Assembly (NCBI GenBank): GCA_947626415.1
Contig: CANQSA010000002.1
Coordinates: 1 to 64,000 of the forward strand
Reading direction: 5' to 3'
Length of the DNA: 64,000 nt
DNA from: an uncultured Lachnospiraceae bacterium
GTDB lineage: Bacteria; Bacillota; Clostridia; Lachnospirales; Lachnospiraceae
Shown in pieces: positions 1-64,000 of this stretch. The position numbers and the translations under genes are program-made. How positions within the stretch are numbered: the first letter of the stretch is position 1; each line of letters begins with the position of its first letter. The notes beneath the pieces are model-generated. The model was given only the letters and a program-made list of their open reading frames with translations, searched no databases and had not been told where the DNA came from.

Positions 1-67
1 ATAATGCTCGATTTACAAGAAATTTTAAAAGGGTGTGGAATTTAATTTTGCACCTGAATTTAAAATT

Positions 68-376
68 TCAAGTCAGCCTTGAAATTCCTTGTCCTTGAAA
101 CTGCGGCAATACGAATAACCGTTTAATACGGTCTCCGTCCAACGTGCCTGTTCCAACTACATCATGCTCATGGACAGCGACATACACTTTTCCTTTTGAA
201 ATATCGGCTGAAATATTCTCTTTACTGTGAAGTTTCAAAAAGAATTTGACCGCTTCATCAGAATAATACTTTTTGTAGATATCTTTAATTGTCATATGAA
301 CCAGTTCATATATATCAAAAAACATATTCATATCTGCTTTAATAACTTTCTGTTTAAATGTCTGTTTTTGTACCAT
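68..376 (-). pseudogene. GNAT-like N-acetyltransferase fragment
   Basis: The 102-residue product resembles the N-terminal part of a GNAT acetyltransferase. A segment VAVHEHDVVGTGTL is followed by RLFVLPQFQGQGI, which matches the beta4 strand and the acetyl-CoA-binding Q-x-x-G-x-G loop. The frame stops seven codons later at SRLT, so the helix and strands that normally complete the fold (some 50 residues) are missing. The remaining bases to the window edge do not restore an obvious GNAT tail in any frame. A GAGGT site lies about 8 bases before the ATG. It is probably a truncated gene; a short natural variant cannot be excluded. Confidence 0.5.
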
Positions 377-572
377 ATACCTTTACCTCACAAATTCCAA
401 TCGTACTATGCTTTGCTCAAGTTTAACATAAAAGTGTAAAAAATTTACGGCAGCTGTGCCCGGCAGCACAACTTATACCCCAAGTGAAAACTTATACCGC
501 AAAGGCGCACTTTTCAATGATTCCTCGGCTTTATATCAAACTCTGTAAGATACTATCAAAAAATTCCAGCCC

Positions 573-800
573 CTAAAACAGCCCCTTTAATTCCTCCAGC
601 AGTTCCAGATCCGACTGCCGCACTTTAATATTGGCGGTTCTGGTTTCTTCGCCCGGTTTTGTAACCGACACTTCAATGACCATATTTTCCTCTAAGCCTT
701 GCGCGTAAACACTCTGTATAAAAGCGATAAACTTCGGATGGTTTTGGGCAAACCTGTCTTTCGCGCTTTTTAATTTCAAAATAGACGTGGGATTCAGCAT
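573..800 (-). CDS. small hypothetical protein
   Basis: A 75-residue protein that I do not recognise by function. It reads as a helical N-terminus (LKLKSAKDRFAQNHPKF) followed by a beta-rich half with alternating charge (MVIEVSVTKPGEETRTANIKV) and an acidic leucine-rich end. There is no signal peptide or membrane segment. A near-perfect AGGAGG site sits 5 bases before the ATG, which supports it as a real gene. It is isolated, with no close co-directional neighbour. Confidence 0.6.
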   Translation of the reverse strand: MLNPTSILKLKSAKDRFAQNHPKFIAFIQSVYAQGLEENMVIEVSVTKPGEETRTANIKVRQSDLELLEELKGLF

Positions 801-960
801 TTCTTCCTCCTGTAAAATTATAATTCTTCCGTTTTAAATGTATTGTATCCTTCGTAATAATAACTATAATCGATTCCCTTCATATAAACCGCACGATCAT
901 TAACGCGGTCAGTCAGAGCATTCTTAAGAATATGCTTAATCTTAATATCCTTAATCAGTG

Positions 961-1066
961 TTGTATGCGCTGGTATACTTTTCCCGTCGGAGGAAATGCA
1001 ACTTACGGTATAGGTGTAGGTTGTTCCGACGCTTCCACTTGGTCAAGGTAACGCTGGTGACCGTAA
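961..1066 (-). repeat. vestigial FnIII repeat copy
   Basis: Read on the minus strand this segment matches the B-type repeat of the 1230-4370 gene: TSVTLT, then GTTYTYTV, then SCISSDGK. The match needs two frame changes. There is one extra A after the TLT codons (ACCAAGTGG against ACCAGCGG) and one missing A in the GGGAAAAG stretch. It is a decayed copy of a repeat unit lying outside the present gene. Confidence 0.75.
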
Positions 1067-1166
1067 AAAGCATAATACATCCTTCGGAAAAGGTCAACCA
1101 AAGTCGGAAACAGAACGAAACAAAATCAACAAATTCCTTGAAGAAAACAACTCAGCAGCAACAGAG

Positions 1167-1203
1167 CAGGAAGCGTCTGCCGTTTTGCTGCAAACGCTTC
1201 CTG
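1167..1203. other. 10-bp hairpin, possible terminator
   Basis: CAGGAAGCGT and ACGCTTCCTG form a perfect inverted repeat around a 17-base loop just downstream of the minus-strand repeat protein gene. No clear U-run follows, so it may be a weak terminator or an RNA-stabilising stem. Confidence 0.4.
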
Positions 1204-1229
1204 TCTAGTTTTAGAAATTTAATTTCTTT

Positions 1230-4200
1230 TTATTGGGCAGTAATTGCGGTACCGGTTTTATCATAGGTACTGGTGTAAGTTTTTCCGTCGGAAGAAATAC
1301 AACGTATCGTGAAGCTGTACTTCGTGCCCTTCTTAGCGCCCTTCCAGGTATAGCTGGTGCTTGTGGTGTCCGTGATTTTTGTCCAGCCGCGAGAACCGGT
1401 CTTGTAAAATACCCGGTATTTTGCAGCTCCCGCTACTTTATTCCAGCTGACCTTAAGACCGCCGTTTACGTTGGTGACTGTAGGTTTCCCGGGAGCTGTG
1501 ATATAGGTAATACTCTTTCCTGTTGTATCGTAAGCGCTGGTATAGGTTTTTCCATCGAAAGAGAGACACCGCACCGTAAAGCTGTATTTGGTGCCGCTTT
1601 TGGCACTCTTCCAGGTGTAGCTGGTGCTTGTAGTATCCGCGATTTTCGTCCAGCCTCCGGAGCCGGTCTTGCAGAATACCCGATATTTTGCAGCGCCCGC
1701 TACTTTACCCCAGCTGATCTTAAGACCGCCGTCCACGTTGGCAACCGTAGATTTTGCGGGTGTCGCCAGCTTGTAAAAAACTCCCTTGCTTCCCGTGGTA
1801 TTATAGGCACTGGTGTATTTTTTCCCGTCGGAGGAAATACAACGTACCGTGTAAGTGTAAGTTTTTCCGATGTTTCCGCTGGTCAAAGTGACGCTGGTGG
1901 CCGTGGTATCTTTCAGCTTGGTCCAGCCTCCGGTTGTTTTGTAGAACAGCCGGTATTTTGCAGCTCCCGCTACTTTATTCCAGCTGATCTTAAGACCACC
2001 GTTTACATTGGCAAATGTGGGTTTGGAGGGTGTCGCCAGCTTGTAGAAAACTCCCTTGCCTCCGGTAGCATCATAACTGCTGGTATACTTTTTCCCATCA
2101 GAGGAAATACACCGCACCGTGTAGGTGTAGGTTTTTCCGATGCTTCCGCTGGTCAAGGTGACACTGGTGGCCGTGGTATCTTTCAGCTTGGTCCAGCCTC
2201 CGGTTGTTTTATAGAACAGCCGGTATTTTGCAGCTCCCGCTACTTTATTCCAGCTGACCTTAAGACCGCCGTTTACATTGGTGACTGTAGGTTTCCCGGG
2301 GGCTGCGATATAGGTAATGCTCTTTCCTGTTGTGTCATAAGCACTGGTATAGGTTTTTCCATCGAAAGAGAGGCACCGCACCGTAAAGCTGTATTTCGTG
2401 CCGCTTTTGGCACTCTTCCAGGTGTAGCTGCTACTTGTAGTATCCGCGATTTTCGTCCAGCCTCCGGAGCCGGTCTTGTAGAATACCCGGTATTTTGCGG
2501 CGCCCGTCACTTTACCCCAGCTGATCTTGACCCCTGTCGCGGTGTTTTCTACGCTGCTCAGCTTCGGCACGCCCATTTCCGCTTCAAATGTAATGTTATT
2601 CTTTTGGGCATAGGTCTGGGCATAAGAACCGGCCACACCATAAATCGTTGCATAGACCACATGGCTGTCGTTACTAACCCAATAATAGCCCGTCCACAAA
2701 ATATCCTCTCCGATCTGCGTCACGCTGGCAGGAATCGTGATTTTCTGCAATTCCGAATTGTAGGCAAAAGCCTCCTTGCCGATACTCTTAACACCGGAAG
2801 CAATATTCACCTCTGCTAATTTGCTGAAGTTTTCAAAAGCATTATCGGAAACAGAAGTAATCCCACTTTTTATGACCAGCTTAGTCACCTGGTCCCTGAG
2901 AGCTTTCCAGGGGCTGAGATCCGATTCATAATAGGAATATCCTCCCTGCGTGGAAGAAACAGGAAATCGGTACCTCGAATTCACCACAGTAATCGCTCCC
3001 GTGCCCGAAATTGTCAACGTGCCGCTTTTATACTCCCAAGTGGCGTTTTCTCCCGCCACACGGTAAGATTTTTTGCTGAAGGCGCCGGTCTGCGCGTTGA
3101 TACTGTAAAAATTCACCATGTTGCCGTTGGAGGCATAATAGACCACTTTAGAATTTTTCACAATGGGTTGACAATCTGAAATGGGAGCCGCCGCCGTAAA
3201 TTCCCCGGTCAATTTTTCTCCGCTGCCATCGACAAACAGATAATGAAGCACCGATCCCGAAAGGGAATCCTCTGAGCTCGCCGCTTTGCTTGTGTTGAAT
3301 TCCTCCCAAGAAATCAAGAACCGGTCATCGTTGATTTTGGTAATTTTAGTTCCCAGGAAACATTTTCCTTCACCGGTATAATTGGTGAGCCATTTTACCT
3401 TGGTGGCACTCTCGGTAAAATCGGCCATGGGAGTGACCGTCAGATAAAGATTATGCGCCATATCGGAAGTAACATTGTCATAATTTTTCTGATCGATGGA
3501 TGTGCCGAGAGACAGTACATTTTTACCAGAGAGGGCCATACCGTCCACACTGGCATAGCACGGAATGGCCCAGGCGGAATCCCGGGAACCTCCGTAATTG
3601 AGAACGGGGATAGAGGCAGAAGCATCCTCATCCCCTGCCCGGTACCGGGAAAGCTTGGTATAGCGAGAGCCCTCGCTCTGCTCCAGCACATAGAGATTGG
3701 AGTCTTTGTTTTTGATATATTGGGCAAAAGAGTGCCACAGATCGGAGGAAACGATCTTCCCGGTCATGGTGGCTTCGTCCACTTCCAGCATCAAAAAGCC
3801 TTGGTGGCCCTGGTTATATTGAGGATCTACATAGCCCTCGTGGCCAGTAACGATATACAGCTTGCCGTTGTATTCCGTCGCTTCCACGCAACCCACATCA
3901 AAGGGATAGCGAACCTGACCGCCGAACAGCTTCGCGTTGCTGGTGATCTTAGCCACGCCCTTCCGATTCCAAGAGGTATCATAGCGGATCACCCGAATGA
4001 CTTCGGCGCTGTCGTTTTCTGCGGTATTATTCTGTCCTTCTACGAGATAATAGGAATCTGAACCTGCGAAAAATCCTCCCCACAGATTCAACTCCATGTC
4101 TAGGGACTTTTTGCTTTGAATCTGAAAGGAATCATCATAATTTTCAACTCGGACTTTGCTGCCATCATAAAACACTCGCATAAAGCCGTTTTTTGTGGCA

Positions 4201-4370
4201 ACAAGCTCAGAGGTGCTGATTGAGTTAACACAAAGGTTATCCTCCCCTGTAGGCAGTAAATCGACGGCGGTATCCGTCCGCAGCGGCGTCGCAGTTAAAT
4301 TTACAGGTGCAAACATTGTAAAAAGCATAACCATTATCAAAAAAACCGATAAACTGGCAAATTTTCTCAT
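1230..4370 (-). CDS. secreted LRR and FnIII-repeat protein
   Basis: A 1046-residue protein that begins with a classical signal peptide (MRKFASLSVFLIMVMLFTMF, cleavage near residue 28), so it is probably exported. Residues of about 30-430 are Trp/Tyr-rich and look like a beta-propeller or solenoid, but I do not recognise a named family. Residues of about 440-590 carry BspA-like leucine-rich repeats (VTKLVIKSGITSVSDNAF; SELQKITIPASVTQIGE). From about 605 to the end there are five units of roughly 88 residues built like fibronectin type III domains (SWNKVAGAAKYRVFYKT core). There is no LPxTG or membrane anchor at the C-terminus. AGGAGG precedes the ATG, and a consensus promoter lies upstream. 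Adhesion or polysaccharide binding is an inference from the domain types. Confidence 0.8.
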   Translation of the reverse strand: MRKFASLSVFLIMVMLFTMFAPVNLTATPLRTDTAVDLLPTGEDNLCVNSISTSELVATKNGFMRVFYDGSKVRVENYDDSFQIQSKKSLDMELNLWGGFFAGSDSYYLVEGQNNTAENDSAEVIRVIRYDTSWNRKGVAKITSNAKLFGGQVRYPFDVGCVEATEYNGKLYIVTGHEGYVDPQYNQGHQGFLMLEVDEATMTGKIVSSDLWHSFAQYIKNKDSNLYVLEQSEGSRYTKLSRYRAGDEDASASIPVLNYGGSRDSAWAIPCYASVDGMALSGKNVLSLGTSIDQKNYDNVTSDMAHNLYLTVTPMADFTESATKVKWLTNYTGEGKCFLGTKITKINDDRFLISWEEFNTSKAASSEDSLSGSVLHYLFVDGSGEKLTGEFTAAAPISDCQPIVKNSKVVYYASNGNMVNFYSINAQTGAFSKKSYRVAGENATWEYKSGTLTISGTGAITVVNSRYRFPVSSTQGGYSYYESDLSPWKALRDQVTKLVIKSGITSVSDNAFENFSKLAEVNIASGVKSIGKEAFAYNSELQKITIPASVTQIGEDILWTGYYWVSNDSHVVYATIYGVAGSYAQTYAQKNNITFEAEMGVPKLSSVENTATGVKISWGKVTGAAKYRVFYKTGSGGWTKIADTTSSSYTWKSAKSGTKYSFTVRCLSFDGKTYTSAYDTTGKSITYIAAPGKPTVTNVNGGLKVSWNKVAGAAKYRLFYKTTGGWTKLKDTTATSVTLTSGSIGKTYTYTVRCISSDGKKYTSSYDATGGKGVFYKLATPSKPTFANVNGGLKISWNKVAGAAKYRLFYKTTGGWTKLKDTTATSVTLTSGNIGKTYTYTVRCISSDGKKYTSAYNTTGSKGVFYKLATPAKSTVANVDGGLKISWGKVAGAAKYRVFCKTGSGGWTKIADTTSTSYTWKSAKSGTKYSFTVRCLSFDGKTYTSAYDTTGKSITYITAPGKPTVTNVNGGLKVSWNKVAGAAKYRVFYKTGSRGWTKITDTTSTSYTWKGAKKGTKYSFTIRCISSDGKTYTSTYDKTGTAITAQ
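1233..2560 (-). repeat. five FnIII-like coding repeats
   Basis: Five tandem units of about 260 bp encode FnIII-like modules. Two subtypes are visible. Type A carries SYTWKSAKSGTKYSFTVRCL, and type B carries SVTLTSGSIGKTYTYTVRCI with an extra GVFYKLATP linker. In protein order they run A-B-B-A-A-prime. The high nucleotide identity between units suggests recent duplication or gene conversion and makes copy-number change likely. Confidence 0.8.
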
Positions 4371-4400
4371 TTCCGATTCCTCCTTCTTCTACTTGAAAAA

Positions 4401-4429
4401 AGTATAATTTATCCATCAGAAAAAGTCAA
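4401..4429 (-). promoter_or_regulatory. sigma-A promoter of repeat protein
   Basis: TTGACT, a 17-base spacer and TATACT on the minus strand, about 30 bases before the ATG at 4370 and upstream of its GGAGG site. Confidence 0.75.
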
Positions 4430-4536
4430 CCAAAAATCAGGAATAGAACAGCCCGGGTGTTTGACAGTTGAATAAGAGGAAAATTGCCTGCAGACCGCAC
4501 AATGCCTGTATTTTTTGTCGAATTTTTTAAAATAAT

Positions 4537-5776
4537 ACGTACTATATGTGTTATAATAGTATCGGGTGATTATTATGTATGCAGCTATTAATGGCGTAGG
4601 CAACAATAAAAGTGTTTATATCATGTATTCTTTCCGCAAGGAAAATGGAAAAACTTCCTCACGTGTTTACCGGAAACTCGGAAGGCTGGATGAACTTCTG
4701 GAACGTTTTTCCAATGATCAGGACCAGCTGATGGCCTGGGCAAAAGAAGAAGCAGCAAAAGACACAGCTGAATTCAACCGGAAAAACGGAACCGTTTCCG
4801 TCTCTTTTTCCAAAGCCGCCTGCATTCCTAAAAACGAAGGACGTTCCTTTAACATCGGCTATCTGTTCCTCCAGCAAGCTCAGCAGCTTTGATTACTGCA
4901 GATCCCTTCTGGAACCGCCAAAGTATGCCCTGCAGAATGTTTACCGGGCCCTTTCCGTGCTGGCAGAAGAATCAGACTTTATCCAGGAAGAACTTTACCG
5001 CTGCTCGAACTTTGTGCATCCCAGAAACGACAGGGTCCTGTACTATGACTGTACGAACTACTATTTCGAGACAGAAGATGAGACCCTGATCATTACCTAT
5101 TCTCCAAAATACAAGGCCTATCAGCAGAAACTCCGCAGCCGGCAGATCGAGCGGGCGGAGAAGATGATCCAGGATCCCGGCCGGAAACGGCGCGGGAAGA
5201 ATCAGAATGACCCGCCCGGTTTATCAAAAGGTCATCCATTACCAACGATGGAGAGATCGCTGAAAAAACGCTCTATGAGCTGGATATGCAGCGCATTGAG
5301 GAAGAAGCCAGGTATGACGGCTTTTACGCCGTTGTGACAAACCTTGAAGGAAATGTAGGGCAGATCCTGAAAATCAACAAACGCAGGTGGGAGATCGAAG
5401 AAAATTTTCAGATCATGAAATCTGAATTTGAGGCAAGACCTGTCTACGTCCGGCGGGACGACCGGATCAAGGCCCATTTCCTAACCTGTTACATCAGCCT
5501 GTTAGTTTATCGTCTTTTGGAAAAAGAGATTGGCTCAGAGTATACATGCGAACAGATCCTGCAGACAATACGCGGCATGAAGATGACACAGCTTTCAAAA
5601 GACAGCGGATATATTCCATCCTATATGAGGACCGATATAACAGACGCCCTCCACAAGGCCTTTGGTTTCCGAACGGACTATGAATTCATCTCCCGATCTT
5701 CCATGCGCAGCATTATCAAAGGAACAAAGAGCACGAAAAAACAAAAGGGAGAAATATAGCACATATCAGTACACAG
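4537..5776 (+). mobile_element. deleted IS1634-type insertion sequence
   Basis: The remnant holds a broken transposase (4575-5759) and imperfect terminal inverted repeats. CGTACTATATGTGTTATA near 4538-4555 matches the reverse complement of 5754-5775 with a one-base gap and two mismatches. The element lies between the promoter of the repeat protein and the 3' end of the ABC exporter operon. It may extend to about 5850, since the sequence after the transposase stop is not explained by the neighbour. Confidence 0.6.
4575..5759 (+). pseudogene. IS1634-family transposase, deleted
   Basis: The fragments together resemble an IS1634/IS4-like DDE transposase (intact members are roughly 550-600 residues). 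An N-terminal piece (YIMYSFRKENGKTSSRVYRK) runs to about 4870. The frame then jumps to LEPPKYALQNVYRALSVLAE, which implies loss of about 60 codons. YYDCTNYYFE joins directly to DETLIITYSPKYK, which suggests that a large central block holding catalytic residues is gone. Another frameshift occurs near 5215, after GKNQNDP. The last piece (5286-5759) has the conserved RRWEIEENFQIMKSEFEARP segment and an intact C-terminus. It cannot make active enzyme. The family is named from recall of related proteins, not a search. Confidence 0.75.
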
Positions 5777-5885
5777 GTAAAAGTGGCCATAAAGCCTATA
5801 AACACGGGATTTATGACCACCTTGCTCCTTATCAAGTGTCAAAGACGGGATCATACCTGCAAATTTTTTCAATTGCAAATGAATG

Positions 5886-7784
5886 CTATGTGTAATACTG
5901 CGCCTGCGCGTTCCACAGCTCATAGTATTTGCCCTGTTCATCCCGCAGCAGCTCCTCATGGCTGCCCCGCTGGATCAGGCGTCCTTCATGGAACACCGCA
6001 ATGTCATCGCAGAACCGGCAGGAAGACAGCCGGTGGGAAATATAGATTGCCGTCTTTTCCCCAACCATAGCGTCAAATCCGGAATAGACTTCATACTCAG
6101 ATAAGGGGTCCAGACTGGCCGTCGGCTCATCTAACAGAACAAACGGAGCGTCTTTATACAATGCTCGCGCCAACGCGATTTTCTGGGCCTCTCCGCCGGA
6201 AATTTCAATACCTTCATCGGAAATATCCTGATACAGATAGGTATCCAGACCATAGGGCAGTTCATTGAGGCGCTCTCCCAGCCCTGCTTTTTCCAGACAT
6301 TCCCGCGCCAGCGCCCGGTCATATTCTAACGATGCGGCCACATTCTGCCCCAACGGCAGTGACAGCAGCTGAAAATCCTGAAATACCACGGAAAATAACC
6401 GGATATATTCTGTCTGACTGAATTTCTTAATATCCACGCCGTTTAACAGAATTTCTCCCTCTTCCGGATCGTATAAGCGGCACAACAGCTTGATCATGGT
6501 CGTCTTACCCGAGCCGTTCATCCCCACAATAGCCAGCCGTTCTCCGATCCGCAGCCGCATGGAAAAATGCCGCAGCGCATACTGTTCATTGCCGGGATAT
6601 CGGAATGAAACATTCCGGAATTCAATCTCATACCTGTGATCGCGCCGTTTTTCAACCGGCAGCTTTCCCTTATACATTTCATCACTGATGTTTAACATTT
6701 CCAATGTGCTGGCATGTTTTCGCGCCGTCAGGGAAAGCGATTTCCATTCCATCTGCAGCCCGACGATACCGTCCAATACATTGGTCATACAGCCCGCGTA
6801 TTTCAATACGTCTCCCGGCGCAAAAGCGCCGGCTATGGCATAGGCGGCGGAAACAAGGAAACCCGTCAGAGTAAGAAAGCTCCGGCTTCCTGTAATCGTC
6901 ATCTCGAGCCGCCCGGCCAGCTTTCCCAATGTGGGCGCCCAGGAAACCAGTTCATCCTGTTTCTTTTCATTGTCTACGGTATAATGCTTCATCAGCTCAT
7001 ATCCGTCATACAGATGAATATCTTTAATATGATGATACGCTCCGCTTATTGCCTGCATTGCCCAGTACCAGGTAAAACTGGCCATTTTTTTCTCTGTTTC
7101 TTCGTCAAATCCTCTTTTTCTTACCCGGTCGCTCCAATCCATCAGCAATTCCTCGTTGTAAGCCGCTTCCCATTTGCTCCGTATATGTATGAACACGGCA
7201 AGCAGCACAAACAGCAAAAGGATTCCCGACCAGAGCCACGGATGAGCGGCGCCAAAGATCCGTTTAAAAAACGGAACCGCGATCACGATGGAACAAAGCA
7301 GGTTTAATACTCCATATACAAGACTGTCAAAGCTCCAGAATACATTATAGATCCCTGCGCCCCAGTTATTATCCTTCGCGATCCGTTCCGACAGTTTTTT
7401 CACATAAGGGCTGTTGATCAGGGAAAAATCCATATTCTGGTATTTGGCGGAACGGTTTAGCCGAAAGGTCCGAGCCACATTTTCCCGCTTCGGCGCCATT
7501 ACTTCATTCCAAAGCACGCTTGCCGCCATACGGAGTACAAATCCCGCCAGGATCAGCAGCAGCGTTGTCCCGATAATTTCTGACGCCGGTTTCCCCGCAT
7601 AAAGCGCATTCAAGATCACAGCCGTAATGATCAGAGACAGATTGGCATGAATGGCATTGATCAGGTGGACCAACGCCGCGATCCCGTAATGAGACGGGTC
7701 GATCTCCCTGGTAATGCGCATAATATTCCGGATATTGTTCCAGTTTTCCCGAAACGAAATCTTACTTGTCAGATCATTCTCCAT
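5886..7784 (-). CDS. ABC exporter, second half-transporter
   Basis: A 632-residue half-transporter: an N-terminal six-helix region (about 35-330) followed by an ATPase domain. The ATPase has Walker A GMNGSGKTT, signature ISGGEAQ, Walker B FVLLDEPTASLD and the ISHRL switch histidine. I place the start at MENDLTSK because AGGAG lies just upstream and the longer open frame begins inside the preceding gene. It overlaps the end of the first half-transporter by 11 bp, so the two are translationally coupled and probably form a heterodimer. The substrate is unknown; an exported peptide or lipid is typical of this class. An IS remnant lies directly downstream, where a terminator would be expected. Confidence 0.9.
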   Translation of the reverse strand: MENDLTSKISFRENWNNIRNIMRITREIDPSHYGIAALVHLINAIHANLSLIITAVILNALYAGKPASEIIGTTLLLILAGFVLRMAASVLWNEVMAPKRENVARTFRLNRSAKYQNMDFSLINSPYVKKLSERIAKDNNWGAGIYNVFWSFDSLVYGVLNLLCSIVIAVPFFKRIFGAAHPWLWSGILLLFVLLAVFIHIRSKWEAAYNEELLMDWSDRVRKRGFDEETEKKMASFTWYWAMQAISGAYHHIKDIHLYDGYELMKHYTVDNEKKQDELVSWAPTLGKLAGRLEMTITGSRSFLTLTGFLVSAAYAIAGAFAPGDVLKYAGCMTNVLDGIVGLQMEWKSLSLTARKHASTLEMLNISDEMYKGKLPVEKRRDHRYEIEFRNVSFRYPGNEQYALRHFSMRLRIGERLAIVGMNGSGKTTMIKLLCRLYDPEEGEILLNGVDIKKFSQTEYIRLFSVVFQDFQLLSLPLGQNVAASLEYDRALARECLEKAGLGERLNELPYGLDTYLYQDISDEGIEISGGEAQKIALARALYKDAPFVLLDEPTASLDPLSEYEVYSGFDAMVGEKTAIYISHRLSSCRFCDDIAVFHEGRLIQRGSHEELLRDEQGKYYELWNAQAQYYT

Positions 7785-9585
7785 CTTTCTCTCCTTTCCC
7801 GGCTTCTTCCCTGTAATAATGCGATTGTACTTCAAACATATGCGCATAGCTTCCGCCCAGCGCCAGCAGCTCTTCATGGGTACCGGACTCTGTGATCTGC
7901 CCGTGCTCCAGAAACAGAATCCGGTCGGAAAACCTGGTGGTCGCCAGACGGTGTGAAATAAATAACGACGTCCTTCCCCTGCTGATCTTTGCGTATTCGT
8001 TGTAAATCTCGCTCTCGGCAATGGGATCAAGCGCGGAAGTGGGTTCATCCAGAATCAGAATATTGGCGTCCTTATAGATTGCCCTTGCCAGCAGCAGCCG
8101 CTGCTGTTCCCCGCCGGACAGTTCCACCGCGTCCTCATATGCCATTCCCTGATAAAATGTATCCAGGGTAATCCCGTTTTTATGAAAGACCGTTTCCAAT
8201 CCTGCTTCCCGCACTGCCTGCCAGGCCCGTTCCCTGTCCGTCTCCTCCAGCCGTTTCAGCGAAATATTGCAGCCAATGGGATAAGGCAGCAGCGCCTTCT
8301 CCTGAAACACCACGGAAAACAGCCGGTATAACGTCTTTTTGGAAACAGTCCGGATATCGACTCCGTTGATAAAGATCTGTCCCGTCGCGGGCTCATACAA
8401 CCCGCAGAGCAGCTTAACCAATGTGGTCTTTCCGGCTCCGTTCACCCCTAAAAGCGCAACCTTTTCTCCCGGATGAATGACCAGATTGAAATGTTCAAAG
8501 ATCTTGCTGTCTCCATAAGAGAAACTCACGTCCCGAAATTCAATCGCTGCCGGCTGTAAAAACAACGCTTCCGGCTCTTCGCCGCTCTCCTCGATCTCCG
8601 GCAGATCCATATAGACGCGGAACGAAGCGGCGTCATAGCCGGCACGTTTCAGATTCGCGTAAATATCCACAATAGAGGTGAGAAATCCCGAAAATCCCGC
8701 GATCGCGCCAAAATAAATGACAAAGCTGCCGGCAGAGATACTGCCGTCTAACACGGCGCAGATCAGATATGCGTAGGCGATTCCATCCCGGATCACACCC
8801 AGCAGAAACTGAAGAAATTCTGAGAGAATGATTTTCCGGTTCTGCCGCTTTTCCAGCCGCATTCTGGCAGCAAATACCAGACGCCGGAAAGACATCAGCC
8901 AGTCATTCATGGCAAATACCCGGTTATCCTTTGCCAGCTCCGTATTCTGGAATGTCGTACTGATATAGTTGATTTCCCGATCCGACTGGGCAAATTCCGC
9001 CCGCAGCGCCTGTTCTCCTCTGATCCGGATCTGCAGAATCCCGTAATTTAAAAGCGACATGCCGATCAGGCCAGCCAGAATCCAGACATTTAACAGACCG
9101 ATCACGGAAGAATACAGAAAAAAACAGGCGGTATTCACTAACAGCTCTCTGGGATAGTCTAAAAAGCGGTAGCTGATGCATGAATCACCCTGGTTAAAGG
9201 TCCGATAGGCCAGTCTTGCCGTTTCTCTGTGCTCTCCGTATTCCACATATTCATAGCGACAGCGCAGCCCCTTCAAAACCATATCCGCAAGAATGAACTG
9301 CCTTAGTTGATTTTCCAGGAAATAGATTCTGCCGTTCATGTAGCCGGCAAGCATATGAAACAGCAGCAGGATTCCGCCCATACCGCCGATCAGCAATAAT
9401 CCCTGATTCAGTTTTCCTGTTTCCACCGCATTCAGCACAACGCCCGGCAGCAGAATTCCTAAAAACGGGTTAAAGATCCCGCAGAAAACCGACGCGATAT
9501 GATAGACGGAAAGCATCGGATATTGCCGGTATGCGTATCGGGCAAAATAAACGGTATTGGATAAAATAGAATATTTTTTCTTCAT
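7774..9585 (-). CDS. ABC exporter, first half-transporter
   Basis: A 603-residue half-transporter. Membrane helices occupy about residues 20-310. The ATPase domain carries Walker A GVNGAGKTT, signature LSGGEQQR, Walker B ILILDEPTSALD and ISHRL. It has no N-terminal C39 peptidase domain, so it is not a self-processing bacteriocin exporter. It heads a two-gene operon with the overlapping second half-transporter. An extended -10 promoter lies about 50 bases upstream and a terminator separates it from the two-component genes. That arrangement resembles exporters controlled by an adjacent LytTR system, which is an inference here. Confidence 0.9.
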   Translation of the reverse strand: MKKKYSILSNTVYFARYAYRQYPMLSVYHIASVFCGIFNPFLGILLPGVVLNAVETGKLNQGLLLIGGMGGILLLFHMLAGYMNGRIYFLENQLRQFILADMVLKGLRCRYEYVEYGEHRETARLAYRTFNQGDSCISYRFLDYPRELLVNTACFFLYSSVIGLLNVWILAGLIGMSLLNYGILQIRIRGEQALRAEFAQSDREINYISTTFQNTELAKDNRVFAMNDWLMSFRRLVFAARMRLEKRQNRKIILSEFLQFLLGVIRDGIAYAYLICAVLDGSISAGSFVIYFGAIAGFSGFLTSIVDIYANLKRAGYDAASFRVYMDLPEIEESGEEPEALFLQPAAIEFRDVSFSYGDSKIFEHFNLVIHPGEKVALLGVNGAGKTTLVKLLCGLYEPATGQIFINGVDIRTVSKKTLYRLFSVVFQEKALLPYPIGCNISLKRLEETDRERAWQAVREAGLETVFHKNGITLDTFYQGMAYEDAVELSGGEQQRLLLARAIYKDANILILDEPTSALDPIAESEIYNEYAKISRGRTSLFISHRLATTRFSDRILFLEHGQITESGTHEELLALGGSYAHMFEVQSHYYREEAGKGEKDGE

Positions 9586-9635
9586 AGTACAGCCTTTCTG
9601 TCTTGATTTTCCGAATCGTTTCTTAACTGGTTCTC

Positions 9636-9644
9636 ATTATAGCA
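9636..9644 (-). promoter_or_regulatory. extended -10 of ABC exporter operon
   Basis: TGCTATAAT on the minus strand, 51-59 bases before the ATG at 9585. No good -35 hexamer is visible, which fits an extended -10 promoter or one needing an activator such as the neighbouring LytTR regulator. Confidence 0.55.
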
Positions 9645-9650
9645 GATCTC

Positions 9651-9690
9651 AAAAAAAAGAGGGCCGTTTTGCACGAATGGCTCTCTTTTT
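9651..9690 (-). terminator. terminator after histidine kinase gene
   Basis: On the minus strand GAGAGCC and GGCCCTC pair around a 13-base loop and are followed by TTTTTTTT. An A-run on the other side makes it potentially bidirectional. Confidence 0.8.
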
Positions 9691-9713
9691 ATCACGAATG
9701 GTCTGATTCGATT

Positions 9714-10439
9714 TTACTTTAACGGCAGCAGAATCTCTGTCGCGAATACGTTTCCTTCATCCTGCCGGTTCCGATAGCCCTTATACTTCTTTACCACCTT
9801 ATCGATCCTCTGCAGGCCAAAGCCGTGGTCTCCCTTTCCTTTGGTAGTCAGATACCCTTTCAGGCTCCGCTTAAACGTTCCGTCTGCCGCATTCATCACA
9901 TAAATATACAGGTTGTCCTTTACCTCATCGATATAGAGCCGTACAAACCGTTCCTCCTGGGGCAGCTTCATGCAGGCCTCCATCGCATTATCTAACAGAT
10001 TCCCGATTATGACGCTCAGATCCACATCGGAAACCGCCAGCTCTTTGGATACGATTGCTGTAGCGTCTACCCGGATACCGCGATTTTTCAGGACAGAGAT
10101 CTTACTGTTTAAAATCGCATCTATCATAATATTCCCCGTTTTTAATACAGTATCCACCGTCTCATAATCTTCTGTCAGATTATTCAGATACTCCCGCAGC
10201 TTTCCAATCTCATCCATTTCCAGATAGGCCCGCATGGTCTGTACATGATTTTTAAAATCATGCCTCCAGCCTCTGGTCTGCCGGTACATATTATCCACTT
10301 CTTCAAAATGCTTTTCTACCAGATCATTCTGATATCTTGCGATTTTTCGGTCAACGGTCCTGCGGATATACCATTGAATCCCCAGGACTGCCGCTCCCGC
10401 AATACAGAAACAACCTAGTATGATCATAACCTGTTCCAT
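9714..10439 (-). CDS. GHKL histidine kinase without sensor domain
   Basis: A 241-residue kinase of the AgrC/GHKL type. One membrane helix (residues 4-24) is followed directly by the dimerisation helix with the phospho-accepting histidine in WRHDFKNH. The ATPase core has an N box (NLLDNAMEAC) and a G box (GDHGFGLQRI). AgrC-like kinases normally carry five to seven helices that bind a peptide signal, and these are absent. The gene starts 12 bp after the LytTR regulator stop, so the two form one transcript. It may depend on a partner membrane protein for sensing, or act mainly as a phosphatase; neither can be read from the sequence. Confidence 0.88.
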   Translation of the reverse strand: MEQVMIILGCFCIAGAAVLGIQWYIRRTVDRKIARYQNDLVEKHFEEVDNMYRQTRGWRHDFKNHVQTMRAYLEMDEIGKLREYLNNLTEDYETVDTVLKTGNIMIDAILNSKISVLKNRGIRVDATAIVSKELAVSDVDLSVIIGNLLDNAMEACMKLPQEERFVRLYIDEVKDNLYIYVMNAADGTFKRSLKGYLTTKGKGDHGFGLQRIDKVVKKYKGYRNRQDEGNVFATEILLPLK

Positions 10440-10451
10440 ATCTTTTCCCTG

Positions 10452-11180
10452 CTATCTTCGAAATGCTGCTATAAACTTCTGACTGACTTCCTTCTGCATC
10501 CTTCTGCTCAAAGGCACTTCCGCCCCGTTATCCATAACGACATCTGATTTCTGAATCTTCGCGATTTTCCTGACCTGTATCAGATAAGAACGGTGACAGA
10601 AAATAAAGGCTCCGGTTTCACCGAGAATCTGATACAGTTCATGAATCCCCATCTTCACCTGTAAGGTCTGCGCTTCGCATACCAGCATACAGGAATGACC
10701 GAGCGCTTCCGCATACAAAATCGACTCCGTATCCACTTTCAGCATACCGTCTTCTGTGGGAAGCAGAATCAGATGCTTCTTTGTTTCCTTCTGGCTGATA
10801 CATTTATCCAGACACTGCCAGACTTTTTCCCGGTCAATGGGTTTTAAGAGATAATGCAGGGCTTCTACCTCATAGCCTTCCTGCATATACTCCGAAAGTC
10901 CGGTTGTAAATACAATCTCCACCTTTTTCCCGCTGCCGCTTTTCAGGCCTTTTTCCCGCAGCTGCTTTGCCAGCTCCACACCCGAAATCCCGGACATCAT
11001 AATATCCAGAAACAGGATATCGTACCGCTCATTTTCGCACCATTCAAAGAAAAACTGTTCACTGCTGGCAAAGGATGTGACTGCAGCCTCTATCTTCCGC
11101 TTCGTTTTCCACTGTTCAATGTACTCCGCAATCAACTCCCTATGCGTTTGTTCGTCGTCTACGACTGCAATATACAGCAT
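10452..11180 (-). CDS. LytTR-family response regulator
   Basis: A 242-residue regulator. The receiver domain spans residues 1-125 with the acidic pocket at DDE (8-10), the phospho-accepting Asp59 (FLDIMMSG) and the LLKPID lysine. A LytTR DNA-binding domain follows (about 140-240; YAEALGHSCML, FIFCHRSYLIQVRKI). It is paired with the adjacent kinase. It begins only 36 bp after the arabinofuranosidase gene with no clear terminator between, so read-through from the GH51 promoter is possible. The likely targets are its own operon and the downstream exporter. Confidence 0.92.
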   Translation of the reverse strand: MLYIAVVDDEQTHRELIAEYIEQWKTKRKIEAAVTSFASSEQFFFEWCENERYDILFLDIMMSGISGVELAKQLREKGLKSGSGKKVEIVFTTGLSEYMQEGYEVEALHYLLKPIDREKVWQCLDKCISQKETKKHLILLPTEDGMLKVDTESILYAEALGHSCMLVCEAQTLQVKMGIHELYQILGETGAFIFCHRSYLIQVRKIAKIQKSDVVMDNGAEVPLSRRMQKEVSQKFIAAFRR

Positions 11181-11216
11181 GTCCTTTTCTGCCTCCGCTC
11201 TGCGCCCACGCGTTTC

Positions 11217-13739
11217 TTACCGCTTTACCGCTGCCAGCACATTGACGGAATGCGGCGCGAGCTTCACCGTAAATCTGCGTCCGCCGTTTTCCAATACTTG
11301 TTCTCTGGCTGCTACCCGCTCCTTATTTTCCATATCGTTGACCGCGTCCAACGCTGCCGCTACAGTCTCCATCCGCACTTTCGGCAAAATATCGCAGTCC
11401 AGTTCTACTTCCGTTTCAACGGGATCCTCGCTTACGTTGATCAGCTTTAAGAACACCTGCTCTTTCTCTGTGGACGCTGCCGCATAGATCAGCGGATGAA
11501 CAGCCAGCTTCTTTTCCTGAACGAGGTCTCCGTTGATATAGCATGCATAGCTTCCCGGTTTCGCAACCATTTTATAGTGATTGAACTTCGTATAATCGAT
11601 CTGCAGCGGCACCCGCTTCGGCTGCGGCCGGTCGGAATTGAAGAAGGGCCGAAATTCCGTGGCGCCCTCTCCGTTTTCAATCCGCCAGATCTGGTTTCGC
11701 ACAGACTGCAGATTCCAGTCCGTATCCCTGGGTTCGCTGCAGCCCGCGTCCGTATCCGGATGAAAATTCCAGATCGACATGGTCACCGCATTCTCGGCGT
11801 CAAATTTCAGATCCGCTTCAAAGGTATACGCCTCCAGATCGGTCTGCCCGAACGTAACCCACATAAAATCATGGATATCCGGCATTCCCTGCGGACGGCG
11901 GCGCCGGTTCATAAACGCGGCAAAGGCCTGATTCCACGCATCGCTTTTTCCGGTAAAGGCGTGCCGCTTTTCTCCCCGCTTCATCGTATAGACGCCGTCC
12001 GTTTCTTCCCAGTCCCCGTATATCGTCCGGGAAATCGCAGCCGGCTCTCCGTTTATTTTCACGTTCTTCATCTGCAGCCCCGGCTTTTCACACAGAATCC
12101 CGGGGATTCCCTGATAATGCGGCGGACGGTACTCCGTCTCCGTTTTCGTTTCCACAACCTGCGCTCCCCGGTATTTTCCAAACAGACTGATCACATGATA
12201 ACTGGGGATTCCGTATACCTGGTGGTTGTCAAATACGATCAGATTGGGCTTCCACGCCGTATAATCCGAATTCTGGAACAGCGGCGCATACGCGGAGAGC
12301 TTTACAATATCCTGATTCTTCTCCACGCCGGTTAAAAATACCGCTTCCGCCATGGCGCATTCCATAGAGGCAATGGTCTTGCCGCCATTAACCGCATATT
12401 CTCCCAAAAAGATCTTGGGTCCCCGGCGGTCGTAACGGTCAAACATGGTATCGTTCTCTAAGAAAAATTCCGGCGCGCTGTAATAATGCTCGTCCGCGTA
12501 TTCCGTGGGCAGTCCCTTTTTCTCCGTATGCGCGTTGGAAATCAGGATCAGTTCCGGATAGCGGGCTTTGATCGTCTCATAGAATAACTGATACCGCTCT
12601 TCGTAAGCCGGTCCCCAGTTTTCATTGCCGATCTCCACATATTTGAGGGCAAAGGGCTCCGGATGTCCCATCTTCGCCCGGATCGCCCCGAATTTCGTCT
12701 CCGCGGAACCGGTCGCGTATTCAATGGCGTCCAGCGCCTCCTGAAGATATTCCTGAACCAGGTCCGGCTCAAACAGTTCGCTGCAGCGCGCCTGACAGGT
12801 CATGCCGCAGTTGCAGACATACATAGCCGCGATCTGCAGGTCTTCACATAGCTGCAGATATTCATGAAACCCAAGGCCGTTGGTAGTACGGTAGTGCCAC
12901 ATGAGCTGATGGCTGGGCCGTTCCCAGACCGGACCGATGGTGTTGGAAAAGCGCATGGCCGTTTCTTTTGAAAGCCCTTCTACAATGCAGCCGCCCGGGA
13001 ACCGCATGAACTTCGGATGCAGGCCCGCAAGCATTTCGACCAGATCCTTCCGCAGCCCGTGTCCCATGTATGTGTCGGCAGGCATCAGAGAGGTAAATCC
13101 GATCAAAATCCGTACTTCCCGGTCTGCCGTCAATACCAGCCGGCCGTCGAAACATTCCCCGTCCGCTGTCAGCCGGTAATCGATCCGCTGATATGTTTCC
13201 GCAGGCATGATCTCCTTTTCTTCCGCCGCATAGACCCTGCCCGCGGCGTCTTCCAGCGAAACCTTCAGGCAAAATGCCGCTTCGGTTTTGACAAACAGAT
13301 AAAAATCTGCACGTTCTCCCGTTCTGATCGGTACGCCCGCATAACCGATATTCCATATTTTTCCGGACGGTTTAAAACAGACTTCCAGCGCGCCCGCCCG
13401 CTTTTCATTCAGCGTGTCTGTTTGATCAAGCTTCATATCCGCGTTTTCACTGTACCAGCCCGGGATCTCCGTATACGGGACCTTTTCGGCCCAGTCGTCC
13501 ATGCCTTCCCCGTGGTTAAAGGCGCCCGGCCAGCCGCCTCTGTTTACATAGATCTTCTGTTCCGCATCCGTGGTACAGCCTGCCGGTACCAGCGAATCTT
13601 CAAAGGAACGGTTCCGGATCATCTCAGGGTACAGTCCGCCGTCTCCGGCCCGGTTGATATCTTCAAAAAACAACCCGTACAGATCTTCTGCTGTCGGGAA
13701 CAGCTCCCGCTTCGTATTTACAATCACTTTATGCTGCAT
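11217..13739 (-). CDS. alpha-L-arabinofuranosidase, GH51
   Basis: An 840-residue glycoside hydrolase that would release terminal arabinofuranose from arabinan or arabinoxylan. The catalytic barrel carries the acid/base Glu in EIGNENWGP and the nucleophile Glu in IFLGEYAVNGG. After the barrel a segment with features of a jelly-roll or laminin-G-like module (TDLEAYTFEADLKFDAEN to YACYINGDLV) interrupts the usual C-terminal beta domain, so the protein is longer than the roughly 500-residue core family. No signal peptide is visible, so it probably acts on imported oligosaccharides. The start at MQHKVIV is chosen for its GGAGG site. A consensus promoter lies upstream. The extracellular GH43 arabinanase nearby would supply its substrate. 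Confidence 0.88.
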   Translation of the reverse strand: MQHKVIVNTKRELFPTAEDLYGLFFEDINRAGDGGLYPEMIRNRSFEDSLVPAGCTTDAEQKIYVNRGGWPGAFNHGEGMDDWAEKVPYTEIPGWYSENADMKLDQTDTLNEKRAGALEVCFKPSGKIWNIGYAGVPIRTGERADFYLFVKTEAAFCLKVSLEDAAGRVYAAEEKEIMPAETYQRIDYRLTADGECFDGRLVLTADREVRILIGFTSLMPADTYMGHGLRKDLVEMLAGLHPKFMRFPGGCIVEGLSKETAMRFSNTIGPVWERPSHQLMWHYRTTNGLGFHEYLQLCEDLQIAAMYVCNCGMTCQARCSELFEPDLVQEYLQEALDAIEYATGSAETKFGAIRAKMGHPEPFALKYVEIGNENWGPAYEERYQLFYETIKARYPELILISNAHTEKKGLPTEYADEHYYSAPEFFLENDTMFDRYDRRGPKIFLGEYAVNGGKTIASMECAMAEAVFLTGVEKNQDIVKLSAYAPLFQNSDYTAWKPNLIVFDNHQVYGIPSYHVISLFGKYRGAQVVETKTETEYRPPHYQGIPGILCEKPGLQMKNVKINGEPAAISRTIYGDWEETDGVYTMKRGEKRHAFTGKSDAWNQAFAAFMNRRRRPQGMPDIHDFMWVTFGQTDLEAYTFEADLKFDAENAVTMSIWNFHPDTDAGCSEPRDTDWNLQSVRNQIWRIENGEGATEFRPFFNSDRPQPKRVPLQIDYTKFNHYKMVAKPGSYACYINGDLVQEKKLAVHPLIYAAASTEKEQVFLKLINVSEDPVETEVELDCDILPKVRMETVAAALDAVNDMENKERVAAREQVLENGGRRFTVKLAPHSVNVLAAVKR

Positions 13740-13773
13740 CCGTATCAATCCTCCAATATCATTTCTTAAGAAA

Positions 13774-13802
13774 ACTATAACTTTTTCCATTCAGAATGTC
13801 AA
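13774..13802 (-). promoter_or_regulatory. promoter of GH51 gene
   Basis: Minus-strand TTGACA, a 17-base spacer and TATAGT, 35 bases before the ATG at 13739. The palindrome TTCTTAAGAA lies next to it in the leader. This is one of the best -35/-10 pairs in the window. Confidence 0.8.
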
Positions 13803-13851
13803 TGATGGTTTTTATCTTTATCAGTTTTATAAAATTTATAAAAACACAATA

Positions 13852-13884
13852 GAAAAAGAGGCTGCTTCCTGTAAAGCGCCTCTC
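13852..13884 (-). terminator. terminator after first mini-XRE gene
   Basis: GAGGCGC and its partner GCCTC pair around a short loop on the minus strand and are followed by TTTTTCT, directly downstream of the 13902-14126 gene. Confidence 0.75.
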
Positions 13885-13901
13885 CCATCTCTCTGCTCTG
13901 T

Positions 13902-14126
13902 TTATTCTTCTTCCGGTCTGCAGTATGTGATCAGGTCTCCGACTTCTATCTTCAGATAATAACACAGCTTACAGATCAGCTCCGCGTCAATCCGCTGAAA
14001 TTCATTCTGACAATACCGATTGAAATTCGTACGCGGAATATCCAGTTCTTTGCATACCTGATTCTTGGAAATTCCCTTTTTCTCTAAAATCGCTTCAATA
14101 TTTAACCTTAATTTTCCGTAATCCAT
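13902..14126 (-). CDS. mini-XRE regulator, paralogue 1
   Basis: A 74-residue Cro/C1-type helix-turn-helix protein that is nothing but the DNA-binding domain. The recognition region reads ISKNQVCKELDIPRTNFNRY, and the fold is closed by a YYLKIEVGDLITY segment. It is about half identical to the 14480-14701 gene (YGKL start; LICK-CYYL). It sits 46 bases from the first base of a perfect 18-bp palindrome that contains TATAAT on both strands, so autoregulation is plausible. A GAGG site precedes the ATG. Confidence 0.82.
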   Translation of the reverse strand: MDYGKLRLNIEAILEKKGISKNQVCKELDIPRTNFNRYCQNEFQRIDAELICKLCYYLKIEVGDLITYCRPEEE

Positions 14127-14152
14127 AAATGTTTCCTCTTTACTTTTTCAAT

Positions 14153-14170
14153 GTCATTATATATAATGAC
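14153..14170. promoter_or_regulatory. 18-bp palindrome with -10 motifs
   Basis: GTCATTATATATAATGAC is a perfect palindrome carrying TATAAT in both directions. On the plus strand TTTACT lies 17 bases upstream of TATAAT. It is placed to be a shared or overlapping promoter and operator for the first mini-XRE gene and the divergent small gene. Confidence 0.55.
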
Positions 14171-14194
14171 TCCATAAATATTAACTCTCTATAT

Positions 14195-14216
14195 AGTGAA
14201 TCACTTTATATTCACT
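14195..14216. promoter_or_regulatory. inverted repeat AGTGAAT-N8-ATTCACT
   Basis: AGTGAAT and ATTCACT form an inverted repeat with an 8-base centre. Inside it AGTGAATCACT is itself palindromic, and a further TCACT half-site follows. It lies in the leader of the small plus-strand gene between the divergent genes and is a candidate operator for the mini-XRE proteins. Confidence 0.5.
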
Positions 14217-14271
14217 CACTGTATGTTACAGTTTATTGTAATCAATATTCTTATGAAAAAGAGGAGGAAAA

Positions 14272-14478
14272 ATGCGCCGAATCAAAAAATGGATCAAAAA
14301 AATCAAAGTTCGATCAGATTCCGGAACCCGGAATCCGAAAAGTTATGTCCTTGAGCATTCAGCCTGGCGTTTATTTCCGCTTTCCTTTTATCAAACACAT
14401 ACGCAGGCAGAAATCAAACGGATCACGCAGGCTGCCATTGAAAAAATCCGTTCCCTGATTGACGATCTGGAACAATAG
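14272..14478 (+). CDS. small basic hypothetical protein
   Basis: A 68-residue protein with a strongly basic N-terminus (MRRIKKWIKKIKVRS) and an amphipathic C-terminal helix (EIKRITQAAIEKIRSLIDDL). I do not recognise it. A perfect GAGGAGG site stands 5-6 bases before the ATG, which is strong evidence of translation. It is the only plus-strand gene within many kilobases of intact neighbours. It is divergent from the first mini-XRE gene and convergent with the second, with only one base between the stop codons. The context suggests a regulated small peptide with antimicrobial, toxin-like or regulatory function, but nothing in the sequence proves that. Confidence 0.65.
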   Translation: MRRIKKWIKKIKVRSDSGTRNPKSYVLEHSAWRLFPLSFYQTHTQAEIKRITQAAIEKIRSLIDDLEQ

Positions 14479-14479
14479 A

Positions 14480-14701
14480 CTAAGGATCATTTCCCTGATA
14501 GTCAAACAAATCTTCAAACGAAATATGCAGATAAAAGCAAACTTTGCAGATCAGATCCGGATCAAGCTCGCGGACCTGATTCCTGCAGCAGGCCTCTAAT
14601 TCCTGACCGGCAATATGCAGGTCCTGACAGATCTGTTCATCGGAAATTCCACGCTCTTTTAAGATTGTCTCTAAATTACAGATCAGTTTTCCGTACTTCA
14701 T
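14480..14701 (-). CDS. mini-XRE regulator, paralogue 2
   Basis: A 73-residue helix-turn-helix-only protein, paralogous to the 13902-14126 gene: same length, shared YGKL start, ISDEQICQDL recognition region and the LICKVCFYLHISFEDLF end. It ends one base from the stop of the convergent small basic gene, so transcripts of the two would collide or overlap. An AGGAG site lies 5 bases before the ATG. Confidence 0.8.
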   Translation of the reverse strand: MKYGKLICNLETILKERGISDEQICQDLHIAGQELEACCRNQVRELDPDLICKVCFYLHISFEDLFDYQGNDP

Positions 14702-14724
14702 AAACTTCTCCTTTATCTACATGT

Positions 14725-14753
14725 ATCGTATCATCATCATTTATACTTGTCAA
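14725..14753 (-). promoter_or_regulatory. promoter of second mini-XRE gene
   Basis: TTGACA, a 17-base spacer and TACGAT on the minus strand, about 25 bases before the ATG at 14701. Confidence 0.65.
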
Positions 14754-14776
14754 TATATTTATTGAAATGTTCTGTT

Positions 14777-14816
14777 AAAAAGGCCGTGCAGTTCCATTCC
14801 GGACTGCACAGCCTTT
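14777..14816 (-). terminator. terminator after GH43 gene
   Basis: GGCTGTGCAGT pairs with ACTGCACGGCC around a 10-base loop (one G-U pair) and is followed by TTTTTAAC on the minus strand. Confidence 0.85.
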
Positions 14817-14828
14817 CTGCCGTTTTTA

Positions 14829-16430
14829 TTATTTTTTAATGCCCCAGATACAAGAGTTATTATCGCCTGCCGCGGTAAAGACCATCCGCTCCGTACGTTC
14901 CTGAGATTCATCCGACTGCCTGCAGAATACGCCTTTAAACTCAGCGCCGCGCAGCTTGATCGTCACATACGGGGAGTTTTCTTTCATTTCCCAGGTTCCC
15001 TCCTGCGAACCGGTTACCGTCCCGTCTTCATTTAACTGAATGGACTTTTCCTTGGTCACATATACATTTGCCATACTGGAAGATGCGGTGTTTGACACTC
15101 CGTGATTGATAAATCCGTACTCACCCACAACCTCTTCCTTGGAATAACCGGTCTCGGAAATCGTTTCTCCCTTATACTCATAAGGCAGTACCACTGTAAA
15201 TCCGTCTTCATTGACAAACATTTGATGGATCCGCAGCTGATGATTGTTGCCGACGCCATCGGCAAACCGCGTATGATATGCATGGAACAGCTTTCCGCTC
15301 TCCCGATCCGCGATCGCGGAGGTATGTCCCGGAGAAACATAGGCCTCGGTGGTATCGATCTGATAGTTGCCCATCAGCTTTAATCCTTTGTTTTTCTTAT
15401 CGGTCGCCTGATTACCGGCCGCGTCCACATAAGGACCGTCCGGAGATTTGGAACTGTACACCCGCGCGTTATATCCGCCGTTTCCTGCCAGATCTCCATA
15501 AGTGACAAACAGGTGGTAGGTCTCCGTTTTCGGATCGTACAGCACATAAGGGCCTTCCCCCTTTCCGTCACAGCCTTCCGAGGTAGCGATCAGCTTTCCG
15601 AAATAAGCGACTACGTTGTTGGTCGGATCATCCTCTGCCGGGTATTTGGGGATTCCCGTATTCACATCGATCTCCAGCAGATAGATGCCGCCGAAATAGG
15701 AACCGTACACCATCCACATTCTGCCGTCCTTATCATAGAACATTCCCGGATCGATGGCGTTCGGCATATTGCCCGGTGAAGAATTATACTGTCCGGCCGC
15801 GGTAAACCACTTGCTGCTGACTCCCTTTAACGTACCGTCCGCCAACAGGTCTTTGATATTGGTATTGTTATAAGACCAGGTCCCGCTGGTCGTGTTGGTA
15901 AATCCGGAATATACAATGGGCGTTGCTTCCGAATAAGGACCGGCAATCTTATCTGACGTCGCAAACCAGATCACAGAATCAGTGGAGCCGAACTGAGAGG
16001 AGCACGCATAAAAGTAATACTTCTTTGTCGTGGTGTTATAGATCACATCTGCTGCCCAGCAGCCCAGATCGCCGCCCTCCAGATTCATCCACGCCTTAAT
16101 GTTCTGCATTTTTCCATCCAGCTTATCAATATCGAACAGCCGTCTCGCCCCGCCGATATCGGTCCAGGTCTGCAGATTCTTGGATTTCCCTGCTGCCAGA
16201 TGAGAGCCGAATACATAATAGGTTCCGTCTTCATCCTGTACCAGTGTCGGATCGTGTACAGAAATTCTGGTAAACAGATTTTCCGCCGACGAAGTGTTCT
16301 GTTTCTTCGGGGTTGCCTCTTCCACATTGTTCTTTGTTTCTGTTTGCGAGGCGTCTCCGCAGCCTGATACCGAAACCGCACAAATCGCGGTCAGGATCAG
16401 CGCAAGCCATTTTTTCCCTTTTTTTCTCAT
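14829..16430 (-). CDS. GH43 endo-arabinanase lipoprotein
   Basis: A 533-residue family 43 hydrolase, most like extracellular arabinan endo-1,5-alpha-L-arabinosidases. A lipoprotein signal with lipobox VSGC (Cys24) tethers it outside the membrane. The five-bladed propeller residues are visible: catalytic base Asp in ISVHDPTLV, the pKa-tuning Asp in NAIDPGMFYD and the acid Glu in GKGEGPYVLYD. The C-terminal region (about residue 410 on) is a beta-rich ancillary domain as in longer arabinanases. GGAGG precedes the ATG. It probably cuts arabinan at the surface so that the GH51 enzyme can finish digestion inside the cell. Confidence 0.88.
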   Translation of the reverse strand: MRKKGKKWLALILTAICAVSVSGCGDASQTETKNNVEEATPKKQNTSSAENLFTRISVHDPTLVQDEDGTYYVFGSHLAAGKSKNLQTWTDIGGARRLFDIDKLDGKMQNIKAWMNLEGGDLGCWAADVIYNTTTKKYYFYACSSQFGSTDSVIWFATSDKIAGPYSEATPIVYSGFTNTTSGTWSYNNTNIKDLLADGTLKGVSSKWFTAAGQYNSSPGNMPNAIDPGMFYDKDGRMWMVYGSYFGGIYLLEIDVNTGIPKYPAEDDPTNNVVAYFGKLIATSEGCDGKGEGPYVLYDPKTETYHLFVTYGDLAGNGGYNARVYSSKSPDGPYVDAAGNQATDKKNKGLKLMGNYQIDTTEAYVSPGHTSAIADRESGKLFHAYHTRFADGVGNNHQLRIHQMFVNEDGFTVVLPYEYKGETISETGYSKEEVVGEYGFINHGVSNTASSSMANVYVTKEKSIQLNEDGTVTGSQEGTWEMKENSPYVTIKLRGAEFKGVFCRQSDESQERTERMVFTAAGDNNSCIWGIKK

Positions 16431-16481
16431 GCTCTTTCCTCCGTTCCTTGTCTATCATTTCACATATATTTTATAATCAAC

Positions 16482-16509
16482 AGTATACCATATTTCCCGC
16501 AAAGCACAA
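16482..16509 (-). promoter_or_regulatory. promoter of GH43 gene
   Basis: TTGTGC, a 16-base spacer and TATACT on the minus strand, about 50 bases before the ATG at 16430. Confidence 0.5.
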
Positions 16510-16513
16510 GTGA

Positions 16514-17938
16514 TTATTCTATTCCCACCGCTTCCGGAATTTCCGTTCTGCCGGACGCAGGTTCTAATGCGGCCGCTTCCGCTTCCCGTACCTTCCGCAT
16601 CATGCCGCGCATAATCGGAACCGCGAGAAAGAGCGTCAGGACATCCGCCACTGCCTGAACGGAAGCCACGCCAAACGCGCCGAACAGATATGCCATCGGA
16701 AATACGATCGGCAGAAAACAGGTCCCCTGTCTTGCAGTCGAAAGCAGTACAGCGCCTCTTGCGTTTCCCAGTCCCGCGCAGAACATATTGACCACAGCAA
16801 CCCAGGCATGCACAGGCAGCGCCAGACACTGCAGCCGGATACACAGCGCGCCGATCTGCTGTACATCCGCATCCGCCTCCGAAAACAGATGGATGATCGG
16901 ATTGGCAAGCAGCGCCAGAACCGCTCCCACCAGCGCGGCGCCGATCAGAGCCGTTTTGGCCGAAAACCGATAGCACTCCTTCACCCGGTCAAACCGTTTC
17001 GCGCCCCAGTTAAATCCGGCTACCGGCTGGAAACCGGAGCCAAATCCCAGAACAAAACCAAACGGGAACATCATGATCTTTGTTGAAACGCCGATTGCCG
17101 CCAAAACAGAATCGGAGATCTCTCCGGCGATATTGTTTAATACGATGGCAGATACTACCGCCAGCCCGGAACGGAACATGGAAGAACTGCCGACGCTGAT
17201 GATCTGATACAGATTCTCTTTATTGCACTGAAACTGAAAGAGCGAAATCCGAAGCATCGTTTTCCGGCGCAGATACGGGTACAGTAAAATACCGAAACTG
17301 ACCAGTTTGGAAATCGCCGTCGCCATGGACGCGCCTGCCACGCCGAGATCCAGCCCGAAGATAAAGATCGGGTCCAGAACGCAATTCAGGATTCCGCCAA
17401 AGCCCATACCGATCATGGAGAGCAGCGCGCTGCCCTCCGCCCGCAGGCATTGATTCATCACGAAACTGGAGGCCATGAACGGCGCAACCAGAACGACATA
17501 GGTGGCGTAATCAATGGAATACTGCAGACAGGTATCCGTAGCGCCCAGCATACGCACCATCGGCGTCATAAATACAATTCCGGCCACCATCAGCACCGCG
17601 CCGAAGGCCACTGCCAGAAAGAACGCGGTGGAAAGGACCCGATTCGCCTTTTTCTCCTCTTTGGCACCCAGTAAACGGGCAATATAGCTGTTTGCGCCGA
17701 CCGCAAGCATAGAACCCGCCATCATAATAATCTGATCCAGGGAAGCGTTCACGCTGACAGCCGCTGTGGCATTAGTCCCCAGAGAACTTACAAAATAAGT
17801 ATCCGCGAGATTGTAAATAGAAGTAATTAAAAAGGAAATGATCGTCGGGATCGCCATCTGACCGATGATCTTCGGAATCGATTCCGTCAGCATCCGGTTT
17901 TCGCGCCGTCCCTGTTTCTCCTGTGTAGATTCAGCCAT
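16514..17938 (-). CDS. MATE-family efflux transporter
   Basis: A 474-residue integral membrane protein with twelve hydrophobic stretches in two similar halves. The first half shows the family pattern (SIYNLADTYFVSSLGTNATAAVSV; LAVGANSYIARLLGAKEEKKA). These proteins expel cationic drugs or metabolites in exchange for Na+ or H+. I start at MAESTQ (17938) because GGAATGGAG lies just upstream. An ATG six codons earlier would be poorly placed. It lies 47 bp after the phosphotransacylase gene in the same direction. The substrate is unknown. Confidence 0.9.
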   Translation of the reverse strand: MAESTQEKQGRRENRMLTESIPKIIGQMAIPTIISFLITSIYNLADTYFVSSLGTNATAAVSVNASLDQIIMMAGSMLAVGANSYIARLLGAKEEKKANRVLSTAFFLAVAFGAVLMVAGIVFMTPMVRMLGATDTCLQYSIDYATYVVLVAPFMASSFVMNQCLRAEGSALLSMIGMGFGGILNCVLDPIFIFGLDLGVAGASMATAISKLVSFGILLYPYLRRKTMLRISLFQFQCNKENLYQIISVGSSSMFRSGLAVVSAIVLNNIAGEISDSVLAAIGVSTKIMMFPFGFVLGFGSGFQPVAGFNWGAKRFDRVKECYRFSAKTALIGAALVGAVLALLANPIIHLFSEADADVQQIGALCIRLQCLALPVHAWVAVVNMFCAGLGNARGAVLLSTARQGTCFLPIVFPMAYLFGAFGVASVQAVADVLTLFLAVPIMRGMMRKVREAEAAALEPASGRTEIPEAVGIE

Positions 17939-17985
17939 AAAACATCTCCATTCCAAAGCCTTGCGCTTCTTTTGTAATCCGACCG

Positions 17986-18579
17986 CTATGCTTCCACCGT
18001 CTCCATAAGGATCACGCCGCGCCCGGTGCCCGATACAAACGCCGCATTCGCCTCATCCGTATCAATATGCATCGCCAGGGAAAACTGATCTGATACCCGA
18101 ATCAGAACATCCTCAAAGATCAGATTTCTGCCCGGATGAGCAGTCAGCTTTACACGTACCGTCTGCCGGTCCCTTACCTGAAGCCGTTCCGCGTCCTGCG
18201 GCGTCATATGGATATGCCTCTGCGCTACGATCACGCCGCAGTCTAACTCCACTTCTCCCAAATCCGTATACAGCTTCATTCCCGGCGTCCCTTCCACATG
18301 ACCGGACTCCCGCAATATTCCCGGAATTCCAAACGCATAGCAGTCCGTCAGGGATAATTCAACCTGTCCCGCGTTTCTGACCGGGCCCAGTACAGCCACC
18401 CGGCGGATCTCCTTTTTCGGGCCTACCAGGTTTACCCGCTCTTTTGCGAGAAACTGTCCCGGCTGAGAAAGCCATTTATCCGGAGTCAGCTCATGTCCGG
18501 CTCCGAACAGGATCTCCACCTGCTCCTTTGTCAAATGTACATGTCTTGCGGATACTTCCACCGTTACTTCGTAATTCAT
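17986..18579 (-). CDS. PduL-type phosphate acyltransferase
   Basis: A 197-residue PduL-family enzyme that transfers acetyl or propanoyl groups between CoA and phosphate. The two metal-binding motifs are clear: VEVSARHVHLT at the N-terminus and VAQRHIHMTP near residue 120, as in the duplicated beta-barrel structure. The C-terminal SDQFSLAMHIDTDEANA completes the family. There is no microcompartment targeting extension before VEVSARHVH, and no shell genes are nearby, so this copy probably serves acetate or propionate metabolism in the cytosol. The separate promoter was not resolved. Confidence 0.88.
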   Translation of the reverse strand: MNYEVTVEVSARHVHLTKEQVEILFGAGHELTPDKWLSQPGQFLAKERVNLVGPKKEIRRVAVLGPVRNAGQVELSLTDCYAFGIPGILRESGHVEGTPGMKLYTDLGEVELDCGVIVAQRHIHMTPQDAERLQVRDRQTVRVKLTAHPGRNLIFEDVLIRVSDQFSLAMHIDTDEANAAFVSGTGRGVILMETVEA

Positions 18580-18622
18580 GATTTTCTTTCCTCTCCCGTA
18601 TTCCTCTGAGATCTCGGATATG

Positions 18623-18661
18623 GAAAAAGCACAATCGCAAGTAACCTTGCATTGTGCTTTC
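18623..18661 (-). terminator. terminator after rpsI
   Basis: AAAGCACAAT-GCAAG pairs with CTTGC-ATTGTGCTTT around a 4-base loop with one bulge, followed by TTTTTCC on the minus strand. It ends the rplM-rpsI operon. Confidence 0.85.
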
Positions 18662-18689
18662 TCCCATATCTTTGTTCCGCAGATAATTC

Positions 18690-19082
18690 TTATCTCTTTG
18701 AAAACTGTGGCGCTCTTCTTGCAGCCTTTAAGCCGTACTTCTTTCTCTCCTTCATACGAGGATCTCTGGTCAGGAAACCGGCTTTCTTTAAGATCGGGCG
18801 GTAATCCGCGTCTACCTGCAGCAATGCTCTTGCGATACCGTGACGAACCGCGCCTGCCTGGCCGGTGTAACCGCCGCCTTTTACTGTGATCTTTGCATCA
18901 TATTTGGTCAGCGTATCGGTCGCAGCCATCGGCTGACGAACGATCACCTTCAGAGTCTCTAAACCGAAATAATCGTCAAGAGCTCTCTTATTTACCGTAA
19001 TCACGCCTGTACCGGGCGTTAAAAATACTCTTGCGATACTCTTTTTTCTTCTGCCTGTTCCGTAATATTTATTTACAGCCAT
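18690..19082 (-). CDS. rpsI: 30S ribosomal protein S9
   Basis: A 130-residue protein of standard length. The family start [16 protein letters not shown] and the conserved tail ([20 protein letters not shown]) are both present; the final SKR reaches the P-site tRNA in the small subunit. It lies 25 bp after rplM, the universal L13-S9 pair, and is followed by a strong terminator. Confidence 0.98.
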
Positions 19083-19107
19083 TGTTATTTCCTCCTTTCA
19101 GTCCCTA

Positions 19108-19536
19108 TCAGAATGTTAATGTCTCCGGCTTCTGTGCCGCATGCGGATGCTCAGCGCCCGCGTAAACATGTAACTTTCTGTACATCTCTCTTCCTAAAGG
19201 TCCCTTCGGAAGCATACCCTTAACTGCCAACTCAATTACTTCTGCCGGCTTGTTTGCCATCTTCTCTCTTAAAGTCTGCTCTTTCATACCGCCTACATAA
19301 TCGGAATGACGGTAATAGATCTTCTGATCCAGCTTCTTGCCTGTGATCTTAACCTTCTCTGCGTTGATTACGATCACATAATCGCCGGTATCCATGCTCG
19401 GTGTATAAATCGGCTTGTTCTTACCTCTTAATACCTTCGCAACCTCGGATGATAAACGTCCTAATGTATATCCGGAAGCATCAACAACATACCATTTTCT
19501 CTCTATTGTCGCCGGACTAGCCATAAATGTCTTCAT
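19108..19536 (-). CDS. rplM: 50S ribosomal protein L13
   Basis: A 142-residue large-subunit protein with the family pattern [21 protein letters not shown] and the MLPKGPLGR loop that contacts 23S rRNA. The start at MKTFMASP is chosen because GGAGG precedes it. An in-frame ATG six codons upstream overlaps that site and is not used. It is led by its own consensus promoter and a leader of about 130 nt, so it can be expressed apart from the upstream truA and ecf genes. Confidence 0.98.
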
Positions 19537-19672
19537 TGGTTTTCCTCCTAACATACTGATCTTGCGATCCCATTCCTGTTTCTATATGGTAAAACGCTCT
19601 TCACCGGGGCTATGGCTCACAGCATTTACACGCACATAAACACAACAGTCTTTCAGGCTGTCACATTAACCT

Positions 19673-19701
19673 ATTATATATGAATGATTTTCCCGTGTCA
19701 A
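19673..19701 (-). promoter_or_regulatory. rplM-rpsI promoter
   Basis: TTGACA, a 17-base spacer and TATAAT on the minus strand: both hexamers are perfect consensus. The leader from about 19666 to 19537 could host an autoregulatory L13 leader, but I can only point to short stems such as ACAG and CTGT near 19649-19662. Confidence 0.85.
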
Positions 19702-19740
19702 CAACTTTTTTCAGATTCTTCCGGCTTATTTCTTTGCCGA

Positions 19741-20496
19741 TCATATTTTCTCTCCCAGCGCCTCATAGCGGATCTCCATCAGCGTCAGTCCTCTGGCCGG
19801 CGCTTTCGGCCCCGCTGCCATCCGGTCTTTCGCATCCAGAATCTCTTTCATATGCTCCGGCGGATAAACGCCCAGGCCGATCTTGATCAAGGTTCCGGCA
19901 ATGATCCGTACCATATTATAAAGGAACCCGTTCCCGGAAATGGTCATCGTGATGAGATCCTGCTCCTTTTCCAGTTCCAGCCGGTAGATCGTCCGAACCG
20001 TAGTTCGGATCTGTGTCCGCAGAGAACAAAAGCTCTTGAAATCATGCTCCCCCGTCAGATAGGTGCAGGCCTTCCGCATTTTCTCCAGATCCAGCGGCAT
20101 AAACTCAAAATCCGTATAGAGCCGCAGGGTCGGAATGGGATGCCGTCGGTTTAAGATCTGATAGCGGTAAGTTTTAACACAGTTCCCGTATCGGGGATGA
20201 AAATCCGCCGGTACCTCCCTGGATTCCTGGATCCGGATATCTTCCGGCAGGCGCTGATTCAGCGCATAGGAAAATTTATCGGCGGGAATATTGCTCTCCG
20301 TATCAAAAACTGCCACGTTTCCCAGAGCATGTACGCCGGAATCCGTTCTGCTGGCGCCGATCACCGCAATCTGCTCTCCGGTCAGTTCGCAGAGACAGCG
20401 ATTCAGTACCTCTTCCACGGTAATCCCATTGATCTGAATCTGCCAGCCGCAGTAATTCGTACCGTCATATGCAATTGTCAGCATGACTCGCTTCAT
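19741..20496 (-). CDS. truA: tRNA pseudouridine(38-40) synthase
   Basis: A 251-residue enzyme that isomerises uridines 38-40 in the anticodon stem of tRNAs. The N-terminal MLTIAYDGTNYCGWQ and the catalytic Asp in GASRTDSGVHALG are diagnostic, and GNGFLYNMVRIIAGTL marks the second lobe. The start at 20496 follows a GGGAGG site; the longer open frame begins within ecfT. It lies 11 bp after ecfT, the common ecfA-ecfA-ecfT-truA order of Firmicutes. Confidence 0.96.
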   Translation of the reverse strand: MKRVMLTIAYDGTNYCGWQIQINGITVEEVLNRCLCELTGEQIAVIGASRTDSGVHALGNVAVFDTESNIPADKFSYALNQRLPEDIRIQESREVPADFHPRYGNCVKTYRYQILNRRHPIPTLRLYTDFEFMPLDLEKMRKACTYLTGEHDFKSFCSLRTQIRTTVRTIYRLELEKEQDLITMTISGNGFLYNMVRIIAGTLIKIGLGVYPPEHMKEILDAKDRMAAGPKAPARGLTLMEIRYEALGEKI

Positions 20497-20507
20497 CCGT
20501 TTCCTCC

Positions 20508-21338
20508 CTATGCAAATAAAAACGGCAGAATCTGAAATGCCACCAAAATCCGGTTGATCCCGAAAATCGCGATCAGGTAACCGGCATAAATGCAATAGGT
20601 CCGCTTGTCCCGTTTTTGATAACAAAGCGGATGCATCTTGGTCCGTCCCTCTCCGCCCTGATAACAGCGTGTCTCCATCGCGTTTGCCAGATCGATGGCC
20701 CGCCGGATTGCGGAAACAAACAGGGGCACAAACAAAGGAATCAGCGCCTTTGCCCGTTTTAACAGCCCGCCGGTCTCAAAATCCGCGCCTCTGGCTTTCT
20801 GCGCCATCATGATCTTATCGGTCTCCTCCATCAGGATCGGGATAAACCGCAGCGCGATCGACATCATCATCGTAATGTCATGTACCGGGATATGCAGCTT
20901 ATTCAAAGGGCGCAGCGCCTTTTCCAGCCCATCCGCCAGATCGGTCGGCGTAGTCGTCAGTGTCATCAGACTGGTACCGATCACCAGATACACCAGACGG
21001 ATTCCCAAAAAGATGGCCCGCCGGATTCCTTCAGCCGTGATTGAAAGAAACCAGATATGCACCAGTTCCCGTCCGGGAACCAGAAAGATATTGAAGACCA
21101 CGCTGAAAAGCAGCAGGATCAATATTCCCCGAAGTCCTTTCAGCAGCATTTTGAACGGTACTTTGGAAAGTTTTAAGACCGCCGCCAGACAAACCGTGAT
21201 CACAGCATAGCCGAGATAATGATCGGTCAGAAACAGAGAGACCAAAAAGACTATGGTTCCAAACAGCTTTACTCGCGGATCCAGCCGATGAATGACGGAA
21301 TCCGTCGGATAATATTGTCCGATCGTAATATTTTTCAT
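20508..21338 (-). CDS. ecfT: energy-coupling factor transmembrane protein
   Basis: The T component of group II ECF vitamin and metal transporters, about 276 residues. Five or so membrane helices surround the cytoplasmic coupling helices, where the family ARG motif is seen in AQKARGADFETG. The second motif is degenerate (METRCYQGG). The start MKNITIG overlaps the last codons of ecfA2 (4 bp), with GGAG upstream; a GTG four codons earlier abuts that site and is less likely. Substrate-binding S components must be encoded elsewhere, as is normal for this group. Confidence 0.93.
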   Translation of the reverse strand: MKNITIGQYYPTDSVIHRLDPRVKLFGTIVFLVSLFLTDHYLGYAVITVCLAAVLKLSKVPFKMLLKGLRGILILLLFSVVFNIFLVPGRELVHIWFLSITAEGIRRAIFLGIRLVYLVIGTSLMTLTTTPTDLADGLEKALRPLNKLHIPVHDITMMMSIALRFIPILMEETDKIMMAQKARGADFETGGLLKRAKALIPLFVPLFVSAIRRAIDLANAMETRCYQGGEGRTKMHPLCYQKRDKRTYCIYAGYLIAIFGINRILVAFQILPFLFA

Positions 21339-22183
21339 TGCGCAAACCACTCCAATACAGCGTTTTTGGCTTCTGCTACCGTGGTAACAATCTGTGAAGT
21401 CCGCAGTCCGTATGCCTGCAGCCGGTCAATGGCATATGTGATCTGGGGCGCCCGAAGCCCGATCTGCTCCAGCTCCTTATAATGCGCAAAAACCGCCTTC
21501 GGCACATCGTCATATATCACATGCCCGTGATCGAGAACGATCAGCCGTTCCACATACCGGGCAACATCTTCCATGCTGTGCGATACAAAAATAACCGTAA
21601 TTTTCCGTTTTTCATATAGATCCCGGATCAGCGTAAGAATCGCGTCCCGCCCACGGGGATCCAGCCCCGCTGTGGGTTCATCCAGGATCAGAATCTCCGG
21701 CTCCATTGCCAGCACGCCGGCTATGGCAACCCGGCGCTTCTGTCCGCCGGACAGCAAAAACGGGGATTTATCATACAGACTTTCCGGAATTCCAACCTGC
21801 TCCAGGGCTTTTTTCGCGCGCGCCCGGATCTCGTCCTCCGAAAGTCCCAGGTTTTTAGGACCAAAGCAGACATCGGAAAATACGTCCGACTCAAACAACT
21901 GATATTCCGGATACTGAAATACCAGCCCTACCCTGCGGCGCAGAGACGGCAGCGCAAAATCGCTGTCATATATATTCTTCCCATTATACAGGATTGCTCC
22001 CTCTGTCGCCTTTACCAACCCGTTCATATGCTGGATCAGCGTAGATTTGCCGGATCCGGTATGCCCGATGATCCCAATGCATTCGTTATCCCCGATTTTC
22101 AGATTCACATCCTCCAAGGCATGCATTTCATATACGGTATCCTGACTGTAGGTATAACTCACATGCTGTAATTCGATCGCCAT
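21335..22183 (-). CDS. ecfA2: ECF transporter ATPase A2
   Basis: A 282-residue ATPase. It has Walker A GHTGSGKST, a Q loop in VFQYPEYQLFE, the signature LLSGGQKRRVAIAG, Walker B ILILDEPTAGLDP and a switch His in FVSHSMEDV. The C-terminal extension is typical of EcfA proteins. It pairs with EcfA1 as a heterodimer under EcfT. It is 23 bp downstream of ecfA1 and overlaps ecfT. Confidence 0.95.
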   Translation of the reverse strand: MAIELQHVSYTYSQDTVYEMHALEDVNLKIGDNECIGIIGHTGSGKSTLIQHMNGLVKATEGAILYNGKNIYDSDFALPSLRRRVGLVFQYPEYQLFESDVFSDVCFGPKNLGLSEDEIRARAKKALEQVGIPESLYDKSPFLLSGGQKRRVAIAGVLAMEPEILILDEPTAGLDPRGRDAILTLIRDLYEKRKITVIFVSHSMEDVARYVERLIVLDHGHVIYDDVPKAVFAHYKELEQIGLRAPQITYAIDRLQAYGLRTSQIVTTVAEAKNAVLEWFAQ

Positions 22184-22206
22184 ATCCTGCCCTTTCTGCT
22201 TCCTTT

Positions 22207-23085
22207 TTATTTAGATTTCGGAATGCGAAATCCGCTCTGATACAGAGCCGCCAGCTCTTCTTCCAGCTCCTCAATCCGCAGGATCCCCTTTTTAATGGGA
22301 AATCCGCATTGTTCCAGTTCATACGCCAGTTCCGTCACCTGGGGGACATCCAGACCATAAGATTTTAACTGTTCTACATCCGAAAACACCTCTTTGGGCG
22401 TTCCCTGCATAACAATCTTTCCGTCATCCATAACAAAGACCTGATCCGCGTACAGAACTTCATCCATGTGGTGGGTGATCAGGATCACTGTTACGTGCTC
22501 CTGCTGATTCAGACTCCGGATCGTCTGCAGGACTTCCCGCCTGCCGGTGGGATCCAGCATTGCCGTCGGTTCATCCAGGACAATGCATTTCGGGCGCATA
22601 GCCACAATACCGGCTATGGCAATCCTCTGCTTCTGTCCGCCGGATAACCGGTTCGGTGAGTGGTAGCGATAAGCCATCATTCCAACTGCCTCCAGCGCGT
22701 GTTCTACCCGCTTCCAGATTTCTTCCGTCGGGACTCCGATATTTTCCGGGCCGAATGCCACTTCCTCTTCAACTACGTTGGCAATGATCTGATTGTCCGG
22801 ATTCTGGAATACCATTCCGGTTCCTTTCCGGATCTTCCATTTGTTCTCCTCCTCCGCGGTATTCATCCCGTCTACCCATAGCGTCCCGGAGGTGGGTTTC
22901 AGCAAAGCGTTCAAATGCCGTGCCAGGGTGGATTTTCCTGAGCCGTTATGCCCCAGGATCGCCACAAAATCCCCCTCTTTTACATCCAGATCGATTCCTG
23001 CTATGGCGCGCACTACCCGCTCCTGTTCATTTTCATCCGTATCCGCAAAATCGTGGATCACATTCCGGCCTTTGATAAAATGCAT
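22207..23085 (-). CDS. ecfA1: ECF transporter ATPase A1
   Basis: A 292-residue ATPase. It carries Walker A GHNGSGKST, Q loop VFQNPDNQIIANVVEEEVAF, signature RLSGGQKQRIAIAG, Walker B CIVLDEPTAMLDP and switch ITHHMDEV. It leads the ecfA1-ecfA2-ecfT-truA group, 77 bp after rplQ across a hairpin that could attenuate read-through from the ribosomal operon. A GGAG site precedes the ATG. Confidence 0.95.
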   Translation of the reverse strand: MHFIKGRNVIHDFADTDENEQERVVRAIAGIDLDVKEGDFVAILGHNGSGKSTLARHLNALLKPTSGTLWVDGMNTAEEENKWKIRKGTGMVFQNPDNQIIANVVEEEVAFGPENIGVPTEEIWKRVEHALEAVGMMAYRYHSPNRLSGGQKQRIAIAGIVAMRPKCIVLDEPTAMLDPTGRREVLQTIRSLNQQEHVTVILITHHMDEVLYADQVFVMDDGKIVMQGTPKEVFSDVEQLKSYGLDVPQVTELAYELEQCGFPIKKGILRIEELEEELAALYQSGFRIPKSK

Positions 23086-23115
23086 CGTTCCTGCTCCTGT
23101 CTGTATAACAACAGT

Positions 23116-23145
23116 AAACCGGATTCAGTTTCCCAAATCCGGCTT
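23116..23145 (-). terminator. hairpin between rplQ and ecfA1
   Basis: AAGCCGGATT pairs with AATCCGGTTT around a 10-base loop (one wobble) on the minus strand. The following TTTACTGTTGTT is only partly U-rich, so it is probably a leaky terminator or attenuator ending the alpha operon. Confidence 0.55.
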
Positions 23146-23162
23146 ACTTATATTAAATCCTA

Positions 23163-23696
23163 TTAAACTAACTCTAATAAAACTTCCATTGCGGCGTCGC
23201 CCTTACGCTGACCGATCTTAATGATCCTGGTATAACCGCCGTTGCGGTCTGCGTACTTAGGCGCGATCTCGTCAAATAACTTTGCAACTAAATCTACGTC
23301 CTGTACAACGGGTCTTTTGCCTTTTTCTGTTACAGTCTTCTTTGCCGGATAAAGAACTTTCAGCATCTGTCTTCTGGCATGCAAACGGGACGGCTGATCC
23401 TTTTTGATCTTCTTATCCACTTCATCGTATACGGTAACTTTCTTACCGTCTACCACTTCTTTTACACGCTTTCCGTCTTTATCTTTACGGGGAACTTTTG
23501 CTTTTACCGTAACTTCTTCAAAGTTATCTTTTTCCTTCACTGCCAATGCAATCAGGCCTTCCGCAACTTTACGGATTTCCTTCGCCCTGGTCTCTGTCGT
23601 TACAATCTTACCGTTATTCAACAGACTGGTAACCTGGCCTCTGATCAAGGCCTTTCTCTGGTCAGAAGTTCTGCCCAGCTTTCTATAACCTGCCAT
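23163..23696 (-). CDS. rplQ: 50S ribosomal protein L17, long form
   Basis: L17 begins normally ([17 protein letters not shown]) and ends normally ([22 protein letters not shown]), but it is 177 residues long against about 115-130 in most bacteria. The extra length is lysine-rich material before LHARRQ (about residues 65-100) and a smaller insert after it. Such inserts occur in Clostridia. It closes the alpha operon 38 bp after rpoA. Confidence 0.96.
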
Positions 23697-23734
23697 GATT
23701 CTGCCTCCTTCATTCTTATTTGTAAATCACATGA

Positions 23735-24694
23735 TTATGCATCGCCGTCACTCAGCTTCAAGTTCAGCTCTTTTAATTTCGCCAGAACTTCATCTAAGGA
23801 CTTGCGGCCTAAATTCCGAACCTTCATCATATCTTCCGGTGTCTTGCTGATCAGCTCCTCCACCGTATTGATGCCGGCTCGCTTTAAGCAATTGTAAGAA
23901 CGAACAGATAATTCTAACTCATCAATGTTCATCTCTAACACTTTTTCTTTTTCATTATCTTCTTTTTCTACCATAACCTCTGCGGTTTTGGCATTTTCAG
24001 ATAAATCAATAAACAGACTCAAGTGTTCGCTCAGAACCTTTGCTGCCAGGCTGACAGCCTCATCCGGTGCCAATGTACCATTGGTATATACATCCAGCGT
24101 CAGCTTGTCAAAATCAGTAATCTGCCCCACACGGGTATTCTGAATTGACATATTGACACGTTCTACCGGCGTATAAATGGAATCAATCGCGATCACGCCA
24201 ATAGACAAATCCTCTGTTTTATTCTTCTCGGCGCTGACATACCCTCTTCCATTGGTAATCGTCAGTTCCATAAACAGTTTTGTCTCTGCGCCGCCGTTCA
24301 GTGTCGCAATGACCTGTTCCGGATTCAGGATCTCGATATCCGAATCTACGCTGATATCGGCGGCAGTCACAATACCGTCACCGCTTGCTTCAATATAAGC
24401 TGTCTTCGGCTCATTGGTATCGCTGTTGTTTTTGATCGCCAGATTTTTTATGTTCATTACGATTTCCGTAACGTCTTCCTTTACTCCGGGAATGGTACTG
24501 AACTCGTGCTGAACACCGTCAATTTTGATCTGGCTTACAGCAGCGCCCGGCAGAGAGGACAACATAATTCTTCTCAAAGAATTGCCCAGTGTTGTACCAT
24601 ATCCTCTTTCCAGGGGTTCTACGACAAATCTGCCGTATTTATTGTCTTCCGAAATCTCAGCGATTTCTATATTTGGTCTCTCAAAATCGAACAC
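23735..24694 (-). CDS. rpoA: RNA polymerase alpha subunit
   Basis: A 319-residue alpha subunit. The N-terminal dimerisation domain starts at [11 protein letters not shown] and includes [20 protein letters not shown]. The C-terminal domain (about 250-310; [30 protein letters not shown]) carries the helix-hairpin-helix that contacts UP elements and activators. It lies in the conserved rpsD-rpoA-rplQ order. Confidence 0.98.
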
Positions 24695-24734
24695 TACACA
24701 GCCCCTCCTTTAATGGGAATTGCTTAACCTTACC

Positions 24735-25328
24735 TTACTTGGAATATAACTCGACAATCAGCATTTCATCGACCGGTACGTCAATGGCTTCTCTTGTCGG
24801 CAGTTCTTTTACGGCGCCGGACAGATTCTCATGGTCTGCTTCCAGCCATTCCGGAACCAATCTGCCTTCTGTTACTGCTAAAATGTCCTTATATCTCTGA
24901 GAGCCCTTGGACTTCTCTCTGATCTCGATCGTATCGCCGGCCTTAACCTGGTAGGAAGGGATATTGACACACTTGCCATTTACCAGTACATGCTTGTGGT
25001 CAACGATCTGTCTTGCTTCTCTTCTGGTTCTGGCATAACCCAGACGGAAGATCACATTGTCTAACCGGGATTCCAACAGGATCATCAGATTGGTACCTGT
25101 CATCCCCTTCATGCGGTCAGCCTTCGCGAAATAATTCCGGAACGGCTTCTCCAATACGCCGTAGATGAATTTCGCCTTCTGCTTCTCACGCATCTGCAAA
25201 CCGTACTCGCTCATCTTCCGGTTTGCTCTCTTTAACTGTCTTTTCGACTTCTTATCAATTCCTAAATAAATGGGATCCATACCTAAGGATCTGCATCTTT
25301 TCAGAACGGGAACTCTATTAACTGCCAT
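24735..25328 (-). CDS. rpsD: 30S ribosomal protein S4
   Basis: A 197-residue primary 16S rRNA-binding protein. The S4 RNA-binding domain is seen at [20 protein letters not shown] followed by [14 protein letters not shown]. The N-terminal zinc-binding cysteines of some S4 proteins are absent (one Cys in [11 protein letters not shown]), so this is the zinc-free form. It is placed between rpsK and rpoA in the alpha operon, where S4 can act as a translational repressor in other bacteria. Confidence 0.98.
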
Positions 25329-25346
25329 GTTGCTCTATACCTCCAA

Positions 25347-25742
25347 TCAGACTCTTCTACGCTTCGGTGGGCGGCAGCCATTGTGCGGAACCGGAGTTAC
25401 ATCCTTAATACTGGTAACCTCCAGTCCGGCTGCCTGCAGGGCACGGATTGCTGCCTCACGGCCGGAACCCGGACCATTTACCATAACGTCAACATATTTT
25501 AAGCCATGAACCAACGCTGCCTTTGTTGCTGTCTCCGCTGCCATCTGTGCTGCATAAGGGGTAGATTTCCTTGAACCTCTAAAACCCAGACCGCCCGCAC
25601 TGGCCCAGGATAATGCATTACCCTGTGCGTCTGTCAATGTAACAATCGTATTGTTAAAAGATGACTGAATGTGCGCTTGTCCTCGTTCAACGTTTTTCTT
25701 GACACGCTTTTTTGTCACTTTTTTGGTAACCTTTTTTGCCAT
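25347..25742 (-). CDS. rpsK: 30S ribosomal protein S11
   Basis: A 131-residue platform protein with a lysine-rich N-terminal tail, then [20 protein letters not shown] and the C-terminal [16 protein letters not shown], which are invariant in the family. It lies 32 bp after rpsM and 18 bp before rpsD. Confidence 0.98.
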
Positions 25743-25774
25743 TTTAAACTAACCTCCATACCTTATGGGTTTGA

Positions 25775-26143
25775 CTATTTCTTCTTATTCGCTACTGTCT
25801 TCTTCGGGCCCTTCCGTGTTCTGGCATTGGTCTTTGTCTTCTGACCGCGAACAGGCAGACCCTTTCTGTGACGGATTCCTCTATAGCATCCGATCTCCTG
25901 CAGTCTCTTAATATTCAGGGCGATCTCTCTTCTCAGATCACCTTCTACCGTCTGACTCTCATCGATAACAGCTGAAATCTTCTTCACTTCATCATCGGTC
26001 AGATCTCTGACACGCGTATCCGGATTCACGCCTGCTTCTGCTAAGATACGGTTAGCGCTTACTCTGCCGATCCCGTAAATATAAGTCAGACCAATCTCTA
26101 CACGCTTCTCTCTTGGTAAATCAACACCTGCAATACGAGCCAT
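25775..26143 (-). CDS. rpsM: 30S ribosomal protein S13
   Basis: A 122-residue head protein that contacts the P-site tRNA and subunit bridge B1. [26 protein letters not shown] and the C-terminal [18 protein letters not shown] tail are typical. The start at 26143 follows GGAGGTG. An ATG six codons earlier has no site. An unusually long structured spacer of 254 bp separates it from rpmJ. Confidence 0.98.
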
Positions 26144-26397
26144 GTGTATTTGCACCTCCACTTAAATTCTGAAAGCCCGCCAGTAATTACGCAGCTCGCC
26201 CTGCCGGGCGCCTGAAATGTGTGCGCATCCGCTGCCTGCTTTTAATATGAATATACCGGTAATCCATATATTCAAAAGTTTCTATCGATGGCATGCAAAA
26301 AGGCAGCCATCTTTTTAATGGCAATGGTTCCACTCGGTACTATGTACTACATTGCCGCAGCCGCAAAATTAAACATATAAACAAAAGACACCGCCAA
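26144..26397 (-). promoter_or_regulatory. structured rpmJ-rpsM spacer
   Basis: This 254-bp gap contains no gene. It holds the inverted repeat TGAATATA/TATATTCA (26248-26274) and two mutually exclusive hairpins around 26288-26322: GCCAT with ATGGC across TTAAAAAG, or GATGGC with GCCATC, which would hide a run of five T. Such a layout suits an attenuator or a translational-feedback leader for the rpsM-rpsK-rpsD-rpoA genes. That role is inferred. Confidence 0.45.
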
Positions 26398-26511
26398 TTA
26401 GCCCTGTCTCTGTTTATGCTTCGGGTTCTCACAGATAACTCTGATGCTTCCCTTTCTCTTGATAACCTTACACTTTTCACAAATCGGTTTTACTGATGAT
26501 CTTACCTTCAC
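26398..26511 (-). CDS. rpmJ: 50S ribosomal protein L36
   Basis: A 37-residue protein read as (M)[20 protein letters not shown] and ending in [12 protein letters not shown]. The zinc ribbon is complete: C-x2-C, then C-x4-H. The start is GTG, supported by AGGAGGG 8 bases upstream; no in-frame ATG exists. It follows infA, the standard position, and has its own upstream promoter. Confidence 0.95.
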
Positions 26512-26545
26512 AGAAAATCCCTCCTTTCAAAAAAGTCCGTTGTTT

Positions 26546-26574
26546 AGTATAACATAGCAAAATTTAGAAATCAA
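26546..26574 (-). promoter_or_regulatory. internal promoter before rpmJ
   Basis: TTGATT, a 17-base spacer and TATACT on the minus strand. Both hexamers and the spacer length are the same as in the rpsJ promoter at 39668-39696. It would allow the rpmJ-rpsM-rpsK-rpsD-rpoA-rplQ block to be transcribed apart from the upstream genes. Confidence 0.7.
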
Positions 26575-26597
26575 GTAGTAAATTTAACTTTTTTGGA

Positions 26598-26816
26598 TCA
26601 CTTATCTCTCCAGATAATCCGGCCTTTGGTCAGGTCATACGGGGAAAGTTCAATGGTAACTTTATCTCCGGGTAAAATCTTAATAAAATTCATACGGAGC
26701 TTTCCGCTGATATGCGCCAGTACCGTATGCCCGTTCTCCAGTTGTACCTGAAACATGGCGTTCGGAAGTTTTTCCACTACTGTTCCTTCTATTTCAATTA
26801 CATCAGCCTTTGACAT
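26598..26816 (-). CDS. infA: translation initiation factor IF-1
   Basis: A 72-residue S1-like OB-fold protein that blocks the ribosomal A site during initiation. The family sequence is plain: [39 protein letters not shown] and DLTKGRI. The start at 26816 follows GGAGG; the longer frame begins inside the KOW-protein gene, which it overlaps by 14 bp. Confidence 0.98.
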
Positions 26817-27090
26817 ATTCTCCTCCATTTTTTGATCTTTGATATTCCTGAATCGCCTTTCGGATCTCCGGATCCGTCCGGCCGCTGCAGACCGGCTGGT
26901 TTCTGTGGATCTGTACATGCTTCCGCTTTTTTTTCTTCGGATTCCCGATCCCGCGGTTTCTTCCGTTTACCAGCAGTACGGCGTCTGCATCCCAGTCCCA
27001 TATAATATAGTAGGCGTTCTTGTCATGTCCTGCCATCGATTTCGCGAAAACACCTTTCAGATCTTCCCGCTCCAACTTTTCTTCTTTCAT
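26803..27090 (-). CDS. KOW-domain RNA-binding protein
   Basis: A 95-residue protein of the type found between map and infA in many Clostridia. The first half ([20 protein letters not shown], then [22 protein letters not shown]) has the KOW-like pattern of a short SH3 barrel and ends in a basic stretch, as in L14e/L27e-like RNA binders. The C-terminal tail is charged. Its position suggests a ribosome- or translation-linked role. It overlaps infA by 14 bp. GTGTGAAAATG followed by TCCGGAA lies just before its ribosome site. Confidence 0.8.
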
Positions 27091-27134
27091 ACTATCCTCT
27101 GTTCCGGATCATTTTCACACTGATCTCCATTCCG

Positions 27135-27887
27135 TTATCGCAGGGTAAGGATTTCCGGTTCCCCCTTTGTGATCAGAATGGTATTCTCATAATGTGCCGA
27201 CAGGGTACCGTCTTCCGTTACAACCGTCCAGTCATCATCCAGCCAGCAGACATCCGGCCGTCCGATATTGATCATAGGCTCCACCGCAAGCGTCATACCC
27301 GCCTGCAGCTTAATGCCGCGCCTGCGCTGCGGAAAATTGGGAATATTGGGATCCTCATGCAGATGTTGTCCGATCCCATGACCGACCAGGTCTTCCACAA
27401 CGCCGTATCCGAACTGTCTCGCGTAATTTCCGATCGCAGCGGAGATATCATGCAGATGATTGCCTTCCCGGGCATATCGGATTCCTTCAAAAAAGCTCTG
27501 CTTTGTTACCTCCATCAGCTTCTGTGCTTCCGGTGAGACTTCTCCGATTCCGTAAGTTCTGGCAGCGTCAGAGTGGTATCCCTTATAAATGACGCCTGCA
27601 TCCAGACTTACGATATCGCCCTCTCCGATGATACGGTCTTTACTCGGGATCCCGTGTACGACCTCGTCGTTGACCGAAACGCAGATAGAAGCCGGATATC
27701 CGTTGTAATTTAAAAAGGAAGGTTCACAGCCGTAGCTGCGGATCATTTCTTCTCCCAGTTTATCGATCTGCCAGGTTGACATTCCGGGTTTCAATTCTTT
27801 CCGAAGTCCTTCATGTACTTCATATAAAATCCTTCCTGCTTCCCGCATGAGTTCAATTTCCCGCTGAGACTTAATTGTAACTGACAT
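27135..27887 (-). CDS. map: methionine aminopeptidase type I
   Basis: A 250-residue dinuclear metallopeptidase that removes the initiator methionine. Metal ligands are visible as Asp in SLDAGVIYKGYHSDAART (two Asp), His in VGHGIGQHLHEDP, and Glu in AVEPMI and HYENTI. There is no N-terminal zinc-finger extension. GGAGG precedes the ATG inside a GGAATGGAGG block. The 175-bp region upstream is packed with inverted repeats. Confidence 0.97.
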   Translation of the reverse strand: MSVTIKSQREIELMREAGRILYEVHEGLRKELKPGMSTWQIDKLGEEMIRSYGCEPSFLNYNGYPASICVSVNDEVVHGIPSKDRIIGEGDIVSLDAGVIYKGYHSDAARTYGIGEVSPEAQKLMEVTKQSFFEGIRYAREGNHLHDISAAIGNYARQFGYGVVEDLVGHGIGQHLHEDPNIPNFPQRRRGIKLQAGMTLAVEPMINIGRPDVCWLDDDWTVVTEDGTLSAHYENTILITKGEPEILTLR

Positions 27888-28062
27888 ATTACCTCCATTC
27901 CGAAGCGTTTACGCGAAGGAAGCACGGTAAACCAAGTTTACCGAACGAGAAATTCGCGAAGGCGATTTCTCGTCTGCCATCATGGCTATTTGGAACGCTT
28001 CGGCACAAATAGCCGTGTGAAAAATCAGCACATCAGTGTGATTTTTCACACTGACCTCTCCG
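27888..28062 (-). promoter_or_regulatory. hairpin-rich adk-map spacer
   Basis: Nearly every base of this 175-bp spacer belongs to an inverted repeat. CCGAAGCGTT (27900) pairs with AACGCTTCGG (27994) and encloses GGTAAAC/GTTTACC (27926/27936) and CGAGAAAT/ATTTCTCG (27946/27965). GGCTATTT (27984) pairs with AAATAGCC (28007), which conflicts with the outer stem. GTGTGAAAAATC (28015) pairs with GATTTTTCACAC (28040) over 12 perfect bp. It is either a switchable leader for map or a small repeat element. Confidence 0.6.
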
Positions 28063-28707
28063 TTATTTACTCAAAATTTCAACAATATCATCAAAAACTT
28101 TCTGAATCTCCTGTGTTCCGTCTACTTCTACCAGCGCTCCCTTTGCCGTATAATAATCAATCAGAGGCTGTGTCTGCGCATGGTAAACATTCAATCGCTT
28201 CTGTACGGTTTCCGGTTTGTCATCGTCTCTTAAAATCAATTCACCGCCGCATCTGTCGCAGATGCCTTCCACCTTAGTGGGCAGATATTCTACATGATAG
28301 GTGCCGCCGCAGTTTACGCAGGCTCTTCTGCCGCCCATACGCTTTACGATATTCGCATCCGGCACTTCTACATTGACCGCGTAATCAATCTTCTGTCCCA
28401 GTGCTTCCAACGCCTGATCCAGCGCTTCCGCCTGGGGAATGGTCCGCGGAAATCCGTCTAAGATATAACCTTTCGCACAGTCCTCCTGCTGTACCCGGTC
28501 TACGACCAGATCACAGACCAGTTCATCCGGTACCAGAAGTCCCTGGTCCATATAAGTTTTCGCTTTGGTACCCAGTTCCGTACCCGCTTTGATATTCGCT
28601 CTGAAAATATCTCCCGTTGAGATATGGGGAATCCCATACTGATCAGCCAGCATCTTAGCCTGTGTTCCTTTTCCGGCTCCCGGCGCGCCCAGCATAATAA
28701 TTTTCAT
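28063..28707 (-). CDS. adk: adenylate kinase, zinc-lid form
   Basis: A 214-residue kinase that interconverts AMP, ADP and ATP. The P-loop GAPGAGKGTQA, the AMP-binding HISTGDIFR and the DGFPRT segment are intact. The long lid holds four cysteines (CVNC and CDRC), the zinc-binding Gram-positive form. The start at 28707 follows AGGAGG. It lies 63 bp after secY in the usual secY-adk-map order. Confidence 0.98.
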   Translation of the reverse strand: MKIIMLGAPGAGKGTQAKMLADQYGIPHISTGDIFRANIKAGTELGTKAKTYMDQGLLVPDELVCDLVVDRVQQEDCAKGYILDGFPRTIPQAEALDQALEALGQKIDYAVNVEVPDANIVKRMGGRRACVNCGGTYHVEYLPTKVEGICDRCGGELILRDDDKPETVQKRLNVYHAQTQPLIDYYTAKGALVEVDGTQEIQKVFDDIVEILSK

Positions 28708-28770
28708 GTGATACCTCCTATAATCCACACTACCCCGAGAACCAGACGGTCCTCGAGGTGTGTATCCATG

Positions 28771-30096
28771 CTAATCGGTCAAGAATCCCTTATAGTTTCT
28801 TACTACCATCTTAGCTTCCAAGCCTTTAATTGTTTCCAGAACAACACCAACAATAATGATCAGTGATGTGCCGCCGAATGATACGCTGGCATTGAAGATG
28901 CCTGACAGCGCAATGGGAATCACTGCTACAATCAGCAGACCTACCGCACCGATAAAGATGACGTAGTTTAATACATTCTGCAGATAAGTTGATGTCGGTT
29001 TCCCAGGTCTGATACCCGGGATAAATCCACCCTGTTTCTTCATATTGTTTGCGATCTCAATCGGATTAAAGGTAATCGAAGTATAGAAATACGCAAAGAA
29101 TACGACCAATACGATATAAACCAGCAGACCGACCGAATAACGCCAGCTGCCCGGTGTACACCAGTACTGGGAAGACAGATATTTCGTCCACTCAGCGCCG
29201 TTCTGTCCGAAGAAAGAACCGATCACAACCGGGAACTGTAACAGGGACTGTGCGAAGATCACGGGGATTACGCCTGCCGTATTAACCCGCATCGGGATAT
29301 GCGTCGTGGCGCCGCCTAATGTCTTTCTGCCCTGAATCTTTTTGGAATACTGAACCGGGATCCGCCGCATTGCGTCCTGCAGAACAACAACGAACGCAAC
29401 TACAAATACGATAACGCCGATGATAATGACGGATGCCAGGATCTTGCTTCCGATCGAATTCGCGTCGATTACAAATGTGGTAAACAGGTTCGCGATATCC
29501 GTCGGGATTCTGGCGATAATATTTACCAGCAATACGATGGAAATACCGTTTCCCACACCCTTTTCCGTAATCTGCTCGCCGATCCACATGATCAGCGTCG
29601 CGCCTGCGATCATCGTGATCACAGCCAGGGTGATCACAAAGAAATATCTGCCGGAAGACATACTGGAAGTATCTCCGAAGATTCCGCGGTTGCCGAAGCC
29701 GATCGCCATAGCCAATGCTTCGATCAGCGCCAGACCTACGGTTATAAACCGGGTAATCTTCTGAATCTTCTTTCTGCCATCCTCACCGTCTTTGTTCAGC
29801 TCATCCAGCTTGGGAATCGCGATCGTCAGAAGCTGCATGATAATCGATGCTGTAATATACGGTGTGATATTCAGCGCGAAAATTGACATTTCACTAAAAG
29901 AACCGCCTGTCAATGCATCAAAGAAACCAAATGCACCGTTTGCGAACTGTCCGGTCACACTCTCGATCACGGTATGATCCGTATTGGGTACCGGCAGCTG
30001 GCAGCCAATTCTTACAACAATAATCATAAAGAAAGTATACAAAAGTCCCTTTCGGATCGCGTCTACTTTCCATGCATTCCTCAGTGTTTTAAACAT
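28771..30096 (-). CDS. secY: preprotein translocase subunit SecY
   Basis: A 441-residue channel subunit with ten membrane helices. The family signatures GIGNGIS-type (KGVGNGISIVLLVNI) and the plug-region pattern near the N-terminus (FGFFDALTGGSFSEMSIFALNITPYI) are present, as is the C-terminal cytoplasmic TIKGLEAKM segment. Its ATG overlaps the rplO stop codon by one base, so the two are translationally coupled. Confidence 0.98.
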   Translation of the reverse strand: MFKTLRNAWKVDAIRKGLLYTFFMIIVVRIGCQLPVPNTDHTVIESVTGQFANGAFGFFDALTGGSFSEMSIFALNITPYITASIIMQLLTIAIPKLDELNKDGEDGRKKIQKITRFITVGLALIEALAMAIGFGNRGIFGDTSSMSSGRYFFVITLAVITMIAGATLIMWIGEQITEKGVGNGISIVLLVNIIARIPTDIANLFTTFVIDANSIGSKILASVIIIGVIVFVVAFVVVLQDAMRRIPVQYSKKIQGRKTLGGATTHIPMRVNTAGVIPVIFAQSLLQFPVVIGSFFGQNGAEWTKYLSSQYWCTPGSWRYSVGLLVYIVLVVFFAYFYTSITFNPIEIANNMKKQGGFIPGIRPGKPTSTYLQNVLNYVIFIGAVGLLIVAVIPIALSGIFNASVSFGGTSLIIIVGVVLETIKGLEAKMVVRNYKGFLTD

Positions 30097-30536
30097 TAGA
30101 TCACCTCGCAGGTTCCGCCAAGCGCTTCAATCTTAGTCTTTGCTCCTTCACTGAAGGCGTTTGCCTTTACAGTCAATTTCTTTGTCAGTGTTCCGTTTCC
30201 AAGAATCTTAACGCCGTCCCTGGGATTCTTTACAATACCGCTCTCCAGTAATGTCTCTACGGAAACAACGGCATCATTATCAAACCGTTCCAGCGCGCTT
30301 ACATTGATCCCAACGATTTCTTTGGAATTTCTGCATGTAAAACCACGCTTCGGCAGACGTCTGTATAAAGGCATCTGACCGCCTTCAAATCCCGGTCTCG
30401 GTGCGCCGGAACGTGCCTTCTGTCCTTTATGTCCTTTACCCGCTGTCTTGCCGTTTCCTGAACCGTGACCGCGGCCGCGTCTGAAATTGTTGCTATGCTT
30501 AGAACCTTCAGCCGGTTTTAAATTTGATAAATCCAT
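30096..30536 (-). CDS. rplO: 50S ribosomal protein L15
   Basis: A 146-residue protein of normal length with the glycine- and arginine-rich N-terminal arm ([21 protein letters not shown]) and the [18 protein letters not shown] motif. It overlaps secY by one base and follows rpmD by 22 bp. Confidence 0.98.
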
Positions 30537-30558
30537 GTTGCACCTCCTTGATCAAAGA

Positions 30559-30741
30559 TTATAATTCTTCCACTTTTACTAAATGCCGAACTTTCTGAAT
30601 CATTCCTCTGACAGCTGCGTTATCCGGCATCTCTACAGAGTGATTGACTTTTCTCAGTCCCAATGCTTCTACTGTCTTTTTGTTCTTAGGAACAGCGCCG
30701 ATTGTGGACTTTACTAATGTGATCTTTAATTTCTCTGCCAT
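30559..30741 (-). CDS. rpmD: 50S ribosomal protein L30
   Basis: A 60-residue protein with the family pattern [26 protein letters not shown] and [17 protein letters not shown]. It lies between rpsE and rplO in the spc block, with a GGAGG site before the ATG. Confidence 0.97.
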
Positions 30742-30757
30742 TGTTAGTACCCTCCTG

Positions 30758-31267
30758 TTAGCCTAAGATTTCTTCTACTGACTTGCCGCGAAGCCTTGCA
30801 ACCTCTTCCGGAGTCTTTAACTGCCCCAACCCTTCCAGCGTTGCCAATACGACATTCTGCTTATTGTTGGAACCCAAAGACTTTGTACGGATGTTTCTCA
30901 CGCCTGCCAGCTCCAGCACGCTACGCGCGGGACCGCCGGCGATTACACCGGTACCATCCGGAGACTTCTTTAATAATACGGAAGCACTTCCAAATTTACC
31001 AATCAGATCATGAGGAATACTGGAGTTATCATCCAGCGGCACCTTGACCAGCTTCTTCATGGCATCCTCTTTTCCCTTGCGGATCGCTTCCGGAATTTCG
31101 GCTGCCTTGCCCAGGCCTGCGCCAACATGACCGTTTTTATCTCCAACTACAACTAATGCTGAGAAGCGGAAGTTACGACCACCCTTTACAACCTTAGTTA
31201 CACGTTTGATTGACACTACTTTTTCTTCTAATTCCAGCTGACTAGCATCAATAATTTCACGTTTCAT
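30758..31267 (-). CDS. rpsE: 30S ribosomal protein S5
   Basis: A 169-residue protein. The N-terminal double-stranded-RNA-like domain ([23 protein letters not shown]-type; seen here as [14 protein letters not shown]) and the S5 signature [17 protein letters not shown] are present, followed by the C-terminal domain ([20 protein letters not shown]). It takes part in decoding accuracy. It lies 17 bp after rplR. Confidence 0.98.
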
Positions 31268-31284
31268 GCGTTCTTCCTCCTCGC

Positions 31285-31653
31285 TTAAAATTCCAATCCA
31301 GCTTCACGAGCTGAATCCGCCAATGCCTGTACTTTGCCTTGATAAATGAATCCGCCTCTATCGAAAACAACGGTTGTAATACCTTTTTCCAGCGCTCTCT
31401 TTGCGATCACGGTACCCAGGTATGCTGCTGCTTCTACGTTATTCGTATGCTCTAACTCAGCCTGTACAGCTTTTTCCAGCGTAGATGCCGCAACTAACGT
31501 ATGTCCGACTGTATCGTCAATAATCTGAGCGTACATATGATTATTACTTCTGAACACTGCCAAACGAGGTCTTTCTGTTGTACCACTTAAATGATTCCGC
31601 ACTTTTTTGTGTTTCTTCACACGTACTTCTGTTCTTGATTTCTTGTTAATCAT
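31285..31653 (-). CDS. rplR: 50S ribosomal protein L18
   Basis: A 122-residue 5S rRNA-binding protein with a basic start ([19 protein letters not shown]-like), [18 protein letters not shown], and the C-terminal [20 protein letters not shown]. It acts with L5 in the central protuberance. It lies 18 bp after rplF. Confidence 0.98.
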
Positions 31654-31671
31654 CCTTGTTCACTCCTTTAA

Positions 31672-32214
31672 TTATTTCTTACCAGTCTTACCAACTTTAC
31701 GTCTGATCACTTCATCCGCATACTTGATACCCTTGCCCTTGTAAGGCTCCGGCGCTCTCTTGGACCGGATCTCAGCCGCATACTGACCAACCTTTTCCTT
31801 GTCAATTCCCTTGACAATGATCTTGTTCTGACCGTCTACAACCGCTTCCAGACCTTCCGGATCCTCCATCTCAACCGGATGGGAATATCCCAGAGAAAGA
31901 ACCAGCTTCTTGCCCTGCTTCTGTGCTCTGTAACCGACACCGTTTACTTCCAGCACTTTTTCATAGCCTTCCGTTACGCCGATCACCATGTTATTGATCA
32001 GGGTTCTTGTCAAACCGTGCAGTGATTTCATTTTCTTTAAGTCATTCGGTCTTGTTACAACAACATGACCGTCTTCCAGCTTAATCGTCATTTCAGCCGG
32101 TAATACTCTTTCCAGTGTGCCCTTCGGACCTTTCACCGTAACTTTATTATTTTCTGCGATATCGACAGTTACACCTGCCGGTACAGCGATAGGCAATCTT
32201 CCTATTCTAGACAT
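31672..32214 (-). CDS. rplF: 50S ribosomal protein L6
   Basis: A 180-residue protein with two tandem similar domains. The start [14 protein letters not shown] and the C-terminal signature [20 protein letters not shown] are diagnostic. It sits near the factor-binding site of the large subunit. It lies 29 bp after rpsH. Confidence 0.98.
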
Positions 32215-32243
32215 GCCCGCACCTCCTAATATGAGTTAAAATC

Positions 32244-32645
32244 TTACCAGACGAATGCCAGTACTTCGCCGCCGACATTCCGTTTTCTTGCTTCCTTATC
32301 CGTAATAACGCCCTGGTTCGTAGAGATAATCGCAATCCCCAGACCGCCTAATACCTTAGGCAGTTCATCCTTGCCGGCATACACACGCAGGCCCGGCTTG
32401 GAAATTCTCTTTAAGCCTGTGATGATCTTCTCATTTTTATCCTGGCCATATTTCAGGGTAATATGAATGGTATCAAAATTACCATCCTTTACAATCTCAT
32501 ACTTTGCAATGTAACCCTCATTATATAAAATATCAGCGATAGCTAATTTCATTTTGGATGAAGGAACATCTACTGTATCATGTTTTGCAGTATTTGCATT
32601 CCGAATTCTTGTCAGCATATCTGCAATTGGATCGCTCATTGTCAT
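32244..32645 (-). CDS. rpsH: 30S ribosomal protein S8
   Basis: A 133-residue 16S-binding protein with [20 protein letters not shown] and the C-terminal [20 protein letters not shown]. In E. coli S8 represses the spc operon by binding its own mRNA. I did not trace a comparable site here. It lies 17 bp after rpsN. Confidence 0.98.
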
Positions 32646-32662
32646 CTTTACTTCCTCCTATT

Positions 32663-32848
32663 CTACCAACTAGCTTTTTTAACGCCAGGGATCTCACCCT
32701 TGTATGCTAATTCACGGAAGCAGATTCTGCAGATTCCGTACTTTCTTAAATAAGCATGTGGACGGCCACAGATTCTGCAGCGGTTATACTCCTGTGTGGA
32801 GAATTTTGCTTTGCGCTGCTGCTTAATTTTCATAGCGGTTTTAGCCAT
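32663..32848 (-). CDS. rpsN: 30S ribosomal protein S14 type Z
   Basis: A 61-residue zinc-binding short form. The ribbon is complete: CRICGRPH and CRICF, giving two C-x2-C pairs. This is the constitutive zinc-containing paralogue of low-GC Gram-positives, as opposed to the longer cysteine-free form induced under zinc limitation. It lies 15 bp after rplE. Confidence 0.98.
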
Positions 32849-32863
32849 GGGATAACCTCCTAA

Positions 32864-33403
32864 CTATTTCTGAAATGGCATATTAAACAATGTCAATAAT
32901 TCACGGGCTTCTTCATCTGTCTTCGCTGTGGTAACAAAGATGATATCCATACCTCTTACCTTGTCTACCTTATCGTACTCGATCTCAGGGAAGATCAGCT
33001 GTTCCTTAATACCTAATGCGTAATTGCCTCTGCCGTCAAACGCGTTGGGATTCACGCCTCTGAAGTCACGCACACGCGGCAGTGCCAGACAGATCAGTCT
33101 TTCCACAAATTCGTACATCTTTTCACCACGCAGCGTAACCTTGCATCCGATTGCCATGCCTTCCCGAATCTTGAAGTTCGCAACGGAATTCTTTGCTCTT
33201 GTCAGTACAGCCTTCTGTCCTGTGATGGTTTCCAGATCCTTTACGGCTGCGTCCAGCAGTTTGGAGTTCTCCTTCGCCTCGCCAACACCCATGTTGATTA
33301 CAACTTTATCCAGCTTCGGAATTTCCATAGCATTTTTATAACCAAACTTTTTGGTCATTGCGTCTTTAATTTCCGTATCATATAACTCTTTTAATGTACT
33401 CAC
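32864..33403 (-). CDS. rplE: 50S ribosomal protein L5
   Basis: A 179-residue 5S rRNA-binding protein. The N-terminal [20 protein letters not shown], the [14 protein letters not shown] loop and the C-terminal [19 protein letters not shown] are family hallmarks. It forms the central protuberance contact to the small-subunit head. Confidence 0.98.
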
Positions 33404-33425
33404 CTTGCCAGTTCTCCTTTCTCAA

Positions 33426-33737
33426 TTAGTCGATTACATCGCCGGTGGATTTGGCAATCCGTACTTTTTTACCGTCTTCAATCTTAAATCCAATTCTTGT
33501 AGCGGTTCCCTTATGAACATACATTACATTGGAAATATCCAACGGCGCTTCCTGTGTTATAATACCGCCGGCCTGGTTGGTCGCGCTGGGCTTGGTATGC
33601 TTTGTCACCATGTTGACGCCTTCTACCAGTACCTTTCCTTTCTTGGTATCCACAGAAAGAACTTTACCTTCTTTATTTTTATCTTTACCGGTAATGACCT
33701 TTACCAGATCACCCTTTTTAATCTTACTGGTTGCCAT
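33426..33737 (-). CDS. rplX: 50S ribosomal protein L24
   Basis: A 103-residue assembly-initiator protein. The KOW motif is at [20 protein letters not shown], followed by [15 protein letters not shown]. It lies 13 bp after rplN and 22 bp before rplE. Confidence 0.98.
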
Positions 33738-33750
33738 TCTTTGGACCTCC

Positions 33751-34119
33751 TTATAATACTTCCGGCGCTAAAGAAACGATCTTCATGAACTGCTTCTCAC
33801 GAAGCTCTCTCGCAACCGGCCCAAAAATACGGGTTCCTCTGGGGTTCTTGTCATCTCTGATAATGACTGCAGCGTTCTCGTCAAACTTAATATAAGAACC
33901 GTCTTTGCGGCGAGCGCCTTTTACGGTACGGACAACCACTGCCTTTACAACGTCACCCTTCTTAACAACGCCGCCCGGTGTTGCATCTTTAACGCTGGCA
34001 ACAATGACATCACCGATATTTGCATATCTTCTAGTAGAACCGCCCATTACTCTGATACACAACAATTCTTTTGCGCCGGTATTATCAGCGACCTTTAATC
34101 TTGTTTCCTGCTGAATCAT
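33751..34119 (-). CDS. rplN: 50S ribosomal protein L14
   Basis: A 122-residue protein beginning [20 protein letters not shown], with the signature [14 protein letters not shown] and the C-terminal [20 protein letters not shown]. All are near-invariant. It lies at the subunit interface. Confidence 0.98.
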
Positions 34120-34137
34120 AATAATAACTCCTTTCTA

Positions 34138-34392
34138 CTATCTTGCCTTCTCAATGATCTCAACAAGCCTCCATCTCTTATCTTTGGAAAGAGGTCTTGT
34201 TTCCATGACTCTGACGGTATCGCCGATCCCGCACTCGTTATTCTCATCATGCGCTTTCAGCTTATAGGTTCTCTTTACGATCTTCTTATACAGCGGGTGC
34301 TTCACATGATCTTCGACAGCAACTACGATCGTTTTATCCATCTTATCACTGACAACTCTGCCTGTACGTGTTTTTCTTAAATTTCTATCCAC
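34138..34392 (-). CDS. rpsQ: 30S ribosomal protein S17
   Basis: An 84-residue OB-fold protein: [40 protein letters not shown], then the conserved [20 protein letters not shown]. It lies between rpmC and rplN as usual. Confidence 0.98.
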
Positions 34393-34427
34393 AACAATTG
34401 TCTCCTTTCTTAGATTGACCTGCCGGA

Positions 34428-34631
34428 TTACTCAGCAGCTTTCTGTGTCATAACTGTCTGGATTCTTGCGATGTTTTTGCGAACTTCCTTAATCCGACTT
34501 GTGTTATCTAACTGGTTTGTTGCGTTCTGGAATCTCAGATTGAATAATTCCTTCTTAGCAGCTACTAACTCATTGTTTAACTCTGCAGCTGTCTTTGTCT
34601 GTAAGTCTTTTACATATTTATTCGTTTTCAC
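34428..34631 (-). CDS. rpmC: 50S ribosomal protein L29
   Basis: A protein of about 67 residues: two helices with [20 protein letters not shown], located at the peptide tunnel exit. I start at the GTG coding for the first residue of (M)KTNKYVKDL. It follows AAGGCGGTG by 6 bases, while a GTG three codons upstream overlaps that site. It overlaps the end of rplP by 14 bp. Confidence 0.93.
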
Positions 34632-35058
34632 TGTTATCACCGCCTTCTAACTCTTCGCGAGAAACAATTTTACACTTCACAGGCAATTTGTGTGTTGCAA
34701 GACGTAATGCTTCTCTGGCCACTTCCTCGGCAACGCCTGAAATCTCAAACATTACACGACCCGGCTTTACTACTGCTACCCAATATTCCAATGCTCCCTT
34801 ACCGGAACCCATACGGGTTTCTGCAGGCTTTGCAGTAACCGGCTTATCCGGGAAGATCTTGATCCAAACTTTACCGCCACGCTTGATATAACGTGTCATC
34901 GCGATACGGGCTGCTTCGATCTGATTGGATTTGATCCAGGCCGGCTCTAATGCGACAATACCATATTCACCATATGTGATCTGATTTCCTCTCAGCGCCT
35001 TTCCCTTCATGGAACCACGGAACTGTTTTCTGCGCTTTACTCTCTTCGGCATTAACAT
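34618..35058 (-). CDS. rplP: 50S ribosomal protein L16
   Basis: A 146-residue protein with [20 protein letters not shown] and the motifs [11 protein letters not shown] and [19 protein letters not shown], near the peptidyl transferase centre and A-site tRNA. Two in-frame ATGs occur (MLM); the first overlaps the rpsC stop by one base, which suits coupling. Confidence 0.98.
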
Positions 35059-35723
35059 TATTTATCGCTCCCTTCCTTAACGGTTTCCTTTACAGGAAGT
35101 ACTTCGCCTTTATAGATCCAAACCTTCACGCCGATCTTGCCGTAGGTGGTATCTGCTTCCGCAAATCCATAATCAATATCGGCACGCAGCGTCTGCAGAG
35201 GGATAGTTCCCTCGCTGTAGAACTCGGTACGGGCCATATCAGCGCCGCCCAGACGACCGGAGCATGCAGCCTTGATTCCTTTCGCGCCTGCCTTCATGGT
35301 TCTGCCCATGCAGGACTTCATCGCACGTCTGAAGGAAACACGGTTCTCCAGCTGTAATGCGATATTCTCGGCAACCAGCTGCGCATCCTTATCCGGTTTC
35401 TTTACTTCTTTGATATCTACGATCAGTTTCTTATTGTCGGACAACAGCTTCTGGATCTCGGTCTTCAGCTTCTCGATCTCTGCGCCGCCCTTTCCGATTA
35501 CAACGCCCGGCTTCGCGGTATAGATAATAACCTTTACTCTGTCAGATGCGCGTTCAATCTCAATTCTGGAGATTCCGGCACTGTATAACTTCTTCTTCAG
35601 GAACTTTCTGATCTTCTGATCTTCGATCAGATTATCTGCGAAATCAGCTTCCGCATACCATTTGGAGTCCCAGTCCTTGATAACTCCGACTCTTAAGCCG
35701 TGAGGATTTACTTTCTGTCCCAT
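35058..35723 (-). CDS. rpsC: 30S ribosomal protein S3
   Basis: A 221-residue head protein lining the mRNA entry channel. The start [21 protein letters not shown], the KH-type loop [13 protein letters not shown] and the C-terminal [21 protein letters not shown] are typical. It lies 11 bp after rplV. Confidence 0.98.
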
Positions 35724-35734
35724 CTTTCTCCTCC

Positions 35735-36121
35735 TTACTTCTCATTCAGCACAATCGTGATATGGCTCATTCTCTTCTCGATGCGATAAGCTCTGCCCTG
35801 TGCTCTTGGTCTGATTCTCTTCATTGTCGGCGCCTGATTCGCGTAACATTCTTCAACGTACAGATTCTCAGGATTCATGCCATTATTGTTTTCAGCGTTC
35901 GCGATCGCTGATTTTAATAACTTCTCTATGACTGTAGACGCATAACGGGGATTGTATGTCAGAATACCCAACGCGGTCGTGGTATCCTTTCCCCGGATGG
36001 CATCCAAAACATAACATGCTTTCTGTACAGGTACTCTTGCGTAAGAAATCTTAGCAGACGGACGGGTATCCTTGACTGCATTTCTCTCTCTCTTAATTTG
36101 GGATCTATGTCCTTTTGCCAT
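35735..36121 (-). CDS. rplV: 50S ribosomal protein L22
   Basis: A 128-residue protein whose long beta-hairpin reaches the exit tunnel and macrolide site. [18 protein letters not shown] and the C-terminal [20 protein letters not shown] carry the family pattern. No deletions known for macrolide resistance are evident. Confidence 0.98.
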
Positions 36122-36149
36122 GGATGAAACCTCCTTTCAATTCCGTAAA

Positions 36150-36431
36150 CTAACGAGCTCTGGACTTCTTCTCGTCTTTTCCATGTCCTCTATAAGTTCT
36201 GGTAGCAACAAACTCACCCAGCTTATGACCGACCATGTCCTCTGTGATATAAACCGGCACATGCTTTCTTCCGTCATGTACTGCAATTGTATGTCCTACC
36301 ATCTGCGGGAAAATCGTTGAACGGCGAGACCAGGTCTTGATAACGCTCTTGTCTCCAGACTCGTTCATTGCATTTACTTTCTTTAACAGACTTTCGTCAG
36401 CAAATGGACCTTTTTTTAATGAACGTCCCAT
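36150..36431 (-). CDS. rpsS: 30S ribosomal protein S19
   Basis: A 93-residue head protein: [39 protein letters not shown] and the signature [14 protein letters not shown]. It lies between rplB and rplV. Confidence 0.98.
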
Positions 36432-36443
36432 AGGTAAACCTCC

Positions 36444-37286
36444 TTATTTCATGTTCTTTCCATCGCGTCTTCTGATGATCAGCTTATTAGATGCCTTGTT
36501 CTTCTTTCTGGTCTTTAAGCCCAGTGCCGGCTTGCCCCAAGGGGTAGACGGACCCGGACGGCCGATACCGGTCTTGCCTTCACCACCGCCGTGCGGATGG
36601 TCGTTCGGGTTCATAACGGAACCGCGGACGGTCGGGCGGATGCCCATATGGCGTTTCCGGCCTGCCTTACCGATGTTGACAAGGTCATGCTCAATGTTGC
36701 CAACTGTACCGACTGTCGCTCTGCAGATGATCGGAACCATTCTCATTTCACCCGAAGGCAGTCTTAACGTCGCATATTTTCCTTCTTTAGCCATCAGCTG
36801 CGCGCTGTTGCCGGCAGAACGAACAAGCTGTCCGCCTCTTCCCGGATACAGTTCAATATTGTGGATCTCGGTACCAACCGGGATGTTCTCTAACGGCAGG
36901 CAGTTGCCGACCTTTACTTCAGCCTGCGGACCGCTCATAACGACCTGTCCGACCTGAATACCGGCCGGCGCGATCATGTAGCGTTTCTCTCCGTCTGCGT
37001 AAAACAGCAGCGCGATATTCGCGGTTCTGTTTGGATCGTACTCGATTGCTTTTACCGTTGCGGGAATTCCATCCTTGTTTCTCTTAAAATCAATGATTCT
37101 GTATTTCTGTCTGTTGCCGCCGCCGCGGTGTCTGACAGTGATCTTGCCCTGGGCGTTCCGTCCGGCATTCTTCTTTTTGGAAACAACCAGAGACTTCTCC
37201 GGCGTAGACTTGGTGATCTCGGAGAAATCCAAGCCTGTCATGTTTCTTCTGGAAGGTGTATATGGGTTATAAGTTTTAATTCCCAT
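36444..37286 (-). CDS. rplB: 50S ribosomal protein L2
   Basis: A 280-residue universal protein needed for subunit joining and peptidyl transfer. [17 protein letters not shown] and the C-terminal signature [19 protein letters not shown] are intact, including the conserved His of the GGGEG loop region. It starts 73 bp after rplW. Confidence 0.98.
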
Positions 37287-37359
37287 GATTCATTCTCCTT
37301 TTCTGTTTATTATCATGCTTTCTTTGCATATAACTGCGGATTATTCCGCCTGCGCCGGA

Positions 37360-37659
37360 TTAAAGCTCTTCGTAGATCTTAATCTCTGCGCTGTCCTCAG
37401 TCAGTTTTACGATTGCTTTCTTCTTCTTGGAAGTCTTGCCGTATACCATGCCTCTCCGTTTGGTCTTGCCCTCCAGATTCATGGTGCTGACACTCTCTAC
37501 CTTAGCGCCCTCAAACATCTTCTCAACGGCTTCCTTAACCTGACTCTTCGTTGCGTCCGGATGAACGTAGAATGTATATTTCTTCTCGCTCATGGCATTC
37601 ATGCTCTTCTCGGTAATTACCGGTTTCAGGATTACGTCATAATACTTAATATCAGCCAT
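37360..37659 (-). CDS. rplW: 50S ribosomal protein L23
   Basis: A 99-residue tunnel-exit protein that docks trigger factor and [21 protein letters not shown] and [18 protein letters not shown] match the family. Its ATG overlaps the rplD stop region by one base. Confidence 0.98.
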
Positions 37660-38279
37660 TATGCATACACCTCCTCGATTGCCGCTACAGCAGCCTGATC
37701 GATCACAACCGTACCATATTTCAAAATATCATATACGTTGATCGTGTTGGTCAGCGCGGTCTTTACGGTAGGAATATTTCTTGCGGACATAACCACATTC
37801 TGATCATTGTCCTTTAAAATAACCAGCGCCTTTTCAACCTTCAGGTTATCCAATGCCTGCGCGAACTTTTTGGTCTTGATCTCATCCATCTGAATGGAAT
37901 CTACTACAATGAGCTTCTCTTCCTGTACTCTGCTTGTCAGCGCGGATTTCAGAGCCGCTCTCTTCTCTTTCTTATTCATCTTCTGTGAATAATCTCTCGG
38001 AACCGGGGCAAATACTACGCCGCCGCCTTTCCACTGCGGTGCTCTGATGGAGCCCTGTCTTGCGTGGCCCGTATCCTTCTGCTTCCACGGTTTTCTGCCG
38101 CCGCCGCTTACTTCTGAACGGGTCTTTGCCTTCTGTGTACCCTGACGGCTGTTTGCCAGTTGGGCCACAACTGCCTTATGCAGCAGATGCGCATTTACTT
38201 CAACACCAAATACGGCGTCATTTAATTCCATTTCGCCTACCTGGCTGCCTTCCATATTGTAAACAGATACCTTTGCCAT
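37659..38279 (-). CDS. rplD: 50S ribosomal protein L4
   Basis: A 206-residue protein. The extended tunnel loop is seen at [20 protein letters not shown] through [15 protein letters not shown]. The globular part follows. In E. coli L4 also represses the S10 operon. No such mechanism is established for Firmicutes, so the structured rpsJ leader here cannot be assigned to L4. Confidence 0.98.
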
Positions 38280-38302
38280 CTGTGTAGTCCTCCTTCCAAA
38301 CC

Positions 38303-38938
38303 TTATTTACCGGTTTTTACTGTCTCTTTAATAGTAACTAAAGCCTTCTTAGGTCCCGGTACAGAACCCTTAACGAGTAATAAGTTATTCTCCGCATCTA
38401 CACGAACGATCTCCAGATTCTGAACGGTGATCCGCTTCGTTCCCATATGTCCCGGCATCTTCTTGCCCTTGAATACTTTGGACGGGCTGGAGCATGCGCC
38501 GTTGGAACCGGCATGACGGTGATATTTGGAACCGTGTGCCATCGGTCCTCTGGACTGGCCGTGTCTCTTGATCGCGCCCTGGAATCCCTTACCTTTGGAA
38601 ATCGCAGTCGCGTCAACCTTCTCTCCTGCCGTAAATACGTCAACCTTGATCTCGTCCTTTACGGAATAGGTCTCCGCATTGTCGAATCTGAATTCTCTTA
38701 AATATCTCTTATAAGGTACGCCTGCCTTATCAAACTGTCCTTTTAACGGCTTGTTGACTAATTTTGCTCTCTTGTCTGCAAAGCCGACCTGAACAGCACT
38801 GTAACCGTCGTTCTCCACCGTCTTAACCTGTGTTACCACGCAGGGACCTGCCTGTAATACCGTAACAGGTGTCAGAACGCCGTCTTCGTTGAAAATCTGA
38901 GTCATTCCAACTTTTGTTGCCAAAATTGCTTTGTTCAT
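38303..38938 (-). CDS. rplC: 50S ribosomal protein L3
   Basis: A 211-residue protein with [20 protein letters not shown], the central loop [20 protein letters not shown] and [19 protein letters not shown]. It starts 126 bp after rpsJ, a longer gap than between most genes of this operon. That gap holds the hairpin CACATC-GCAG-GATGTG. Confidence 0.98.
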
Positions 38939-39064
38939 TTTGATTCTCCCTTCTGTTTTCTACAGCGGAACACATCCTGCGATGTGCTCATCCTAGAGCA
39001 GCCAATATACGAGAGGTCTCCTATATCAAACCCTTCAGGATAAATAACTTAAATTTTGTAAGAA

Positions 39065-39379
39065 CTACTTCATCTTGATTCCGATATAAACGCCTGCAGG
39101 CATCTCCAGTCTCGACAAAGAATCGATCGTCTTCGGTGATGGTGCAATAATGTCAATCAGTCTCTTGTGTGTTCTCTGCTCGAACTGTTCTCTGGAATAT
39201 TTGTACTTGTGTACCGCTCTTAAGATGGTAACTACTTCCTTCTTCGTCGGCAGCGGTACCGGACCGCTTACCTTAGAGCCATTCTTCTTAACAGTGTCGA
39301 TGATTTTTGAAGCCGCCTGATCGATTAACTTGTGATCATACGCTTTCAATGTGATTCTCATTACTTGCTGACTTGCCAT
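39065..39379 (-). CDS. rpsJ: 30S ribosomal protein S10
   Basis: A 104-residue protein, also the NusE transcription factor. [39 protein letters not shown] and [21 protein letters not shown] are standard. It is the first gene of the S10-spc-alpha cluster. AAGGAGGCGG lies 8 bases before the ATG. A promoter and a long structured leader precede it. Confidence 0.98.
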
Positions 39380-39667
39380 AAAAAAAGCCGCCTCCTTTTC
39401 GTACTAATAGCACGACAAGTGGTGACTGTACACTCTCCCGTGTGTGTCCTGTTTAACCGGTATAAAATCCGCTTTCCTTCGTTTCACACGCTGGTCCCCA
39501 TTCAGAGATGGGCCTTTATGGTACAGTGACTTGCCGTCAGATTCACGCCGGTCTTACTGAATCAATGCTCATGCCGGCTCTTGACATTCGCTCCACGGAA
39601 CACCCGGAACAGCTTTCGCCGGCCCGGCAACCTCACGCTTCACAGCTATCATGTCACAGCATTTGCT
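39380..39667 (-). other. rpsJ 5' leader
   Basis: About 285 bases lie between the rpsJ start and its promoter without a gene. The proximal half forms a nested structure (39412-39537). The distal half (39541-39660) is GC-rich with shorter stems such as GCCGG/CCGGC around 39547-39577. There is no terminator-like U-run before the ribosome binding site. Confidence 0.65.
39412..39537 (-). promoter_or_regulatory. nested multi-helix RNA in rpsJ leader
   Basis: On the minus-strand RNA four helices nest. ACGGCAAGU (39537-39529) pairs with ACUUGUCGU (39420-39412) over 9 bp with one G-U. CUGUAC... GUACAG (39521-39526 with 39426-39431) stacks on it. CGUGUG/CACACG (39485-39490 with 39439-39444) lies inside. 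CCCAU/AUGGG (39497-39512) forms a side hairpin. The closing helix ends about 30 bases before the rpsJ start. This could be a ribosomal-protein-binding leader. I cannot say whether it matches a catalogued family. Confidence 0.6.
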
Positions 39668-39696
39668 AGTATAAATGATTCTTTTTCAAAAATCAA
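39668..39696 (-). promoter_or_regulatory. rpsJ operon promoter
   Basis: TTGATT, a 17-base spacer and TATACT on the minus strand, giving a transcript start near 39661 and a leader of about 280 nt. The hexamers match the internal rpmJ promoter. Confidence 0.7.
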
Positions 39697-39730
39697 CCCC
39701 TAATTTACATTTTTTTCAAAAAAATCAATA

Positions 39731-39775
39731 TAAAAGAAATGTATCGCGCCAATGCTCTTTGCCGCGGCGCGATAC
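39731..39775 (-). terminator. terminator after argG
   Basis: GTATCGCGCC pairs perfectly with GGCGCGATAC around a 15-base loop and is followed by ATTTCTTTTA on the minus strand. Confidence 0.85.
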
Positions 39776-39814
39776 GCTTCTTTCTTATTATATTATAATA
39801 TAATACAGCAGATC

Positions 39815-41035
39815 CTATTTCTTTTCCGCTTCCGCCATCTTCATGGCACGAACCTTTAACGGCAGGCCGAACAGATTGATAAAGCCTTCCGCGTCATGAT
39901 GGTCATACAGATCGCCTGTGGTAAAGGACGCCAGAGACTCACTGTACAGAGAATACGGAGACGTAGTACCCGCCTTGATGATATTGCCCTTGTAAAGTTT
40001 GAACTTCACTTCACCGGTCACATACTTCTGCGTTACCGTAACAAAAGCCTGAACCGCTTCCCGCAGCGGCGTAAACCACTTGCCTTCATATACGATCTGC
40101 GCCATTAAGTTGCCCATATCTTTCTTCGTATCATAAGTAGCGCGGTCTAATACCAGCTCCTCCAACTGCTTATGCGCTTCCATCAGGATCGTGCCGCCCG
40201 GCGTCTCATAAACGCCGCGGGACTTCATCCCGACCACACGGTTCTCCACGATATCCACGATACCGATCCCATGTTTGCCGCCCAGCCGGTTCAGTTCGGT
40301 AATGATCTCAGAAACCTTCATCTCCTTGCCGTTTAAGGACTTCGGTACGCCGGCTTCAAAAGTCATGGTAACATATTCCGCTTCATCCGGAGCTTTCTCA
40401 GGCGTTACGCCCAGCACCAGCAGATGATCATAATTCGGCTCGTTCGCCGGATCCTCTAATTCCAGTCCCTCATGGCTGATATGCCATAAGTTCCGGTCAC
40501 GGCTGTAGCTGTTGTCTGCGGAGAACGGCAGGTGGATGCCATGCTGCCTGCAGTATTCGATCTCTTCTTCCCGGGACTGCATGGTCCAGACGTCCGTCAT
40601 ACGCCACGGAGCGATGATCTTAATATCCGGTGCCAGCGCCTTGATGCCAAGCTCGAACCGGATCTGGTCATTCCCTTTACCGGTCGCGCCGTGACAGATC
40701 GCGGTTGCGCCTTCCTTCCGCGCAATCTCTACCAGCTTCTTCGCAATAGCGGGGCGCGCCATGGAAGTTCCCAGCAAATACTTATTCTCATAAACAGCGC
40801 CTGCCTGTACACAGGGCACGATATATTCGTCACAGAATTCGTCAATAATATTTTCAATATACAGTTTAGACGCGCCGGAGAGCTTTGCTCTTTCTTCCAG
40901 ACCGTCCAATTCGTTCCCCTGTCCGCAATCGATGCAGCAGCAGATTACTTCATAATCAAAATTCTCCTTTAACCAGGGAATGATCGCTGTGGTATCCAGT
41001 CCGCCTGAATATGCCAAAATAACTTTCTCTTTCAT
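39815..41035 (-). CDS. argG: argininosuccinate synthase
   Basis: A 406-residue enzyme that joins citrulline and aspartate at the cost of ATP, the penultimate step of arginine synthesis. The PP-loop [18 protein letters not shown] opens the protein, [13 protein letters not shown] is the second nucleotide and substrate region, and [18 protein letters not shown] follows. The start at MKEKVIL is chosen for GGAGG directly upstream. argH is not beside it. Its terminator, promoter and ARG-box-like operators show a single-gene unit controlled by arginine. Confidence 0.96.
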
Positions 41036-41086
41036 GTTTCCTCCATTCCGGAACATTTTCACACGTTCCTCAATAATGACGTCCCT

Positions 41087-41115
41087 ACTATACATCACCC
41101 ATACGGAAAATGCAA
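41087..41115 (-). promoter_or_regulatory. argG promoter
   Basis: TTGCAT, a 17-base spacer and TATAGT on the minus strand, about 52 bases before the argG ATG. Two ARG-box-like sites lie just upstream. Confidence 0.7.
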
Positions 41116-41124
41116 GCGGTTTTT

Positions 41125-41158
41125 TGTATTTTTATTCATTATTTCTGAATATTATTCA
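41125..41158 (-). promoter_or_regulatory. tandem ARG-box-like operators
   Basis: TGAATAAAAATACA fits the ArgR/AhrC pattern TGNATWWWWATNCA exactly. TGAATAATATTCA, 7 bases away, is a perfect palindrome one base short of the pattern. They stand directly upstream of the argG -35 and overlap the stop codon of the upstream membrane-protein gene. ArgR normally binds paired boxes. Confidence 0.65.
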
Positions 41159-43914
41159 TTCGGTTCTTCCAGATCGGGCGGCCCGTCCAAATCCTCCAGA
41201 TCTCCGAGATCCGGCAGCGGAAAATCCTCCTCCGGTTCTGCGGCAGGATACCGGACTGCATCCGGGATTTCTTCCAGTCCTCTCTTCATTTCCGTTTCGG
41301 CTTCCGCCAGAATCTCATCGGCGTCCTGAAGGGATCTGCCGGTCTGATACGGCGCCGGTTCAAAATGCGTCCGTCTCCATACAAATTCTCCGATGGCAAT
41401 CAGGATAAAGAGACAGATACTGCTGATGCTTATGATCAGTCCCAATCGGAACCCTGCCGGCGAATAGCGCAGGCTGACCTTATGCGTTCCGGCGGATACG
41501 GGAACCCCCAGCATGGCCTCATGCACAGGAACCGTCTCGACCTCTTTTCCGTCTACCAGCGCTGTCCAGCCGTCTTCATAAGAAATGGAAAGATACAGAA
41601 GCCCGTCTTCTTCAGCCGTTACGGTGCCTTCCAGAAACGTATCTTCAAACGAAGTCAATTCCAGGCCGCCCCGGTTCAGCTTCTCATAGACCCGTTCCAT
41701 CTTATCCGAATCAAAACTGTAAGCGTATACCATGATCGACATATCATCGCCGTCTTCATCCTTGCCTGTAAGCTCTACCGAATATCCTTCCGCCACATTT
41801 CCCAGATGGCAGATATATTTGTGGTTGGTATTGGTAAAGGTCTCACCGCCTACATAATTTCCATCTTCATCATAGATTGCGGCTACTGTTTTTTCCACAT
41901 TAGACGTATATACATAAAAATATACGTCGCTGTCTTCCTCTACGGAAATCTCTATCTGATCTCCGGACTCTTCCGTCATAAGCGGAGTAAACAGATCATA
42001 GACGTCCGCAGTATATTCCGCAAACTTATTCTGGATCACAAACGGATTCCCGATCTCTTCCTCCCATTCCTCTGCAGCCTCCCGATCCAGCATAAAGCCA
42101 ATGGGCAGCGTATAACGATTCTTATACAGATATACGGATGATTCAGAATTCACAGCCTCCTGCGCCAGCAATTCTTCGGTCGGGTAACTGTCCCTCTCTT
42201 CATTGCTGAGCACATAGCGCACGGAAAACATGGCCGACGTCAGCGGCGTGGCGCCGTAAAACGCATACGCGTTATAGGACTGCTGCAGCCCCAGTTCATT
42301 ATAATAATCGCCGACTGCTTTGACTGCGGTCGAGGAAAAGGTAGACATTCCGTGGTACTGATGCCACGCCTGATCATTCTTGGTCCGCCGTTCATATTTC
42401 TCCATCCGGTAAAACAGCGTATCTCCCGCCGCATCCTGTTCCGCGGCTCCCTTCAGGGTTTCAATGGCGGCGTTATCCGTTAAATAGTAATCCCGTCCGG
42501 TCGTGCTGAAGCCTGTCTCGTTAGCATTAACAATACACTCCGCCACAACCATAACAAACAGCAGGTACATCATCATTCCCTTCTTCGCCCTGGGATGCCG
42601 GTAAGTACAGAGGATCATCAGATAAATGGCGAGGAAGATAAAGCTGACATAGATAATGGCAAAGGAATAGTCTTCCGATACATACAGTTCTTCCAATAAA
42701 AAGAAGAGCGCGGCAGAAACGGCAAACGCGCCGTACATTTCCCGGTTGCTGAACTCCTTAATATGGTGCAGCGCCTCATAAGACATAATAAGCACCATAA
42801 AAATATAGATAAAGGATTCTCTGCAGGCCAGGCTGTTCGGAAAATGAAATCCGTGCCAGATATAATCCGGTATGTTCATATTAAAGCTGAAAAGGAAAAT
42901 AACCAGGATCACGGTTTTCCCGATCTTCTCACTCAGTCGTATCTTTTTGGAAAGCCAGTAGAGCGGCATCAGCAGAAATACCAGGATCGAGCAGTACAGA
43001 TTCGGGTCGTGCGGCTCAAAGATCGAAACCTCCACATTCATCAGAGAACGCGACAGCATGTCCATCACCGAGAAATAGTTCCCCAACTGATCCGGGAAAT
43101 CAAATTCACCGGAAGCAGTCAGCATCAGCGCATTGTATTCCGGCAGCACCAGGCAGGCTGCCATGCCGCCGGCCAGCAGGGAAAACAGTCCGAACCTTAC
43201 GCCCCGGTTCAGCATGAACCTCCAGTCCTTTTTCCCCGGATAGACCACATAAGAATAGATAAAGTAGATCACGCTGAAAATACACAGCATGATTGCGATA
43301 TAATAATTGGAAAAAATCGCCAGTCCCAGACTGATGCAGTACAGCTTGTATTTTCCTTCCGCAACCAGCCGTTCAATCCCCAGAACGATCAGCGGCAGCA
43401 GCGCCATGCAGTCCAGCCACATGATATTCCAGCTGAACGCGCAGTAATAAGAAGACAATGCATAGCAGATCCCGAATATCGCGGTAAACATGCTCTTCGT
43501 CTGGAAATGCTTCGTCAGATACCAGGTCACGGAAAGGCTTGCCAGTCCCATCTTAAAAATGATCAGACTGCTCATCACTTCAATGATATGCTCTCCGGTA
43601 AAGAAGCCGAGGATCAGATTCATGGGACTCGCCAGATAGTAAGCGGCCAGCCCGATGAAATTCATACCCATTCCTACATCCCAGGTATAAAGCAGGCTCT
43701 CTCCGTTCTTTAATTTGTTCGCCAGCTCCTGATAAAACGGCGCATACTGGTGATACATATCGCTCCGCAGATACATCTGATTCCCAAACGGATAGATATC
43801 CCGGATCAGATAGATGAGGATCATGATAAATATGGGTACAAAAAACGCCAGCCAGTATACCGCGTTTTCCGATATCCAGTTTTCCTTCTTCAACATTCCG
43901 CTCTTTCTGTTCAT
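41152..43914 (-). CDS. YfhO-family membrane protein
   Basis: A 920-residue polytopic protein of the YfhO type, a GT-C-fold-like family linked to glycosylation of lipoteichoic acid or other surface polymers. The N-terminal cytoplasmic tip precedes a first helix (WLAFFVPIFIMILIYLI). The external loop RSDMYHQYAPFYQELANKLKNG, with its acidic YRSD-like motif, matches the family active region. About a dozen helices follow, then a large extracellular beta-rich region (about 470-820) and a last helix. The tail after about residue 850 is highly acidic and proline-containing (DLEDLDGPPDLEEPNE) and is not part of the core family. It is divergent from the zinc transporter genes. Confidence 0.85.
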   Translation of the reverse strand: MNRKSGMLKKENWISENAVYWLAFFVPIFIMILIYLIRDIYPFGNQMYLRSDMYHQYAPFYQELANKLKNGESLLYTWDVGMGMNFIGLAAYYLASPMNLILGFFTGEHIIEVMSSLIIFKMGLASLSVTWYLTKHFQTKSMFTAIFGICYALSSYYCAFSWNIMWLDCMALLPLIVLGIERLVAEGKYKLYCISLGLAIFSNYYIAIMLCIFSVIYFIYSYVVYPGKKDWRFMLNRGVRFGLFSLLAGGMAACLVLPEYNALMLTASGEFDFPDQLGNYFSVMDMLSRSLMNVEVSIFEPHDPNLYCSILVFLLMPLYWLSKKIRLSEKIGKTVILVIFLFSFNMNIPDYIWHGFHFPNSLACRESFIYIFMVLIMSYEALHHIKEFSNREMYGAFAVSAALFFLLEELYVSEDYSFAIIYVSFIFLAIYLMILCTYRHPRAKKGMMMYLLFVMVVAECIVNANETGFSTTGRDYYLTDNAAIETLKGAAEQDAAGDTLFYRMEKYERRTKNDQAWHQYHGMSTFSSTAVKAVGDYYNELGLQQSYNAYAFYGATPLTSAMFSVRYVLSNEERDSYPTEELLAQEAVNSESSVYLYKNRYTLPIGFMLDREAAEEWEEEIGNPFVIQNKFAEYTADVYDLFTPLMTEESGDQIEISVEEDSDVYFYVYTSNVEKTVAAIYDEDGNYVGGETFTNTNHKYICHLGNVAEGYSVELTGKDEDGDDMSIMVYAYSFDSDKMERVYEKLNRGGLELTSFEDTFLEGTVTAEEDGLLYLSISYEDGWTALVDGKEVETVPVHEAMLGVPVSAGTHKVSLRYSPAGFRLGLIISISSICLFILIAIGEFVWRRTHFEPAPYQTGRSLQDADEILAEAETEMKRGLEEIPDAVRYPAAEPEEDFPLPDLGDLEDLDGPPDLEEPNE

Positions 43915-43952
43915 AACGCTGCCACGCCTTTCCCAAAATATCGACTGCTCTT

Positions 43953-43981
43953 ATTCTACAATATATTTTCCCATATGGCAA
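43953..43981 (-). promoter_or_regulatory. yfhO-like gene promoter
   Basis: TTGCCA, a 17-base spacer and TAGAAT on the minus strand, 39-67 bases before the ATG at 43914. The spacer end and -35 include the palindrome CCATATGG flanked by inverted ATATTT/AAATAT, a possible operator for this divergent region. Confidence 0.6.
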
Positions 43982-43992
43982 ATATATTTTCG

Positions 43993-44021
43993 TTGCTTTT
44001 TTAATCTGATGGTTGTAAAAT
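43993..44021 (+). promoter_or_regulatory. promoter of metal-binding protein gene
   Basis: TTGCTT, a 17-base spacer and TAAAAT on the plus strand, ending 20 bases before the ATG at 44042. No clear zinc-repressor box is seen. Confidence 0.6.
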
Positions 44022-44041
44022 CTGTAGCAGGAGAACCTGAG

Positions 44042-44989
44042 ATGACTAAAAATTATTTGAAACCAATACAGATCTTTTTTTTATGTCTGGCACTGACTGT
44101 TTTGTCAGCCGGCTGCAGATATACAGACGGCACCTGGAGCGCCGACGACCGGCTGAAAGTAATGACTACATTATTTCCGTATTACGACTTTGTACGCAGT
44201 ATCGCAGGGGATACGGTAGAATTAAAACTCCTGCTTCCGGTGGGGCAGGAAAGCCACTCCTTTGAACCCACGCCCGCGGATATGATTGACATTCAGAAAT
44301 CCGATCTCTTCATTTATAATGGCGGAGAATCGGAATACTGGGCAGACCGGGTCCTGCATTCTCTGGAATCGTCGGATATCAAGGCTGCTGCCATGATGGA
44401 TTCTGTTCCGCTGCTGGAAGAAATCCAGGACGAAACCCACACACACGACGAAGAAGAAGTCTATGATGAACATATCTGGACCTCTCCTGCCAACGCGATT
44501 ACGATCGTCACCGAGCTCTGCAGGATCTTAAAAGAAGCTGCCCCGCAGTACGCCGATCTTTATGAATCCAACGCCGCTGCCTATATCGAGCAGCTGTCCG
44601 CGCTGGATAACAAATTTCGAGACCTGGCTTCACAGGCCGGCAGCCGTCCTATCGTGGTGGGAGATAAGTTTCCCTTCCTCTATCTGGTCAGGGAATACGG
44701 ATTCTCTTATCAAGCCGCGTTTGCGGGCTGCAGCCATGATACAGAACCCAGCGTACAGGCTATGACGGAACTGATCCATTCCGTGAAGGACGGTCAGATC
44801 CCCGTCGTCTACTATCTGGAACTCAGTTCTCATCAGACTGCTTCTGCCATTGCGGAGGCCGGCGGCGCACAGATCCGCCTGCTCCACTCCTGCCACAATC
44901 TTTCCGCAAAAGAATGGAGCGATGGAGCCACTTATCTGTCTTTGATGGAACAGAACTTAGCAAACTTAAAGGAGGGACTCTGCTCATGA
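44042..44989 (+). CDS. zinc/metal ABC substrate-binding lipoprotein
   Basis: A 315-residue cluster A-I (ZnuA/AdcA-like) binding protein. The lipobox LSAGC places it on the outer face of the membrane. Metal-ligand context is visible: HSFEPTPADM (first His), EEVYDEHIWTSPANA (second His), and CSHDTEPS (third region). The acidic, His-containing loop THTHDEEEVYDEH is typical of zinc binders. AGGAG precedes the ATG. Its stop overlaps the permease start (ATGA). Manganese cannot be excluded from sequence alone. Confidence 0.92.
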   Translation: MTKNYLKPIQIFFLCLALTVLSAGCRYTDGTWSADDRLKVMTTLFPYYDFVRSIAGDTVELKLLLPVGQESHSFEPTPADMIDIQKSDLFIYNGGESEYWADRVLHSLESSDIKAAAMMDSVPLLEEIQDETHTHDEEEVYDEHIWTSPANAITIVTELCRILKEAAPQYADLYESNAAAYIEQLSALDNKFRDLASQAGSRPIVVGDKFPFLYLVREYGFSYQAAFAGCSHDTEPSVQAMTELIHSVKDGQIPVVYYLELSSHQTASAIAEAGGAQIRLLHSCHNLSAKEWSDGATYLSLMEQNLANLKEGLCS

Positions 44990-45810
44990 TACAGTTTTTT
45001 CAGGAAATGCTTTCATTCCCCTTTATGACCCGCGCTCTGATCGCCGGTACGCTGATCTCCCTGTGTGCCGCGCTGTTGGGCGTCAGTCTGGTATTAAAAC
45101 GGTTTTCCATGATCGGCGACGGGTTATCCCATGTATCTTTCGGAGCGCTTTCCGTTGCCGTTGCCATGGGCGTAGCGCCTCTTACGATCTCCATCCCGGT
45201 TGTGATCGTCGCGGCTTTTTTCCTGCTGCGGATCGCGGAAAACGGCAAATTAAAAAGTGATGCCGCCATTGCTCTGGTCTCCAGTTCCTCCCTGGCAATC
45301 GGTATTATCATCACTTCTCTTACCACAGGCATGAATACCGACGTATCCAGTTATATGTTCGGCAGTATTCTTGCCATGGATACGCAGGACGTCATTCTAA
45401 GCGTGGTGCTTTCTGTTATTGTCTTATTTTTGTTTTTCTTCTGCTACCATAAAATATTCGCGGTCACATTTGACGAGAGCTTCGCGCGGGCAACCGGCAT
45501 GAAGGTCGGAACCTATAACATCCTGATCGCCCTGCTGACCGCAATCGCCATTGTACTGGGAATGCGTATGATGGGCGCTATGCTGATCTCCAGCCTGATC
45601 ATTTTTCCGGCTCTGACTGCCATGCGGGTCTGCACCAGTTTTAAGAGCCTGACCTGGTGCGCCGGAATCCTGGCCGTCGTTAATTTCCTGCTGGGACTTT
45701 TGGCTTCTTACCTGTACAATCTGCCGGTAGGCGCCGCCGTAGTCTGCGTCAGCCTTGCCGTATTTCTGCTGTTTCTGCTGATCGGGCGTCTTCTGCACAG
45801 ATCCCGCTGA
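44986..45810 (+). CDS. metal ABC transporter permease
   Basis: A 274-residue ZnuB-type permease with eight or so membrane helices; FSMIGDGLSHVSFGALSVAVA is the family hallmark and MRMMGAMLISSLIIFPALTA the second. The start at 44986 follows AAAGGAGGG and overlaps the binding-protein stop by four bases. The cognate ATPase gene normally found between or beside these two is missing here. The next gene is convergent and unrelated. Confidence 0.93.
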   Translation: MIQFFQEMLSFPFMTRALIAGTLISLCAALLGVSLVLKRFSMIGDGLSHVSFGALSVAVAMGVAPLTISIPVVIVAAFFLLRIAENGKLKSDAAIALVSSSSLAIGIIITSLTTGMNTDVSSYMFGSILAMDTQDVILSVVLSVIVLFLFFFCYHKIFAVTFDESFARATGMKVGTYNILIALLTAIAIVLGMRMMGAMLISSLIIFPALTAMRVCTSFKSLTWCAGILAVVNFLLGLLASYLYNLPVGAAVVCVSLAVFLLFLLIGRLLHRSR

Positions 45811-45833
45811 ACCGGTCTTTCCGGAACCGGTTC
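45807..45833. terminator. hairpin between convergent genes
   Basis: TGAACCGG and CCGGTTCA form an 8-bp stem between the permease stop and the convergent nuclease-like gene. No U-run follows on either strand, so its efficiency is doubtful. Confidence 0.4.
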
Positions 45834-47058
45834 ATGATTCATGGTCTATTTCACTCGGTTTGTTTTGCATATTCAATCGGAATGTTTCTTCTGCAATTGC
45901 AATCTGCTGCCTGATTTGTTCCGCGGTTGGCAAATGTTCCTGAATCTCTTTAATTTTCACATTGTCATAGGTGGCAACGCCCATGGGTGTCGTAATTCCC
46001 TCAAACGCCATCTGTACTTCAGTCCGATCCATATCTTTGCAGATCAGAAGTCCGATTGATGGATTGTCCCCCTCTTTACGAATCAGCTCATTTACTGCAT
46101 TTACATAAAAATTTAATTTACCGGCAAATTCCGGTTCAAACGGTTTTACCTTTAATTCTATAACCACATAACATCTTAAGTAGATATGATAGAAAAGCAG
46201 ATCAATCTTTCTGGTCTTGCCCGAAATGATGATCTCCTTCTGCCTGCCGACAAACGCCCAGCCATCGCCTAATTCAAGCAGAAATCTTGTCATCTGCTTT
46301 TCAATCGCATCCTCCAGCGCAGTCTCATCATATTCCGCAGAGAGACTAAGGAATCCCAGATCATATTTTTCTTTTAACAATTCCTGCGCCAGTTTGCCCT
46401 GCGGAGCCGGAAGCTGTACATTAAAATTTGTAATTGCTGCGCCCATCACATGATATAGATCGGCACGAATACAATTATCCAATGCATTCCGACTCAGACC
46501 TTCTTCGATTGTCCGCTTCATATAAAACAGAGCTTCTTCGATTGTTTTACATTTTTGTACAATCAGTACATGATGTCTCCAGGGAATATAAGCAAAAAAT
46601 GTCGGGAATCGCATTTCTGAACCGACCTGATTCAGTTTTTGCTCTTGAATTTCTGAACCAAGCTGGTTCATTTTTATATTTTCTTTGTTAATATGTGTTT
46701 CAAAATCTTTAATAAGTCCGGCGGTTTCACTTTTTAAAGCGTAAAACGAATACCATTGTTTCATAAACCATAAATTTCGCGCAGAAAAACCACGTGAATC
46801 AGGAAAAGCATTCTGCAGATCAAGGCTCACCTGCTCTACTACACCTTTCCCCCACTTTTCTTCCGCACGCTGAACTACAAGATCTCTGCCAAGCTGCCAG
46901 TTAAAAAGAAGCTGCTCTGAATTAACCTTTACCGCAGCCTTTATTTGTGCGTTTTGAAAACGCTGTTTCACATTATAGATCCACTGAACATAATCCCTGT
47001 CAAGATTCACGTTATGGGAATGTACAATTACACAACTGTCATCCGATTTATTTGACAT
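45832..47058 (-). CDS. DUF1016/YhcG-type PDDEXK nuclease-like protein
   Basis: A 408-residue protein of the YhcG (DUF1016) type. The N-terminal helical domain reads FNWQLGRDLVVQRAEEKWG then FSARNLWFMKQWYSFY. The C-terminal half carries a PDDEXK nuclease-like core: Asp in RKIDLLFYHIYLRC and E-x-K in VVIELKVKPFEPE. The middle contains a near-duplicated segment: IKMNQLGSEIQEQKLNQVGS. These proteins are often found in mobile or defence-related settings, but no restriction or toxin partner is adjacent here. An AGAGGGAG site precedes the ATG. Confidence 0.85.
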   Translation of the reverse strand: MSNKSDDSCVIVHSHNVNLDRDYVQWIYNVKQRFQNAQIKAAVKVNSEQLLFNWQLGRDLVVQRAEEKWGKGVVEQVSLDLQNAFPDSRGFSARNLWFMKQWYSFYALKSETAGLIKDFETHINKENIKMNQLGSEIQEQKLNQVGSEMRFPTFFAYIPWRHHVLIVQKCKTIEEALFYMKRTIEEGLSRNALDNCIRADLYHVMGAAITNFNVQLPAPQGKLAQELLKEKYDLGFLSLSAEYDETALEDAIEKQMTRFLLELGDGWAFVGRQKEIIISGKTRKIDLLFYHIYLRCYVVIELKVKPFEPEFAGKLNFYVNAVNELIRKEGDNPSIGLLICKDMDRTEVQMAFEGITTPMGVATYDNVKIKEIQEHLPTAEQIRQQIAIAEETFRLNMQNKPSEIDHES

Positions 47059-47101
47059 TTTCGTATATCTCCCTCTTTCCGTTAGCTTATTTAAGCCGCT
47101 T

Positions 47102-47362
47102 TTAAGCCTCTACTACGAGATACCGCCCATCCGGCAGGGGAAACACCTCCAGGGATTCCGCGATCTCCTGATCGGTCATATCCGCCGCGTCCATCCCCAT
47201 TTCTTCCCAGTAGTCCCGAATCTCCGCAAGGCTTCCGAACACCTGCGCCATACAGTCTTCCAGAAATTCCATGGCTTCCTCCGCCGTTTCCGCAACCGGA
47301 TACGGCACCAGCTTCTCCTGATCTCTTAAAAAGGTTTCCGCACACATCAAATCCAATTCCAT
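47102..47362 (-). CDS. small acidic hypothetical protein
   Basis: An 86-residue acidic protein (FLEDCMAQVFGSLAEIRDYW, ESLEVFPLPDGRYLVVEA) that I do not recognise. I start at MELDLM because AAGGTAGG lies 6 bases upstream; an ATG six codons earlier has no site. The gene overlaps nothing but begins 7 bp after the HAD phosphatase stop, so it is the third gene of the HAD operon. Confidence 0.65.
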   Translation of the reverse strand: MELDLMCAETFLRDQEKLVPYPVAETAEEAMEFLEDCMAQVFGSLAEIRDYWEEMGMDAADMTDQEIAESLEVFPLPDGRYLVVEA

Positions 47363-47369
47363 CTGAATC

Positions 47370-48155
47370 CTACCTTTCATTCATATACAGAACATCCTGC
47401 AGAATCGACGCGACGTCCTGTGTCACATAACGCGCCTGCGTCCGTATGTTACTGTCCGCATGCAGCATGGCGTAGCTGAAATAGCCCTGTTCAAACATAT
47501 CCAGGTCATTAAAATTATCACCGAATACCATCGTATCTTCATAGGAAATATCGAACTGCTGCCGTATCCTGCGCAGGGCGGCTCCTTTCCCCGCTGTCCG
47601 GCTGTTAAAATCCAGCCAGCGGCTGCCGGACACCGCTGTCCGCAGTCTGTTCTCCCATTTGGCAGTCAGCACATCCGCATACGGCTCAATCCCGTCCTCA
47701 CAATAAGCCGAAATCTTTAAAAACGCCTCCTCGACCTGGTCCGGGTGTTCGATCAGCGTACAGTGATTCCCGACAACTTCTTCCATATACTGGTAAAACC
47801 GCATTCTCTTCGGGAAAATATAAGACGTAGTCTTTCCCGACAGCAGGACCTCGCAGCCGTCCTGCTCCCAGACATCCGCCATCAGCTCCATTCCCATCTC
47901 CCGCAGAATCGGCTGTTTGAACAAGACCTTATTCTGATAGACCACCAATGCGCCGTTTTCGCAGATATACAGGATATCCTGCTTCAGATCCCGAAACAGA
48001 CGTTTCAAATTCGGATACTGCCTGCCGCTGGCAGCCGCAAAGAGAATGCCCGCATCCTGGATCGCATTGGCCCGATCTATAAAATCCCGCGGCAGCTCCT
48101 TCTGCCCTTCCGCGAGCAGCGTGCCGTCCACATCACTGACAATCAGTCTTATCAT
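47370..48155 (-). CDS. Cof-type HAD phosphatase
   Basis: A 261-residue HAD hydrolase of the Cof/YbiV subfamily (class IIB cap). Motif I is SDVDGTLL, motif II is AAASGRQY, the conserved Lys region is AGKGAALR and motif IV is VFGDNFNDLDMF. Such enzymes dephosphorylate sugar phosphates or flavin and pyridoxal cofactors. It overlaps the preceding HAD gene by 4 bp (ATGA), so both are coupled. Confidence 0.9.
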   Translation of the reverse strand: MIRLIVSDVDGTLLAEGQKELPRDFIDRANAIQDAGILFAAASGRQYPNLKRLFRDLKQDILYICENGALVVYQNKVLFKQPILREMGMELMADVWEQDGCEVLLSGKTTSYIFPKRMRFYQYMEEVVGNHCTLIEHPDQVEEAFLKISAYCEDGIEPYADVLTAKWENRLRTAVSGSRWLDFNSRTAGKGAALRRIRQQFDISYEDTMVFGDNFNDLDMFEQGYFSYAMLHADSNIRTQARYVTQDVASILQDVLYMNER

Positions 48156-48811
48156 ACGCAGTCTCCTATTTCCAATAGTTCTTCCGGACGCTCAATGATC
48201 CGATCCGCTCCGTACTGCGCAAGCTCCGCGCGGTCCCGGAATCCCCAGAGTACGCCCACCGTAAAAATCCCGGCTCCGGTTCCGGTCTTCATATCCGTAG
48301 AGGTATCGCCCACATAGACACATTCCTCCGGCCGCAGTCCCAGCGAAGATAGGATCCGATCCACGCCCTCCCGGCTGGGTTTCTTCTGATAGTCCGGTCT
48401 GGCGCCCAGCACTGCGTCAAAAAATGCTTTCCCGAAAATCTCATAGATCATCCGCTTCACATTTTCATCCGCCTTGTTGGAAAATACCGCCAGTCTGACG
48501 CCCTTCTCTTTCAAAGTCTCCAGGGTTTTCCGCATACCGGGGAACGGTCTGACATGATACATACACCCGTCCCGGAACAATTCCCGGTATCTGGCCAGCA
48601 CAGCGGGAAACTCCTCCATCGTCTGCGCGCCGGCCGCCCGCATTGCCCGGGCGATCAGCTCCTCCTGTCCGTCTCCGGCGAAATAGCGGTACTGCCCGAT
48701 CTCATTGGGCGGATATCCGAATTCTGCTAAGACGCGGTTGGCATTCACCGCGATCGATTCGATTGTATCCAACAGCGTTCCGTCTAAATCAAAAATAAAT
48801 CCTCGTTTCAT
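48152..48811 (-). CDS. phosphoglycolate-phosphatase-like HAD
   Basis: A 219-residue class I HAD hydrolase of the Gph/PpaX type. Motif I FDLDGTLLDT, motif II LAVFSNK, Lys in YQKKPSREG and motif IV VYVGDTSTDMKTG are complete, with a helical cap between I and II. A promoter -10 lies only about 9 bases before its ATG and no ribosome binding site is visible, so the message may be leaderless. It leads the HAD-HAD-small protein operon. Confidence 0.9.
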   Translation of the reverse strand: MKRGFIFDLDGTLLDTIESIAVNANRVLAEFGYPPNEIGQYRYFAGDGQEELIARAMRAAGAQTMEEFPAVLARYRELFRDGCMYHVRPFPGMRKTLETLKEKGVRLAVFSNKADENVKRMIYEIFGKAFFDAVLGARPDYQKKPSREGVDRILSSLGLRPEECVYVGDTSTDMKTGTGAGIFTVGVLWGFRDRAELAQYGADRIIERPEELLEIGDCV

Positions 48812-48820
48812 AATACGGTC

Positions 48821-48849
48821 ATTTTATCACAGTTTTACAAAAAACACAA
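48821..48849 (-). promoter_or_regulatory. HAD operon promoter
   Basis: TTGTGT, a 17-base spacer and TAAAAT on the minus strand. The -10 ends 9 bases before the ATG at 48811, which leaves almost no leader. Confidence 0.55.
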
Positions 48850-48857
48850 TTCGCGTA

Positions 48858-48886
48858 TTTACATTTTCCCCAAAATTCGCTATGCT
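48858..48886 (+). promoter_or_regulatory. AraC regulator promoter
   Basis: TTTACA, a 17-base spacer and TATGCT on the plus strand, 37 bases before the ATG at 48924. It is back to back with the HAD operon promoter. Confidence 0.65.
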
Positions 48887-48923
48887 AGAAAAAAGAGCTT
48901 ACGCAGGCAGAAGGAGGCGTCTT

Positions 48924-49775
48924 ATGAATACCCCGGAAGAACTGATCTGCAGTCTGGACAGCCCCGGCTTTCATCCCAAGCTGATCTATGCATTTAAGGC
49001 CACGCTGGACGGCAAAGGGAATATCCATTCCCACTCCCACACACAGCTGATGTACATTTATTCCGGTTCCGGAATCTACTATATTGACGGCAATTCCTAT
49101 GCGGTAGAAGCAGGCGACGCAATCGTGATCAACCCGGACTTAGAACATGGAAACGTACTCTGCGGCAACGACGATACGTTTACCAGTGTGATTCTGGGCT
49201 TTGATCTGTGTCTGTCCGATCCGGCCATGAACCATTTTACACTGCCGGACAACAACCCGATCATCCGAACCACCGCGGCTTTTCGCGCCACGCTGATGAA
49301 AGAAACCAATACGATCCTCTACGAGCACAATAACCGGCTGCCTGGCAAGTGCGCCGTCATCGACGCTTGTCTGACGCAGATTGTCATCGCTCTGTATCGG
49401 GAGATCTATCGAAGCGAGCAGCCGCTCGTTCCTTACGGATTTGAACATTACGACCGGAAACATCTGGTCTCCCAGATCCAGAACTATCTGCTCACTCATT
49501 ATGACGAGAAGATCACACTGGACGAACTGGCGCAGATCATGTATCTGAGCCCTGTATACATATCCAAGATCTTTAAGGAAGTTACCGGCGAAGCGCCCAT
49601 CAATTACCTGATCAAGATCCGGCTGGAAAAAGCCAAAGAGCTGCTGACTCCCGACAATGCCAACAGCATTAAAGAGATTGCCAGACAGGTGGGCTATGAA
49701 GACGTGTACCATTTCAGTAAACTGTTTAAAAAATACTACGGCACTTCGCCGTTAAACTATAAGAAGCAGGCTTAA
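48924..49775 (+). CDS. AraC-family regulator with cupin domain
   Basis: A 283-residue regulator. The N-terminal cupin (about 25-110; HSHSHTQLMYIYSGSGIYYI, INPDLEHGN) probably binds a sugar-like effector. The C-terminal domain has two helix-turn-helix units (LDELAQIMYLSPVYISKIFK and SIKEIARQVGYEDVYHFSKL). The start follows AAGGAGG; the longer open frame upstream has no site. It is divergent from the HAD phosphatases and may regulate them, which is a guess from position. Confidence 0.92.
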   Translation: MNTPEELICSLDSPGFHPKLIYAFKATLDGKGNIHSHSHTQLMYIYSGSGIYYIDGNSYAVEAGDAIVINPDLEHGNVLCGNDDTFTSVILGFDLCLSDPAMNHFTLPDNNPIIRTTAAFRATLMKETNTILYEHNNRLPGKCAVIDACLTQIVIALYREIYRSEQPLVPYGFEHYDRKHLVSQIQNYLLTHYDEKITLDELAQIMYLSPVYISKIFKEVTGEAPINYLIKIRLEKAKELLTPDNANSIKEIARQVGYEDVYHFSKLFKKYYGTSPLNYKKQA

Positions 49776-49777
49776 CA

Positions 49778-50476
49778 TCAATGCTTGATCAAATCGTCTG
49801 TCGCATCGCCCGATCCGCTGATGGGAATCGCCTCTCCCAGATATTTCGGTTCGGCTCTCCGGAATACGCTCCAGAGATCCTTGATCCGCGCCGCCGCTTC
49901 CCGGATATCCCGCATAGCCTGACCGCCGTAGCGAATCTCCTCCGCGCAGACGCCATAAGCGTCGATTCCCAGTTCATTGGCAATATACAGTGCGCGCGGC
50001 ATATGGTAGCGCTGTGTTACGATCACCATTTTCTGCACCTGAAATACCTCTTTTGCCCGGTACATGGAATCATAGGTAGAAAAGCCAGCGTGATCCATAA
50101 AAATGCAGTCTTTCGGAACGCCCGCGTCCGACGCATACCGCTTCATCACGTTGACTTCGTCATATTCTTCCTGCCCGTGATCCCCGGTCATCAGCAGACG
50201 GTCCGATATCCCGTTTTGATACAATTCAATTCCCCGGTTCAGACGGTCTTCCAGCATATGACAGGGTCTGCCGTCCGCATAGACCAGAGCGCCCAGCACC
50301 ATAATGCAGTCCGCCTCTATCCCGTCACACTCCGCCGCCGTCAGAATCCGATCCTGATATTTCTGCTTTATATAAAGATTTCCGCCCACGCAGAAAAGCA
50401 TCAGCGCCGCGGCAATCCCAACTGTGATCCAGATCATTTTCGTCCAAACTTTCTTCCTTTTCCGCTTCATTTCCAT
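49778..50476 (-). CDS. SanA/YdcF-family membrane-anchored protein
   Basis: A protein of up to 232 residues. A basic start (MEMKRKRKKVWTK) precedes one membrane helix (about 14-33), then an extracytoplasmic DUF218-type domain with ADCIMVLGALVYADGRP, LEDRLNRGIELY, LLMTGDHGQEEYDE and QRYHMPRALYIANELG. Members affect envelope permeability (SanA) but their reaction is unknown. A -10 box stands only 4 bases before the first ATG and no ribosome site is visible. The gene may be leaderless or start at Met14 (MIWITVG), though that would remove the basic tip. It is convergent with the AraC gene, 2 bp apart. Confidence 0.85.
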   Translation of the reverse strand: MEMKRKRKKVWTKMIWITVGIAAALMLFCVGGNLYIKQKYQDRILTAAECDGIEADCIMVLGALVYADGRPCHMLEDRLNRGIELYQNGISDRLLMTGDHGQEEYDEVNVMKRYASDAGVPKDCIFMDHAGFSTYDSMYRAKEVFQVQKMVIVTQRYHMPRALYIANELGIDAYGVCAEEIRYGGQAMRDIREAAARIKDLWSVFRRAEPKYLGEAIPISGSGDATDDLIKH

Positions 50477-50480
50477 TTCT

Positions 50481-50489
50481 ATTATAACA
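50481..50489 (-). promoter_or_regulatory. extended -10 before SanA-like gene
   Basis: TGTTATAAT on the minus strand, 5-13 bases before the first ATG, with no recognisable -35. The predicted transcript would begin at or next to the start codon. Confidence 0.5.
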
Positions 50490-50551
50490 CGGTCAGCATC
50501 CGCATATTCTTCATTTCCAAACAGGAATCCGACAGCAGAACCGCCCAGCCG

Positions 50552-50848
50552 TCAAGCCTGCATTTCTTCCAGTTCCGCCATGAACAATTCATAAAAATCG
50601 TCTTCCCCTGCCAGCTTGGGAGAATTCTCTCCGCCGCCGTTCGTACTGCGGCGCATAGCGGCATAAGACTCCTCGCCCGCCGCGATCAGCTCCATCTCAT
50701 AAATCTCATAGCCCAGTTCCCGGCAAGTCCGGCAAAACGCGATAAACGGCTCTTTCTCCGTTCTCACAGCCAACAGCTTCTCACGAAGTTCCGCATCCCG
50801 CATGGCGTCCTTCCGCAGATTCTCCAAAATCGTCAATACATCCCGCAT
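50552..50848 (-). CDS. small Nif11-like hypothetical protein
   Basis: A 98-residue acidic protein. The first 60 residues (LREKLLAVRTEKEPFIAFCR, ELGYEIYEMELIAAGE) resemble the Nif11-type helix pair used as leader sequences in some ribosomal peptides. The C-terminal part has an NGGGENSPK stretch and then an acidic helix. There are only two cysteines and no maturation enzyme nearby, so a natural-product precursor is not supported. GGGAGGTG precedes the ATG. The Nif11 link is tentative. Confidence 0.6.
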   Translation of the reverse strand: MRDVLTILENLRKDAMRDAELREKLLAVRTEKEPFIAFCRTCRELGYEIYEMELIAAGEESYAAMRRSTNGGGENSPKLAGEDDFYELFMAELEEMQA

Positions 50849-50882
50849 TGTTTACACCTCCCGATTTTCCGTTCCAGTGAGG

Positions 50883-50920
50883 AAAAAGTGACCGCAACCT
50901 TATCGGTCCGCGGCCACTTT
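50883..50920 (-). terminator. terminator after pnp
   Basis: AAAGTGGCCGC pairs with GCGGTCACTTT around a 14-base loop (one wobble) and is followed by TTTTTCC on the minus strand. Confidence 0.85.
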
Positions 50921-50933
50921 GCCCTTCCAGTCT

Positions 50934-53018
50934 CTATTTGTAGTCCTTAATACTGAAACTCATTCTTCCCATCTTGTCTTTTCCTAAGCAGACTACTTTC
51001 ACCTTGTCGCCCAGCGTCAGCACATCCTCTACCCGATTGATCCGCTCCTTCGCGATCTTGGAAATGTGCACCATACCCTCTTTGCCGGGCGCAAACTCGA
51101 TGAATGCGCCGAATTCTTTAATGGAAACGACCTTGCCTTCCAGCTTCTGGCCCTCTTCAAAGTCCGTGCAGATGATCTGAATCATCTTGATCGCTTCATT
51201 CATCTGCTCCTGATCGGTGCCGCATACGGAAACAGCACCGTCATCGTCAATATCGATCTTCACACCGGTACGGTCAATGATCTCATTAATCGTCTTGCCG
51301 CGCTGTCCGATTACATCGCCGATCTTCTCCGGATCAATCTGAATCTGAATGATCTTCGGCGCATACTTGCCGACTTCCGGTCTGGGTTCTGCAATCACCG
51401 GTTCCATAACTTCCGTCAAAATATATTCTCTGGCCGCTTTGGTTGCCGCGATCGCTTCTTCCACGATCTGACGGGTCAGACCGTGAATCTTAATATCCAT
51501 CTGGATCGCCGTAATTCCGTCATGGGTTCCGGCTACCTTAAAGTCCATATCGCCGAAGAAATCTTCCAGTCCCTGGATATCCGTCAATACAATGTGATCG
51601 TCATCCGTATCTCCGGTCACCAGACCTGCGGAAATACCGGCTACCGGCTTCTTGATCGGCACGCCTGCCGCCATCAAAGACATCGTAGACGCACAAATAC
51701 TTGCCTGAGAGGTAGAACCGTTGGATTCCATCGTCTCCGATACGGTACGGATCGCATAAGGGAACTCCGCTTCGCTCGGCAGCACCGGAACCAGGGCCCG
51801 CTCTGCCAGCGCGCCGTGCCCGATCTCACGGCGTCCCGGTCCTCTGGAGGGCTTCGTCTCACCTACCGAATAGGACGGGAAATTATAATGGTGCATGTAG
51901 CGCTTGGAGGTAACCGACTCATCCAGTCCGTCCAGTCTCTGCGCGTCGGAAAGCGGCGCCAGCGTCGTAACGGTACAGATCTGTGTCTGTCCCCGGGTAA
52001 ACATCGCGGAACCGTGTGTACGGGGCAGCAGATCGATCTCCGCAGCCAGCGGACGGATCTCCGTAATGGCACGTCCGTCCGGACGCTTGTGATCCTTTAA
52101 GATCATCTTTCTGACAACCTTCTTCTGATACTGATAAACAGCTTCATCCAGCTTTGCCAGCCATTCTTCGTTCTCCGCAAACGCCTCTGCCAGCTTCTCC
52201 GTAATCTCCTTGATATTCGCTTCTCTTACCTGCTTTTCATCCGTGAATACTGCGACTTCCATCTCTTCCGGCGTCACAATCTCCTTCATGGCCGCAAACA
52301 TCTCTTCCGGTACGGCAAAACTCTCATACGCATGCTTGGGCTTTCCAACCTCGGCAACGATCTGATTGATAAACGCGATCACTTCCTGGTTCACTGCATG
52401 CGCGGCGTAGATCGCCTCGATCATCTTGTCCTCCGGCACTTCATTCGCGCCGGCCTCGATCATAATGACCTTCTCTGCGGTAGAAGCCACGGTCAGCTGC
52501 AGATCGGAAACCGCCTTCTGCTCCGCATTGGGATTAAATACAAATTCACCGTCGATCAGGCCGACCTGCGTCGTTGCGCAGGGGCCGTCAAACGGGATAT
52601 CGGAAATTGCCGTAGCAATGGCGGAACCCAGCATTGCAGTCAGTTCCGGAGAACAATCCGGATCAACAGACATAACCAGGTTATTTAACGTAACGTCATT
52701 GCGGTAATCCTTCGGGAATAACGGACGCATGGGCCGGTCGATCACACGGGAAGTCAGGATCGCATTCTCGGACGCCTTTCCTTCTCTCTTGTTAAATCCG
52801 CCCGGAATCTTGCCGACTGCGTACATCTTCTCTTCATATTCAACGCTTAACGGGAAGAAATCGATTCCTTCCCTGGGCTTGTCCGATGCCGTTGCCGTTG
52901 ATAATACAACCGTATCGCCATAGTGCATGAAAGCGGCGCCATTTGCCTGCTTCGCAACTCTTCCCACATCAACTGTCAGGGTTCTGCCTGCCAGTTCCAT
53001 ACTGAAACTCTTATACAT
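50934..53018 (-). CDS. pnp: polyribonucleotide nucleotidyltransferase
   Basis: A 694-residue PNPase, the phosphorolytic 3'-5' exonuclease of the RNA degradosome. Two RNase PH-like domains (first starting SMELAGRTLTVDVGRVAKQA; second from DGRAITEIRPLAAEIDLLPR with TRGQTQI) flank a helical linker. A KH domain (DVIGQRGKTINEIIDRTG) and an S1 domain (GKVVSIKEFGAFIEFAPGKE) follow at the C-terminus. The start at MYKSFSME follows AAGGAGG. A small perfect hairpin sits directly before that site. It is paired with rpsO upstream, the common rpsO-pnp order. Confidence 0.97.
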   Translation of the reverse strand: MYKSFSMELAGRTLTVDVGRVAKQANGAAFMHYGDTVVLSTATASDKPREGIDFFPLSVEYEEKMYAVGKIPGGFNKREGKASENAILTSRVIDRPMRPLFPKDYRNDVTLNNLVMSVDPDCSPELTAMLGSAIATAISDIPFDGPCATTQVGLIDGEFVFNPNAEQKAVSDLQLTVASTAEKVIMIEAGANEVPEDKMIEAIYAAHAVNQEVIAFINQIVAEVGKPKHAYESFAVPEEMFAAMKEIVTPEEMEVAVFTDEKQVREANIKEITEKLAEAFAENEEWLAKLDEAVYQYQKKVVRKMILKDHKRPDGRAITEIRPLAAEIDLLPRTHGSAMFTRGQTQICTVTTLAPLSDAQRLDGLDESVTSKRYMHHYNFPSYSVGETKPSRGPGRREIGHGALAERALVPVLPSEAEFPYAIRTVSETMESNGSTSQASICASTMSLMAAGVPIKKPVAGISAGLVTGDTDDDHIVLTDIQGLEDFFGDMDFKVAGTHDGITAIQMDIKIHGLTRQIVEEAIAATKAAREYILTEVMEPVIAEPRPEVGKYAPKIIQIQIDPEKIGDVIGQRGKTINEIIDRTGVKIDIDDDGAVSVCGTDQEQMNEAIKMIQIICTDFEEGQKLEGKVVSIKEFGAFIEFAPGKEGMVHISKIAKERINRVEDVLTLGDKVKVVCLGKDKMGRMSFSIKDYK

Positions 53019-53037
53019 AAATTCCTCCTTATGTCCG

Positions 53038-53052
53038 GTCACGTTCCGTGAC
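53038..53052 (-). promoter_or_regulatory. hairpin at pnp ribosome binding site
   Basis: GTCACG and CGTGAC form a perfect 6-bp stem with a 3-base loop ending about 9 bases before the AAGGAGG site. PNPase genes in other bacteria are autoregulated through leader hairpins; a similar role is only inferred. Confidence 0.4.
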
Positions 53053-53142
53053 GATATTCGACGGGCGCAGAGGTATCGAAACAACTAAAAAATATACGCG
53101 CCGCTCCGGGTGCATATCCTTTTTAGTGGCCTCGATTCCATC

Positions 53143-53181
53143 AAAAAGCCCACCAACGATATAGTATATCACAGGTGGGCT
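53143..53181 (-). terminator. terminator between rpsO and pnp
   Basis: AGCCCACC pairs with GGTGGGCT around a 19-base loop and is followed by TTTTTGA on the minus strand, so pnp probably also needs its own promoter. Confidence 0.85.
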
Positions 53182-53200
53182 CTGTTTCGCAAGTACTTTA

Positions 53201-53467
53201 TTATTTTCTGATACCTAAACGCTCAATCAGGGAACGATAGCCTTCCAGATCCGTCTTCTTTAAATAGTCCAGCAGACCACGTCTCTGTCCTACCATCTTC
53301 AATAAGCCGCGTCTGGAATGATGATCCTTCTGGTGCGTCTTCAAATGCTCTGTCAGCTCCTGGATCCGGGCCGTCAGAATCGCGATCTGCACTTCCGGTG
53401 AACCGGTATCTTCCGGTGTTCTGCCGTAAGCCTTGATGATCTCGGTCTTCTTTTCCTTTGAAATCAT
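53201..53467 (-). CDS. rpsO: 30S ribosomal protein S15
   Basis: An 88-residue helical protein: [40 protein letters not shown] and [20 protein letters not shown]. It binds 16S rRNA early in assembly and often represses its own mRNA. It has its own promoter, a leader of about 80 nt, and a terminator before pnp. Confidence 0.98.
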
Positions 53468-53552
53468 GATAGTGTCCTCCTTCTTTTGATTATACCCGCT
53501 ACGAAGATATGGTCGGAGTGTCCGAAATCTGCGTAAGGGAAATTACCGTGGT

Positions 53553-53581
53553 AGTATAGCATACCTGCACCGGTTTGTCTA
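53553..53581 (-). promoter_or_regulatory. rpsO promoter
   Basis: TAGACA, a 17-base spacer and TATACT on the minus strand; a transcript start near 53546 is predicted. Confidence 0.65.
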
Positions 53582-53831
53582 GTGCCATTTCAGCAAAAAA
53601 TCAGGTTTTCCGGCATTTGTCGAACCGTAAAAATTTATGTCATTTGTCAAAAAAGTCTTCTTTTTCGTAATGTGGATAACTTCAAAATCGACCGCAAAAA
53701 AAATGTGGATAAGGGTGATAACTCTGAGCATAACTGGATTTTTCCAGTGTTTTTCTAGGTTTTTTCACCAATTTCACAGAGGAAAACTCCCAAAAATGGT
53801 GAAAACCCGACAGCATGAATTGTATTTTTTT
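53582..53831. other. AT-rich spacer with DnaA boxes
   Basis: Together with the rpsO leader this makes a gap of more than 300 bases without a gene. It is rich in A/T runs and holds two perfect DnaA-box 9-mers. An open frame on the plus strand that runs into the next gene has no ribosome site and is treated as spurious. Confidence 0.55.
53671..53712 (+). promoter_or_regulatory. pair of perfect DnaA boxes
   Basis: TGTGGATAA occurs at 53671-53679 and 53704-53712, same orientation, 33 bp apart start to start. It is the exact complement of the DnaA consensus TTATCCACA. Nearby near-matches (GGTGATAAC, GCATAACTG) are weaker. Confidence 0.6.
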
Positions 53832-56048
53832 TCATACAATTTTATGAGTTCCGATCTGATTCCCGGCCGCAAACGCCCAGATTTCTCCCCGGCTGTCCCG
53901 AAACGTCAGCGGATGCAGCAGCAAAAGCCCTGCCTTTACCGGTTTCAGCTTTACCTTAGAAGAATCGTACCAATAACAGTGCCCTTTTTCCTCTGCCGGA
54001 ATATTCTCCGTGCCGGAAGACAGCCTGATCCCGGCCGCATCAATCGGGATCTCCTGAAACGGAAGCCATTTCAGGATATTGATACAATCCCGCAGCGACA
54101 GCATTTGCTCCCATGCGATCCGATCTGTGTCGGAATCCGGATATCTCTGCTCCACATAGAGGAATGTATTCTCTTCTCCCAGAATATCCGAAAAGTTCTG
54201 AACTATGATCTCATTTTCCGCTTCAGAGCGGAACCGTACCGACAGACCGCCTCCCTGATATCTGCCGGATGCATCCAGATCCAGCTTGGCAATCTCCACA
54301 CAGGTTATATTAACCCAGTGTGAATACAGAAATCCGCTCAGGGTTTCCACTACTTCGCTTGCCTTTTTCCCATTCAGATCCGCCTGTATGTTCCAGCGGA
54401 CTACCCGTTCCACCGTACAGATATGATCAACCTCTGCCGCCATCGGCCCGGTAAACGGAAAGGTAAATTCGGCATTTCTGTACTGGTGATACACCCACAG
54501 TCTTTCCTCAGCCTTTGCCGGCAGCACATAGGTAAAATAGGTACATTTTGAGTCATATCCCGGATTCCCCAGCCGGTAAGTCACCACATAACTGCCTTTG
54601 TTAAGAACTTCATAACTCAGTACGCCCAATTCCTGCTCACCGATTCTATTCTCCTCAGGACATTCCAGCCGATACTGCGCCAGTGAAGAATACTCTTTCT
54701 CTTTTTCCGGTTCGGCACGCTCCAGATAACCGTCTTTCTCATAAAGCGCGTACACTTCCAGTGTTTTTTCCAAAATATCAGTATCGCAATCTCCGACAAA
54801 CGTATATTCTTCCCGCTCCATCTTTATCTCATGCCCGTCTTCATCCGCATAATTCCTGTAAAATCCGGCAGCCCGGCAGGTGCCGTCATCCAGATAGCAA
54901 TACACCACCGTAACAGAATCCGAAACTTTATCTGTCACTACCTGTTTCACGTTTTTGTAGCGAAGCAATTCCGCTTCATCGAAATACTGCAGGAAATTCA
55001 GCGGAAACCCGCCGTCCAGGAGCCGCCCGCGGATTTCCTGCGCTTCCGTCTCCAATACCTCTCCCTGCTGCTCCGTCTTTACGATCTCCCGGCTCCAGTG
55101 CAGCGCAAAGGTCATTCCGCCTATTGCCAGCGCACAGAGCGCGGTACTCACGCTCCAGAGCAAAACAGGCTTTGCGAGCCCGACAGCTTTTGGCAGGCGG
55201 CATTCCGGATTATTTCTCCAGATCTGCATGCCTTCCCAAACTCGAAACGCCAGAAAACCCACGATCAGCGCAAACCCTGCCATTGCAATGGAAATATGGC
55301 AGGCTTCCGGAGCCCAAAAACGCAGCATTGCCACCCATACATAAATAACGGCTGCGATCCACACGCCCTGATCCTGCCGGCTGCGCAAAAACCGCTCTGC
55401 TTTTTCATTGAGCAGCTGGCTGCCTTCCATGAGGCGGTACAGCAGACATAGTTTCAAAGCCAGATCGATCACAAGATCCAGGATCAGAAATACTTTCGTG
55501 TAAAGCATAAAAACCGAAGCCTTCCAAACAGTCGAGCCGGCTTTATATAGGGTATAGCATTTCGCGTACCGGTATCCTTTCTGAAATTCCTCATTTTCTC
55601 CGCGGCAGCAGCAAAAACCGATCAAAAAGAACAGACTTCCGATCAATTCTACAATATGCGACCACAATGCACTTGTATCAAAAGAGAAATAAAGACATAC
55701 CACAGCAATCACAAAAAGAATGCTGACCGCCTGCTTCCGATTTTCTTCCTGCCTGGGCAAAAGGGGTTCTTCTGCAGAAAACGACATTTTCCAGTCCGTA
55801 TCGTCCGTTTTGACCGGAACGATATTGACCCTTCTTTCTGCCGTTTCCCCTTTTAACAGAGCGTCTACGGAAATATCCAGTGCCTCCGCCAGCGCCGACA
55901 GCAGTCCGACGTCCGGAAGCCCTTCCCCGTTTTCCCATTTCGACACTGCTTTATTGGTCACGCCAATCTTTTCCGCCAGATTCTTCTGCGTCAGTCCCAT
56001 TGCTTTCCGCCTGCGGGCAATCAATTCCCCTGTTGCTTTCCTATCCAT
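53832..56048 (-). CDS. XRE regulator with membrane region
   Basis: A 738-residue protein. An N-terminal XRE helix-turn-helix (about 5-65; LTQKNLAEKIGVTNKAVSKWENGEGLPDV) is followed by a cytoplasmic linker and then four to six membrane helices (about 105-310; AVSILFVIAVVCLYFSF, VFLILDLVIDLALKLCLLY, IAMAGFALIVGFLAF, LWSVSTALCALAIGGMTFAL). A region of about 410 residues follows, predicted outside the membrane, which I do not recognise. A DNA-binding head on a membrane body suggests a one-component sensor. The start at MDRKATG has AAGGAG 10 bases upstream. The neighbours are the sortase module. Confidence 0.85.
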   Translation of the reverse strand: MDRKATGELIARRRKAMGLTQKNLAEKIGVTNKAVSKWENGEGLPDVGLLSALAEALDISVDALLKGETAERRVNIVPVKTDDTDWKMSFSAEEPLLPRQEENRKQAVSILFVIAVVCLYFSFDTSALWSHIVELIGSLFFLIGFCCCRGENEEFQKGYRYAKCYTLYKAGSTVWKASVFMLYTKVFLILDLVIDLALKLCLLYRLMEGSQLLNEKAERFLRSRQDQGVWIAAVIYVWVAMLRFWAPEACHISIAMAGFALIVGFLAFRVWEGMQIWRNNPECRLPKAVGLAKPVLLWSVSTALCALAIGGMTFALHWSREIVKTEQQGEVLETEAQEIRGRLLDGGFPLNFLQYFDEAELLRYKNVKQVVTDKVSDSVTVVYCYLDDGTCRAAGFYRNYADEDGHEIKMEREEYTFVGDCDTDILEKTLEVYALYEKDGYLERAEPEKEKEYSSLAQYRLECPEENRIGEQELGVLSYEVLNKGSYVVTYRLGNPGYDSKCTYFTYVLPAKAEERLWVYHQYRNAEFTFPFTGPMAAEVDHICTVERVVRWNIQADLNGKKASEVVETLSGFLYSHWVNITCVEIAKLDLDASGRYQGGGLSVRFRSEAENEIIVQNFSDILGEENTFLYVEQRYPDSDTDRIAWEQMLSLRDCINILKWLPFQEIPIDAAGIRLSSGTENIPAEEKGHCYWYDSSKVKLKPVKAGLLLLHPLTFRDSRGEIWAFAAGNQIGTHKIV

Positions 56049-56081
56049 TTTTCCAGACTCCTTCTGTTCTCTTATCCCGTA

Positions 56082-56124
56082 AAAAAAGAAAAAGCAGTAA
56101 ACCGATCTTCCGTCTACTGCTTTT
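56082..56124 (-). terminator. terminator after sortase-partner gene
   Basis: AAAAGCAGTA pairs perfectly with TACTGCTTTT around a 15-base loop and is followed by TCTTTTTTTA on the minus strand. Confidence 0.85.
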
Positions 56125-56189
56125 ACTATACAAAAAATACTTTTATAATACAATCCACGAATCGTAGATTTCTTCCATTCTATACGGTT

Positions 56190-57080
56190 TTAATAGCGTA
56201 CATGGGATAATCTGCGGATCCTCGGCATTAACACAGAGAATCCGACCAGGATGATGGAAATTGCCGCGAACACCAGGCCGACTGTGTTAAACATCCGGAA
56301 GAGTCCTTCCACGTAGCACAATAAAAACCGCTTGATGGAAGCAGGATTCAGTGAAAGCTGCTCCAGCTTCAGCATCGGATAGATCAGATTGCCAAAGACA
56401 AAGCTGAGGATTGTTGCGGTAATAAAGGAATAGGACAAAAACCGCAGTCCGATTCCGCCGCCGCCTGCCAAACGGAACGTCAAAAACAGCGCAGCTAATG
56501 TGAACAGCGCCATCAGCAGGAGTCCGATCCAGAGTACCCGATCCAGCTTATGTACGATGATCGAAATCTGGCTCGCCAACGGGATCGCCACATAATTCAT
56601 ATAATCATAGCGGCAATATTCCGCCGTCATCTGCAGCGCTTCCTTTACGCTGTCCGTCACTTCCACGCCCTGCCGGACCGCATCTGCTTCCATGGCGTTG
56701 TAGATCTCTTCCTTGACATTTTCTCTGCTGTCCAGTTTCCCGTCCCCGTTATAGATCTCATCGATCGACGCTTTGATATCCTCGTTGATCCGATCCGGCG
56801 AAACCGGTCCCAGCAATACCTGTTTATCGAAACCGGAAGCCGCGCTGTAACTGGTATAGTTCTCCGAAAGTATCTGATATACATGCGCGCCAAACTCTCC
56901 GTCTTCCGCGCTCTGTTTCATATATTCCTCATTCCCTGCCGTAAAATAGATTACAACCAGGGAAGCGAAGACAGCCAGCAGCAGGGAAGTCAAAAACGCC
57001 ATTCCCAACGACCAGGGCAGCGATGCTCCTTTATACTGTTTCACGGAGCGGTTATTTTTTTCTCTCTTCTTTTCTTTCAT
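56190..57080 (-). CDS. sortase-linked membrane protein
   Basis: A 296-residue protein that I do not recognise by name. A basic cytoplasmic tip leads to one helix (about 24-46). An extracellular region of about 130 residues follows, acidic and helical (AEDGEFGAHVYQILSENYTS, DRINEDIKASIDEIYNGDGK). Three more helices (about 180-285) come after it. It starts 19 bp after the sortase stop, with GGAATGGAG upstream, so the two share a transcript. It may help the sortase or its substrate at the membrane; this is inference from position only. Confidence 0.75.
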   Translation of the reverse strand: MKEKKREKNNRSVKQYKGASLPWSLGMAFLTSLLLAVFASLVVIYFTAGNEEYMKQSAEDGEFGAHVYQILSENYTSYSAASGFDKQVLLGPVSPDRINEDIKASIDEIYNGDGKLDSRENVKEEIYNAMEADAVRQGVEVTDSVKEALQMTAEYCRYDYMNYVAIPLASQISIIVHKLDRVLWIGLLLMALFTLAALFLTFRLAGGGGIGLRFLSYSFITATILSFVFGNLIYPMLKLEQLSLNPASIKRFLLCYVEGLFRMFNTVGLVFAAISIILVGFSVLMPRIRRLSHVRY

Positions 57081-57099
57081 CGATCACACACTCCATTCC

Positions 57100-57813
57100 T
57101 TATCTGGTCGGGTCAATCTGCGGACCGGATACATAGTCGCAGTATACAAAATAACGCTGACGGGTAAAGCCCAGCTCTGAAAACGGATAACAGGTATACA
57201 GGATCAGGTTTTCTTCCTTCCGCGACAGATCGTAAGCACTGCTGTCTTCATAATCCACCGGCTTCATATCTACGATCTTATATATGTAAGTTCCGTAATG
57301 TGTTTTAATCGTAACCTTCTGCCCCACTTCCGCATGTCTCAGATCACTAAAGAACGTATGATTATGCCCCATGATAAAAATGGTGCGTCCGCGCCCCGGA
57401 ATCCCGACATCCAGATTATTGGAAAAGGTACCCGCGCCGCGGTTCAGGCTGGCATTGCTGCTCCCATAATACAGGGGACAGCTGATTGCCGTTCCGCCGA
57501 CCGTGATCGTTCCGTACCGGTCTCCCTCCTTCGGCATCGTAATGGACGACATCGGGATCGTATCTTCTTTCGAAGCGTCCGGTGTCTCCGGTTCCGTTGT
57601 TTCGTTCTGTTCCATCTGCTCCAGATCCGCCATCAGATCCCTGGGACCCTCTTCTTCTTCAGATTCATTCATAAAAACCTGTACCAGCCCCGCATACGGA
57701 GAAAGAAAGGAATAAGATAACAGCGCCAAAATCCCAAACGCAATCAGTGCGAACACCACGGGTACTGCCACACAGGCGCCCCAGTGTTCCCGAAAGAAAG
57801 ATTTCTGTTTCAT
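57100..57813 (-). CDS. sortase
   Basis: A 237-residue transpeptidase that would cleave a sorting signal and attach the protein to the wall. The N-terminal helix (about 15-40) anchors it. An acidic linker follows, then the sortase barrel from about residue 90. The catalytic triad is seen as His in IMGHNHTFFSDL, Cys in ILYTCYPFSELG and Arg in FTRQRYFVY. The TxTC pattern before the cysteine resembles class D or related sortases of Clostridia. The secreted QTGD protein encoded just upstream is its probable substrate. Confidence 0.9.
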   Translation of the reverse strand: MKQKSFFREHWGACVAVPVVFALIAFGILALLSYSFLSPYAGLVQVFMNESEEEEGPRDLMADLEQMEQNETTEPETPDASKEDTIPMSSITMPKEGDRYGTITVGGTAISCPLYYGSSNASLNRGAGTFSNNLDVGIPGRGRTIFIMGHNHTFFSDLRHAEVGQKVTIKTHYGTYIYKIVDMKPVDYEDSSAYDLSRKEENLILYTCYPFSELGFTRQRYFVYCDYVSGPQIDPTR

Positions 57814-57850
57814 AACATGTCCTCTCTATGATAAATAAAAATACCATTCT

Positions 57851-57888
57851 TAAAAAAGTAAACCGGAAATCTTTGCAGATCTCCGGTT
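57851..57888 (-). terminator. terminator between substrate and sortase
   Basis: AACCGGA pairs with TCCGGTT around a 14-base loop containing GATC/GATT pairing, followed by TACTTTTTTA on the minus strand. Leakage through it would set a high substrate-to-sortase ratio. Confidence 0.75.
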
Positions 57889-57925
57889 CCTTATTTCCAA
57901 ACAAAGTGCATAAAACCGATAAGGT

Positions 57926-58555
57926 CTATGCTACGCTGCGGCTCTTAACTGCACCTACAGCTAATGCTAATACAACGCCTGCACAGCAGATCAGTGCTAA
58001 TACAGCATTGCTGTCACCAGTCTGAACGCCTGCCGGATTGTTATTAGCCGGTTTGTCAGCCGGTGTGTTATCAGCCGGTTTGTCAGCCGGTGTATCAGTC
58101 GGCTCATCCGTTGCAGCAACTTCAATGCTCGGGGTTGCCTCAGCAGTCTCAGTCTTTACTGTTGCTGTTACAGCAAAACCGTCTGCAGTAATCTCAACTG
58201 CGACTTTGTCAACTGTAATACCAGCCTGTACCAGAATGTCGTTTACATCTGCCAATGCCTGCTGAGCGATTGCCAGAGCAGCTTCCTTACTTTCTGCAGC
58301 CTGCACATCTGCAATAGCCTTATCAGCCTTTGCAACTAACTCCTCGCGATTTGCCTGAAGTACACGCAGATCGTCATCGCTCAGAGAGTCGATCACATCT
58401 GCCATGCTGCTTGCATCGATGTTATAAGAAGCCAGCTGTGCCTTGATTTCTGCGATTGCCTTATCACGGAAAGTTTCCTCAGCAGCAAATACGCTGACAG
58501 CGCTTGTTACAACCATGACTAAAGCCATTACTAATGCAAAAAAACTCTTCTTCAT
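57926..58555 (-). CDS. secreted protein with QTGD sorting signal
   Basis: A 209-residue surface protein. The signal peptide (MKKSFFALVMALVMVVTSAV, cleavage after VFA) is followed by an alanine-rich helical domain (about 25-115) and a small beta segment (VAVEITADGFAVTATVKTET). A Pro/Thr/Ala/Asp linker with TPADKPADN repeats comes next. The C-terminus is a sortase signal: GVQTGDSN, a hydrophobic helix and the basic end KSRSVA. The sorted motif is TGD rather than LPxTG. It is encoded first in the sortase module, with its own promoter and terminator. The function on the wall is unknown; a structural or coat role fits the composition. Confidence 0.85.
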   Translation of the reverse strand: MKKSFFALVMALVMVVTSAVSVFAAEETFRDKAIAEIKAQLASYNIDASSMADVIDSLSDDDLRVLQANREELVAKADKAIADVQAAESKEAALAIAQQALADVNDILVQAGITVDKVAVEITADGFAVTATVKTETAEATPSIEVAATDEPTDTPADKPADNTPADKPANNNPAGVQTGDSNAVLALICCAGVVLALAVGAVKSRSVA

Positions 58556-58671
58556 AGGACCCTACCCTCCTTTCCGGAACATGTAAAATCCGTCCCCCAG
58601 AGAAAAGGATTTCTCTTTTTATGTATGATTCAAAGAGGAGACTGAATTCTCGTTGAAACCATTCCGATAGC

Positions 58672-58700
58672 ATAATACCATTTTATAATTGAAAATGCAA
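58672..58700 (-). promoter_or_regulatory. promoter of sortase-substrate gene
   Basis: TTGCAT, a 17-base spacer and TATTAT on the minus strand. The leader of about 110 nt carries the hairpin AGAGAAA-TCCT-TTTCTCT before the GGAGGG ribosome site. Confidence 0.7.
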
Positions 58701-58768
58701 GTCTTTTTTCAAAAAATTTCACTCCAATTTCTGGTTTCTTCTTATTTTTTATGCTTTTTCGGCTTTTT

Positions 58769-59771
58769 TTACCCCCTGCACACCCGTTTTAAACGGTAAG
58801 CCAGTTTATACGGACGGTACAAATGATGGGTAAGAATGAAAAACCATTTCTCATCCGCCGCAGTCGCGGGAATAAAATACGCTTTCCATTGCAGGATCCG
58901 GCGGATACACGCGTTTTCGTCTTTGCGGTACTGATTTCCCCGCGCCCGCGCCAGATTGCGCAGCAGCGCCATATCTGCCTTTACCATCAGATTATAAGTA
59001 AGCGGCGTAAGTTCCGGGAATTTCTCTTCTATCTCTTTTTTCTTCTGTTTTGCAAAATACAGGATATCAAATACACGTTCTGAAACCGGCGAGCGCGAAA
59101 TACTGTTTTCACTCAGACGGTACCGCAGTACGGGAACATCAAAAACCGCCACTTTGGGCTGCTTTAACAGACATTGGAATACAAAATAACTGTCCTCATG
59201 CATCTGCCGGCCCTGCACAAAACGAGTTTCACCGATCCATTCTTTTTTATACAGCTTTCCCCATGCCGCATATGTGGCGAGATGATCCTCCAGGGAATGC
59301 CGCAGTCCCTCCGTTCCGTTCCAGATTTCTTTTTTATTCGGATACACACCGGCTGTTTCGCTTCCGTCCGGAGAAAAGGTTATCTTTTTGCCGACTGCGA
59401 TATCGCACTGCTCCCGCATAAGCGACCGGTATAAAAATTCCAGCGCGTCGGGCAGCAGCATATCATCAGAATCCAGAAATACGATATATGCGCCTTTTGC
59501 CGCCTCCAGACCGATATTCCTTGCCTGCGATACCCCCCCCCGAATGGGCGCGGGTAATTACTGTAACATTTTCTTTATCCTCTGCTGTTTTCCTTACGAT
59601 CTCCAGGGTTTTGTCGGAAGAACCGTCATCCACAACGATCAGCTCCCATGCCGGATACGTCTGCGCGTAAACCGATTGAACGCACTCGGCGATCCAGTTC
59701 TGCGCGTTATAGGCGGGAACGATCACACTGATCAGCTGATTTTTCGTTTCTGCTTCCATTTTAATCTCCAC
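58769..59771 (-). CDS. family 2 glycosyltransferase, frameshifted at G9
   Basis: Two frames together encode a GT-A fold transferase of about 335 residues. The first frame (59771 to the G tract) has the nucleotide-sugar start ISVIVPAYNAQNWIAECVQS and WELIVVDDGSSDKT, and breaks in AHSGG. The second (from the tract to 58769) continues RNIGLEAAKGAYIVFLDSDD (DXD motif) and the acceptor region. Removing one G from a run of nine joins the two exactly at the conserved GVSQARN. The last gene of the polysaccharide operon, it probably adds one sugar to the repeat unit. It is either a phase-off state or a sequencing error; the frames are otherwise undamaged. Confidence 0.82.
59533..59541. repeat. G9/C9 homopolymer tract
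   Basis: Nine consecutive C on the given strand (G in the coding sense) lie inside the glycosyltransferase gene at the codons for Ser-Gly-Gly. Eight would keep the frame; nine break it. I noticed no other run this long inside a gene of this window. Confidence 0.95.
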
Positions 59772-59794
59772 TCCTTCGTTCCGGCATCCGCGCC

Positions 59795-60991
59795 TCAGAC
59801 CGTTTCGGAAAACGTATCCGGCGCAGACGGATCAAATTTTTCATTGGCCCACATCACGGTCACCAGATCCGCAGAGTCCGAAAGGTTCGTGATACTGTGC
59901 GTATAGCCCGGCAGCATATAGACCGCCTCCGGCTTTTCCCCGCTTACTTTAAATTCCATAACTTCCCCTGTTTCTATCTTTCTCTGGCGGATCAGACCTT
60001 CTCCTGCCACCACAATGAAAATTTCCCATTTTGTATGATGCCAGTGCTGTCCTTTGGTACAGCCCGGCCGGATTCTGTTCACACTTACCTGCCCGCAATC
60101 CTCTGTCTTGATCAGTTCCGTAAAACTTCCTCTGAGATCGCTGCTGCCCGTCAGCGCAACAGCCGCCTGCTCCTTCGGCAGATAACTGATATAGGTCGAA
60201 TACAGTTTTTTCGCAAAGCTGTTCTTCGGGATCTTAGGCATCTCCAGCGTCCGCGGCTGTGCCTTAAACTCCTCCAGCAGCTTCGCGATCTCTCCGAGCG
60301 TTACCCGATGCGTTACGGGCGCAAAACAGTATTTCCCCGTTTTCTGCGGGATCGCGCTGATCCCCGCGAATTCGCAGCGATGCTCTTTTCCCCCCAGCGC
60401 ATCCAGCAATTCCCGAATCAGATCGTCAATATACAGAAGTTCCAGCTCCGTGTTCGGATCGTGAACGGTAAACGGCTGTCCGTGCGCCGCATTAAAGCAA
60501 AAGGTAGCGACCGCACTGTTATAATTCGGCCGGCACCATTTGCCAAACAGATTCGGGAAGCGATAAACCAGCACCCTGGCCCCCGTTTCGCGGGCGTAGG
60601 CAAAAAACAAGTCTTCGCCTTCCTTCTTGCTTCTCCCGTAAATCCCGTCATATCTGCCGATCAGAGAAGCCTGGATCGAGCCGGACAGCATAACCGGACA
60701 GGTATTTTTCTTTTGTTTTAATAGTTCCAGCAGCCGGGCTGTCAAATCGACATTTCCTTCCCGATACGCCTGGGCGCTGTCCGAACGGTTCACGCCGGCC
60801 AGATGGTATACAAAATCGGCCTTTTCGCAGAATTCCTCCAACAGTTCCGGCGGTGTCCCGATATCATACGAAAAGATCGCATCGATCTGAATCTCCGGTC
60901 TTGTCCTGTCTTTTCCTTCCGCGATATTCCGAAGAGCCGCTGTAAGGTTTTTTCCGACAAACCCATCGGCTCCGGTGATCAAAATTTTCAT
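59795..60991 (-). CDS. capF: CapF-like bifunctional reductase/cupin
   Basis: A 398-residue protein matching the two-domain CapF layout. The N-terminal SDR domain (ITGADGFVGKNL dinucleotide site; YGRSKKEGEDL catalytic Tyr/Lys) comes first. A C-terminal cupin follows from about residue 280 (GCTKGQHWHHTKWEIFIVV with metal-binding His residues; MLPGYTHSITNL). CapF epimerises and reduces the CapE product on the way to UDP-N-acetyl-L-fucosamine. I start at MKILITG with GGAATGGAG upstream, not at the longer frame that begins inside the acyltransferase gene. The GT2 gene follows by 23 bp. Confidence 0.88.
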   Translation of the reverse strand: MKILITGADGFVGKNLTAALRNIAEGKDRTRPEIQIDAIFSYDIGTPPELLEEFCEKADFVYHLAGVNRSDSAQAYREGNVDLTARLLELLKQKKNTCPVMLSGSIQASLIGRYDGIYGRSKKEGEDLFFAYARETGARVLVYRFPNLFGKWCRPNYNSAVATFCFNAAHGQPFTVHDPNTELELLYIDDLIRELLDALGGKEHRCEFAGISAIPQKTGKYCFAPVTHRVTLGEIAKLLEEFKAQPRTLEMPKIPKNSFAKKLYSTYISYLPKEQAAVALTGSSDLRGSFTELIKTEDCGQVSVNRIRPGCTKGQHWHHTKWEIFIVVAGEGLIRQRKIETGEVMEFKVSGEKPEAVYMLPGYTHSITNLSDSADLVTVMWANEKFDPSAPDTFSETV

Positions 60992-61016
60992 TCTCTTCTC
61001 CATTCCTTCCGTTTTC

Positions 61017-62042
61017 TTAATGCGCATACTTTAACCATCGCAGATACGGCTTCTTCTCAAAATGCAGGATCAGCAGACTTGTCACAAGGCATCCGCATAC
61101 CGCAAACGTATAGCAAAACAGCGGATACGCGATCTGCATCCGCCGCAGCAGAGCGGACGCCACCGTCAGAAACGGCATATGCGTTGTATAGATCACGGTG
61201 CTGATCTTTCTTAAATTGGGCCCCGCGGCATAGTATTTCGCCGGAATCGACCGGATCAGATCGAACAGAACCGGTACAAACAGCGCCAGCATGAGATAGC
61301 AGTCATAATTAAGCCTGCCGGTTTTGATCCTCACAAAGTTCCACTCAAGCCACAGTCCTGCGCCGGATAGTACCAGCAGCACCGCTTTTCGCCAAAATAA
61401 ACCATCCGTTCTTTCCCGCGCTTCCGCAAACCGTTTGCCGACCGCAACCCAGAATAAGGCTACGGGAAAACTCGTATAAGCAGGCGTAAAGATCTGATCG
61501 TAAGCGTTTACGGCAGAAGAAAGAATCGGAATCTTGTCAAAATATAAATGATAGTAGGCCGAACGAAACGCGATTAACAAATAGAGCAGAAATGTAATCC
61601 GGCACAAAGCCCTGCCGGACAGATATTTCGAGGCAAAGGAAATGAGGACGACTGCGATCACGCTTGCCATAATATACCAGGACGCCGGAAACGTACTGGC
61701 AAAAAAGAAATCCCGCAAAAGCAGCAGAAGCCCTTTTCCCACGCCCTCTGCGAACCAGTCCCGAACGTAGATGGTATACGGCAGCAGCAAGATAAAGTAA
61801 AACGCATACAGCCGCAGATTTCTGACAATATACCGTTTGATCACACTTCGCTTATCCGCGGAGGCGTTTACTTTAAGAAACAGAAAATAGGAAGATAGGA
61901 TAAAGAAAAGCGGCACCGCGATCCGAAGCCAAGGATATAAGACCTCAGGAAACAGGGAGGCATGGATTGCGGCAACCATAAGCGCCAGGATCAGTTTAAC
62001 GATATCAAATACCGAATTGGAAGTCCGATTCTCTGTACTCAT
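61017..62042 (-). CDS. acyltransferase family 3 membrane protein
   Basis: A protein of about 341 residues with ten hydrophobic helices, typical of the OafA/WecH-like acyltransferase 3 family. The start of the domain (FDIVKLILALMVAAIHASLF, with the conserved His in AAIHAS) and the following IAVPLFFILSSYFLF match it. It probably acetylates a sugar of the surface polymer. I start at MSTEN, whose ATG overlaps the capG stop by four bases and has AAGGCGGT upstream. Confidence 0.85.
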   Translation of the reverse strand: MSTENRTSNSVFDIVKLILALMVAAIHASLFPEVLYPWLRIAVPLFFILSSYFLFLKVNASADKRSVIKRYIVRNLRLYAFYFILLLPYTIYVRDWFAEGVGKGLLLLLRDFFFASTFPASWYIMASVIAVVLISFASKYLSGRALCRITFLLYLLIAFRSAYYHLYFDKIPILSSAVNAYDQIFTPAYTSFPVALFWVAVGKRFAEARERTDGLFWRKAVLLVLSGAGLWLEWNFVRIKTGRLNYDCYLMLALFVPVLFDLIRSIPAKYYAAGPNLRKISTVIYTTHMPFLTVASALLRRMQIAYPLFCYTFAVCGCLVTSLLILHFEKKPYLRWLKYAH

Positions 62043-63226
62043 AGCAGACCGCCTTTTTTCCATACGACCTGGTTGACAATACCGGTATAGGACTGAATGA
62101 TCTTTACCACTTTTGTGCTGACATTCTCCTCTATATAATCCGGCACTGGAATCCCCTCGTCTTTCTTTTCATTCATCCGCACCGCAAGCTCTACTGCCTG
62201 CAGCAATCCCTTCCCGGTGATCCCGGACAGTACAAAACACCCTTTTTCCAATGCTTCCGGTCTCTCCGTAGACGTCCGGATACAAACTGCCGGAAACGGT
62301 TTTCCGATACCGGTAAAAAAGCTGCTCTCCTCCGGAAGCGTACCGCTGTCGGAAACTACACAGAACGCGTGCATCTGCAGACAGTTATAATCATGAAATC
62401 CCAGCGGCTCATGCTGCTTTACCCGTTCATCCAATAAAAATCCGCTCTCTTCCAGACGCTTCCTGCTTCTCGGATGACAGGAATACAGGATCGGAAGATC
62501 ATAACGGGCCGCCATCAGATTGACCGCTTCAAATAAAGAGCGGAAATTTTCTTTTGTATCGATATTTTCTTCCCGATGTGCGGAAAGAAGGATATATTTT
62601 TTCTTTTCCAAACCCAACCGGCTGTGGATATCACTGTTCTCGATCTCGGCAAGATTTTTTCTAAGCACTTCCGCCATAGGGGATCCGGTCACAAAGGTTC
62701 TTTCCTTCGGCAGACCGCACTCCGCAAGATATCTTCTGGCATGTTCTGAATACGCCAGATTGACATCGCTGATGATATCCACGATCCTGCGGTTCGTCTC
62801 CTCCGGAAGACACTCGTCCTTGCACCGGTTTCCGGCCTCCATATGGAAGATCGGAATATGCAGCCGCTTCGCGCTGATCACGGACAGACAGGAATTTGTA
62901 TCGCCCAGCACCAGAACCGCATCCGGTTTTATGGCAGCCATCAGCTGATAAGAGGCGGAAATGATATTTCCCATCGTTTCCCCCAGATCCTGCCCGACTG
63001 CGTCCAGATAGACGTCCGGATCCTGAAGTTTCAGATCCCGAAAAAATACGCCATTCAGCGTATAATCATAATTCTGCCCCGTATGCGCCAAAACAGTATC
63101 AAAATAATTTCTGCATTTTGGGATCACAGCGGAAAGGCGGATGATCTCCGGGCGCGTGCCTACGATGATCAATAATTTTATTTTTCCGTTCTCCTGAAAA
63201 TGAACACTTGAATAATCCGATCTCAT
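62039..63226 (-). CDS. capG: CapG-like UDP-GlcNAc 2-epimerase family
   Basis: A 395-residue non-hydrolysing UDP-sugar 2-epimerase of the WecB/CapG type. GTRPEIIRLSAVI (substrate loop), HTGQNYDYTLNG, VLGDTNSC, HMEAGNRCKDECLPEETNR and SDSGTLPEES are the family motifs. Between capE and capF-like genes it most likely performs the last step to UDP-N-acetyl-L-fucosamine, not ManNAc formation. GGGAG precedes the ATG. Confidence 0.88.
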   Translation of the reverse strand: MRSDYSSVHFQENGKIKLLIIVGTRPEIIRLSAVIPKCRNYFDTVLAHTGQNYDYTLNGVFFRDLKLQDPDVYLDAVGQDLGETMGNIISASYQLMAAIKPDAVLVLGDTNSCLSVISAKRLHIPIFHMEAGNRCKDECLPEETNRRIVDIISDVNLAYSEHARRYLAECGLPKERTFVTGSPMAEVLRKNLAEIENSDIHSRLGLEKKKYILLSAHREENIDTKENFRSLFEAVNLMAARYDLPILYSCHPRSRKRLEESGFLLDERVKQHEPLGFHDYNCLQMHAFCVVSDSGTLPEESSFFTGIGKPFPAVCIRTSTERPEALEKGCFVLSGITGKGLLQAVELAVRMNEKKDEGIPVPDYIEENVSTKVVKIIQSYTGIVNQVVWKKGGLL

Positions 63227-63250
63227 CTTTTCTCCCTGTTCTTTCTGCGG

Positions 63251-64000
63251 TTACTGCCGACCGGCTTCCATGTTTCTGAGTTCCTCTTTAATATAAGGAA
63301 GCGTCAGCAGCTTTTCTTTTACTTCTTCTACGTTCAGTCTTCTCGTATTGTTGGAATTAAATTCAGTCAGCGCATTCCGTTTGGTATCTCCCTGGCGGAA
63401 ATATTTATCATAATTTAAGTCCCGCTTATCGCACGGAACACGGTAAAATTTCCCCATATCAACCGCATTGGCACATTCTTCATTAGTAAGCAGGGTCTCA
63501 TAGATTTTTTCCCCATGCCGAATCCCGATCATCCGGATATTTGCTTTATCCGCTCCGAACAGCTCGCAGACCGCTTCCGCCTGAGTCCGGATCGTACAGG
63601 CCGGCGCTTTCTGTACCAGAATATCGCCGCTCTCTCCATGTTCCATCGCGAACAGAACCAGATCCACAGCTTCCGCAAGCGACATGACAAATCTCGTCAT
63701 AGACGGTTCCGTGATCGTGACAGGCTGTCCTCTTTTAATCTGTTCGATCCAGAGCGGGATTACGCTTCCTCTGGAACACAGAACATTTCCGTAGCGCGTA
63801 CAGCAGATCTTGGTCCGCTCCGGGCTTACTGTTCTGGATTTGGCGACGATCACCTTTTCCATCATCGCCTTGGAAGTCCCCATGGCGTTCACAGGATAGG
63901 CCGCTTTATCGGTCGAAAGGCAGACGACCGATCTGACCCCTTCCTCAATCGCCGCCGTCAGAAGGTTCTCTGTCCCCAGGACATTGGTACGCACCGCTTC
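63251..64000 (-). CDS. capE: CapE-like UDP-GlcNAc dehydratase, partial
   Basis: The C-terminal 249 residues of an SDR enzyme cut by the window edge; the reading frame is open to base 64000. The sequence STDKAAYPVNAMGTSKAMMEK carries the NAMGTSK motif in which Met replaces the usual SDR Tyr. This is typical of CapE-type inverting UDP-GlcNAc 4,6-dehydratases, the first step to UDP-N-acetyl-L-fucosamine. GNVLCSRGSVIPLWIEQIKR and the C-terminal TRRLNVEEVKEKLL support it. The N-terminal dinucleotide-binding part lies outside the window. It precedes capG by 24 bp. Confidence 0.88.
   Translation of the reverse strand, partial: EAVRTNVLGTENLLTAAIEEGVRSVVCLSTDKAAYPVNAMGTSKAMMEKVIVAKSRTVSPERTKICCTRYGNVLCSRGSVIPLWIEQIKRGQPVTITEPSMTRFVMSLAEAVDLVLFAMEHGESGDILVQKAPACTIRTQAEAVCELFGADKANIRMIGIRHGEKIYETLLTNEECANAVDMGKFYRVPCDKRDLNYDKYFRQGDTKRNALTEFNSNNTRRLNVEEVKEKLLTLPYIKEELRNMEAGRQ

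Follow-up and report, generated by a model that had tools for sequence, protein, structure and literature searches.

Three consecutive minus-strand genes, encoding in this order a small exported substrate, a sortase and a four-helix membrane protein (the partner), form a module in the DNA of an uncultured Lachnospiraceae bacterium. The window, i.e. the whole stretch that we analysed, comprises 64,000 nucleotides. Sequence comparisons strongly support a dedicated sortase that has a single linked substrate and a distinct signal, and also a unit of substrate and partner, which probably belongs to the capsule machinery. The three-gene set is present in about one in ten Lachnospiraceae genomes, usually beside capsule-making genes. 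We consider it moderately probable that the enzyme is a dedicated sortase of the capsule or exopolysaccharide machinery and fixes one ectodomain of the capsule system to the cell wall. The relevant features of the window are as follows.

57926..58555, minus strand: sortase substrate, 209 aa, ATG start (open reading frame and tail layout)
57860..57889, minus strand: strong hairpin like an intrinsic terminator, in the gap between substrate and sortase (stem of 13 pairs, loop of 4 nt, T-rich tail)
57100..57813, minus strand: sortase, 237 aa, closest to class D (Pfam and NCBIfam models, alignments, tree)
56190..57080, minus strand: membrane partner, 296 aa, unnamed family (TM1, outer helical domain of ~130 residues, TM2-4)
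58769..63226, minus strand: capsule-type sugar genes, upstream of the module and on the same strand (Pfam)

The three-gene module and its recurrence

An earlier note on this DNA had described an exported protein ending in VQTGD, a helix and KSR, followed by a sortase and a four-helix membrane protein, with a terminator between substrate and enzyme. Both the gene order and the hairpin (57889-57860) are borne out on the minus strand. Because of its position after the substrate gene, the hairpin could result in much substrate and little sortase. The substrate starts with an N-terminal signal peptide and continues with an Ala-rich helical domain, a linker rich in Pro/Thr/Asn and Pro/Ala, the GVQTGD motif, a TM helix and the KSR tail; its C-terminus reads GVQTGDSNAVLALICCAGVVLALAVGAVKSRSVA. 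In position, size and tail it matches the substrates at 23 other loci. A genome of the same genus (G001, locus L018) carries the same gene set with the substrate doubled in tandem, the two copies being nearly identical. The next gene after the module (window 53832-56153) encodes a 773-aa protein with N-terminal HTH_3 and apparent membrane helices, and its counterpart adjoins the module in the same-genus genome too (L018:6321-8651).

The window partner alone finds matches in 9 of 98 genomes, its own included, and those outside the genus share 18-29% identity with it. Around these matches, secreted protein, sortase and partner follow each other as in the window. With a profile of nine partners, 44 of 397 Lachnospiraceae genomes give matches (a few being weak), and a substrate-domain profile built without the window sequence matches in 43 of the same 397. 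The earlier note had proposed a search for the gene order in other genomes. The order substrate-sortase-partner turned out to be constant at all 24 sortase-bearing loci with a substrate, so the arrangement is not due to chance. Beyond the family, a scan of 299 genomes from across the phylum gave two marginal partner matches (E > 1e-4) besides the window itself, and no others. One genome from another family of the same order (G067, locus L019) has sortase and partner, with no adjacent substrate seen. Relatives on mobile elements were also sought: the window partner had no match in viral contigs, one fusion protein none in plasmids and one ortholog partner none in phages.

The sortase and its sorting signal

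The enzyme matches Pfam Sortase (PF04203) with E 4.8e-18 and has the His/Cys/Arg triad of the superfamily. His150, Cys208 and Arg220 are invariant in an alignment of eight sequences; among 23 sequences His150 and Cys208 remain so and Arg220 is conserved in at least 90%. The top sequence match of its profile in the PDB is 2ln7, an LPXTG-site transpeptidase. Class D sortases (NF058671 and NF033746) are the closest curated models, and both scores lie under the curated cut-offs: 87.9 bits (cut-off 165) and 94.3 bits (cut-off 140) for the window sortase, 93.3 and 99.9 bits against the same two cut-offs for that of the relative L084. The module further differs from class D in having K, N or V in place of the signal proline, a single linked substrate and a membrane partner. 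The LPxTA(TN) substrate signal of NF058671 is absent; the module signals are GVQTG, IKQTG, IKNTG and the like.

A profile of 23 module sortases, with a match threshold of E <= 1e-60, finds the enzyme in 24 of 397 Lachnospiraceae genomes, as a single copy each and at a module locus every time. Since this profile already includes most module sortases, a tree was built as a check. In it, 25 module sortases form one supported group (98/93). Seven other sortases of the window genome, which has ten altogether, fall outside this group. At two loci the module has a second sortase close by, encoded on the other strand, which falls inside the module sortase clade of the tree (L023:9758-10564 and L071:5556-6230).

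The end of the substrate has the layout of an LPxTG-type sorting signal, i.e. a short TG motif, a hydrophobic helix and a positive tail. The proline at motif position 2 is absent from the signals of both the window and the relatives; the statement of the earlier note that the signal is not LPxTG is supported. The signal of the family is [I/V][K/N/R]xTG, typically IKQTG or IKNTG; position 2 is V in the window (GVQTG) and K, N, R, H, V or T in relatives. The earlier note had also seen TGD as the hallmark, which has to be abandoned: among sortase-linked substrates, D after TG occurs only in the window genus. As a genome-wide signal TGD was likewise rejected, as the window genome has 59 QTGD-coding sites, yet QTGD followed by a sorting-like tail was found in only three of its proteins. 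The two besides the module substrate carry proline (VPQTGD, SPQTGD).

Presence of the signal follows presence of the sortase. An automatic rule ([IVMAG][KRNHQTV]xTG ahead of a C-terminal helix) was positive for 23 of 24 substrates adjoining a module sortase and for 0 of 24 without one (Fisher p = 1.6e-12). The sole miss, L072, has VQVTG, lost through helix prediction, and one of the sortase-less substrates is truncated; the corrected counts are 24/24 and 0/23. Substrates without a sortase include unfused examples (L095, L102, L108-L110). Because these lack the signal as well, fusion alone cannot account for its loss.

Signals found in the window genome near sortases or at QTGD sites are of LPxTG, IPTTG, MPSTG, VPTTG, VPQTG and SPQTG types, all with proline save that of the module substrate. 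The other sortase clusters of this genome use LPxTG, IPTTG, VPTTG and similar signals. Matching of the module sortase to many LPxTG-like substrates, named by the earlier note as grounds for dropping its proposal, was therefore not seen. Processing of the substrate by the module sortase is well supported by this pairing, as far as sequences can predict it. Surface proteins and pili are what sortases are known for. Among class B/C clusters of sortase and substrate (pilin islands) there is a resemblance to the module in that the enzyme gene adjoins the substrate gene, but the module has a single small non-pilin substrate.

Natural fusions of the substrate domain

In several genomes, parts of the module are joined in one polypeptide. 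At L062-L068 and others, the substrate domain, its own helix and the partner form a single protein of ~505-640 aa, and these loci lack a module sortase. The partner part of these fusions was found by a profile built without them, with E down to 7e-48. At L076, substrate and sortase are a single protein, with the signal retained. A gene for a secreted Ig-like (Big_2) repeat protein lies directly upstream of several substrate-partner fusions (L063-L067); L065:240-1772 is the one such gene with Pfam proof.

Six further fusions, called by script from their layout, consist of the substrate domain, then one helix and then a phosphatase domain of the CpsB_CapC type, which Pfam shows in three of the six.

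L096:5029-6765, ectodomain-helix-CpsB_CapC fusion
L097:4760-6226, ectodomain-helix-CpsB_CapC fusion
L098:4877-6376, ectodomain-helix-CpsB_CapC fusion
L099:4148-5758, ectodomain-helix-CpsB_CapC fusion
L100:4780-6126, ectodomain-helix-CpsB_CapC fusion (ends at the contig end)
L104:1764-3920, ectodomain-helix-CpsB_CapC fusion

These are apparent transmembrane tyrosine phosphatases, and in most of the six loci they precede Wzz and BY-kinase genes. With the signal peptide removed, hhalign shows homology between the sortase-linked ectodomains and those of the fused proteins (98.7%, E 1.5e-16). The ectodomain of the window is not alignable with that of the family, again without the signal peptide (hhalign probability 12%). 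Because it has diverged too far, our inference for the window copy runs via the partner, the sortase, the gene order, the sorting tail and the capsule neighbours. The ectodomain family has no Pfam or NCBIfam name. The structure model of the substrate is of low confidence (pLDDT 67) and found no match in the PDB.

Capsule context

The usual neighbours of the module in relatives are a CpsB_CapC phosphatase, Wzz and a BY-kinase-like ATPase; they were recognised with Pfam in L065 and with local profiles at other loci. CpsB lies within the retrieved stretch at 33 of 50 loci, on the module strand every time and no more than 300 bases away in 28. When only loci with both sortase and substrate are counted, CpsB, Wzz or the kinase is found within that stretch in 13 of 24, and none of these in the remaining 11. 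This context was missed by the earlier note, which had seen a dedicated one-substrate system for surface display. The self-contained module with one substrate is supported. A free-standing display, as worded there, is not supported: most relatives are in capsule operons with CpsB, Wzz and the tyrosine kinase, and their ectodomain often stays in the membrane or forms one protein with the CpsB phosphatase.

In relatives, the module lies co-directionally beside CpsB, Wzz or kinase, or is fused to one of them. This does not hold for the window copy, whose genome has its CpsB-Wzz-kinase operon on contig C3. Here the module is the downstream end of an operon-like run of capsule-type sugar genes: glycosyltransferase pieces, a CapF-like epimerase with Polysacc_synt_C, an acyltransferase and a UDP-GlcNAc 2-epimerase. 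By-eye reading of the L090 sequence shows that the run continues upstream, past the window, where genes for an epimerase and for a flippase-like protein follow. A family 2 glycosyltransferase in it is apparently split across two ORFs in different frames (58769-59771), and ORF 59466-59771 covers only profile positions 1-66 of 168; this suggests that the capsule gene has a frameshift or was affected by an error in sequencing. Two giant exported proteins (1947 and 2205 aa) are encoded upstream of the capsule genes, at L090:6141-18606 (G000:C2 about 68140-80605); their C-terminal parts carry long repeats of the YYY/G type.

The membrane partner

The partner has no match in Pfam or NCBIfam, in agreement with the earlier note, which had placed it in an undescribed family. 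In the model of an ortholog (pLDDT 86), TM1 is followed by an outer region, which is helical and about 115-130 residues long, and then by TM2-4. The best PDB match of this model is the lipoprotein transacylase Lit (PF07314), with the same layout of TM1, outer domain and TM2-4 (Z 11.1, 186 of 224 residues aligned, 6% identity). This Z is just 1.5 above unrelated helical proteins, and values below ~13 may arise by chance for helical bundles. Membership in the Lit family was rejected, as Pfam was negative and local hhalign insignificant. PF07314 has no match in the window genome, and none at E<=1 among the partners of the window, L082 and L111. An alignment of 29 partners has no invariant column and only two tyrosines above 90%, hence the catalytic His of Lit is not conserved.

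The earlier note would have given up its proposal if the partner were widespread without any sortase. In that simple form this is not the case: most partner copies without a sortase have the substrate fused or encoded adjacent, and only weak distant relatives stand alone. Such relatives at L114:4255-5412, L115:4896-5843 and L116:4589-6426 (best E each 1e-12 to 1e-18) have no sortase or substrate nearby, and one pair of them is in tandem. Judged by these similarities, the partner appears to be a member of a wider unnamed membrane family.

Possible role of the module

We suggest the following model. The small substrate protein would be exported and then held in the membrane by its C-terminal helix. 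The co-encoded sortase would cut T|G in the proline-less signal (GVQTG in the window, IKQTG/IKNTG in relatives) and join the freed ectodomain to peptidoglycan. The four-helix partner would act with the ectodomain at the membrane, beside the complex of Wzz, BY-kinase and CpsB, and the wall-fixed ectodomain would most likely help to retain the capsule at the surface or to position it there. The T-G cleavage, peptidoglycan as acceptor and capsule retention or siting as outcome are steps that we infer.

This model is supported by the co-occurrence of sortase and signal, the locus-bound sortase clade, the fusions, the proximity of CpsB, the sugar operon and the genetics of SrtB4. In M. gnavus, srtB4 shares a capsule cluster with genes for an LCP enzyme and for a tyrosine phosphatase and is needed for capsule presentation on the cell; the mutant is complemented by a plasmid copy, and the sortase was judged unlikely to make capsule directly, with no mechanism given (Obana et al. 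2026, PMC13121745). We liken the two by cluster description, not by sequence: both are Lachnospiraceae sortases in a capsule cluster with tyrosine phosphatase. The main text of that paper does not describe substrate, signal, partner or mechanism (PMC13121745). The LCP enzyme is inside the SrtB4 cluster, whereas LCP genes are away from the module in the window and the relatives examined (none seen beside it in 25 genomes). Three observations count against our model, namely the position of the CpsB-Wzz-kinase operon on contig C3, the presence of CpsB, Wzz or kinase at only 13 of 24 sortase-plus-substrate loci, and the unalignable ectodomain of the window. Moreover, some lineages keep the ectodomain in the membrane, so wall anchoring is not always needed.

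Exosortases are multi-pass membrane enzymes with many substrates, mostly in Gram-negatives; the module differs by a true sortase, one substrate and its occurrence in Firmicutes. The PEP-CTERM/exosortase (EpsH) system is like it in having a C-terminal sorting signal and a processing enzyme from exopolysaccharide loci (PMC1569441).

The ectodomain might instead serve the cycle of capsule tyrosine phosphorylation as a sensor on the outside, controlling CpsB/BY-kinase activity while bound to the partner or the phosphatase, and switched off or on when sortase cleavage releases it from the membrane. The CpsB fusions tie the outer domain directly to a regulatory phosphatase, and the partner fusions lie ahead of CpsB. 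The partner, however, has no recognised signalling domain, and the capsule loss in M. gnavus without SrtB4 fits retention equally with regulation; we regard the sensor, the main rival of our model, as possible, with some doubt. A more elaborate scheme, speculative and in our opinion unlikely, makes the ectodomain the outside subunit of transmembrane control over capsule tyrosine phosphorylation, in three interchangeable wirings (CpsB-fused, partner-fused and sortase-freed), with sortase transfer to the wall as a switch coupling capsule output to cell-wall synthesis.

An ordinary adhesin-like pair of surface protein and sortase, travelling with polysaccharide loci by happenstance, would agree with the window copy not being beside CpsB-Wzz-kinase and with the 11 of 24 loci without any of the three nearby. 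We find it improbable, because CpsB adjoins the module at 33 of 50 loci and shares its strand at each of them, and fusions to CpsB and partner are hard to explain for an adhesin. It is very improbable that the sortase links the substrate covalently to a polysaccharide amine, giving a protein-linked capsule: unusual amines are acceptable to sortases and the module is associated with capsule loci, but the ectodomain stays in the membrane in sortase-free lineages. Hardly any weight can be given to a Lit-like lipid-modifying partner acting on the sortase pathway or lipoproteins, as its top PDB match is offset by the 6% identity, a Z that can be due to chance for helical bundles, the insignificant local profile comparison and the lack of a conserved catalytic His in 29 sequences.

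Taken together, a whole sortase lineage apparently serves just a single small protein, which belongs to the capsule machinery. The natural fusions show which parts act together, and those of ectodomain and CpsB suggest that capsule tyrosine phosphorylation receives an input from outside. The module also gives concrete candidates for the capsule loss in the M. gnavus sortase mutant.
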